A stretch of DNA of 32,386 bases. Source: Paracoccaceae bacterium. Lineage in GTDB: Bacteria; Pseudomonadota; Alphaproteobacteria; Rhodobacterales; Rhodobacteraceae. A program made the position numbers and the translations under genes. A model generated the notes under the pieces. It saw only the letters and a program-made list of their open reading frames with translations, was not told the origin of the DNA and ran no database searches. Below are positions 1-32,386 of the stretch, piece by piece. The DNA lies in contig JADLCV010000177.1 in assembly GCA_020846995.1 (NCBI GenBank), positions 1 through 32,386 of the forward strand. The letters are read 5' to 3'. Positions within the stretch are counted from its first letter, which is position 1. Every line of letters begins with the position of its first letter.

Positions 1-206
1 AGGTGGGCCGCGACCTGCCGCAGACGCTCGGGGGAGAGGATTTCGCCTTCATGCTGAACGAGGTTCCCGGCGCGATGATCAGCATCGGCAATGGCGACAC
101 GGCCGGGGTCCATCACCCCGCCTATGATTTCGATGACGAGGCCCTGGCCTGGGGCGTGTCCTTCTGGACGGCCCTGGTGCGCAGCCGCCTGCCCCTTCGG
201 GAGTGA
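1..206 (+). CDS. M20-family metallopeptidase/amidohydrolase, C-terminal fragment
   Basis: This is the last 67 or so codons of a gene that begins before the window; reading starts in frame at base 3 and stops at a TGA at 204-206. The visible residues include GGEDFAFML, followed by GAMISIGNG and GVHHPAYDFDDEAL. That pattern is the C-terminal part of the catalytic domain in the M20 (hippurate hydrolase / N-acyl-amino-acid amidohydrolase) family, where the Glu-Asp and the late His belong to the metal and substrate site. Members hydrolyse amide bonds of N-acylated amino acids or related compounds in the cytosol. The substrate cannot be told from this fragment. Codon use is less GC-extreme than in the genes to the right of base 5919. 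It is followed by a pseudogene on the same strand. Family assignment is confident; exact function is not. Confidence 0.85.
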   Translation, partial: VGRDLPQTLGGEDFAFMLNEVPGAMISIGNGDTAGVHHPAYDFDDEALAWGVSFWTALVRSRLPLRE

Positions 207-269
207 AGGGTCCCTGATGCCGAACCGAGGCGACCCAAGGCCCCGGGCCTCGCCGGCCTGCCGCCCCGT

Positions 270-627
270 CCCGACTGCCGCGAATGCGACCGGGCGCGGC
301 ACGCGATCCGCGCCCCGGCGGGGGACGGGCACCGCTCGGCGGACACGCATCTCTTGAAGCCGATCTTTCCCGGCCTGCCGGGCATTGCGGTCTATCTCAA
401 GGACGAGAGCACGCATCCGACCGGCAGCCTCAGGCACCGCCTCGCGCGCTCGCTCCAGCCCTACGGCCTCTGAACCGCCGGCATCCGGGATCTGCGGCCG
501 CAGAGACCGCCATGCGGGGAGCTGCCACGACACGGGCCGGCTCGCGTGCGAGGGGATCGACATCGCCCCCTGGCGGGATGCGATCGAGGGGTTCCTCGAC
601 CGGCGGGGACGCCCCGTCCCCGGCTGA
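270..627 (+). pseudogene. Internally deleted PLP-dependent cysteine-synthase-like gene
   Basis: Two fragments of one protein family sit in different frames. The first (about 279-473, stop TGA at 471-473) reads HRSADTHLLKP, then VYLKDESTHPTGSL and RHRLARSL. This is the PLP-attachment region of the cysteine-synthase-like fold-type II (PALP) family, with the usual 'KDES.HPTGSLKHR' block and its catalytic Lys in the position here read as Arg (SLRHR). The second (about 511-627, stop TGA at 625-627) reads GIDIAPWRDAIEGFLDRRG, which resembles the C-terminal end of the same family. The roughly 200 or more residues that should lie between them are absent. I infer one ancestral gene that lost its middle and decayed. 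It lies between the M20 fragment and the convergent acyl-CoA ligase. No intact start or ribosome site was identified. Confidence 0.62.
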
Positions 628-661
628 GCGGCGCGCGGGCGTGCCCCGCGCCCTCCCGCCG

Positions 662-2782
662 TCACGCGCAGAGGCAGAGCGCGTCCACGATGCGCACCTC
701 GCCCGCGCCCTTGCGCACGAGGACCGGATTCAGGTCACAGGCCAGCATGACCCCGTCGAGATCGCTGGCCAGTTCCGACAGCCGGGCCGCGACCCCGGCG
801 AGGGGGCCGGGATCGGTTGCGGGCATGAGATTGCGATAGCCGCCAAGACGCCGTGCCAGCCGTGTCGTCTCGAGCATCTGCCGGGCCCTGGCGGCGTCAA
901 ACGGGGCGAGGCCCACCGCACGGTCGCCCAGAAGCTCGACCAGCGTGCCGCCGCTGCCGACGACCACCAGCGGGCCGAAGGGGGGCGCCGCGGTGAAGCC
1001 CGCCATCGCCTCCACACCGTCGACAAGCTGCTCCTGCACCTCAAAGCCGTCGATGATCGCATCGGGCCGCGCCGCGGCGACATTCCCGACGATGCGCCCG
1101 ATGGCGGCGCGTAGCGACGCCTCGTCCGTGACCTCAAGGACCACGCCGCCCACATCCGAGCGGTGCTGGATGGAGGCGGAGGCGACCTTGACGACCATCG
1201 GAAAGCCGATCTCGCCCGCCCGCCGCACCGCTTCTTCGGCATCGCGCACGACGATGGATTTCACGACCGGCAGTCCGTAGTCGCGCAGGAGGCCGAAGGC
1301 GGTCGCGGGATCGAGCGCGCCGGGGCGCCCCGCGAGCGTTCGCCGCCACTCGGCCGCCCGCGGATGGAAGGGGGAGCGCCCCGTGTGCCGGGCCTGCGCC
1401 CAGGCACCCGCGGGCCCGGGCCGGCCGAGGCCCAGGCTGGCGACGGCGCGCAGTCCCGGCCGCAAGCCGCGCAGCAGGGGCACCCCTGCATCGGCCAGAA
1501 GCGCGCGCACCTCCGGCACCACGCCTTCACCGGTCGGCGAGATGACGGCGACCGGCTTCGCCGCGCCGCGCGCGGCTTCGGCATAGGCGGCGAAGACCGC
1601 GTCGTAGGAGTTCCGGAGCGTCGCCGGGTTCAGGCTCTCCTGCGAATCCTGCAATGCCGCCACCACGGCCACGTCCGAATCGTCGAGGATGTCCCTCAGC
1701 GCCGCCCCGATGTTGCGGCTCCCCGGATCGACCGTCGCCCCGGCATCGACGGGATTCTGCCCCGACACGCCCGGCAACGCGCGCAGGAGTCGCGCCGTGG
1801 TTTCCGCTGAGAAGGAGGCAAGGGCAAGGCCCGCATCCTCGGCCACATCACAGGCAAGCGCCGTCTGTCCGCCCGAGATGCCGATGATCCCGATCTTCCC
1901 GGCGCCGGCCCTGCGGCGCACGGTGGCCGCGCATTCGAGCGCCGCCACCAGTTCGTCATAGTCGCCCGCGGTGGCGATCCCGGTCGTGGCAAAGAAGTCG
2001 TCGAAGGCATCCCGCTCTCCGGCAAGGGCGCCGGTATGGGCCTGTGTCGCCGCCATCCCGGTCGCGGACCGACCGACCTTGAGCACGACGAGCGCCTTGC
2101 CAGCGGCGTGAACCGCCTCGGCCGCAAGGGCGAAAGCGACCGGATCCTTGATGGATTCGGCGACGACCCCGATTGCCGCCGTTGCATCGTCCTCGGCCAG
2201 CCAGCGGATGTAGTCGGCCGCGCTCACGCGATATTCGCTGCCGACGGTCACGACCTTGGACAGGCCCACGACCGTCGAATTCATGAGCGAGATTGCCGCC
2301 GACCCGGACTGTGCCACGATGGCAACCCTGCCCGGCCGCAGGCGGATCGACGGCCGGGACGGGTAAAGCGGCACCGAATCGCTGAAGTTCACGAGGCCCA
2401 TGCAGTTCGGGCCGTGCACGATCAGGCGGCTTGTGCGGGTTCGCTCGCGCAGGGTGTGGTCCTGTTCCGCCGTGAAGCCCGCGGTGAAGACGATCGCCGA
2501 GCGGACGGCGCTCTGTTCCAGTTCGCCCAGCACGCCACCGACCTGCGCCGCGGGAATGGCGACGATCGCCACATCGGTGTCCGGGGGCAGCGCGGCCACG
2601 CTGTTCAGCGCGCCGAACCCGTCGATCGAGGCGGCCTCCGGGTGCACGGGCAGGATCCTGCCCCGGTAGCCCCAGTCCTTCAGGTTGCCGATCACGACAT
2701 TGCCCTGCGTCATCCGCCTGGCCGAGGCCCCGATCACCGCAACCGCGCGCGGCCGCACAAGGGAAGTGACGTCGGTATGCAT
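662..2782 (-). CDS. NDP-forming acyl-CoA ligase (acetate--CoA ligase family, ATP-grasp)
   Basis: A 706-residue protein with the full architecture of the ADP-forming acyl-CoA synthetase family. The N-terminal CoA-binding Rossmann domain (about 1-130) has VIGASARR and GRILPVHPEA. Next come the succinyl-CoA-ligase-like domains (about 150-460) with the phospho-His segment AHTGALAGE, and an ATP-grasp domain from about 490 to the end with QHRSDVGGVVLEV, GSGGTLVELL and DLNPVLV. Such enzymes couple acyl-CoA formation or cleavage to ATP in the cytosol; the acid used here is unknown. The start is supported by a GAGAGGAC purine stretch just before the ATG. It lies 67 bp downstream of the amidohydrolase gene on the same strand, so the two are probably co-transcribed from the IclR-side promoter region. 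It converges on the PALP pseudogene. Composition is of the lower-GC left region. Confidence 0.9.
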   Translation of the reverse strand: MHTDVTSLVRPRAVAVIGASARRMTQGNVVIGNLKDWGYRGRILPVHPEAASIDGFGALNSVAALPPDTDVAIVAIPAAQVGGVLGELEQSAVRSAIVFTAGFTAEQDHTLRERTRTSRLIVHGPNCMGLVNFSDSVPLYPSRPSIRLRPGRVAIVAQSGSAAISLMNSTVVGLSKVVTVGSEYRVSAADYIRWLAEDDATAAIGVVAESIKDPVAFALAAEAVHAAGKALVVLKVGRSATGMAATQAHTGALAGERDAFDDFFATTGIATAGDYDELVAALECAATVRRRAGAGKIGIIGISGGQTALACDVAEDAGLALASFSAETTARLLRALPGVSGQNPVDAGATVDPGSRNIGAALRDILDDSDVAVVAALQDSQESLNPATLRNSYDAVFAAYAEAARGAAKPVAVISPTGEGVVPEVRALLADAGVPLLRGLRPGLRAVASLGLGRPGPAGAWAQARHTGRSPFHPRAAEWRRTLAGRPGALDPATAFGLLRDYGLPVVKSIVVRDAEEAVRRAGEIGFPMVVKVASASIQHRSDVGGVVLEVTDEASLRAAIGRIVGNVAAARPDAIIDGFEVQEQLVDGVEAMAGFTAAPPFGPLVVVGSGGTLVELLGDRAVGLAPFDAARARQMLETTRLARRLGGYRNLMPATDPGPLAGVAARLSELASDLDGVMLACDLNPVLVRKGAGEVRIVDALCLCA

Positions 2783-2849
2783 GGTCCTGTCCTCTCGCCG
2801 GTCGCGAGGCGCAGCCCCGCCCGATCGGCCTGTTGGGGGTGGGGGTGCG

Positions 2850-3752
2850 CTAGATTCGGTGAAAACGCGCCGCGTTGCCGTACAGCCACTTCTCGATGAC
2901 CGCCTCCTTGAGCGGCAGTGCCCGGTAGGCGTCGATCAGGGACTCGAAGGAAGTGCCGAAGAGATAGCGCGACAGGCCGACCATCACCTTGTCCTGCATG
3001 AGCGAGTTGCCGAACTGCATGAACTGCTCCCAGCCGGAACCGGCCTGCGCGAAATAGCGCGGGTGGTGGGCCGCGGTATCGACCCAGAGGTTGGGATGGC
3101 GCCGCAGCAGCCCGATCATGTCGTTGACCCAGGGCCATCCGGCGAGACCCGCCACGATTCGCAACTCGGGGAAGTCCACCGCGACATCGTCGAGATGGCG
3201 CGGATGGCCGAGGTCGTAGGGCCGGTCGTTGGCATAGTTCATCGAGGCATAGATGCGGACCGGCACGTCCAGTTCGGCCGCCTTGGCATAAAGGGGATAG
3301 TAGCGGCGGTCGTTCGCCACGATGCCGTTGTAGAGCGCCGACAGGCGCAGGCCGTTCGCACCTTCCTCCTTCACCAGCCGCTCGAATTCGCGCACGCCGC
3401 GCATCCCGTCGGTCGGGTCCATGGTGACGAAGATCCTGAAACGGCCCGGATACCGGGCGTGGATTGCTCCGGTCGCGCCGTTTTCGGCCCCGACGAGGAG
3501 GCCGCAGCGGATTCCCGCACGGTCCATGTCCGCAACGAGCCTGTCCAGTCCGCCGTCATCGACGGGCGCCGCCTGCGTCGCCTCGCGCGGCTTGCCCCGG
3601 AACACGCGATCGTAGTTGGCAAAGCCGTATCCGTCCGGACGCGGCAGGCTCTGGGCGAAGGGTGTTCCCGGCCGTCCATGCGAGATCCGTTCGATCTCCG
3701 GGTTCGCCTCGGAGAGCGGCAGTCCGATCTCCATGTCGATGATGTCCGTCAT
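2850..3752 (-). CDS. Amidohydrolase-2-type TIM-barrel protein with all metal ligands replaced
   Basis: A 300-residue protein of the amidohydrolase-2 (ACMSD/gamma-resorcylate decarboxylase-like) fold. Conserved blocks are visible: GFANYDRVF, PVRIYASMNY, GWPWVNDMIGLLRRHPNLW, and a C-terminal KEAVIEKWLYGNAARFHR. The positions that bind metal in active relatives are all changed. The N-terminal HxH is read as ExG (IDMEIGLP). The barrel His before 'TGMNY' is Tyr (RIYAS). The His before GWPW is Leu (AGLAGWPW). The final Asp of 'GSD' is Ser (FGTSFES). The fold is recognisable, so activity would have to be metal-independent or lost. It is the first gene of a two-gene unit with the acyl-CoA ligase and is divergent from the IclR gene, suggesting a regulated catabolic role. 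The ligand comparison is from memory of the family, not an alignment. Confidence 0.82.
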   Translation of the reverse strand: MTDIIDMEIGLPLSEANPEIERISHGRPGTPFAQSLPRPDGYGFANYDRVFRGKPREATQAAPVDDGGLDRLVADMDRAGIRCGLLVGAENGATGAIHARYPGRFRIFVTMDPTDGMRGVREFERLVKEEGANGLRLSALYNGIVANDRRYYPLYAKAAELDVPVRIYASMNYANDRPYDLGHPRHLDDVAVDFPELRIVAGLAGWPWVNDMIGLLRRHPNLWVDTAAHHPRYFAQAGSGWEQFMQFGNSLMQDKVMVGLSRYLFGTSFESLIDAYRALPLKEAVIEKWLYGNAARFHRI

Positions 3753-3835
3753 GCCCGGCGCCTCCGCTGGCCCTCGTCGCGATCCAGTGCTGCCGTTTCC
3801 GGCGAATGGGGCGACATTGCAGCACTTCCTGCATC

Positions 3836-3889
3836 ATGTCAACATATACAGCATACTTAATGTAGAATGTCTGATATATGGACATATAC
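3836..3889. promoter_or_regulatory. AT-rich divergent control region with operator-like repeats
   Basis: The gap between the amidohydrolase and the IclR gene contains the most AT-rich stretch of the window. ACATATAC occurs twice as a direct repeat, at 3842-3849 and 3882-3889, exactly 40 bp apart (about four helical turns). ATATG (3876-3880) and CATAT (3883-3887) form an inverted repeat with a 2-bp centre. ATGTC (3867-3871) pairs with GACAT (3881-3885). IclR-family regulators usually sit divergent from their targets and bind such palindromes, so this is the likely operator. The -35/-10 elements could not be assigned. Confidence 0.5.
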
Positions 3890-3966
3890 TACGATCATCG
3901 TGCAGTATCTGCTTGGCGAGGATCCTCTCCCATGGCATCCTGCGCGCGTTGGCAAGGGAGGATCAG

Positions 3967-4764
3967 ATGACGGGCGGTGAGCGAGATGCGGGTTTTGCGA
4001 CGACCCTCGCCAAGGGGCTTGAGGTTCTCGGCGCCTTCCGCCGCGACCGCACCATCCTGACCAATGTCGAGATCGCGGCGCTGACCGGCATCAGCCGCCC
4101 GACCGTTGCGCGCCTGACCCATACCCTGACCGAACTCGGCTATCTCAAGCGCGACAGGTCGCGGTTCCGGCTGGGATGGGGGGTGCTGATGCTGGTCAAC
4201 GCGCTGATCGCCAATATCCGGATCCTCAGCATCGCGCGTCCGCTGATGCAGGAACTGGCGCTGGACGTAGGCGGGACGGTTTCGGTCGGGGTGATCGACG
4301 GCAGCCGGTTCGTCTATGTCGAGACCGCCCGGGTGAACGAGAATCTCTGGGCGACGCCGGATCTGGGAACGATCGGGCCGCTTGTGCCGACGGCGATCGG
4401 CCGTGCCCTCTGCTCGCTCCTGACCGAGGCCGAGGCCGGGGATAAATGGGCGGAACTGCGCGCGGATGACCCGGACCTCTGGGATGCGGGCGCCGCATCC
4501 TTCCACGCCGGGGTCGAGGACTGCCGCAGCCGCGGCTTCACGCTGGTGCGTGGCACCTGGGCGCCGGAGGTCCATTCGGTCGGAGTCCCGCTGCTGCGTG
4601 ACCGAAGTGGCGAATGCTTCGCCCTGAACTGCCGGGTGCCTGTCTTCCGTCTGCGGGGCAACCAGCTCGAGGACGAGATTGCCCCGCGCCTGCGCTCGCT
4701 CGCCGCCAGCATCCGCCAGCAACTGGAGGCGGTGAGCCCGAGTGAAGGGCGCACCGGAAGCTGA
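3967..4764 (+). CDS. IclR-family transcriptional regulator
   Basis: A 265-residue regulator. The N-terminal winged helix-turn-helix (about residues 8-75) reads FATTLAKGLEVLGAF, then ISRPTVARLTHTLTELGYL and the wing RSRFRLG. The effector-binding domain (about 90-255) has the family's GGTVSVGVIDGSRFVYVE, GPLVPTAIGRALCSLL, the 'GFTLVRG' block, and SVGVPLLRDRSG near the C-terminus. The ATG at 3967 was chosen because GGGAGG lies 5 bases upstream at 3956-3961; the frame is open further upstream but that stretch is AT-rich control DNA. It is transcribed divergently from the amidohydrolase and acyl-CoA ligase genes, its most likely targets. Its effector is unknown. An insertion sequence begins 21 bp after its stop, so any downstream partner has been separated from it. 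Confidence 0.93.
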   Translation: MTGGERDAGFATTLAKGLEVLGAFRRDRTILTNVEIAALTGISRPTVARLTHTLTELGYLKRDRSRFRLGWGVLMLVNALIANIRILSIARPLMQELALDVGGTVSVGVIDGSRFVYVETARVNENLWATPDLGTIGPLVPTAIGRALCSLLTEAEAGDKWAELRADDPDLWDAGAASFHAGVEDCRSRGFTLVRGTWAPEVHSVGVPLLRDRSGECFALNCRVPVFRLRGNQLEDEIAPRLRSLAASIRQQLEAVSPSEGRTGS

Positions 4765-4785
4765 GCGGAACCACGGGGCTCCTGG

Positions 4786-4803
4786 GGCTCTGTTGCACAA
4801 ATC
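4786..4803 (+). repeat. IS5 left terminal inverted repeat
   Basis: GGCTCTGTTGCACAAATC, identical over 18 bases to the reverse complement of the right end at 5901-5918. Similarity continues weakly a few bases inward. Confidence 0.93.
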
Positions 4804-4892
4804 GCCTGATGGCCGAGGTTCCCCTTTCCCCGGACAGACCTATCCCGCGACCTCTGTGAGGGGCGTTCCGAGCGCGGTGAAGCCGTTCAGGA

Positions 4893-4934
4893 TCGAGCAG
4901 GCGAACGCCATCGGTCAAAGAGAGCCTGCGAGGG
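4893..4934 (+). repeat. 42-bp partly palindromic element, copy A
   Basis: This copy begins TCGAGCAGGCGAACGCCA and ends GCCTGCGAGGG. It is 37/42 identical to copy B (5288-5329) read on the opposite strand. GCAGGC near one end is the reverse complement of GCCTGC near the other, so single strands can form a stem. It interrupts the transposase between the codons for 'QVRV' and 'LNGFTALG'. Confidence 0.75.
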
Positions 4935-5287
4935 ACGCGCACCTGGAACTCGGCCACCTGACGGTCGAAGTCGCGTGCGGACAGGCGCTGACCCAGCAGC
5001 CTGACGCAGTGCATCCTGGTCTCGGCCCTGCTTCGGCGGTGGTATCCGTTCCATCGTCGCCAGATGGTTCGACCGACGCGCTTCGATGTGCGCAGGATTT
5101 CGTTGCGGGCGATCGCTCCGGCGGTGTCGGGTTTCCACGGTCTGGCGTTCTTGCGGGGTGGAATGATCGCGGTTGCACCACGGGCCGCGATGGCATCATG
5201 ACATCTGCGGGTGTCGAAGGCACCATCGGCGGTGACGCTGCCGATCTCCTGTTCGGGTGGGATCTGGTCCAGCAACCCGGGCAGCAT

Positions 5288-5329
5288 CCCTCGCAGGCTT
5301 TCTCGAACCGGTGGCGTTCGCCTGCTCGA
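5288..5329 (-). repeat. 42-bp partly palindromic element, copy B
   Basis: On the minus strand it begins TCGAGCAGGCGAACGCCA and ends GCCTGCGAGGG, like copy A but inverted relative to it. It interrupts the transposase after SDIGD, where relatives read on through 'APMLP'. On the transposase strand it is preceded by GACATCGGC repeated in tandem, a possible by-product of insertion. Confidence 0.75.
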
Positions 5330-5900
5330 CGTCGCCGATGTCGCCGATGTCGCTGGTGGTGAGCTCTGCCGCCCGGATTTCCAGGGATTTCTCGTCGATT
5401 CCGATGTGGATCTTGCGCCAGACCCTGCGCTTGGTGGCGCCATGCTTGCGCGCGTTCCACTCGCCTTCGCCCTCGACCTTGATCCCCGTGCTCTCGATCA
5501 AGAGATGCAGGGGACCGTCCGAACCACGATAGGGGATGTTGACCTTCAGGGTCTTCTGCCGTCGCGACAGCGTGCTGAAGTCGGGCACCGCCCGGTCCTG
5601 GCCGATCAGACGCAGCAGGCTCTCGACGAAGCCAGTGGTCTGCCTCAGCGCCATTCCAAACAACACCTTCATCGTCAGGCAGGTCTGAATGGCCGCATCG
5701 CTGTCGTCGGGCCGGCGGCCACGCTTGCCAGTCGGCGCTGCTTCCCAGGTCATGCAGGGATCGAACCAGATCGTCAGCGAGCCACGGCGCTTGAGCGCTT
5801 CGTCATAGGCCGGCCAGTTCCGGGTCTTGCAGGTCGGGGGTGTCGGTCTGCTCATGCCTTCCAGCTACCACGCTGGATTCACGAGATGAATCCCTCACGG

Positions 5901-5918
5901 GATTTGTGCAACAGAGCC
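5901..5918 (-). repeat. IS5 right terminal inverted repeat
   Basis: GATTTGTGCAACAGAGCC, the exact reverse complement of the left end at 4786-4803. It marks the last base of the element and of the lower-GC region. Confidence 0.93.
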
Positions 5919-5969
5919 GCCGCACCCGCCCCGGAGTCGCCCGCCCCGGGCCATCCCGGCCCCCGTCCC

Positions 5970-5989
5970 CGCCCTTTCCGGGGAGGGCG
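5970..5989 (-). terminator. Possible terminator hairpin after amtB
   Basis: CGCCCT (5970-5975) and AGGGCG (5984-5989) pair across an 8-base loop, about 50 bases past the amtB stop on the minus strand. There is no strong T-run, so this is a weak call. Confidence 0.3.
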
Positions 5990-6037
5990 CGAATCCTGTG
6001 GCAGACCGCAGGGCCACGGGGGGCCAGGGACGCCCCT

Positions 6038-7441
6038 TCAGAGGTTCCAGGCCCGCTCGCCGTGGGCGGTGAGGTCGAGGCCCTCGCGCTCGGCCTCCGG
6101 GCTCACGCGCAGCCCGACGAGGGTATCGACGACGAGGTAGAGGACAAGGCTCGCCACCGCCGACCACAGGACCGTCACCCCGACGCCGAGGGCCTGGGCG
6201 AGAAGCTGGTCGGCGAGGCTCGCGGCACCGCGGCCGACCCCGCCGAGGGCCGTCCGGTCGACGATCGCCGTGCCGAGCGCGCCGATGATGCCGCCCGCGC
6301 CGTGGATGCCGAAGACGTCGAGGCTGTCGTCGTAGCCCAGGGCATGCTTCATCCAGGTGACCGCGAGGTAGGCGACCGCGGCCGCCGCCGCGCCGAGGAC
6401 GATGGCGCCGACGGGCCCGGCGTAGCCGGCCGCCGGCGTCACCGCGACCAGCCCGGCGACGAGGCCCGAGGCGGCCCCGAGCATCGAGGCCTTGCCGCGG
6501 GCCAGGGTCTCGATCGCCGACCAGGCGAGGATCGCCCCGGCGGCGGCGGTGAAGGTGTTGATCATGGCGAGCGCCGCGCCGCCCGTCGCCTCGAGGTTCG
6601 AGCCGGCGTTGAAGCCGAACCAGCCCACCCACAGCATCGAGGCCCCGGCCATCGTCAGCGTCATCGAGTGGGGGGCGAGGTTCTCGCGGCCGAAGCCGAT
6701 GCGGGGACCGAGGAGCAGGGCGCCGACGAGCCCCGCGACCCCGGCGTTGATGTGGACGACGGTGCCGCCGGCGAAGTCGAGCGCCCCCCAGCCGAAGATC
6801 AGTCCGTCGCCGTCCCAGACCATGTGGGCGACGGGAACGTAGACCGCGCTGACCCAGAGGAGCACGAAGAGGACGAGCGCGGAAAAGCGGATGCGCTCGG
6901 CGAGGGAGCCGACGATGAGGGCCGCGGTGATGCAGGCGAAGGTCATCTGGAAGGCGACGAAGAGAAGCTCGGGGATGGCGACGCCGGCGGTGAAGGTCGG
7001 GGCCAGGGCGGCCGCCGTGACCCCGGCGAGGAAGAGCTTGCCGGTGCCGCCCCAGAAGGCCGAGGGCTCCTCGCCGAAGGCCAGCGAATAGCCCCAGAAC
7101 ACCCAGAGCACGATGACGAGCGCCGTCGTCGCGGTGCACTGCATGAGGACCGAGAGCATGTTCTTGCTGCGCACGAGGCCGCCGTAGAAGAGCGCGAGCC
7201 CGGGCACGATCATGAAGAGGACGAGGAGGGTCGCGGTCAGCATCCAGGCGACATCGCCCTTGTCGACCGTCGCCGCCGCCGCGACCGCGACCGGCGCCTC
7301 GGCGAGGGCGGCCGCGGGGGCGAGCGCGAGCGCCGCCGCCAGGGCGAGGGGCGCGCGCGGTCCCCGGCCCGGCGCGGCGGGAGCGCGGGCGCACCCCGCG
7401 ACGGGGCCGGGGGAGGGTTCCGGGGCAATCGGCGGATGCAT
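6038..7441 (-). CDS. amtB: Ammonium transporter (Amt/AmtB family)
   Basis: A 467-residue inner-membrane ammonium channel. An alanine-rich signal-like leader (residues about 28-50, ending AAALAEAP) is followed by the transmembrane core starting at DVAWMLTATLLVLFMIVPG. Diagnostic motifs are FYGGLVRSKNMLSVLMQC, GGTVVHINAGVAGL with His230, and DVFGIHGAGGIIGALGT with His380. The two His are 150 residues apart, as in the twin-His pore of E. coli AmtB (168 and 318). The cytosolic tail EREGLDLTAHGERAWNL is the usual PII-contact tail. The start at 7441 is favoured by AAGGAG 7 bases upstream; the frame remains open further but is low-complexity shadow sequence. Unusually, glnK (PII) is not next to it: the upstream gene is a divergent penicillin-binding protein and the downstream side is the IS element. 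Confidence 0.96.
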   Translation of the reverse strand: MHPPIAPEPSPGPVAGCARAPAAPGRGPRAPLALAAALALAPAAALAEAPVAVAAAATVDKGDVAWMLTATLLVLFMIVPGLALFYGGLVRSKNMLSVLMQCTATTALVIVLWVFWGYSLAFGEEPSAFWGGTGKLFLAGVTAAALAPTFTAGVAIPELLFVAFQMTFACITAALIVGSLAERIRFSALVLFVLLWVSAVYVPVAHMVWDGDGLIFGWGALDFAGGTVVHINAGVAGLVGALLLGPRIGFGRENLAPHSMTLTMAGASMLWVGWFGFNAGSNLEATGGAALAMINTFTAAAGAILAWSAIETLARGKASMLGAASGLVAGLVAVTPAAGYAGPVGAIVLGAAAAAVAYLAVTWMKHALGYDDSLDVFGIHGAGGIIGALGTAIVDRTALGGVGRGAASLADQLLAQALGVGVTVLWSAVASLVLYLVVDTLVGLRVSPEAEREGLDLTAHGERAWNL

Positions 7442-7466
7442 GGCGCCTCTCCTTCCTGCAGGGTCT

Positions 7467-7487
7467 GCCGGCCGCCTCCGGGCCGGC
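7467..7487 (-). promoter_or_regulatory. Hairpin in the amtB leader
   Basis: GCCGGCC (7467-7473) and GGCCGGC (7481-7487) are perfectly complementary around a 7-base loop, about 25-45 bases before the amtB start in the 263-bp divergent gap with the penicillin-binding protein gene. It could influence leader RNA structure. In DNA this rich in GC, short stems are common, so function is uncertain. Confidence 0.3.
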
Positions 7488-7704
7488 ACCGAGGAAGGAG
7501 GGGGCGGCGCCGGGTCGGGGCGCAAGCCGCGGGCCCCGGGGGCGGTGGCACGGAACCGCAAACGCCGGCGCCGGCCGCAGGGCGCGGGGGGCGCTGCCCG
7601 GATTCCGGGCAGCCCGGGGACGCGAATCGGTGCGCCTCCGGTCTCCACAAGCGTCGCGATCCGCGCTATGGTGGGGAAAACACGCAGCACGCGGGCAGTG
7701 AGGC

Positions 7705-9840
7705 ATGGCGATGACAGGCAAGCGGCGGCCCCTCGTGGCCGATCGCCGCTACGGGCCGGCGGCAGCGGCGGGCGGCCGGGCGGCGGCACCGGCGGGCAAA
7801 CCCGCGGCGGCGAAGTCGGGCCGGCGGCGGACGCGGCGGGGCAACGTGGCGATGCGGGCGATCGGCGGCCTTCTGCACCTTGTCCTGCGCATCCTGTGGG
7901 CCACGGGGTGGCGGCTCGCGGCCGTCGTCCTGCTCATCGTCCTCGCCTCGGCGGCCTGGTTCTACCGCGGGCTGCCGCCGCTCGCCGAACTGCTCGACGG
8001 GCGGGCGCGCGGGTCGGTCACGCTTCTCGACCGCAGCGGCGCGGTCTTCGCCTGGCGCGGCGAGACCTTCGGCGGAACGATCACCGCCGCCACCGTCTCG
8101 CCCCATCTGAAGAACGCCGTCGTCGCCACCGAGGACCGCCGCTTCTACCACCATTTCGGCATCAGCCCGCGCGGCATCGCCTCGGCGGTCCGGATCAACC
8201 TCGCCGAGGGGCGGGGGCCGTTCTCGGGCAACGGCGGCTCGACCATCACCCAGCAGGTCGCGAAACTCCTCTGCCTCGGCCGGCCCTACGATGCCGCTTC
8301 GGGCCAGAGCGAGGCCGACTACGAGGCCGACTGCCGCGAGGGCTCGCTCTGGCGCAAGATCCGCGAGGTGCCCTTCGCCCTCGCACTCGAGGCCCGCTAC
8401 AGCAAGGACGAGATCCTGACGATCTACCTCAACCGCGCCTATCTCGGGGCCGGGGCGCGGGGCTTCGAGGCCGCGGCCGAGCGCTACTTCGGCATTTCGG
8501 CGGCCGCGGTCGACGCGGCCGAGGCGGCGATGCTCGCGGGCCTCCTCGTCGCGCCCTCGCATTTCGCCCCGACCCGCAGCCTCGCCCGGGCCCGGGACCG
8601 CGCCAACGTCATCGTCGGGCTGATGGAGGAGCAGGGCTACCTGACGGCGGCCGAGGCGGCGGCGGCGCGGGCGCACCCGGCCGAGCTTTCCGCGGCCGCC
8701 GCCCAGCGCGCCGGCGGCGCCTTCGCCGACTGGATGATGGAGACCGGGCCCGCCTTCCTGACCCGCGACACGACCGAGGACGTCGTCATCGCCACGACCT
8801 TCGATCCCCGCCTCCAGCGCGCCGCCGAGACCGCGCTCGCCGACGTCTTCGCCGCCCGCGTGCGCGAGGGTTCGGCGGCGCAGGCGGCGGTCGTGGTGAT
8901 GTCGGCCGACGGGGCGGTGCGGGCGATGGTCGGCGGCCGCCAGATGCCCTCGGCCGGGGCCTTCAACCGCGCCACCCAGGCCCTCCGCCAGACCGGCTCG
9001 GCCTTCAAGCCCTTCGTCTATGCCGCCGCCCTCGACCTCGGCTACTCGCCCCTCGACCTCATCGAGGACGCGCCCCTGACGATCGACGTCCCCGGCTCGG
9101 GGCCGTGGAGCCCGCGCAACTACACCGGCGAGTTCCGCGGCATGGTGACGCTCGCCGAGGCCCTGAGGCAGTCGCTCAACACCCCCGCGGTGCGGCTCTT
9201 CGAGGCCATCGGCCGCGATCTCGTGCGGGCCGTGGCCGAGCAGTTCGGCATCCACTCCGACCTTGCCGACGGTCCGGCCCTCGCCCTCGGCGCCTCCGAG
9301 GCTACGCTCCTCGAGATGACCGCGGCCTATGCCGGCATCCTCAACGGCGGCTCGGCCGTCCGGCCCTACGGCCTCGTCGAGTTGCGCCTGGCCGGCGACG
9401 GCCAGCCGCTCCTCGCCCAGGCCGGCGGCATCGGCGAGCGGGTGATCGCCGAACCCGCCGCCCGCGAGCTTGCCTGGATGCTCGCAGGCGTGATCGAGGG
9501 CGGCACCGGCACCCGCGCCCGCCTGCCCGGCCGGCCCGCGGCCGGCAAGACCGGCACCACCCAGGCCGCCCGCGACGCCTGGTTCATCGGCTTCACCGCC
9601 GACTACGTCGCCGGGGTGTGGATGGGCTACGACGACAACACGCCCCTGACCGGCGTCACCGGCGGCGGCCTGCCGGCCGAGATCTGGCGCGAGGTGATGG
9701 TCCGCGTCCACGAGGGCCTGCCCGTGCGCCCGCTGCCGGCCGATGCCCCGGCGGCGCCGGCGGCGGTCGCCCCGACGGCGGGCGATCTCGCCGACGAGGT
9801 GCTGCGCGACGTGATGTCGACGCTCCTCAGCCGCAACTGA
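7705..9840 (+). CDS. Class A penicillin-binding protein (PBP1A-type, bifunctional)
   Basis: A 711-residue peptidoglycan synthase. A basic, Ala/Gly-rich cytosolic leader (1-55) precedes a single membrane anchor (about 66-88). The glycosyltransferase-51 domain follows with the catalytic Glu143 in ATEDRRFYHHFG, then NGGSTITQQVAK and the YLNRAYLGAGARGFEAA block. The transpeptidase domain has all three active-site motifs: SAFK with nucleophile Ser432, SLN at 490-492, and KTGTT starting at Lys615. It polymerises lipid II and crosslinks the stem peptides in the periplasm. ATG codons at 7705 and 7711 are both possible starts; no strong ribosome site separates them. It is shorter than typical PBP1A (about 800 residues or more), lacking an obvious extra outer domain. 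It is divergent from amtB and convergent with livM. Confidence 0.95.
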   Translation: MAMTGKRRPLVADRRYGPAAAAGGRAAAPAGKPAAAKSGRRRTRRGNVAMRAIGGLLHLVLRILWATGWRLAAVVLLIVLASAAWFYRGLPPLAELLDGRARGSVTLLDRSGAVFAWRGETFGGTITAATVSPHLKNAVVATEDRRFYHHFGISPRGIASAVRINLAEGRGPFSGNGGSTITQQVAKLLCLGRPYDAASGQSEADYEADCREGSLWRKIREVPFALALEARYSKDEILTIYLNRAYLGAGARGFEAAAERYFGISAAAVDAAEAAMLAGLLVAPSHFAPTRSLARARDRANVIVGLMEEQGYLTAAEAAAARAHPAELSAAAAQRAGGAFADWMMETGPAFLTRDTTEDVVIATTFDPRLQRAAETALADVFAARVREGSAAQAAVVVMSADGAVRAMVGGRQMPSAGAFNRATQALRQTGSAFKPFVYAAALDLGYSPLDLIEDAPLTIDVPGSGPWSPRNYTGEFRGMVTLAEALRQSLNTPAVRLFEAIGRDLVRAVAEQFGIHSDLADGPALALGASEATLLEMTAAYAGILNGGSAVRPYGLVELRLAGDGQPLLAQAGGIGERVIAEPAARELAWMLAGVIEGGTGTRARLPGRPAAGKTGTTQAARDAWFIGFTADYVAGVWMGYDDNTPLTGVTGGGLPAEIWREVMVRVHEGLPVRPLPADAPAAPAAVAPTAGDLADEVLRDVMSTLLSRN

Positions 9841-9861
9841 CGGCCGGGCGTCATCGCGCGC

Positions 9862-9887
9862 GGGGGGCCGCGGCCGCGGCCTCCCCC
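9862..9887. terminator. Bidirectional terminator-like hairpin between convergent genes
   Basis: A self-complementary 16-base core (9866-9881, GGCCGCGG followed by its complement) is extended by GGGG on the left and CCCCC on the right with one T bulged. It lies 21 bases after the penicillin-binding protein stop and about 50 bases after the livM stop on the other strand. No U-tract is present, as is common in very GC-rich genomes. Confidence 0.5.
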
Positions 9888-9939
9888 ATGGGGCGCGGCG
9901 TTGCCGCCCGCGGCCCCCGGGGGGGGTGGCCCGCGCGCC

Positions 9940-11247
9940 TCAGCGCTCGGGGATCAGGCCGCGGGGGGCGAAGCGCAGCACCAGCAGGAGGATCAGCCCC
10001 ATGGTGATGAGGCGCATGTGCTGGGCCGAGCCGAGGAGATGGAGCTTGAGGGCCGAGCTTGCGGGCAGGGGCATGGTCACGACGCCGAGCAGCCAGGCCC
10101 CGATCGGCTCGACCATCACCCACAGCCACCAGATGAGGAAGCCGCCGAGCACCGCCCCCCAGTTGCTTCCCGACCCCCCGACGACCACCATCACCCAGAC
10201 GAGGAAGGTGAAGCGCAGGGGCTGGTAGGCGCCCGGAGTCAGCTGGCCGTCGAGCGTCGTCATCATCGCCCCGGCGATGCCGCAGACGGCGGCCCCGAGG
10301 ACGAAGATCTGGAGGTGGCGGCGGGTGACGTCCTTGCCCATCGCCTCGGCCGCCGTCTCGTTGTCGCGGATCGCCCGCATCATCCGCCCCCAGGGCGAGT
10401 TCAGCGCCTTCTCGGCCATCCACAGGAGGATGGCGAGGACGACGAGGAAGAGCGCCGCATAGGCGAGCTTGACGAGGATCGAGGCCGCCGTGACGGGATC
10501 GGTCCCCCAGAGATGGGCGCGGGCGACGAAGGCGGGGTCCGACAGGAGATCGACCTCGTAGGGCACCGGGCGGGGGATGCCGACGACGTTCTTGACCCCG
10601 CGCGTCAGCCAGTCCTCGTGCTTGAGGATGGCGACGATGATCTCGGCGATGCCGAGGGTGGCGATGGCGAGGTAGTCGGCGCGGAGCCCGAGGGCGACGC
10701 GAGCGATGAGCCAGGCGGCCCCGGCGGCGATGACCCCGCCGAGGGGCCAGGCGACGAGGACGGGCAGGCCGAGCCCGCCGAGGAAGCCCGTGCCGGCGGG
10801 GTTGACGCGCTCGATCGCCTCGGAGGCGGGGACGAAGACCGCCCGGGCGAGGACGTAGCCGAGGACGATGACGGCCGCCGTCGCGAGCCCGCGCGCCACC
10901 CCCGGACGCATCCGCCGGCGCAGGAGGATCGCCCCCGCGAGCGCCGCGACCGCGAGCGCGAGCCCGGCGAGGGTCCGCGGCCCGCCCGCCGCCCAGGCCT
11001 CGGCCACCGGCGGCACGGCGACGAGCACGACCGCGAGCCCGCCGAGGGCGAGGAAGCCCATGACGCCGATGTTGAAGAGCCCGGCGTAGCCCCACTGCAT
11101 GTTGAGGCCGAGGGCCACGATCGCCGACACGAGCCCCATGTTGACGATCGTCAGGGCGACGTTCCAGCTTTGGGCGAGCCCGGTGACGACGATGAGCGCC
11201 GCCACCAGCAGGAAGAGGACGGGCGTCCGCAGCCGCACCCGGCTCAC
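9940..11247 (-). CDS. livM: Branched-chain amino acid ABC transporter permease LivM
   Basis: A 435-residue integral membrane permease, the last gene of the liv operon. It starts at a GTG (VSRVRLRTPV) whose last bases overlap the livH stop as GTGA, indicating translational coupling. The N-terminal part shows MGLVSAIVALGLNMQWGYAG. The C-terminal half has the conserved LRADYLAIATLGIAEII, the NSPWGRMMRAIRDNETAAEAMG loop (the segment that contacts the ATPase) and MVVVGGSGSNWGAVLGGF. A roughly 100-residue hydrophobic and charged insert lies between the first helices and the LRADYLA block, as in other long Rhodobacterales LivM proteins. With LivH it forms the channel for leucine, isoleucine, valine or a related substrate. 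A longer upstream frame exists, but it runs inside livH and is rejected. Confidence 0.94.
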   Translation of the reverse strand: MSRVRLRTPVLFLLVAALIVVTGLAQSWNVALTIVNMGLVSAIVALGLNMQWGYAGLFNIGVMGFLALGGLAVVLVAVPPVAEAWAAGGPRTLAGLALAVAALAGAILLRRRMRPGVARGLATAAVIVLGYVLARAVFVPASEAIERVNPAGTGFLGGLGLPVLVAWPLGGVIAAGAAWLIARVALGLRADYLAIATLGIAEIIVAILKHEDWLTRGVKNVVGIPRPVPYEVDLLSDPAFVARAHLWGTDPVTAASILVKLAYAALFLVVLAILLWMAEKALNSPWGRMMRAIRDNETAAEAMGKDVTRRHLQIFVLGAAVCGIAGAMMTTLDGQLTPGAYQPLRFTFLVWVMVVVGGSGSNWGAVLGGFLIWWLWVMVEPIGAWLLGVVTMPLPASSALKLHLLGSAQHMRLITMGLILLLVLRFAPRGLIPER

Positions 11248-12257
11248 GACGCCGTCCCCCGGAAGAGGCCGGTCGGACGGAAGAGGAGGACGACGACGAG
11301 GATCATGAAGCTGACCGCGAACTTGTAGTCGGTGGAGAGGAGCTGCACGAGCCCCTCGGGCATCCACGCCTCGGGCATGACATGGCCGGCGGCGCGGCGG
11401 AAGGCGTAGGTGACCGCGACCTCCGAGAAGGCGACGAGAAAGCCCCCGGCGATGGCCCCGAGCGGGCTGCCGAGCCCGCCCACCACCGCGGCCGCGAAGA
11501 TCGGCAGGAGAAGCTGGAAGTAGGTCGTCGGCCAGAACGACTTGTCGAGCCCGTAGAGGACGCCGGCCGTGGTCGCGAGCGCCGCGGTGATGATCCAGGT
11601 CACGGCCACGACCCGCTCGGGGTCGATGCCCGAGAGGAGTGCCAGATCCTCGTTGTCGGAGAAGGCGCGCATCGACTTGCCGGTGCGGGTGCGGTTCAGG
11701 AACCAGAACAGCGCCGCGACGAAGGCCACCGCCGTGACCAGCGTCGTCACCTGCGCGGACCGGATTGCCAGCCCCTCGGCAAGCCCGGTCGCGGCCTTGA
11801 AGCCGCGGACGTCGACGATGAAGCGCGCCCCGTCGTCGAAGCGGATGTCCTCGGTGCCGATGACGAAGCGGACGAGCCCGTTCATGATGAACATGACCCC
11901 GATCGAGACGATGACGAGGATGATCGGGTTGGCCTTCTGGCGGCGGTAAAAGCGGTAGACGGCGCGATCGGTGAGAATCATCAGCACCGCCGTCGCGGCG
12001 ATGCCGACGGGCAGCGCGAGGAGTGCCGTCGGAAGGGGATAGATCGACACGCCCGCCGCCTGCAGGGCCCAGACCGTGAGGATCGTCACCGCCGCGCCGA
12101 AGGCCATGCTGTCGCCATGGGCGAAGTTCGAGAAGCGCAGGATGCCGAAGACGAGCGTCACCCCGAGCGCCCCGAGGGCCAGTTGGGCGCCGTAGGCCGT
12201 GGCCGGGATGACGACGTAGTTCGCGAGCACCACCAGCGCGTTGAGGGTCCCCTCCAT
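11244..12257 (-). CDS. livH: Branched-chain amino acid ABC transporter permease LivH
   Basis: A 337-residue permease with about eight hydrophobic segments. The N-terminus holds the family hallmark GALGVTLVFGILRFSNFAHGD, given here as two parts: GALGVTLVFGILRF and SNFAHGD. Further conserved stretches are NPIILVIVSIGVMFIMNGLVR, RTRTGKSMRAFSDNEDLALLSGI (the ATPase-contact loop) and VVGGLGSPLGAIAGGF. It is the membrane partner of LivM in high-affinity uptake of branched-chain amino acids or similar compounds. The ATG lies 3 bases after the livF stop, with GGGAGG inside the end of livF as ribosome site. Its own stop overlaps the livM start. All five liv genes read in the same direction. Confidence 0.95.
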   Translation of the reverse strand: MEGTLNALVVLANYVVIPATAYGAQLALGALGVTLVFGILRFSNFAHGDSMAFGAAVTILTVWALQAAGVSIYPLPTALLALPVGIAATAVLMILTDRAVYRFYRRQKANPIILVIVSIGVMFIMNGLVRFVIGTEDIRFDDGARFIVDVRGFKAATGLAEGLAIRSAQVTTLVTAVAFVAALFWFLNRTRTGKSMRAFSDNEDLALLSGIDPERVVAVTWIITAALATTAGVLYGLDKSFWPTTYFQLLLPIFAAAVVGGLGSPLGAIAGGFLVAFSEVAVTYAFRRAAGHVMPEAWMPEGLVQLLSTDYKFAVSFMILVVVLLFRPTGLFRGTAS

Positions 12258-12260
12258 GGC

Positions 12261-12998
12261 TCAGCCTCCCAGGAAGCTCCGCCGCACCTCGGGATTGGCG
12301 AGGAGGGCCGCGCCGGTGTCGGTGTAGGCGTTGTGCCCCTGCACGAGGACGAAACCCCGGTGGGCGATCTCGAGCGCCTGGCGGGCGTTCTGCTCGACCA
12401 TGAGGATCGTGAGCCCGGTGCGGGCGATCTCGATGACGCGGTCGAAAAGCTCGTCCATGACGATGGGCGAGACCCCGGCCGTCGGCTCGTCGAGCATGAG
12501 CACGCGCGGCCGCGTCATGAGCGCGCGCCCGACCGCCACCTGCTGGCGCTGGCCGCCCGAAAGCTCGCCCGCCGCCTGGCGGCGCTTGTCGCGCAAGACC
12601 GGGAACAGGGCAAAGACCTGCTCCATCGTTGCGCGGATGGCGTCGCGACGCAGGAAGGCCCCCATCTCGAGGTTCTCCTCGACGCTCAGGGCCGGGAAGA
12701 TGTTCGAGGTCTGGGGCACGAAGGCCATGCCGCGGGCGACCCGGTCCTGGGGGCTGAGGCGGGTGATGTCCTCGCCGCCGAGGCTCACGCGCCCCCCGCG
12801 CAGCCGCAGCATGCCGAAGATCGCCTTCATCGCCGTCGACTTGCCGGCCCCGTTGGGGCCGACGATGACGGCGATCTCGCCCGGCCGGGCCTCGATCGTG
12901 CAGGCGTGGAGGATGTCGGTGGCGCCGTAGCCGCCGGTCATCGCCTCGCCGAGGAGATGGGCCCCCGCCATCCCCGCCCCCGCTGGCGCGACGCTCAC
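12261..12998 (-). CDS. livF: Branched-chain amino acid ABC transporter ATPase LivF
   Basis: A 245-residue ABC ATPase with Walker A GPNGAGKST, the Q-loop FVPQTSNIFPALSVEENLEMG, signature LSGGQRQQVAVGRAL, Walker B VLMLDEPTAGVSP and a switch region ILMVEQNARQALEIAHRG. The absence of an extra insertion after Walker A and the 'VEENL.MG' and 'TAGLSP'-like blocks distinguish LivF from LivG. It starts at GTG 12998, which overlaps the livG stop as GTGA; an internal ATG ten codons later is a weaker alternative. The much longer open frame upstream is only a GC-driven extension through livG. It powers the LivHM channel from the cytosolic side. Confidence 0.94.
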   Translation of the reverse strand: MSVAPAGAGMAGAHLLGEAMTGGYGATDILHACTIEARPGEIAVIVGPNGAGKSTAMKAIFGMLRLRGGRVSLGGEDITRLSPQDRVARGMAFVPQTSNIFPALSVEENLEMGAFLRRDAIRATMEQVFALFPVLRDKRRQAAGELSGGQRQQVAVGRALMTRPRVLMLDEPTAGVSPIVMDELFDRVIEIARTGLTILMVEQNARQALEIAHRGFVLVQGHNAYTDTGAALLANPEVRRSFLGG

Positions 12999-13783
12999 GA
13001 GACGGCCCCGGCCCGCATGCGGTTCTTCAACCCGCGGCCGAGGTAGGCCTCGATCACGGCCTCGTTCTGCATGATCGCTGCCGCCGGACCCTCGGCCAGC
13101 ACCCGGCCCTCGGCCATGACGATCACCGGGTCGCAGAGGCGGGCGATGAAGTCCATGTCGTGCTCGATGACGCAGAAGGTGTAGCCGCGCTCGCGGTTGA
13201 GGCGGCGGATGGCGTCGGCGATGGTGTTCAGGAGGGTCCGGTTCACCCCCGCCCCGACCTCGTCGAGAAAGACGATGCGGGCCTCGACCATCATCGTCCG
13301 CCCGAGCTCGAGGAGCTTCTTCTGCCCGCCCGAGAGGTTCGAGGCGCGCTCGCCGGCGAGATGGGCGATGGTCAGGAACTCGAGGACGTCGTCGGCCCGG
13401 GCCGCGAGCGCCGCCTCCTCGCGGGCGATCCGGCGGCGCCCGAACCAGGTGTTCCAGAGCGTCTCGCCGGCCTGGGCGGCGGGCACCATCATCAGGTTCT
13501 CGCGCACCGTCAGCGACGTGAACTCGTGCGCGATCTGGAAGGTGCGGAGCACGCCCTTGTGGAAGAGCGCGTGCGGCGGCAGGCCGGTGATGTCCTCGCC
13601 CTCCATCAGCACCCGCCCCGAGGTCGGCTTCAGCCGCCCGGCGATGCAGTTGAAGAGCGTGGTCTTGCCGGCCCCGTTCGGCCCGATCAGCCCGGTGATC
13701 GAGCCCCCGGCGATGGCGAGCGAGGCGCCGTCGACGGCCCGGAAGCCGCCGAAGTGCTTGTGGAGGTCCTCCACCACGATCAT
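12995..13783 (-). CDS. livG: Branched-chain amino acid ABC transporter ATPase LivG
   Basis: A 262-residue ABC ATPase. Motifs in order: Walker A GPNGAGKTT, RTFQIAHEFTSLTVRENLMM (Q-loop and LivG-type helical region), the LivG-specific insertion around NTWFGRRRIAREE, signature LSGGQKKLLELGR, Walker B IVFLDEVGAGVN and switch CVIEHDMDFIARLCD. The C-terminal tail (EAVIEAYLG) is typical of LivG. The ATG at 13783 is chosen because AGGGAGA lies just upstream and the protein then begins MIVVEDLHKHFGGF, as the family does; 26 extra in-frame codons upstream are not family-like. Its stop overlaps the livF start. A strong hairpin separates it from the binding-protein gene upstream. Confidence 0.95.
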   Translation of the reverse strand: MIVVEDLHKHFGGFRAVDGASLAIAGGSITGLIGPNGAGKTTLFNCIAGRLKPTSGRVLMEGEDITGLPPHALFHKGVLRTFQIAHEFTSLTVRENLMMVPAAQAGETLWNTWFGRRRIAREEAALAARADDVLEFLTIAHLAGERASNLSGGQKKLLELGRTMMVEARIVFLDEVGAGVNRTLLNTIADAIRRLNRERGYTFCVIEHDMDFIARLCDPVIVMAEGRVLAEGPAAAIMQNEAVIEAYLGRGLKNRMRAGAVS

Positions 13784-13860
13784 GCGTCGTCTCCCTGTCG
13801 CGCCGGCCGTCATTTGCCGCGGCCGGTCGCCTGCAATGTCGGGCCGTCGCGCGCCGGCCA

Positions 13861-13894
13861 CCGCCGGGCCGGGCCGGAGCGCCCGGCCCGGCGG
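13861..13894 (-). terminator. Perfect 14-bp hairpin between the binding-protein gene and livG
   Basis: CCGCCGGGCCGGGC (13861-13874) is exactly complementary to 13881-13894 around a 6-base loop. On the minus strand it lies 36 bases after the binding-protein stop and about 80 bases before the livG start. In ABC operons such stems often stabilise the binding-protein mRNA and reduce read-through to membrane genes; that role here is inferred. There is no T-run. Confidence 0.55.
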
Positions 13895-13929
13895 CTGGCG
13901 GAGGGGGCTGCCCCCCCGCCCGGACCGCT

Positions 13930-15114
13930 TCAGCGGAAGCGGACGACCGACAGCTTGCCGTCGACGAACTCGATCTCGCGGTAGCTGCCCGCGGCCTCGC
14001 GCTCGTTGACGAGCTCGACGCCCGAGGCGCCGTCATAGTCGATGTCGCCGCCGCCCTTCAGGATCTCGAGCGCCTTGCCGAGCTCGCCCGGGAGGATGCG
14101 CTCGCCGGGGCCGTTCGCGACCTCGAGCACCTTGTCCTTGTAGACCTTGGGATCGATCGAACCCGCGGCCTGCATGGCCAGCACGATCAGCGCCGCCGCG
14201 TCGTAGGATTCGCCCGCAAACGGCGAGGTGCCGTTGAAGCCCGCGGCCGTGGCCATGCCGTGGAAGACGCCCGCGCCCTCGCCCGCCGAGGCCGGGTTCT
14301 GGCCGAACGAGCCGGTGATCTCGGGCCCGAAGCTCGTTTCGAGCTCGTCGCCGACCATGCCGTCGGGGAAGACGAAGGTGTCGAAGGCGCCCGAATCGAG
14401 CGAGGCGCGCAGGATGCCCGAGCCGCCCTGGCCGATGTAGCCCGCGATCACGAGCGCGTCGCCGCCGGCGGCGGCGAGCGCCCCGACCTCGGCCGAGTAG
14501 TCGGCCTTGCCGTCCTCGTGGGCGGCGTTGATCGTCACCGTCCCGCCGCGCTCGCCGTAGGCGGCGGCGAAGCTGTCGGCGAGCCCCTTGCCGTAGTCGT
14601 TGTTGGTGTAGGTGACGGCGACGGTCTTGATGCCGCGGTCGAGGATGTTCTCGGCCATGACGATGCCCTGGCGGGCATCCGAGGGCGAGGTGCGGAAGAA
14701 GTAGCCGTCGGTCTCGACGGTCGAGAGCGCGGGCGAGGTCGCCGAGGGCGAGATCATGACGACCCCGTTCGGCCGCGCGACGTTCTGGAACGCCGCCCCC
14801 GTCACCCCCGAGCAGTCGCCGCCGACGATGCCCGAGACGTGGTCGGCGGTGACGAGACGCTCGGCCGAGGCCGTGGCGAGGGGGGCATCGACGCAGCCCG
14901 TGTTGCCGTCCACGGTCACGAGACTGCCGAGGCTGAAGGCGCCCGAGTCGTTGATTTCCTTGATCGCGAGCCGCGCCCCCGGCGCCATGTTCGCGACGAG
15001 CGATTCGAGCGGCCCGGTGAAGCCCAGCAGGATACCGATCTTCACCTCCTGCGCCTGCGCCGAGACGGCGGCAAGGGCGAGCGCGGCGGTCGTCGCGAAA
15101 AGGGTCTTCCTCAT
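13930..15114 (-). CDS. Branched-chain amino acid ABC transporter substrate-binding protein
   Basis: A 394-residue periplasmic binding protein, first gene of the liv operon. A Sec signal peptide is clear: MRKTLFATTAALALAAVSA with cleavage predicted after AQA at residue 21. The mature protein begins QEVKIGILLGFTGPLESL and continues with the family blocks ARLAIKEINDSG, GIVGGDCSGVTGAAF, MISPSATSPALS, FFRTSPSDARQG and VTYTNNDYGKGLADSF, matching the Leu/Ile/Val-binding (periplasmic_binding_6) fold. Asn-Asp-Tyr-Gly and the Ser-Ala-Thr-Ser segment sit at the usual ligand pocket. The true ligand could be another amino acid or amide. GGGGAGAG precedes the ATG. It lies 169 bp downstream of pheT on the same strand but has its own leader region. 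Confidence 0.94.
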   Translation of the reverse strand: MRKTLFATTAALALAAVSAQAQEVKIGILLGFTGPLESLVANMAPGARLAIKEINDSGAFSLGSLVTVDGNTGCVDAPLATASAERLVTADHVSGIVGGDCSGVTGAAFQNVARPNGVVMISPSATSPALSTVETDGYFFRTSPSDARQGIVMAENILDRGIKTVAVTYTNNDYGKGLADSFAAAYGERGGTVTINAAHEDGKADYSAEVGALAAAGGDALVIAGYIGQGGSGILRASLDSGAFDTFVFPDGMVGDELETSFGPEITGSFGQNPASAGEGAGVFHGMATAAGFNGTSPFAGESYDAAALIVLAMQAAGSIDPKVYKDKVLEVANGPGERILPGELGKALEILKGGGDIDYDGASGVELVNEREAAGSYREIEFVDGKLSVVRFR

Positions 15115-15149
15115 CGTTTCTCTCCCCGTTGGAAGGTCTTCCTCAGCCT

Positions 15150-15178
15150 TTACTAGAGGGCCTCGGGCCGAAAGGAAA
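15150..15178 (-). promoter_or_regulatory. Candidate promoter for the liv operon
   Basis: On the minus strand TTTCCT (15173-15178) and TAGTAA (15150-15155) are 17 bases apart, about 35 bases before the binding-protein ATG. The match to sigma-70 consensus is partial. The stretch is AT-richer than its surroundings. Confidence 0.35.
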
Positions 15179-15197
15179 GCACCCCCGCAGGGGGGGC
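15171..15197 (-). terminator. Possible pheT terminator
   Basis: On the minus strand CCCCC and GGGGG flank a 3-base TGC loop (15182-15194), followed by TGCTTTCCTTT. It lies about 90 bases past the pheT stop and overlaps the candidate liv -35, so only one role may be real. Confidence 0.35.
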
Positions 15198-15283
15198 GCC
15201 CGCCGGCGGCCCCGGGGGTGACGGCGCGCCCGCCCGCCCGCGCCGGGCCGGGACCCGCGCCGGCGCCCGCCGCGGCCGGTCCC

Positions 15284-17701
15284 CTAGGAACGGAGCGCGC
15301 CCCCCGTGGCCCGCGCGACCCTGTCGATCAGGCGCGCCGCGACCGCCTCGATCTCGGCCTCGGTCAGGGTGCGGTCGCTCGGCTCGAGACGTACGGTGAG
15401 GGCGAGCGACTTGCGCCCGGGGCCGAACTGCGCCTCGGCCCGGGGCCCCGCGAACTCGTCGAAGACCCGGACCTCGGTGATGAGGCCCCGGTCGGCGCCC
15501 TGGGCCGCGGCAACGACCGCCGCCGCCTCGATGCGGGCGTCGAGGACGAAGGCAAAGTCGCGCTCGACCGTCTGGTAGCCGGAAAGCCGGAGCGCGGGGC
15601 GGGCGATCGCGCGCGTCCGCGGCAGGGGCAGGGCATCGAAGGCGAGGGTAAAGGCGACGGCGGGGCCGCGGACGTCGAGGGCGGCGAGGACGCGGGGGTG
15701 GATCTCGCCCCATTCGGCAAGGATGCGGGGCCCGAGCGCGAGCGTCCCCGCCCGCCCGGGATGCCAGAAGGGGGCGGTCGCGCGGCCGGCCCGGAGGCGG
15801 GCCGGCGCGCCGGCGGCGGCGAGGACGGCCTCGGCATCGGCGCGGGCGTCGTGGATGTCGACCGGGCGGCGGCTGCCGTGGGGATCGCGGGGGCCGGCGG
15901 CGCCGACGCGGAGGCCCGCGAGCATCGCCCGTTCCTCGCCCGGCTCGCCGCCGGCGAAGACCGGCCCGACCTCGAACAGCGCCAGATCGGCGAAGCCGCG
16001 GGCCTGGTTCCGCGCCGCGGCGAGAAGGAGGCCGGGCAGGAGGTCCGGGCGCAGATGCGTCATCTCCGACGAGATCGGGTTCTCGATCCGGGCGGCATCG
16101 CCGCCGCCGCCGAAAAGGGCCGCCGGGGCGGCGGCGATGAAGCTGTAGCTCACGCATTCGCTGAAGCCCTGGGCGGCGGCGGCGCGCCGCATGAGCCCCG
16201 CCCGCCGCTGGGCGGCCGTGAGGACGGGCCGCGCCACCCCCGGGGCCGGTCGCGGCAGCGCCACGCCCTTCAGACCGGCGAGCGAGGCGACGCGCGCGAC
16301 CTCCTCGACGAGGTCGGCCTCGCCCTGGATGTCGGGCCGCCACGAGGGCGGATGGGCGCGCCCGTCGGCGAGCCGGAAGCCGAGGGCCGCGAGCGTGGCG
16401 CGCTGGGCCGCCGCGGGCATCTCGAGGCCGACGAGGCGCCGGAGCCGGCCGGGGTCGAAGGCATAGCTGCGGTCGGTCGCGGGCACGGCCCCGTCGACGG
16501 CAAGCCCGCCCGGGCTGCCGCCGCAAAGCTCCAGGATCATCGCCGTCGCCGCCTCGAGCCCGGGCAGGGTGTCCTCGGGGTCGACGCCGCGCTCGAAGCG
16601 GTAGCGCGCATCCGAGGCGACGCGCAGCGCCCGCCCGGTCGCGGCGACGGTCAGCGGATCCCAGTAGGCGCTCTCGACGAAGACGTCGGTCGTCGCCTCC
16701 GACACCCCCGTCGCGGCGCCGCCCATGATGCCGGCAAGGCTGACCGGGCCCTGGTCGTCGGCGATGAGCATCGTCCCCGGGCCGACGCGGTAGGTGCGCC
16801 CGTCGAGCGTCGCGATCTCCTCCCCGCCCGCCGCGGGATGGATGCGGAGCCCCCCGGCAAGGCGGGCCGCATCGAAGACGTGGAGGGGGCGGTTGCGGTC
16901 GACGGTGAAGAAGTTCGTGACATCGACGAGGGCCGAGATCGGGCGCAGCCCGATCGCCCGCAGCCGCCGCTGGAGCCAGGCCGGGCTGGGCCCGTTGCGG
17001 ACCCCGCGGATGAGGCGGCCGGCGAAGAGGGGGCAGCCACGGGCCCGCAGCCGGGGGTCGATCGCGACCGTCACCGGCGAGGGGAAGCCCCCCGCCACCC
17101 GCACCGCGGCCTGCGGCTTCAGGGTTCCGAGCCCGCGCGCGGCGAGATCGCGGGCGATGCCGCGGACGCCGAGCGCGTCGGGCCGGTTGGGCGTGACCTT
17201 GATGTGGATGACGGGGTCGGCAAGCCCCGCCCAGTCGATCCAGCGCGCCCCGAGGGGGGCGTCGGCGGGCAGCTCGATGATGCCGGCGTGGTCGTCGGAA
17301 AGCTCGAGCTCGCGCTCCGAGCAGAGCATCCCGTTCGAGGCCTCGCCGCGGATCACCCCGGGCCGGAGGTCGACGCCGGTGCCGGGGATGCGGGTGCCGG
17401 GCGGGGCGAAGACGCCGACCAGCCCGGTGCGGGCGTTGGCGGCGCCGCAGACGACCTGCACCTCCTCCATCGGCCCCCCCGGCCCCGCCGGCCAGGTCGC
17501 GACGCGGCAGACGCGCAGGCGGTCGGCGTTGGGGTGGGCGCGGGCCTCGATGACGCGGGCGATGGTGAAGGCACCAAGCCGCCGGGCGGGGTCCGCGACC
17601 TCCTCGACCTCGAGGCCGAGGTCGGTCAAGGCCGCGGCGAGGGTTGCCGCATCGGCCGCGGTGTCGAGATGGTCCCTGAGCCAGGCGAGCGTGAACTTCA
17701 T
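15284..17701 (-). CDS. pheT: Phenylalanyl-tRNA synthetase beta subunit
   Basis: An 805-residue protein of the expected length. It begins MKFTLAWLRDHLDTAA, with the N-terminal EMAP/tRNA-binding-like domain at about 40-150 (ARAHPNADRLRVCRV and GMLCSERELELSDDHAGI). The B3/B4 editing domain follows (ISALVDVTNFFTVDRNRPLHVFDA), then B5 (PGRLRRLVGL, LGFRLADG, PPSWRPDIQGEADLVEEVAR). The catalytic-like core has ECVSYSFI and RIENPISSEMTHLRPDLLPGL. The C-terminal FDX anticodon-binding domain (about 710-805) shows SGYQTVERDFAFVLD and ends SLALTVRLEPSDRTLTEAEI. With PheS it charges tRNA-Phe and edits Tyr mischarging. pheS, normally just upstream, is not in the adjacent DNA, where a small plus-strand frame and folC lie instead. 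Confidence 0.97.
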   Translation of the reverse strand: MKFTLAWLRDHLDTAADAATLAAALTDLGLEVEEVADPARRLGAFTIARVIEARAHPNADRLRVCRVATWPAGPGGPMEEVQVVCGAANARTGLVGVFAPPGTRIPGTGVDLRPGVIRGEASNGMLCSERELELSDDHAGIIELPADAPLGARWIDWAGLADPVIHIKVTPNRPDALGVRGIARDLAARGLGTLKPQAAVRVAGGFPSPVTVAIDPRLRARGCPLFAGRLIRGVRNGPSPAWLQRRLRAIGLRPISALVDVTNFFTVDRNRPLHVFDAARLAGGLRIHPAAGGEEIATLDGRTYRVGPGTMLIADDQGPVSLAGIMGGAATGVSEATTDVFVESAYWDPLTVAATGRALRVASDARYRFERGVDPEDTLPGLEAATAMILELCGGSPGGLAVDGAVPATDRSYAFDPGRLRRLVGLEMPAAAQRATLAALGFRLADGRAHPPSWRPDIQGEADLVEEVARVASLAGLKGVALPRPAPGVARPVLTAAQRRAGLMRRAAAAQGFSECVSYSFIAAAPAALFGGGGDAARIENPISSEMTHLRPDLLPGLLLAAARNQARGFADLALFEVGPVFAGGEPGEERAMLAGLRVGAAGPRDPHGSRRPVDIHDARADAEAVLAAAGAPARLRAGRATAPFWHPGRAGTLALGPRILAEWGEIHPRVLAALDVRGPAVAFTLAFDALPLPRTRAIARPALRLSGYQTVERDFAFVLDARIEAAAVVAAAQGADRGLITEVRVFDEFAGPRAEAQFGPGRKSLALTVRLEPSDRTLTEAEIEAVAARLIDRVARATGGALRS

Positions 17702-17849
17702 GGCATCCTCGGCAGGCGGCGCGGGGGCGCCTTAGCGCAAGCCCCGCCCGAGGGGAAGGCCGTCGCGCCGCGGCCGCGCCGGTCCGGAAACGATCTTTCC
17801 CGGGACCGCCCGCCAATCGGCCCAATTTGTTCACCATTCGCGGGGCAGG

Positions 17850-18011
17850 ATGGCGGCCATGGACACGATGCTCGCCCTTCCCCCCGCCCGCCGGTCCGGC
17901 CGCAGCTGGCATCTCTGCCTGCTCATGGGCCTGACCCTCCTCGTCATCTTCGCCCATATCAGGGGCGCCGCCGACCCCGCCGCCGCTCCCCCCGCCGCCG
18001 CCCGGCCCTGA
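17850..18011 (+). CDS. Possible small single-span membrane protein (53 aa)
   Basis: A short frame not homologous to anything I recognise. It reads [20 protein letters not shown], then one hydrophobic segment LCLLMGLTLLVIFAHI (about residues 22-37), then an Ala/Pro-rich tail ending AAARP. The positive residues before the span suggest an N-in orientation. A second ATG at 17859 has AGGATGG 6 bases ahead and may be the true start. A less GC-rich stretch (CAATTTGTTCACCATT, 17822-17837) just upstream is promoter-like. It lies alone in the plus strand between pheT and folC, both on the minus strand. Random frames this long are common at this GC level, so the call rests on the hydrophobic span and ribosome site. 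Confidence 0.35.
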   Translation: MAAMDTMLALPPARRSGRSWHLCLLMGLTLLVIFAHIRGAADPAAAPPAAARP

Positions 18012-18105
18012 GCGGCCGCAAGGCCCCCCCGCGCCCGCGCGCCCCGCGGGCGCCGGCCCGGCCTTCCCCCTTCCCGCAGCCCCCCGTCCCTCAGCCCCCG
18101 GTCCC

Positions 18106-19389
18106 TCAGCCGTTGTCGCGCAGGACCGTGCCGGCGAGGTAGAGCGAGCCGCAGATGACGATCCGCGCCCGCGGCTCGGCCGCCGCGATGGCGGCGACGG
18201 CGGCGGGGACATCCGCGGCCGCTTCGGCCGCGATCCCGGCCGCGGCCGCCGCCGCCGCCGTCGCCGCGGCAGCGAGCGTCGCCGGGGCATCGGGGATCGC
18301 GACCGCGTGAAGGCGGGCGACATGGGGGGCGAGCGGGCGCAGGAACCCGCCCACGTCCTTGGTCGCGAGCATCCCGCAGACGAGATGGGTGGGCCGCGCG
18401 GGCATCGCCTTCAGGGTCGCCGCCAGCGCCTCGCCGGCCGCCGGGTTGTGGCCCCCGTCGAGCCACAGCTCGGCCAGGGGGGCGGCCGCGGCGAGGGGGC
18501 CGCGGCCCAGCCGCTGCATCCGCGCCGGCCATTCCGCCCCGCTGACCCCTGCCGCCACCGCCCCCTCATCCGCCCCGAGCGCGCGAAGGGCGGCGACGGC
18601 GGCGCCGGCGTTGTCGATCTGGTGGGGGCCGGGAAGGTTCGGGCGCGGCAGGTCGAGGAGCCCGCGGCCGTCCTGGAAGACGAGCCGGCCGCGCTCCTCC
18701 CAGGCCAGCCAGTCGCGGCCGTGGGCGATGAGGGGGGCGCCGAGGAGGGCGGCGCGGGCCTCGATCACGGCCATCGCCGCGGGCGGCTGGGGGCCCGTGA
18801 CGCAGGGCACGCCGGGCTTGAGGATCCCCGCCTTCTCGCCGGCGATGAGCGCGAGGGTGGAGCCGAGATAGGCCTCGTGGTCGATCGAGACCGGGGTGAT
18901 GACGGTGAGCCGCGGCGCCGGCACGACGTTCGTGGCATCGAGGCGGCCGCCGAGCCCGACCTCGAGCAGCGTCCACTCGGCCGGGGTGCGGGCGAAGGCG
19001 AGGAAGGCGGCGGCGGTCGTGATCTCGAAGAAGGTGATCTCGCGGCCCTCGTTCGCGCGCTCGCACTCGTCGAGAAGGCGGGCCAGCGCCTCCTCGGCGA
19101 TCAGCGTCCCGGCGAGCCGGATGCGCTCGTGGAAGCGCACGAGATGGGGCGAGATGTAGGCGTGCACGCGCCCCCCCCGGGCCTCGAGCCCGGCGCGAAT
19201 CATTGCCTGGGTCGAGCCCTTGCCGTTCGTCCCGGCGACGTGGATCACCGCCGGCAGGGCCCGCTCGGGATGGCCGAGGGCGGCGCAGAGCCGTTCGATG
19301 CGGGCGAGCGAGAGGTCGATGACCTTGGGATGGAGGTGCGTCAGCCGCTCGAGGATGACGTCGCTGCCGGCGAGCGTCAGGATGCTCAC
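18106..19389 (-). CDS. folC: Folylpolyglutamate/dihydrofolate synthase
   Basis: A 427-residue Mur-ligase-family enzyme that joins glutamate to dihydropteroate and to folates in the cytosol. Motifs: the ATP loop [11 protein letters not shown] at residues 50-60, [70 protein letters not shown] (carbamylated-Lys region) and [15 protein letters not shown] in the C-terminal domain. The C-terminal 80 residues contain a long Ala run (around 380-410) atypical of the family but common in this genome. The start is a GTG at 19389 overlapping the accD stop as GTGA, giving accD-folC translational coupling. The frame stays open far upstream through accD and beyond; that extension is a shadow. Confidence 0.96.
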
Positions 19390-20327
19390 GCCTTGGCCTC
19401 GCCCTCGGCGGGGCCGGGGGCGGCCCCTTCGGCGGCCGGCACGGCGGCGGGCGCGGGGAGGTCGGCCGCCACCGCCGGCGGCAGGCCGAGAAGCAGGCGG
19501 ACGATCACGATCAGGTCCTCGCGCAGCTTGCGGCGGTGGGTGACGCGGTCGAGCATGCCGTGGTCGAGCAGGTATTCGGCCCGCTGGAAGCCGTCGGGCA
19601 GCTTCTCGCGGATCGTCTGCTCGATGACCCGCGGCCCGGCAAAGCAGATGAGCGCCCCCGGCTCGGCGATCTGGACGTCGCCTAGCATGGCGTAGGAGGC
19701 CGTGACGCCGCCGGTGGTGGGGTTGGTGAGGACGACGATGTAGGGCAGGCCGGCATCGCGCAGCATCTGCACGGCGACCGTCGTCCGCGGCATCTGCATG
19801 AGGCTGAGGATCCCCTCCTGCATCCGCGCCCCGCCGGCGGCGGCGAAGAGGATCAGGGGCTTGCGCCGCTCGACGGCGCGGGTCGCGGCGGCGATCACGG
19901 CGTTGCCGACGAGCATCCCCATCGAGCCGCCCATGAAGGCGAAGTCCTGGGCGGCGGCGACGACCGGGGTGCGGCCGATCTCGCCCTCGGCGACGAGCAT
20001 CGCCTCGCGCTCGCCGGTGGCCTTCTGGGCGGCCCGCATGCGGTCGGGGTATTTCTTCTGGTCGCGGAAGCCGAGCGGGTCGGCGACCGGCTCGGGCACC
20101 TTCACCTCGGTGAAGATGGCGCCGTCGAAGAGGCCGGCGAAGCGTGCCCGCGGGCTGATCGCCAGGTGGTGGTCGCAGGCGGTGCAGACGTTGAGGTTGG
20201 TGGCCAGCTCGCGGTGGAAGAGCATGGTGCCGCACTCGGGACATTTCGACCACAGGTTCTCGGGCATCTCGCGGCGCGAGAAGAGCGAGTTGATTGTCGG
20301 CCGGACGTAGTTGGTGATCCAGTTCAT
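19386..20327 (-). CDS. accD: Acetyl-CoA carboxylase carboxyltransferase beta subunit
   Basis: A 313-residue protein beginning [17 protein letters not shown] four-Cys zinc ribbon is at Cys29, Cys32, Cys48 and Cys51 (CPEC and CTAC). The crotonase-like core carries [55 protein letters not shown] and [20 protein letters not shown], all diagnostic for the beta carboxyltransferase. With AccA it transfers carboxyl from biotin to acetyl-CoA, the first step of fatty acid synthesis. The C-terminal 30 residues are an Ala/Pro/Glu-rich tail. The start at 20327 fits the family N-terminus and has AAGGGG just upstream. It is followed by folC with a 4-base overlap. Confidence 0.97.
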
Positions 20328-20360
20328 CGTCCCCTTGCCCCGCTGGCGGCGGACGGCGCC

Positions 20361-20389
20361 GAGATAAGGCCGCGCGCGCCGGAATGCAA
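20361..20389 (-). promoter_or_regulatory. Candidate accD-folC promoter
   Basis: On the minus strand TTGCAT (20384-20389) and TATCTC (20361-20366) are separated by 17 bases and would start transcription about 27 bases before the accD ATG. Confidence 0.5.
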
Positions 20390-20394
20390 ACCCG

Positions 20395-20410
20395 CCCGCG
20401 GCCCCGCGGG
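20395..20410 (-). terminator. Possible terminator after the glycosyltransferase gene
   Basis: CCCGCGG (20395-20401) pairs perfectly with CCGCGGG (20404-20410); the 2-base loop means the inner pairs must open. On the minus strand it is followed by CGGGTTTGC. It lies about 40 bases after the glycosyltransferase stop and before the accD promoter. Confidence 0.35.
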
Positions 20411-20447
20411 TGGCGCCCGGCACCGGCCCGCCGCCCGCGGCGCGGGG

Positions 20448-22493
20448 CTAGCCCGGGAGGGCGGCCCTCGGGGGCGGGACGCGGCCCACAAGGCCCGGCT
20501 CGACGGCGCCGCCGAAGCAGCCGTGCGTGGTCTTGTCCCAGTGGAAGGGGCGGAAGGCGAGGTCGCCCAGCGCCTTCCAGGCGGCGACCGAGCCGAGCGT
20601 GAAGTAGACCGGCAGGGTCGGGGCGAGGGGCGCGAGGCCGCGGTGCGCGGGCGGGAGTGCGGCCGCCACGACGGCGAGGTCGACGAGTCCGGCCGCCGCG
20701 AAGAGGCACCAGAGCGGACCGAGCGGCACCCCGGGCAGTGCCGCCGTCAGGGGATGGGGAAGGCCGAGAGCGAGAAGCCCCGTCGACCACAGGAGGGGCG
20801 CGAGCAGGAACTGCGACAGCGCGCCGAGGAACAGGACCTGGACGCCGAGGAAGGCGCGCGGCCCGAGCTCGCGCCAGAGCCGGCAGGGATCGCGCATGTG
20901 CACGGCCCAGGTCACGGCATGGCCCTTGATCCAGCGCGACCGCTGCCGGACCCAGGGCCAGGGGCGGCAGTTCGCCTCCTCCTCGGTCACGGTCGCCACG
21001 AGCTCGGTCCGCCAGCCGCGGCGGGCGAGCCGCAGCCCGAGGTCGGCGTCCTCGGTGACGTTGTGGGCGTCCCAGCCGCCGAGGGCCTCGAGCGCCGCGC
21101 GGCGGAAGAAGAGCGTCGTGCCGCCGAGCGGCACGGCCAGGCCGAGGCCCGCGATCCCCGGCAGGACGACCCTGAACCAGGACGCGTATTCGAGGGCGAA
21201 GCAGCGCGAGAGCCAGTTGACGCGGGGGTTGTAGAAGTCGAGCACGCCCTGGAGGCAGACGACCTCGGGGCCGCGTTCGTGAAAGCGGCGGACGATGGCG
21301 TGGATCTGGTCGGGGTCGGGCCGGTCCTCGGCATCGTAGACGCCGATGATCGCGCCGCGGGCCCGGTCGAGGGCGTAGTTGAGCGCCCGCGGCTTGGTCT
21401 GCACCTCGCCCGGCGGTACCGTGACGACGCGCATCCAGGCCGGCAGCGCCGTCGCCGCGAGCGCCCGGCGGGTGGTGCCGTCGCCGGCCTCGACCGCGAT
21501 CAGGACGTCGAGGAGTTCGCGCGGGTAGGAGAGGCGCCCGAGGCGGGCGACGAGCGCGGGGACGATCTCGGGCTCGCGGAAGAGGGGCACGATCAGCGAC
21601 ACGAGGGGCAGGCGCAGGGGCACCGGCGCGGCCCCGGCCGGCGCCGTCCGCGCCCGCCGGCGGGCCCGGAGGACGGTCGCCAGGGCCGCGAGCTTCACCG
21701 CCGCCGCGGCGAGAAGGGTGAGGAGGGCCCAGCCATAGGCGGCGGCGACCAGCGCCCCCGGCGCGAGCAGCGCCGCGAGCGCGAGCGGCAGGCCGAGACC
21801 GAGGCCGAGGAGGCGGCGGCGGGCGGCGGCGGGCCGGCGGCCGCGGCAGCTCAGGGGGGCCTCGACCCGCGCCTCGGCCGCCGCGGCGAGGGCACCGCCC
21901 CGCGCCGCCTCGACGGCGGCGGCGATCGCCCGCGCCGGCGCCACCGCGATCCGCACCGGGCCGAGCGCGGCCTCGAGCTCGCGCCGCCGGCCGAGCGCCT
22001 CGCCCGGCCGCGCGGCAAGGACGACGGCGACCCCGCCCCGCCGCCGCCACGGCAGGACCCCGAGCCGCAGGCATTGGCCCGCGCCGAGGCGGTCGATGAG
22101 GGCGGGGTCGGCCGGCCGGGCGAGGGGATCGACGACCTCGCTGCCCCATTCGGCCGCGAGCCCGCGGGCGAGCGTCGCCTCGCTGACCATGCCGTGGGCG
22201 AGGAGGATGTCGGCGAGGCTCGCATCCTCGCGGGCCCGAAGGGCGAGGGCCCGGACGAGGTCGCCCGGGGCGAGGGCGCCGTCCTCGAGGAGGATGCGCC
22301 CGAGCGCCCCCGCGCGCGGCCACGGCGCGAGCCGCGGGGCGGGGGGCGCGAGCGCCCGCGGCGGCGGCGCTGGCCGGGAGGCGGGGGCGGGGCCGGGCCG
22401 CGGCCATCCCCGGGGCCCGGCCGCCGGCGCGGCCGGCAGCGGCGAGGGCAGGGCGCCGGGCGCCGCCGCTTGGCTGGTCGGGGGGGGCGGCAT
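20448..22493 (-). CDS. Membrane glycosyltransferase 2 with N-terminal MshEN-like domain
   Basis: A 681-residue fusion. Residues 1-58 are a Pro/Ala-rich leader. Residues 60-195 resemble the GspE N-terminal (MshEN) domain in two half-repeats: LGRILLEDGALAPGDLVRAL and SLADILLAHGMVSEATLARG, then a VVDP and GVLPWRRRGG section. Two membrane helices (about 227-275) precede a processive-type GT2 domain: LVSLIVPLFREPEIV, the DxD-like YDAED (Asp387-Asp390), TED at 480-482 and QRSRW at 517-521. More helices follow. It probably polymerises or transfers sugar at the inner membrane. MshEN domains can bind cyclic di-GMP, but the first half-repeat here lacks the usual leading Arg and closing Gln, so binding is uncertain. 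Relatives such as E. coli NfrB carry the two domains in the opposite order. A CtrA-type site lies upstream. Confidence 0.88.
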   Translation of the reverse strand: MPPPPTSQAAAPGALPSPLPAAPAAGPRGWPRPGPAPASRPAPPPRALAPPAPRLAPWPRAGALGRILLEDGALAPGDLVRALALRAREDASLADILLAHGMVSEATLARGLAAEWGSEVVDPLARPADPALIDRLGAGQCLRLGVLPWRRRGGVAVVLAARPGEALGRRRELEAALGPVRIAVAPARAIAAAVEAARGGALAAAAEARVEAPLSCRGRRPAAARRRLLGLGLGLPLALAALLAPGALVAAAYGWALLTLLAAAAVKLAALATVLRARRRARTAPAGAAPVPLRLPLVSLIVPLFREPEIVPALVARLGRLSYPRELLDVLIAVEAGDGTTRRALAATALPAWMRVVTVPPGEVQTKPRALNYALDRARGAIIGVYDAEDRPDPDQIHAIVRRFHERGPEVVCLQGVLDFYNPRVNWLSRCFALEYASWFRVVLPGIAGLGLAVPLGGTTLFFRRAALEALGGWDAHNVTEDADLGLRLARRGWRTELVATVTEEEANCRPWPWVRQRSRWIKGHAVTWAVHMRDPCRLWRELGPRAFLGVQVLFLGALSQFLLAPLLWSTGLLALGLPHPLTAALPGVPLGPLWCLFAAAGLVDLAVVAAALPPAHRGLAPLAPTLPVYFTLGSVAAWKALGDLAFRPFHWDKTTHGCFGGAVEPGLVGRVPPPRAALPG

Positions 22494-22550
22494 CGGCCGG
22501 CAGGCTCCGTCACGGGCGTTGATGGCCCGGCAACCCTGCCTTCAGCGAGG

Positions 22551-22565
22551 TTAACGGCGGGTTAA
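22551..22565 (-). promoter_or_regulatory. CtrA-type binding site (TTAA-N7-TTAA)
   Basis: TTAA at 22551-22554 and TTAA at 22562-22565 are exactly 7 bases apart; on either strand the next base is C, giving the full TTAA-N7-TTAAC consensus of the cell-cycle regulator CtrA. The right half sits in a perfect 10-bp palindrome, GGGTTAACCC (22559-22568). TTAA is very rare in this GC-rich DNA. The site is 57 bases upstream of the glycosyltransferase ATG and 15 bases past the carA stop, a normal place for an activating or repressing site on the glycosyltransferase promoter. Confidence 0.65.
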
Positions 22566-22580
22566 CCCATCCGGCCCGGC

Positions 22581-23735
22581 TCAGGCCGCCCGGCGGGTGC
22601 GCATGGCACGGGCGAAGCGGTCGAAAAGGTCGGCGCTGTCCTGCGGCCCGGGGCTCGCCTCGGGGTGATACTGGACCGAGAAGACCGGCGCATCGGCAAG
22701 GCGCAGGCCGCAGTTCGAGCCGTCGAAGAGGCTGACGTGGGTCTCGATCACGCCCGCGGGCAGGGTCCCGGCATCGACGGTGAAGCCGTGGTTCATGCTG
22801 GTGATGGCGACGCGGCCGGACTCGAGATCCTTGACGGGATGGTTGGCGCCATGGTGGCCGTGGTTCATCTTTACCGTCCGCGCCCCGAGCGCGAGCGCGA
22901 GCATCTGGTGGCCGAGGCAGATGCCGAAGACGGGCAGGCGGGCGGCGAGGATGGCGCGGATCATCGGCACGGCATAGACGCCCGTCGCCGCCGGATCCCC
23001 GGGCCCGTTGGAGAGGAACACCCCCTCGGGGTCATGGGCAAGGACCTCGGCCGCCGTCGCCGTGGCCGGCAGGACCGTCACCTCGCAGCCCGCCTGGGCG
23101 AGCGCGCGCAGGATGTTGCGCTTGGCGCCGTAGTCGAGGGCCACGACCCTGAGCCCCGGCCCCTCGCGCCGGCCGTGGCCGCGGGGCCAGACCCAGGGCG
23201 TCTCGTCCCAGCGGTAGGACTGGGTGCAGCTGACCTCGCGGGCAAGGTCGAGGCCGACGATGCCCCGCCAGCCGCGCGCCCGGGCGACGAGGGCCGCGAC
23301 ATCGAAGCGGCCGGCGGGATCGTGGACGAGGGCGACCTGGGGGGCGCCCTGGTGGCGGATCGCCCGCGTCAGCCGGCGCGTGTCGAGCCCGCCGATGCCG
23401 ATCCGTCCGTGGCGCTCGAGCCAGCCCGCAAGCGGGCCCGCCGCCCGCCAGTTCGAGGGCGCGGTCGGATCCCAGCGCACGGCCATGCCGGCGGCGAAGG
23501 GGTGGGCGGATTCGTCGTCCTCGGGGTTAACGCCGACGATGCCGACATGGGGGAACGTGAAGGTCACGACCTGCCCGGCATAGGAGGGATCGGTCATGAT
23601 CTCCTGATAGCCGGTCATGGCGGTGTTGAAGACGAGTTCGGCCACGCACTCGCCGGTTGCCCCGAAACCCCGCCCGTAGAAGTGCGTGCCGTCGGCAAGC
23701 GCAAGGCAGGCCGTGGGGCGGGAGGGGGCGGGCAT
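22581..23735 (-). CDS. carA: Carbamoyl-phosphate synthase small subunit
   Basis: A 384-residue glutamine amidotransferase subunit. The N-terminal CPSase domain shows LADGTHFYGRGFGA, VFNTAMTGYQEIMTDPSYAGQ (given in family-typical order) and GGLDTRRLTRAIR. The class I glutaminase domain has VVALDYGAKRNILRAL, FLSNGPGDP, the nucleophile Cys in FGICLGHQMLALALGA, MNHGHHGANHPVKDL and the catalytic His-Pro-Glu in VQYHPEASPGPQD. It releases ammonia from glutamine for the large subunit CarB, feeding arginine and pyrimidine synthesis; carB is not in the window. It is divergent from the GatB/YqeY gene, a common alphaproteobacterial arrangement, and has a good promoter 37-65 bases before its ATG. Confidence 0.97.
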   Translation of the reverse strand: MPAPSRPTACLALADGTHFYGRGFGATGECVAELVFNTAMTGYQEIMTDPSYAGQVVTFTFPHVGIVGVNPEDDESAHPFAAGMAVRWDPTAPSNWRAAGPLAGWLERHGRIGIGGLDTRRLTRAIRHQGAPQVALVHDPAGRFDVAALVARARGWRGIVGLDLAREVSCTQSYRWDETPWVWPRGHGRREGPGLRVVALDYGAKRNILRALAQAGCEVTVLPATATAAEVLAHDPEGVFLSNGPGDPAATGVYAVPMIRAILAARLPVFGICLGHQMLALALGARTVKMNHGHHGANHPVKDLESGRVAITSMNHGFTVDAGTLPAGVIETHVSLFDGSNCGLRLADAPVFSVQYHPEASPGPQDSADLFDRFARAMRTRRAA

Positions 23736-23771
23736 GGGCGCTCCGATGGCGAGGCTGGCGGCAGGCGCGGC

Positions 23772-23800
23772 AACCTAGGCCCGTCCGCGGGCCTGGTCAA
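23772..23800 (-). promoter_or_regulatory. carA promoter
   Basis: On the minus strand TTGACC (23795-23800) and TAGGTT (23772-23777) are separated by exactly 17 bases. The -35 box matches sigma-70 consensus at five of six positions. Transcription would begin about 30 bases before the carA ATG. It is the best-formed promoter in the window. Confidence 0.65.
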
Positions 23801-23929
23801 GCCTCTGGCCTCCTGCGAATTCATGCCGTGTTATCAATGGCCTGTCCAGAGATGTTGAGAGCGGTTGTGCGAGGGCCGCGGCCGCGGTAAGCTGGTTGCC
23901 CTTCGCCATCGCAAGGGGGGCCCCGTCCG

Positions 23930-24400
23930 ATGAGCCTGCGCGACCGCATCGCCGCCGCCCTCAAGGCCGCGACCAAGGCCCGGGATGCGCCCCGGCTCTC
24001 GACCCTGCGGCTGATCCACGCCGCGATCAAGGACCGCGACATCGCCGCCCGCGGCGAGGGCGGCGGGGGCGAGGACGCCCTCGTCGGCGAGGCCGAGATC
24101 CTCGTCATCCTCGGCCGCATGGTCCGCCAGCGCCACGAGAGCGCGCGGGCCTACGAGGAGGGCGGCCGGCTCGACCTTGCCGAGGGCGAGCGGGCCGAGA
24201 TCCTCGTCATCGAGGAGTTCCTGCCGCGGCCGCTCGGCGAGGCCGAGGTCGCGGCCGCGATCGCCGCCGCCATCGCCGAGACCGGGGCCGCCACCATCCG
24301 CGACATGGGGCGCGTCATGGCCTGGCTGAAGGCGCGCCACCCCGGGCAGATGGATTTCGCCGCCGCCGGGGCCGAGGTCAGGGCCCGGCTCGGCGGCTGA
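23930..24400 (+). CDS. GatB/YqeY domain protein
   Basis: A 156-residue all-helical protein of the YqeY family, similar to the tail domain of the GatB amidotransferase subunit. It begins MSLRDRIAAALKAATKARD and contains STLRLIHAAIKDRDIAARG, VILGRMVRQRHESARAYEEGGR, the EILVIEEFLPRPLGEAEV block and the closing MGRVMAWLKARHPGQMDFAAAG. Family members are thought to bind tRNA or assist amidation, but the role of the free-standing protein is not firmly known. A TTG-start -35 (TTGTGC, 23865-23870) and TAAGCT (23888-23893) with 17-base spacing is a weak candidate promoter. It is divergent from carA; dnaG, which often follows this gene in alphaproteobacteria, is not here, and the next gene converges on it. 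Confidence 0.93.
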   Translation: MSLRDRIAAALKAATKARDAPRLSTLRLIHAAIKDRDIAARGEGGGGEDALVGEAEILVILGRMVRQRHESARAYEEGGRLDLAEGERAEILVIEEFLPRPLGEAEVAAAIAAAIAETGAATIRDMGRVMAWLKARHPGQMDFAAAGAEVRARLGG

Positions 24401-24444
24401 GCGCGGCCGCCACGGCGCCATCCCGGGCCGCGGCGGGCCGGGGC

Positions 24445-25680
24445 TCAGGCCGCGAGGCGGTCCTTGACCACGCGCCCCTCCTGGAGGACGAGGGGGATGC
24501 GCTCGCCCTGCCCGGCGAGGCAGCCGCCGGGGTCGGCGAGCGGGTCGCCGGCGACGAGGATGAGGTCGGCCGTCGCCCCCGGGACGACGCGGCCGAGGTC
24601 GGGCCGGCCGAGGATGCGGGCGTTGACCGAGGTGGCCGAGCGGAGCACGGCCGCGGCCGGCAGGACCCGGGCGCGGATCGCGAACTCGGCCAGCTGGTCG
24701 GCGCCCATCCAGCCAAGGAGATCGGTGCCGAAGCCCGTGGGCACCCCGGCGCGGGCGAGGATCTCGAGCGAGGCGAGGCCGGCGGCGCGGACGGTGCGGT
24801 TCTTCTCGCGGTTGGCGGGCCCGAGGCCGATCGCGTCGGCGTGCCGCTCGAGGGCGTCGTAGGCGACGAGCGTCGGCACCGCGAAGGCGCCGCGGGCCGC
24901 GACGAGGGCAGCGACGCGGTCGTCGACGAGGTTGCAGTGCTCGAGCGTGCGCACGCCGTTCCGGGCCGCGTGCTCGATCGCGCGCGCGGTGTAGGTGTGG
25001 GCGGCGACATAGGTGCAGGCGGCCTCGGCCGCCGCCACGGCGGCGCCGATCTCCTCGGCCGTGAACTGGATCCAGTCGATGGGGTCGGTCGGCGAGGCGA
25101 CCCCGCCGTTGGCCATGATCTTGACGAAGTCGTTGCCGAGGCGAAGCTCGTCGCGGGCGGCGGCGAGGACCTCGGCGACCCCGTCGGCGATGCGGCCGAT
25201 GCCGGGGGCGTGGCGGCGGTGGATCTCGCCCATGTCGGTGCGGCTCCGGCCGCGATAGTCGGTGTGGCCGCCGGTCTGGCCGATGGCCTTGCCGCAGGTG
25301 AGAAGGCGGGGCCCGCGGATCAGCCCCTCGGCCTGGGCCCATTTGGTGCCGGCCTCGCCCCCGCCCATGTCGCGCACGGTCGTGAAGCCCCTCTCGAGCA
25401 TCTGGGCGAGGTGGCGGGCGGTCCAGTGCGCGACCCACGCCGGCGACATCGCCTCGAGCGCGCCGAGGTTCGGGGAGGCGGCCGAGACGTGGACATGGGC
25501 GTCGATGAGACCCGGCATGAGCGTGAGCCCGGTGGCGTCGATCACCCGCTCGGCCGCCCCGGCGATGGCCCCGGGCGCGACCTCGGCCACCCGCCCGTCG
25601 GCGACGAGGACGTGGACGCCCGGGAGGAGCGCGTCGCCCGTCCCCTCGAAGAGGTCGCAGTTCTCGAAGCGGATGCGCAT
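24445..25680 (-). CDS. Metal-dependent amidohydrolase (imidazolonepropionase/prolidase-like)
   Basis: A 411-residue amidohydrolase-superfamily enzyme with an intact binuclear-type metal site. It shows the HxH of LIDAHVHVSA, the Lys in DFVKIMANGGVASP (usually carboxylated), the His in YVAAHTYTARAI, the His in RTLEHCNLVDD and the Asp in GFGTDLLGWMG. N- and C-terminal beta-sandwich parts are present (VIDATGLTLMPGL; PGATADLILVAGDPLAD). The closest families are the Xaa-Pro dipeptidase and imidazolonepropionase-like hydrolases; a substrate is not evident. The ATG at 25680 has a long GGGGGGAG stretch immediately before it and matches the family start (MRIRFENCDLFEGTGD). It converges with the GatB/YqeY gene across 44 bp. 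Upstream is a 629-bp gap with no gene. Contrast the left-side amidohydrolase, which has lost these ligands. Confidence 0.92.
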   Translation of the reverse strand: MRIRFENCDLFEGTGDALLPGVHVLVADGRVAEVAPGAIAGAAERVIDATGLTLMPGLIDAHVHVSAASPNLGALEAMSPAWVAHWTARHLAQMLERGFTTVRDMGGGEAGTKWAQAEGLIRGPRLLTCGKAIGQTGGHTDYRGRSRTDMGEIHRRHAPGIGRIADGVAEVLAAARDELRLGNDFVKIMANGGVASPTDPIDWIQFTAEEIGAAVAAAEAACTYVAAHTYTARAIEHAARNGVRTLEHCNLVDDRVAALVAARGAFAVPTLVAYDALERHADAIGLGPANREKNRTVRAAGLASLEILARAGVPTGFGTDLLGWMGADQLAEFAIRARVLPAAAVLRSATSVNARILGRPDLGRVVPGATADLILVAGDPLADPGGCLAGQGERIPLVLQEGRVVKDRLAA

Positions 25681-26152
25681 CTCCCCCCTCCCGGCCTTCG
25701 CCCCCGGCCCGCGGGCGGCGGCAGGAGCCTTGCCGATCGCCGCCGCCGCCGCAAGCGGCCCCGCCCGCCTCGGGCCCGCGCGCCTCCCGCCCCCGGGGGC
25801 GGGCCTGCGCGGCGAGGGGAAGCGCCCCCCCCGGGGGGCGGGAAGCCGGGGGCTCCCCGGGCGCCGCCGGCCCGCGCCTCCGGGCGGGGTCCGCGCGGGA
25901 TCCCCGGGGAGCGGGCGCGGGTCCTTTCCGCAGGCCTCCCTGCCCCGGTGCAGGCGGCTTCCCAAGGTCTCCGGCCTCGCCTAGTCTCGGGGCGCGCGGA
26001 CGGGAGGCCGACGGGCGTCCCTCGTGCCCCGGCCGAGGAGCGAAGGATGAGGACTGCCCTGCCCCCCCACCCCGCCCGTGCCCCCGCCCGCCGGCCGCCT
26101 CCCGGGCGGCCCGCGGGAAGGGCGGGCGCGGCCGGGGAAGCCCGCCCCGCCG

Positions 26153-26186
26153 AGGGTCCCGCCCGCCCGTCTCTGCCCGGGCGGCC
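26153..26186 (+). repeat. 34-bp direct repeat, copy 1
   Basis: Begins AGGGTCCCGCCCGCCCGTC and contains GCCCGGGC. It matches copy 2 (26222-26255) at 31 of 34 positions. Confidence 0.6.
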
Positions 26187-26221
26187 AAATCCCCTCCTTG
26201 TCGATTGGCTGATGGCTGCCA

Positions 26222-26255
26222 AGGGTCCCGCCCGCCCGTCCCGGCCCGGGCTGCC
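26222..26255 (+). repeat. 34-bp direct repeat, copy 2
   Basis: Same first 19 bases as copy 1, 69 bp further on. The 35-base spacer between copies is clearly less GC-rich than either repeat. Confidence 0.6.
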
Positions 26256-26309
26256 GGCGAGGGGCCGGGGCACGGCGGGGGCCGCCCCCCCGCGCCCGCG
26301 GGCCGCCCG

Positions 26310-27506
26310 ATGAGCGCGCCGCCCGCCCCCGCCATGCCGCTCAACCCCGCCCTCGCCGCGACCGCGGCCCCGCCGGTGATGGCCGCCCGCCGCTGGCTGG
26401 CCGAGGCACGCCTGCCCGCCGGGCTCGAGCTTCTGAACGTGAGCCAGGCCGCCCCCGTCGATCCGCCGCCGGCGGGCCTCCGGCAGGCGATGGCGGCGGC
26501 CGTGCTCGACGATCCCGGCGCCCATCTCTACGGGCCCGTCCTCGGCCTTCCCGACCTGCGCGAGGCGGTGGCGGCGCGCTGGACCTCGGCCTACGGCGGC
26601 CCCGTCGGGGCGGCCGAGGTCGCCGTCACCGCCGGCTGCAACATGGCCTTCTGCGCCGCCCTGGCGACGCTCGCCGGGCCGGGCGACGAGGTCATCCTGC
26701 CCTCGCCGTGGTATTTCAACCACAAGATGTGGCTCGACATGCAGGGGGTGCGGACGCGGCCGCTCGCCTGCGGGGCGGGCATGCTCCCCGACCCCGCGGC
26801 GGCGGCGGCGCTCGTCACGGCGCGGACGCGGGCGATCGTGCTCGTCACCCCCAACAACCCGAGCGGGGCCGAATATCCCGCCGACCTCGTCGCCGCCTTT
26901 CACGCGCTCGCGCGCGACCGCGGCCTCGCCCTCGTCCTCGACGAGACCTACCGCGACTTCGACAGCCGCCCGGGCGCCCCGCACGCCCTTTTCGCCGATC
27001 CCGACTGGCCGCGGACGCTCGTCCAGCTCTACTCCTTCTCCAAGGCCTACCGGCTGACCGGCCACCGCGTGGGGACGATCGCCGCCGCCGCCCCCCGCCT
27101 CGCCGAGGTCGAGAAGGTCCTCGATACCGTCGCCATCTGCGCCCCCGCCCTCGGCCAGCGGGCGGCCCTCTGGGGCATCCGCCACCTCGATCCCTGGCTC
27201 GCGGGCGAGCGGGCCGAGATCCTCGCGCGAAAGGCGGCGACGGCCGCGGCCTTCGCAGGCGTCCCGGGCTGGCGCCTTCTCGGCTGCGGGGCCTATTTCG
27301 CCTGGGTCGAGCATCCCTTCGCGATCGCCTCGGACGTCCTCTGCCGCCGCCTTGTGGCCGAGGCCGGGATCCTCGCCCTGCCGGGGACGATGTTCACGCC
27401 CGCGGACGACGCCCGCGGCCCGCGCGAGCTGCGCATCGCCTTCGCCAACGTCGGCCCTGCCGGGCTCGCCGAACTCGGCCGGAGGCTCGCGGCCTACGTC
27501 CCCTGA
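26310..27506 (+). CDS. Class I/II PLP-dependent aminotransferase
   Basis: A 398-residue fold-type I aminotransferase. Family blocks are LLNVSQAAPVDPPPAGLRQAM (substrate-arm region), HLYGPVLGLPDLREAVAARW, AVTAGCNMAFCAAL, ILPSPWYFNHKMWLDMQG, VTPNNPSGAEYP with the PLP-binding Asn, LVLDETYRDF with the Asp that pairs with the pyridine nitrogen, and SFSKAYRLTGHRVG with the Schiff-base Lys. The C-terminal AFANVG segment lacks the classical 'RF/RL.FA' spelling but RELRIAF supplies the Arg for the substrate carboxylate. It resembles aspartate-type aminotransferases; substrate is not certain. ATG 26310 is given; ATG 26334 (MPLNPALAATAAPP) fits the family start equally well, and neither has a clear ribosome site. 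It precedes ppiD by 64 bp, with a separate promoter between. Confidence 0.9.
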   Translation: MSAPPAPAMPLNPALAATAAPPVMAARRWLAEARLPAGLELLNVSQAAPVDPPPAGLRQAMAAAVLDDPGAHLYGPVLGLPDLREAVAARWTSAYGGPVGAAEVAVTAGCNMAFCAALATLAGPGDEVILPSPWYFNHKMWLDMQGVRTRPLACGAGMLPDPAAAAALVTARTRAIVLVTPNNPSGAEYPADLVAAFHALARDRGLALVLDETYRDFDSRPGAPHALFADPDWPRTLVQLYSFSKAYRLTGHRVGTIAAAAPRLAEVEKVLDTVAICAPALGQRAALWGIRHLDPWLAGERAEILARKAATAAAFAGVPGWRLLGCGAYFAWVEHPFAIASDVLCRRLVAEAGILALPGTMFTPADDARGPRELRIAFANVGPAGLAELGRRLAAYVP

Positions 27507-27511
27507 CGGGC

Positions 27512-27540
27512 TTGCCCCGTCCCGGGGCAGCCCTTATTGA
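27512..27540 (+). promoter_or_regulatory. Candidate ppiD-trpE promoter
   Basis: TTGCCC (27512-27517) and TATTGA (27535-27540) are 17 bases apart and would start transcription about 24 bases before the ppiD ATG. The -10 box stands out in this GC-rich background. Confidence 0.5.
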
Positions 27541-27570
27541 GGCGCCGACCGGAACCGGCGGGAGGCGGAG

Positions 27571-29409
27571 ATGGCGGCGAAGGGCAACACATCGCGGCTG
27601 CTCGTCTGGATCCTCCTGCTCATGCTCCTCGTCGGCCTCGCCGGCTTCGGCGTCGACAGCTTCGGCGGCCGCGTCGCCGCCGTCGGCCGGGTCGGCGACC
27701 GCGAGATCTCGACCCGCGAATACGCCCGCGCCCTCCAGGACCAGATCCGCGCCTTCGAGGCCCAGCTCGGCCAGAGCCTGCCCTTCCAGACCGCGCTCGC
27801 CTTCGGCATCGACCGGGTGGTGCGCCAGAACCTCGTCACCGTCGCCGCCCTCGACCACGAGACCGCCCGCATCGGGCTTTCGGTCGGCGACGACGCCGTC
27901 CACCAGAAGCTCCTCGAGATCGAGGCCTTCCGCGGTGTCGACGGCAAGTTCGACCGCGAGGCCTACCGCTACGTCCTCGACCAGAACGGCCTCGACGAGA
28001 ACGAGTTCGAGGCCGACCTCAGGGCCGAGGCCGCGCGCACCCTCCTCCAGGCCGCGGTCGCGGGCGGGCTCGAGGCGCCCCCGGCCGCGGTCGCGGCCCT
28101 CTACGCCTGGGAGGCCGAGCGGAGGAGCTTCCGCCTCGTCCGCCTGGCCGTGCCCGCCGACCCCGTGGGAACGCCCGACGACGCCGCCCTCAGGGCCTTC
28201 TACGAGGCCCACATCGCCGACTACACGCGGCCCGAGGGCCGGCGCATCACCTGGGCCTGGCTCGCCCCGGCGGCGCTCGTCGACAGCGTCGAGGTCGACG
28301 AGGGGGCGGTGCGCGAGCTTTACGACCGCCGCCTCTCCGAATACCTCCGGCCCGAGCGGCGGCTGGTCGAGCGGCTGGTGTTCGCGACCGAGGCCGACGC
28401 CCGGGCGGCGATGGCGCGCGTCACCGCCGACGAGGGCGCCTTTGCCGCGATCGTCGCCGAGCGCGGGCTGGCGCTCGCCGACGTCGACATGGGCGATGTC
28501 ACGCGCGAGGAACTGGGGGCGGCGGGCGAGGCCGTCTTTGCCCTCGCCGGGCCGGGGGTGGTCGGGCCCCTGCCCTCCCCGCTCGGCCCCGCGATCTTCC
28601 GCATGAACGGCATCCTCGCCGCCCAGGAGACCCCCTTCGACGAGGCCCGCGAGGATCTCAGGGCCGAGATCGCGACCGAGCGCGCGCGCCGGCGCATCGC
28701 CGAGCGGATGGGCGAGGTCCAGGACCTTCTCGCCGGCGGGGCGACGGTCGAGGACCTCGCCCGCGACCTCGGGATGGAACTCGGCACCATCGACTGGCGC
28801 GAGGGCGACAGCGAGGGCATCGCCGCCTACACCGCCTTCCGCACCGCCGCGGCCGGGCTCGCCGAGGGCGGCTTCCCCGAGCCGGTCGAGTTCGACGACG
28901 GCGGCATGGCCGTCCTGCGGCTCGATGCCCTCATCCCCGCCGCCCCCCAGCCCTTCGAGGAGGTCGAGGTGCGGGTGGTCGAGGACTGGGCGGCGGCCGA
29001 GACGGCGGCGCGGCTGGCCGCCGAGGGCGAGGCGCTCGCCACCCGCCTGCGCGCGGGCGAGGCGGCCGAGACGCTCGGCCCCGCGGTCGAATCCTTCGCC
29101 GAGATCACCCGCGACGCCTTCGTCGAGGGGGTGCCGGCGACGACGCTCGCCGAGATCTTCGCGATGGCGCCGGGCGAGGTCCGGGTGCGGACCGAGGGCG
29201 CGGAGGTCCTCGTCGCGATCCTCGACGCCGTCCTGCCGCCCGACCCCGCCGATGCCGAGGCCGGGGCCGCGCGCGAGGCGATCGCCGCCCGCCTCGCCGG
29301 CGGCCTCTCCGGCGACCTCTTCGACCAGTTCGCCCGCGCCCTCGAGAGCGAGGCCGGGATCTGGTTCGACGACGCGGCGATCGCCGCCGTCCACACGCAG
29401 TTCCAGTGA
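27571..29409 (+). CDS. ppiD: Periplasmic PpiD/SurA-type peptidyl-prolyl isomerase
   Basis: A 612-residue inner-membrane-anchored folding factor. Residues 1-8 are basic and 9-28 form the membrane anchor (LLVWILLLMLLVGLAGFGV). The SurA-N-like chaperone region follows, with GRVGDREISTREYARALQDQ, AFGIDRVVRQNLVTVAALDHE and GKFDREAYRYVLDQNGLDENEF. The middle parvulin-like domain is recognisable (about 265-365: RRLVERLVFATEADARAAM, then LADVDMGDVTREELG and GVVGPLPSPLGPAIFRM) but degenerate, as in E. coli PpiD. It assists proteins leaving the Sec channel. Ribosome site GGCGGGAGGCGGAG lies directly before the ATG. Its stop is one base before the GTG start of trpE, so the two are almost certainly co-translated. 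Confidence 0.92.
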   Translation: MAAKGNTSRLLVWILLLMLLVGLAGFGVDSFGGRVAAVGRVGDREISTREYARALQDQIRAFEAQLGQSLPFQTALAFGIDRVVRQNLVTVAALDHETARIGLSVGDDAVHQKLLEIEAFRGVDGKFDREAYRYVLDQNGLDENEFEADLRAEAARTLLQAAVAGGLEAPPAAVAALYAWEAERRSFRLVRLAVPADPVGTPDDAALRAFYEAHIADYTRPEGRRITWAWLAPAALVDSVEVDEGAVRELYDRRLSEYLRPERRLVERLVFATEADARAAMARVTADEGAFAAIVAERGLALADVDMGDVTREELGAAGEAVFALAGPGVVGPLPSPLGPAIFRMNGILAAQETPFDEAREDLRAEIATERARRRIAERMGEVQDLLAGGATVEDLARDLGMELGTIDWREGDSEGIAAYTAFRTAAAGLAEGGFPEPVEFDDGGMAVLRLDALIPAAPQPFEEVEVRVVEDWAAAETAARLAAEGEALATRLRAGEAAETLGPAVESFAEITRDAFVEGVPATTLAEIFAMAPGEVRVRTEGAEVLVAILDAVLPPDPADAEAGAAREAIAARLAGGLSGDLFDQFARALESEAGIWFDDAAIAAVHTQFQ

Positions 29410-29410
29410 C

Positions 29411-30925
29411 GTGACGCGGCTTTCGCCCGATTTCGAGACCTTCGCCGAGGGCTGGGCGCAAGGCGCCAGCCAGGTCGTCTGGGCCCGCCTCGCGGCCGAT
29501 CTCGACACGCCCGTGTCGCTGATGCTGAAGCTCGCCGAGGCTCGTGCCGACAGCTTCATGCTCGAAAGCGTCACCGGCGGCGAGGTCCGCGGCCGCTATT
29601 CGGTGGTCGGGCTCAAGCCCGACCTCGTGTGGCAGTGCCGGGGCCCGCGGGCGCGCATCAACCGCGCCGCCCGCTTCGACCTCCAGGCCTTCGAGGACGA
29701 GCCGCTGCCGGCCCTCGAGAGCCTCCGGGCACTGATCGCCGAGAGCCGCATCGCCATGCCGGCGGGGCTGCCGGCGATCGCGGCGGGGCTTTACGGCTAT
29801 CTCGGCTACGACATGGTGCGGCTGGTCGAGCGTCTGCCCGACGCCCGCCCCGACCCCCTCGGCCTGCCCGACGCCCTGCTCCTGCGGCCGTCGGTCGTGG
29901 CCGTGCTCGACGGGGTCAAGGGCGAGGTGACGCTCGTCGCCCCGGCCCGGACGGGCACGGGGCTGACGGCGCGGGCGGCCTATGCCCAGGCAGCCGAGCG
30001 GGTGATGGATGCGCTCGGCGATCTCGATCGCGGGCTCGCCCGCGGTGCTCGCGGCCTTTCCGCCGCCGCGCCCCTCGGCGAGGCGCGCTCGAACTTCAGC
30101 CGCGACGACTACATGGCGGCCGTTCTGAGGGCCAAGGACTACATCGCCGCCGGCGACATCTTCCAGGTCGTGCCCTCGCAGCGCTGGACGCTCGCCTTCC
30201 CCCACCCCCCGCTCGCCCTCTACCGCTCGCTCCGGCGCACCAATCCCTCGCCTTTCATGTTCTTCTTCAACTTCGGCCCCTTCCAGGTCATCGGCGCGAG
30301 CCCCGAGATCCTCGTGCGGCTGCGGGCGGGCGAGGTGACGATCCGCCCCATCGCCGGCACCCGCCGGCGCGGGCGCACGCCCGAGGAGGACCGCGCGCTC
30401 GAGGCCGAGCTTCTCGCCGACCCCAAGGAGCGGGCCGAGCACCTGATGCTCCTCGACCTCGGGCGCAACGACGTCGGCCGGGTGGCGCGGATCGGCACCG
30501 TGCGGCCGACCGAGAGCTTCGTCATCGAGCGCTACTCGCACGTCATGCACATCGTCTCGAACGTCGTCGGCGCACTGCGCGAGGACGAGGACGCGCTCTC
30601 GGCGCTGCTCGCGGGGCTGCCGGCGGGCACCGTGTCGGGGGCGCCGAAGGTCCGGGCGATGGAGATCATCGACGAGCTCGAGCCCGAGAAGCGCGGCGTC
30701 TACGGCGGCGGCGTCGGCTATTTCGCGGCCAACGGCGAGATGGACTTCTGCATCGCGCTGCGGACCGCGGTGCTGAAGGGGGGCGAGCTTCACATCCAGG
30801 CCGGCGGCGGGGTGGTGGCCGACAGCGACCCCGCGGCGGAGTGGGAGGAGACGGTCGCCAAGGCCCGGGCGCTGCGGCGCGCGGCCGAGGACGCGGGCGA
30901 GTTCGACGGCACCGCCAACGCCTGA
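29411..30925 (+). CDS. trpE: Anthranilate synthase component I
   Basis: A 504-residue chorismate-using enzyme that makes anthranilate, the first step of tryptophan synthesis, with a TrpG partner. The N-terminal regulatory part has the tryptophan-feedback motif in SFMLESVTGGEVRGRYSVVG (LLES-like MLES). The chorismate-binding domain shows GDIFQVVPSQRW, IGASPEILVRL, RPIAGTRRRGRTPEED, LGRNDVGRVARIG, YSHVMHIVSNVVG, LPAGTVSGAPKVRAMEII and the C-terminal GGGVGYFAANGEMDFCIALRT. The start is a GTG one base after the ppiD stop, fitting the family N-terminus (MTRLSPDFETFAEGW). There is no room for a leader peptide or attenuator. trpG is not next to it: the following gene converges from the other strand. 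Confidence 0.97.
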   Translation: MTRLSPDFETFAEGWAQGASQVVWARLAADLDTPVSLMLKLAEARADSFMLESVTGGEVRGRYSVVGLKPDLVWQCRGPRARINRAARFDLQAFEDEPLPALESLRALIAESRIAMPAGLPAIAAGLYGYLGYDMVRLVERLPDARPDPLGLPDALLLRPSVVAVLDGVKGEVTLVAPARTGTGLTARAAYAQAAERVMDALGDLDRGLARGARGLSAAAPLGEARSNFSRDDYMAAVLRAKDYIAAGDIFQVVPSQRWTLAFPHPPLALYRSLRRTNPSPFMFFFNFGPFQVIGASPEILVRLRAGEVTIRPIAGTRRRGRTPEEDRALEAELLADPKERAEHLMLLDLGRNDVGRVARIGTVRPTESFVIERYSHVMHIVSNVVGALREDEDALSALLAGLPAGTVSGAPKVRAMEIIDELEPEKRGVYGGGVGYFAANGEMDFCIALRTAVLKGGELHIQAGGGVVADSDPAAEWEETVAKARALRRAAEDAGEFDGTANA

Positions 30926-31035
30926 CGGGCGGGCGGGCCCTCCGCCCTCCGGTTGCGCCCGCCATGACCGGGCGCGTCCCCGGGCCGGGCGCCGGCGGCG
31001 GCGGCCGTCCGCGTTCGCGCCCTCCCCGCCCGCCC

Positions 31036-32386
31036 TCAGCGGCCGAGGAGCACGGCCGAGAGCGGGGCGAGTGCCACCTGCCCGGCGCGCGGCGAGGCCG
31101 CGAGCCAGGCCGCGATCCCGGCGAGGGCCGCGGCCGAGAGCGGGAGCTCGAGGATCGCGGCCCCGTTCTGGTTGGCGCGGAACACCGCCCGGTCGAGGGC
31201 CCGGCGCACCGCCGCGGCATCGGCCGCGGGCGGCAGCGCGAGCGTCACCCGCGCCGCCGGCACGCCGGCCGCGGCGGCGATCCGCGACGCCGCGTCGAGC
31301 CCGGGGAGGTCGGGCAGGACGAGGCCGAGCCCGGCCTCGGCGAGGATCGGCACGATCCCGCGGGCGAGGACGGCATCGGCGCGAAAGCCGCCCCCGTCGG
31401 GGTCGAGGATGGCGACCGCCGCGGGCAGCGCGGTGCGGTGGCTCTCGAAGGTCACGGCGAGGTCGGCCGCGGTCGCGCCGGGCGGGATGCCGGTCGCGAG
31501 CGCGACGACCTCGCGGCCCGCGGCGACGAGGGCGCGGGCGGCGGCGGGCGCCCCGGGGCCCATGGGGTCGAGGACGACCGTCGCCGGCACCGCGAGTTCG
31601 GCGAGACCCGCGAGGGGTGCCGCCCCCTCGCCCGCGGGCCGGAGGAGGAGCGCGAGCCGCGGCCGCCCGGTCGCATCCTCGAAGGGCACCGCATGGCGCC
31701 CGAGCCCCGGGGCATCGCCGGCCGCCGCCGGCGCCGCGGCGGCCGGGGGGGAGGCGGCAGGAGGGGCGGCCCCGGCGGCCGCGGGCGGGACGATCTGCGG
31801 CAGGCGGCCGCGCCCGGCAGCGGGCGGCGCGGCCCCCGCATCCGCCGGCGGCGGCGCCGGCGGCGCGGCCGCCCCGGTCGCGGCGGCGGGCCCGGGCTCT
31901 CCGGCGCCCGCGGGACGGATCTGCGGCAGCGGGCCACGCCCGGGGGCGGGCGCGGCCCGCGCGAGCCCCGCCGGCGCCGCCGGCCGCTCCTCGGGCGCGG
32001 GCGGCGCTGCCGATGCCGCGGGTCGCCCCGCTTGCGCCGCGGGCAGCGCCCCCGGCGCTGCGGGTGCGGCGGGCCCGCCCGCGGGTGTCGCGGGTGCTGC
32101 CGGCAGCGCCTCGCGACCCGGGGCGGGGGTGCCGTCGGAGAGGGCCACCGGCGGCGGGGCGGCGGGGGCGGCGCCGGCGGCGGGGTCGGCCGATCCCGCC
32201 GGGCCGCCTCCGGCCGCCGCCGGCGCGGGGGCGGGCGGGGGCGGGGGAAGGCCCGCGGCCGGCAGGGCGACGGGGGCGGGCGCGGCCGGGCTCGCGGGCG
32301 CGGCGCCCCCGGCGGGCGCGGCCACGGGCGGCCCTTCCGGGGCGGGTGCGGCGGGCGCCCGGGGATCCGCGACCGGGGCCAGCGCG
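31036..32386 (-). CDS. Divergent polysaccharide deacetylase family protein, C-terminal part
   Basis: At least 450 residues are visible and the frame stays open to the window edge, so the true N-terminus is outside; a GTG at 32325 is not a convincing start. The first half is a long Ala/Pro/Gly-rich linker with two related short blocks, GRGPLPQIRPA and GRGRLPQIVPPA. The last 230 or so residues match the divergent polysaccharide deacetylase (YibQ-like) domain of Rhodobacterales: RPRLALLLRPAGEG, VPATVVLDPMGPGA, DLAVTFESHRTALPAAVAILDP, GLGLVLPDLPGL and the ending GQVALAPLSAVLLGR. The His/Asp positions seen in relatives (DDGG-like and GHGL) read as RPAG and GLGL, so deacetylase activity is unlikely. 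It is probably a secreted or periplasmic envelope protein. It converges with trpE across 110 bp. Confidence 0.85.
   Translation of the reverse strand, partial: ALAPVADPRAPAAPAPEGPPVAAPAGGAAPASPAAPAPVALPAAGLPPPPPAPAPAAAGGGPAGSADPAAGAAPAAPPPVALSDGTPAPGREALPAAPATPAGGPAAPAAPGALPAAQAGRPAASAAPPAPEERPAAPAGLARAAPAPGRGPLPQIRPAGAGEPGPAAATGAAAPPAPPPADAGAAPPAAGRGRLPQIVPPAAAGAAPPAASPPAAAAPAAAGDAPGLGRHAVPFEDATGRPRLALLLRPAGEGAAPLAGLAELAVPATVVLDPMGPGAPAAARALVAAGREVVALATGIPPGATAADLAVTFESHRTALPAAVAILDPDGGGFRADAVLARGIVPILAEAGLGLVLPDLPGLDAASRIAAAAGVPAARVTLALPPAADAAAVRRALDRAVFRANQNGAAILELPLSAAALAGIAAWLAASPRAGQVALAPLSAVLLGR

Follow-up and report, generated by a model that had tools for sequence, protein, structure and literature searches.

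A family of tiny palindromic elements nested almost only in transposase genes of Rhodobacteraceae

Introduction

Short palindromic repeats are known mostly from between genes. RPEs, which are approximately 100-150 nt long, are read in frame in proteins that are kept, and byps and the T4 gene 60 gap are hairpin inserts of approximately 30-55 nt in coding genes. Recurrent sites in a fixed orientation, often in mobile genes, are also typical of site-specific group II introns and homing introns. ORFs that contain RPEs have been listed (PMC2635572). REPs are marked by a GTAG or CGTC tag, lie mostly outside genes and are linked to RAYT genes (PMC3733652, PMC2817692).

The locus described here lies in a 32,386-nt stretch of DNA from a Paracoccaceae bacterium (GCA_020846995.1, contig JADLCV010000177.1; the whole stretch is hereafter called the window), where a first-pass annotation had noticed that two frame breaks in an IS5 transposase coincide with copies of one 42-bp palindromic sequence. 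Taken together, the analyses reported below make it probable that these segments represent a mobile palindrome that is neither autonomous nor coding and that is put site-specifically, at the DNA level, into transposases by a putative trans-acting enzyme. The literature searched, in which most subscription journals were outside coverage, yielded nothing on transposase-nested palindromes in Rhodobacterales and, as far as it was searched, a family of tiny hairpin mobile DNA that is almost confined to transposase genes is new.

Results and Discussion

Two copies of a 42-nt hairpin element interrupt one IS5 transposase

The host is an IS5-family (ISSpo9-like) insertion sequence on the reverse strand (positions 4786 to 5918), which has terminal inverted repeats (GGCTCTGTTGCACAAAT) at its bounds and aligns over its full length with ISSpo9 (80%). 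The transposase ORF starts at 5855 (ORF 5196-5855), and its N-terminal part, which runs to the first insert (5330 to 5855, reverse strand; Pfam and alignment), matched DDE_Tnp_1_5 (3.6e-40) and also DDE_Tnp_1 in a Pfam scan. The first insert, copy 1 of the element (5288 to 5329, forward strand), is antisense to the transposase and sits at approximately ISSpo9 codon 174. A middle part that is open in one frame (4935 to 5287, reverse strand; ORF list and alignment) separates it from copy 2 (4893 to 4934, reverse strand), which is sense to the transposase and sits at approximately codon 292. The C-terminal end of the transposase (4840 to 4892, reverse strand), the equivalent of LNGFTALG.. in the ISSpo9 alignment, is displaced. 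The two copies are 37/42 identical and in inverse orientation, exactly as first described, and had covariance-model scores of 64.3 bits (E 1.9e-12) for copy 1 and 63.8 bits for copy 2; they were also recovered independently as a 46-nt inverted repeat that is 87% complementary (E about 2.5e-8 in the window's own genome). No Rfam match was found in the window.

Alignment with the intact relatives (ISSpo9 and copies from Rhodobacter sp. CZR27 and Cereibacter azotoformans) showed that these carry neither 42-nt segment, which rules out that the segments are a normal part of this insertion sequence (IS), and that the window IS is approximately 90 nt longer owing to the two inserts. On the coding strand, the intact GGCGATG(CGCCC)ATGCTG reads GGCGACG, 42 nt, ATGCTG in the filled copy at one site, and the intact CGCGT(TGCCG)TCCTG reads CGCGT, 42 nt, TCCTG at the other. 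At each insert 5 nt were thus exchanged for 42 (net +37) and the reading frame was displaced by one, with no target duplication at either; the earlier description of a few residues replaced and one base added to the frame therefore holds, and the comparison with an intact IS that it had recommended defined the exact insertion points. The DSTG motif of the relatives reads ESTG in the window transposase (5482-5496), and because its catalytic aspartate has been lost to E, the host transposase is probably dead anyway. Site 292 is also filled in three other copies in the same genome (C260, C1 and C172) and in another genome, G071. Since C260 has the insert at site 292 only, the two inserts in the window are independent events.

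Structure and sequence of the hairpin family

The family was built from a search for the loop pattern followed by covariance models R1 and R2, and the related segments recovered in this way have the same loop and length and different stems. Members are 40-44 nt long, with a variable stem, a conserved 13-nt loop (TCGRACCRRTGGC), a TC/TC internal loop and paired ends, and the hairpin bears the TCGGACCAATGGC loop. In these members, which were found by the loop and not by the stem, yet whose first rows were picked by eye as showing the stem, 96% of stem cells were paired, compared to 75.6% in shuffles. Both sides had changed in 30 stem cells, compared to 8.0 in shuffles, and the stem covariation score was 0.50, compared to 0.13 in shuffles, with slid controls far lower. 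This is a structured palindromic element whose stem is kept by compensatory changes, and the GCAGGC/GCCTGC stem initially seen in the window was confirmed and shows covariation throughout the family. The outermost bases pair across the conserved TC/TC internal loop in CC/GA, GT/AC, GC/GC, AT/AT and CT/AG classes; the ends have the form C-N-N-TCG and CTC-R-N, with the end pairing extending over 2 bp only. Stop codons over the six frames number 0.94 per element, compared to 2.12 in shuffled elements.

Distribution across Rhodobacteraceae

The window's own genome contains about 12 copies of the element (R2, E <= 1e-4), and carriers make up about a third of the Rhodobacteraceae genomes sampled (124/394), with 1-16 strong copies per genome. 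The search for the sequence in related genomes that the first-pass annotation had proposed thus returned many copies, and its reading of the segments as a tiny hairpin element that had entered an IS twice is borne out: neither an intact IS bearing the segments nor a 42-mer limited to the window was found. An exact 37-mer of one subfamily was found in 19 contigs, nearly all of them from genera of Rhodobacterales, and a similar 42-mer in 34 plasmid records, all from Rhodobacterales. Outside Rhodobacteraceae, a class-wide sample of 289 genomes contained one carrier only, G555. This genome has three identical copies (L313-L315) of equal score, which suggests a recent transfer with an IS.

Host genes are almost exclusively transposases

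Of the 156 distinct copies, which represent 105 loci, nearly all are located within transposase genes, and the IS families that these belong to are unrelated: IS3, IS5, IS21, IS66, IS110, IS256, IS481 and IS630. Pfam analysis of the frames flanking the 105 loci identified rve, DDE_Tnp_1, DDE_Tnp_1_5, HTH_Tnp_1, Transposase_mut, IS66, IstB, IS110, DDE_3 and few others; host peptides read by eye agree with these calls, and 4/6 unclear loci that were re-examined are transposases as well. At 40 random positions analysed as a matched control, 25 families were listed, none of them a transposase family. Insertion into a transposase had been considered unusual in the initial description of the window; the reverse was found, as transposases are almost the sole hosts. 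The few non-IS hosts are a phage/GTA tail gene (GTA_TIM, in genome G340) and a terminase (L097), and both of these inserts are in frame. G340 has two GTA_TIM copies (L225 and L226) that are 88-91% identical and carry the same in-frame element, with a second element in L225.

Elements occur in both orientations relative to their host genes. Among the 72 cases that could be framed confidently, by calls that rest on a codon-usage model, the frame is kept in 21 and shifted in 51; approximately 70% of host IS are frame-broken and approximately 30% gain 12-13 amino acids. One might propose from these numbers that the element inserts anywhere and that its bias towards transposases is survivorship in dead or dispensable IS that tolerate it, as frames within IS are not kept and several hosts are decayed (the window copy, C1, C172 and the copies in G009). 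While part of the bias could be survivorship, intergenic and pseudogene DNA would be equally tolerant, yet contains hardly any copies, and the recurrence of identical sites and orientations (see below) would be left unexplained; survivorship as the full explanation is therefore unlikely.

Some frame-broken hosts have multiplied. Four full-length IS256 copies in G378 are 100% identical, each with a frame break upstream of NPLER..EIKRR, and three IS110 copies on two contigs of G353 are identical and all filled, with none empty. Such frame-breaking copies in identical multi-copy IS need either trans-mobilisation by a related transposase or removal of the element at expression; either would explain them, and the picture is mixed. 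If the element was removed as a mini-intron, or by a translational bypass like that of the byps of yeast mitochondria, host transposases would stay functional. Consistent with this, no element-free IS256 copy was seen in G378, and a single IS3 copy with seven elements in approximately 1 kb (L121, G232:C13, 855-1898; three antisense, then four sense) has an otherwise open ORF. However, dN of this IS3 copy is approximately twice that of intact relatives at equal dS, as if selection was relaxed, and G378 is a draft genome with its IS256 copies at contig ends. Moreover, the break in the G353 copies is confined to the C-terminal tail, the window copy lacks the catalytic D of DSTG, both orientations are used, and the tail gene and the terminase are filled in frame, which would be needless for an element that is removed. 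Removal from RNA is hence disfavoured, and we regard functional hosts maintained by removal at expression as quite unlikely.

Insertions recur at the same sites

Insertions in IS5-like hosts fall at a few ISSpo9 codons (18, 72, 122, 145, 174, 267 and 292), with one orientation per site. Across all hosts, 87/170 insertions are at sites filled in at least 2 genomes, and 62 same-site pairs have the same orientation versus 5 with opposite orientations. In a tree of 28 IS5 hosts, 3 changes are needed at site 174, 5 at site 72, 3 at site 122 and 3 at site 18; the three changes at site 174 are forced by well-supported branches, with C267, the closest kin of the window copy, lacking an element there. 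Within each of two genomes (G071 and G299), elements that are identical or match at 40/42 positions are found at one and the same site in hosts with just approximately 72% identity. The host tree, the orientation pairs and these near-identical elements in diverged hosts favour repeated entry at specific sites over descent. An inheritance of shared sites by IS lineages that have borne the element since an old insertion is very doubtful, even though the element subfamily tracks the site across genomes and the copies at site 292 within the window genome seem to share an ancestor, since the host tree rejects common descent of sites 174 (at least 3 changes), 72 and 122 and since 72%-identical hosts in one genome carry identical elements at the same site. 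It had also been suggested that the inverted pair in the window could invert the segment between the copies; no such inversion was seen, and the orientation at each of these sites is shared by related copies.

Other palindromes were observed at two of these sites. An IS5 on a plasmid of Paracoccus sp. MC1862 (L027) has a different palindrome, GGGCAAACAGTCCCCCGGACTGTTTGC, at site 174, matching window positions 5288-5329. In G009, IS5 copies that also bear the present element (L249-L252) have an unrelated palindrome, GGGCATTGCATTGCAAGACCCTGCCGGTCAACGG, at the DSTG site (122), and L249 has segments similar to this palindrome further along. Unrelated palindromes at sites 174 and 122 suggest that these sites have special properties of their own.

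Insertion replaces 4-6 nt of the target

Comparison with intact relatives at 17 sites, seven of them in the IS3 copy L121 (versus L204-L206) and one in IS256 (G378 versus Sulfitobacter), showed that 4-6 nt were replaced (net +36 to +39) and none duplicated. Paracoccus liaowanqingii 2251 carries both an empty and a filled site in near-identical DNA, as expected for a mobile element: its two IS21 istA genes have flanks that are 99.75% and 99.79% identical, and where the empty gene reads GGCACCGCG-GTGG-TGCCGG, 40 nt of element replace GTGG in the filled one. At +1, directly after the element, 99% of cases have a pyrimidine, and +2 shows a weak C; no stronger target motif was found. The idea that element arms serve as an address complementary to the target flanks was not borne out (12 tests, largest |z| 2.6). 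The P. liaowanqingii site prompted the idea that targets are small palindromes, which was rejected for 17 empty sites (mean rank 0.56, KS p 0.69).

A possible mechanism and its implications

For the preferred reading, site-specific insertion at the DNA level, we infer that a putative trans-acting enzyme would recognise the loop by its conservation and the stem by its shape, would probably handle the hairpin as single-stranded DNA and would deliver it to favoured positions within transposase genes. Insertion swaps 4-6 bp of the target for the element without duplication, usually leaving the host IS frame-broken or lengthened by 12-13 amino acids, and the IS that holds the element could then carry it between replicons and genomes. 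Since the host IS is usually broken or lengthened in this way, the element probably both parasitises insertion sequences and curbs them. A stronger proposal, a dedicated site-specific ("homing") hairpin system against insertion sequences, in which a putative enzyme targets fixed positions in many unrelated transposase genes and the element either parasitises insertion sequences or restrains transposition throughout the genome, is put forward only tentatively.

A transposase-confined family that hits recurrent positions in unrelated IS families and exchanges 4-6 bp for a 40-nt hairpin points to a new chemistry of insertion. It also points to an additional level at which insertion sequences across Rhodobacterales are controlled or parasitised in a nested manner. 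In addition, many transposases annotated as frameshifted in this order are explained by the element. With a filled and an empty site in the same strain and culturable hosts (Paracoccus, Roseivivax and Leisingera), the system is testable.

Comparison with known systems

The initial likening of the element to REPs or RPEs holds only loosely, in that this is a repeat that is short and palindromic. Like REPs and REPINs, which are 20-40 nt palindromes, it is non-autonomous and mobile and has variable stems, but its copies are inside transposases and number only 1-16 strong copies per genome. RAYT (Y1 transposase, PF01797) is absent from the window's own genome (G000) and from 22/24 element-rich genomes, with positive controls in E. 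coli and others, and no GTAG or CGTC tag was found at the element ends. A RAYT-driven REP is rejected, as PF01797 is absent from most carriers and the element is neither extragenic nor high-copy and has no tag. RPEs are likewise mobile palindromes within protein-coding genes of alphaproteobacteria; however, the present element is only 40-45 nt long, has transposases as hosts and mostly breaks their frames (51/72 shifted). An RPE is rejected on this length, on the absence of an Rfam match in the window and on a frame that is kept in only 21/72 cases and, as a rule, only in the few non-IS hosts.

The element resembles MITEs in being short, non-coding and probably moved in trans, but a MITE is rejected on target site duplication, as 4-6 bp of target are replaced here and none duplicated. 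Byps and the T4 gene 60 gap are similar as hairpin inserts in coding genes, whereas the present element occurs in both orientations and is in frame in non-IS genes. With group II and homing introns it shares recurrent sites of fixed orientation, while differing from them as an element of only 42 nt that has neither an intron core nor an ORF and whose insertion costs the target some of its bases.

Follow-up and report, generated by a model that had tools for sequence, protein, structure and literature searches.

A CtrA-type site conserved in Rhodobacteraceae in front of a gene for an MshEN-domain glycosyltransferase

The locus and the question it raises

Does a perfect CtrA-type site in front of a glycosyltransferase (GT) gene place a surface polymer under the control of CtrA? 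A first-pass annotation of the window (the whole stretch of DNA analysed, 32,386 nucleotides) had read this locus as a 'surface polysaccharide switch under CtrA'. That proposal stands in part: conservation, promoter geometry and co-loss speak for CtrA control, and a polysaccharide product is plausible from fold and motifs, but the c-di-GMP side of the switch comes out weak. The features concerned are as follows.

22551..22565, minus strand: candidate CtrA full site TTAA-N7-TTAA, exact match; reading on the gene strand, TTAACCCGCCGTTAACC
20448..22493, minus strand: MshEN-GT2 membrane glycosyltransferase gene, by its Pfam matches (681 amino acids, protein P0001)
22581..23735, minus strand: carA, carbamoyl-phosphate synthase small subunit, upstream of the GT gene on the same strand
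23930..24400, plus strand: yqeY, divergent from carA
19386..20423, minus strand: accD-like ORF directly 3' of the GT gene, named by resemblance of its translation alone

Read directly, the forward-strand letters at 22551-22565 are TTAACGGCGGGTTAA, an exact instance of the perfect CtrA-type TTAA-N7-TTAA(C) that had been claimed, and the 57 bases from there to the ATG at 22493 agree with the distance first given. No other exact TTAA-N7-TTAA lies in the window, and 100 dinucleotide shuffles of it yielded not a single one. TTAA had been called extremely rare in this DNA. It is indeed rare in the window, but it is not specially avoided, since its four copies match the 3.4 expected from composition (74% G+C). 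No Rfam family was found in the window at gathering score.

Exact sites in the genome and the CtrA circuit

The genome-wide motif scan that the first-pass annotation had suggested returned four exact sites and none for the reversed control pattern (3,592,940 bases in 281 contigs, 97.9% complete). With up to one mismatch allowed, the scan gave 22 sites and the reversed control also 22, so that we give no weight to inexact sites here. We dropped this second list as a description of the regulon, though it includes the promoter of ctrA itself, which is preceded by a one-mismatch site.

Which genes lie behind the other three exact sites? One site precedes the gene of a hybrid kinase whose best NCBIfam models are two CckA models, with scores of 519 and 414 bits, under the whole-protein cut-off of 1000. 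Another precedes a PAS-domain gene with no NCBIfam match at 1e-20, a putative divL by resemblance, which adjoins a kinase resembling RegB. The last (L004:1501-1515) ends 20 bases ahead of an ORF of about 71 codons, itself followed by an autoinducer-binding luxR-type gene, and a quorum-sensing link is possible. Both cckA and divL have been reported as CtrA-site genes in Rhodobacterales (PMC2877005, PMC4046655), and CtrA sites have been reported for luxR2 of D. shibae (PMC4046655). The genome encodes CtrA (NF045991, 427.4 bits for a cut-off of 350) and, beside ctrA, SciP (NF051866, 120.8 bits for a cut-off of 100). Given these two regulators, and cckA-like, divL-like and luxR-linked genes behind the other exact sites, the MshEN-glycosyltransferase gene shares its exact-site set with the core of the CtrA circuit. 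GcrA (PF07750), considered as a co-regulator, had no match in this 97.9% complete genome.

Conservation of the site across relatives

Conservation of the site upstream of orthologues had been named as a check on the CtrA reading, and the site is strongly conserved. We used the GT protein as query and took the best 80 loci, mostly labelled Rhodobacteraceae, Rhodobacterales or genera thereof. An exact site lies within a 450-base stretch around the start of the GT match in 74 of these 80 loci, and the remaining six (L041, L048, L052, L054, L087 and L089) show a site with one mismatch within those 450 bases, against an expectation of at most 0.04. Over the 879,311 bases of the best 80 loci, 76 exact sites fall near the GT start and two elsewhere; the reversed control gives one near and three elsewhere.

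A second set, made of family genomes, overlaps the first (L146, L148 and L108 duplicate L041, L023 and L032, respectively). Among the 51 GT genes of CtrA-positive genomes in this set, 47 have an exact site, three a one-mismatch site and one none. The 47 include G011 and G017, where the GT gene is split into two pieces and the accepted site precedes the better-scoring one by 812-1050 bases. L118, with its upstream sequence missing, was excluded from the counts and replaced by L209 from the same genome.

Some relatives carry arrays in front of the GT gene, with at least three TTAA at 11-base steps (L022:4806-4831, and also L113, L114, L151, L152 and L168), an arrangement on which several CtrA molecules might be able to assemble side by side.

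Co-loss of the glycosyltransferase gene with CtrA

Does the GT gene follow CtrA across the family? We scored as CtrA-negative the genomes without a match at E 1e-60, which leaves eight of 120 family genomes (G010, G016, G047, G051, G076, G107, G119 and G126), several of them not small. A looser CtrA search in G010 and G016 recovered only regulators of up to 37% identity. In the 61 distinct family genomes scored for both genes, the GT gene is present in 51 of 53 CtrA-positive genomes versus one of eight CtrA-negative ones (Fisher p 6.4e-7, uncorrected for kinship). This co-loss makes the link between CtrA and the GT gene hard to dismiss.

The individual cases deserve attention. CtrA-negative G010 keeps the GT gene beside carA, without the site (two mismatches at best) and without the first MshEN part. 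CtrA is present in G003 and G019, which have no GT orthologue, and in G071, which has a diverged GT without MshEN and without the site; in scoring orthologues, we left out the weak match in G019 (E 7e-8, 28% identity) and counted the diverged GT of G071 (39%). Completeness is 74% for CtrA-negative G051 and 82% for G010. The CtrA-negative genomes include fast-evolving small ones, and the co-loss may therefore be due in part to general reduction. A carA tree of 27 rows, seven of them CtrA-negative, needs three label changes, with the starred branches forcing at least two; some CtrA-negative rows are long branches, which leaves the number of changes unsure, and G119, with no carA match, is absent from the tree.

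G010 and G071, represented by L123 and L208, are two relatives from one carA subclade. In each of them the GT is without its N-terminal MshEN part and the gene without a CtrA site, and both features may have been lost together.

Promoter geometry

If CtrA acts at this site, where would transcription start? We aligned 75 sequences on the site (74 relatives and the window). They share TTAACN6TTAACC, followed by weak signal up to index 28 (the first T being 0), where A is found in 67% of the sequences, with T at index 32 in 65%. The A-N3-T pair at 28/32 occurs in 43 of the 74 relatives; at other offsets the mean is 2.7 and the maximum seven. In the window, this gives the following elements.

22533..22538, minus strand: -10-like hexamer CAGGGT, with A at position 2 and T at position 6
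22526, minus strand: predicted transcription start (G), 24 bases past the site with a 33-base leader, placed from the -10 and the fla2 geometry
22505..22508, minus strand: possible Shine-Dalgarno GGAG, a direct reading of the sequence

The conserved A and T suggest a -10 element that would put the 5' base of the site at -39: with the A taken as -11, the start would fall at index 39 and 24 bases beyond the site. This predicted geometry resembles that of known CtrA promoters. In R. sphaeroides, the CtrA promoters that have been mapped are reported to start transcription 23-24 bases beyond the site, to have A without exception at -11 and to leave 12-33 bases ahead of the start codon (PMC6180460). 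In Caulobacter, full sites are reported as commonest at the -35 region, and podJ P2 has its full site at -39, read as activating (PMC4287350). The putative GT promoter has in common with podJ P2 and the R. sphaeroides fla2 promoters the TTAA-N7-TTAA and, by the predicted start, the 5' end at -39, about 24 bases from site to start and the A at -11. It differs from them in its target, a GT2 polysaccharide synthase, and in that the start here is inferred. No sigma-70 consensus promoter was found, nor any in shuffles, which makes this search uninformative.

Strong support for CtrA control comes from the conservation of the site, its promoter geometry, the occurrence of CtrA and SciP in the genome and the co-loss with CtrA, and we regard it as very likely that CtrA binds here and activates the GT promoter. 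Phosphorylated CtrA would bind both TTAA half-sites, in place of a -35 element, and bring RNA polymerase to a -10 box, CANNNT, 12 bases downstream, with a start near 22526. Translation of the transcript would yield a GT2 synthase embedded in the membrane and bearing MshEN at its N-terminus; this synthase would assemble a sugar polymer and export it, for secretion or for the cell surface. A further gate on the enzyme, by c-di-GMP via MshEN, could operate in many Rhodobacteraceae. In this genus, the promoter may also extend to the accD-like gene that follows the GT gene.

Alternative readings of the site

Among the alternatives, an improbable one keeps CtrA at the site but has it repress the GT gene, or act with another regulator to a net effect other than simple activation. 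SciP, encoded next to ctrA here, represses CtrA-activated genes in Caulobacter, where a single site can have opposite effects on two starts, activating the one and repressing the other (PMC4287350). However, Caulobacter repressor half-sites are described over the -10 (PMC4287350), and the conserved -10-like element would put our site over the -35 region, the activating position. Could the site instead serve a neighbour, carA or the downstream accD, with the GT gene incidental? The accD-like gene is directly 3' of the GT gene here and in same-genus G001 (L210), and a CtrA transcript could reach it. This reading is nevertheless highly improbable: the site sits between carA and the GT gene in the common order yqeY-carA-GT (71 of the 80 best loci), it also precedes the GT gene at loci with no carA found in the vicinity (L067, L075 and L086), and the accD query matched at none of the 80 best loci (flanks of up to 5 kb, less at contig ends).

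The repeat could also be a carA terminator or RNA hairpin, in which GGTTAAC folds back on GTTAACC across GGCGG. The window sequence allows a stem of eight pairs directly past the carA stop codon, and the flanking pair -1/15 could form in 46 of 74 relatives. Other positions pair unevenly in these 74 (5/9 in 24, 4/10 in 39, -2/16 in 32), and identity as a direct repeat is found there in 55 (4/15) and 40 (5/16). No terminator-like site was found, against 0.2 in shuffles, the fold energy is no better than that of shuffles (z -0.12), and the element holds a constant distance to the conserved -10-like box. We rejected the hairpin on its ordinary fold energy, its uneven pairing and the lack of a terminator-like site, and give it as little credit as the neighbour reading. 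Least credible of all is that the match arose by chance in A+T-poor DNA. When one mismatch is tolerated, sites do occur at control frequency in this genome; however, the exact site is absent from all 100 shuffles, the genome-wide control is empty and 74 of the 80 best loci have the site exact, so that conservation across the family refutes this reading.

The glycosyltransferase

What would a CtrA-activated promoter drive here? The first-pass annotation had called the downstream gene an MshEN-glycosyltransferase, and both domains are matched in Pfam: MshEN (PF05157) at residues 116-202, with GT2 matches at 298-587. In alignment A1, composed of the window protein and of 42 relatives out of 74 complete ones, D338, D387, D390, TED at 480-482 and QRSRW at 517-521 (Q517, R520-W521) are invariant in 43 of 43. 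The structure model (mean pLDDT 86.9) matches PcManGT with Z 28.8 over 332 residues at rmsd 3.7 and BcsA 4p00 with Z 23.6 over 390 residues at rmsd 3.4; hyaluronan synthases are matched too. As judged from its sequence and modelled fold, the protein is a membrane GT2 synthase, and the fold and motifs make a polysaccharide its likely product.

The protein shares the GT2 membrane-synthase fold with BcsA and PgaC-type synthases but differs from them in sequence, with 16-21% identity to the BcsA chains listed, equivalog scores far under cut-off and no PilZ among its Pfam matches. Among the NCBIfam models listed for it, no full-length equivalog cut-off was reached. Fusions of MshEN to glycosyltransferases are already known (PMC5013675, PMC8669469). 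One of them, the c-di-GMP-controlled glycosyltransferase NfrB of E. coli, likewise combines a GT2 bearing DxD, TED and QxxRW with MshEN (PMC8669469); however, MshEN is N-terminal in our protein, and the NfrB MshEN construct covers residues 414-745, after the GT (PMC8669469). The NfrB equivalog score is 34.6 bits, far from the cut-off of 1170. NfrB is absent among the 50 fold matches shown, which is uninformative about the fold.

The MshEN domain and c-di-GMP

Is the enzyme also gated by c-di-GMP? The first-pass annotation had noted that its domain type can bind this messenger. This may hold for many relatives, which keep motif II, but is doubtful for the window protein. The region concerned is the following.

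22149..22304, minus strand: MshEN tandem-motif region with eroded c-di-GMP motif, residues 64-115

The c-di-GMP motif is described as RLGxx(LVI)(LVI)xxG(LVI)(LVI)xxxxLxxxLxxQ, present twice (PMC5013675). The NCBIfam motif region falls at residues 64-113 of the window protein, and its score, 32.7 bits with NF053729, stays under the cut-off of 38. Motif II has S92, A94 and E115 in place of R, G and Q, residues that are kept in 63, 61 and 62, respectively, of the 80 rows of a family alignment (one of 81 GT proteins, shorter than 450 amino acids, was dropped from this alignment). In motif I, the A1 consensus reads R-x-P-L-G, with the Arg shifted. At E 1.2e-9, the estimated equivalent of the cut-off, the c-di-GMP motif was found in 30 of 42 sampled relatives and not in the window protein.

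The domain is MshEN by sequence, as is that of the VcMshE-type receptors (Pfam match; PilF 6f8l, E 7.5e-14). However, the window protein lacks key residues of the tandem motif as described for these receptors (PMC5013675), and on its sequence it falls outside the two-motif definition of an MshEN c-di-GMP receptor. Xanthomonas GspE is reported as an MshEN protein in which c-di-GMP binding was lost through changes of key residues (PMC5013675). Because 30 relatives reach about the cut-off, and the window protein is under it in a genus where key residues are missing, c-di-GMP gating appears plausible for the family and doubtful for the window protein, whose own control by c-di-GMP we consider unlikely. 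As the c-di-GMP gate looks eroded in this genus, control there is probably mostly transcriptional.

The three genomes of the genus that were examined all show an eroded motif: our own, G001, where motif II is without R, G and Q, and G002, where it is without R and G and keeps Q.

A family-wide target of CtrA?

How far can this locus be generalised? We see about an even chance that the MshEN glycosyltransferase belongs to the core targets of CtrA throughout Rhodobacteraceae and persists for as long as CtrA does. The CtrA programme (motility, quorum sensing and gene transfer agents) would then be coupled to one surface polymer hitherto undescribed, and many species would have c-di-GMP as a second gate, one that this genus has lost. 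If this is true, many Rhodobacteraceae offer a ready test of a CtrA link from differentiation to the cell surface, consisting of one gene, one promoter and one enzyme. The polymer could bear on attachment, capsule, or the reception of phages or gene transfer agents; in R. capsulatus, gene transfer agent adsorption is reported to require both extracellular polysaccharide and capsule (PMC9552610).

In the literature searched we found no CtrA-regulated MshEN glycosyltransferase, and the main texts searched for it contain no word beginning with 'glycosyl'. This search covered main texts as distinct from the regulon gene tables in supplements, such as the D. shibae list of 101 promoters (PMC4046655), and we claim no priority: the GT gene may be listed without comment in the tables of R. 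sphaeroides, R. capsulatus or D. shibae.

Further observations on the neighbourhood

Two minor observations concern FolC-like and carA-like sequences. In the window, the accD-like ORF is followed by a FolC-like sequence with Mur ligase domains. Same-genus G001 carries, at locus L204 (G001:C19), another carA-like stretch, which has 63% identity to the carA of the window.
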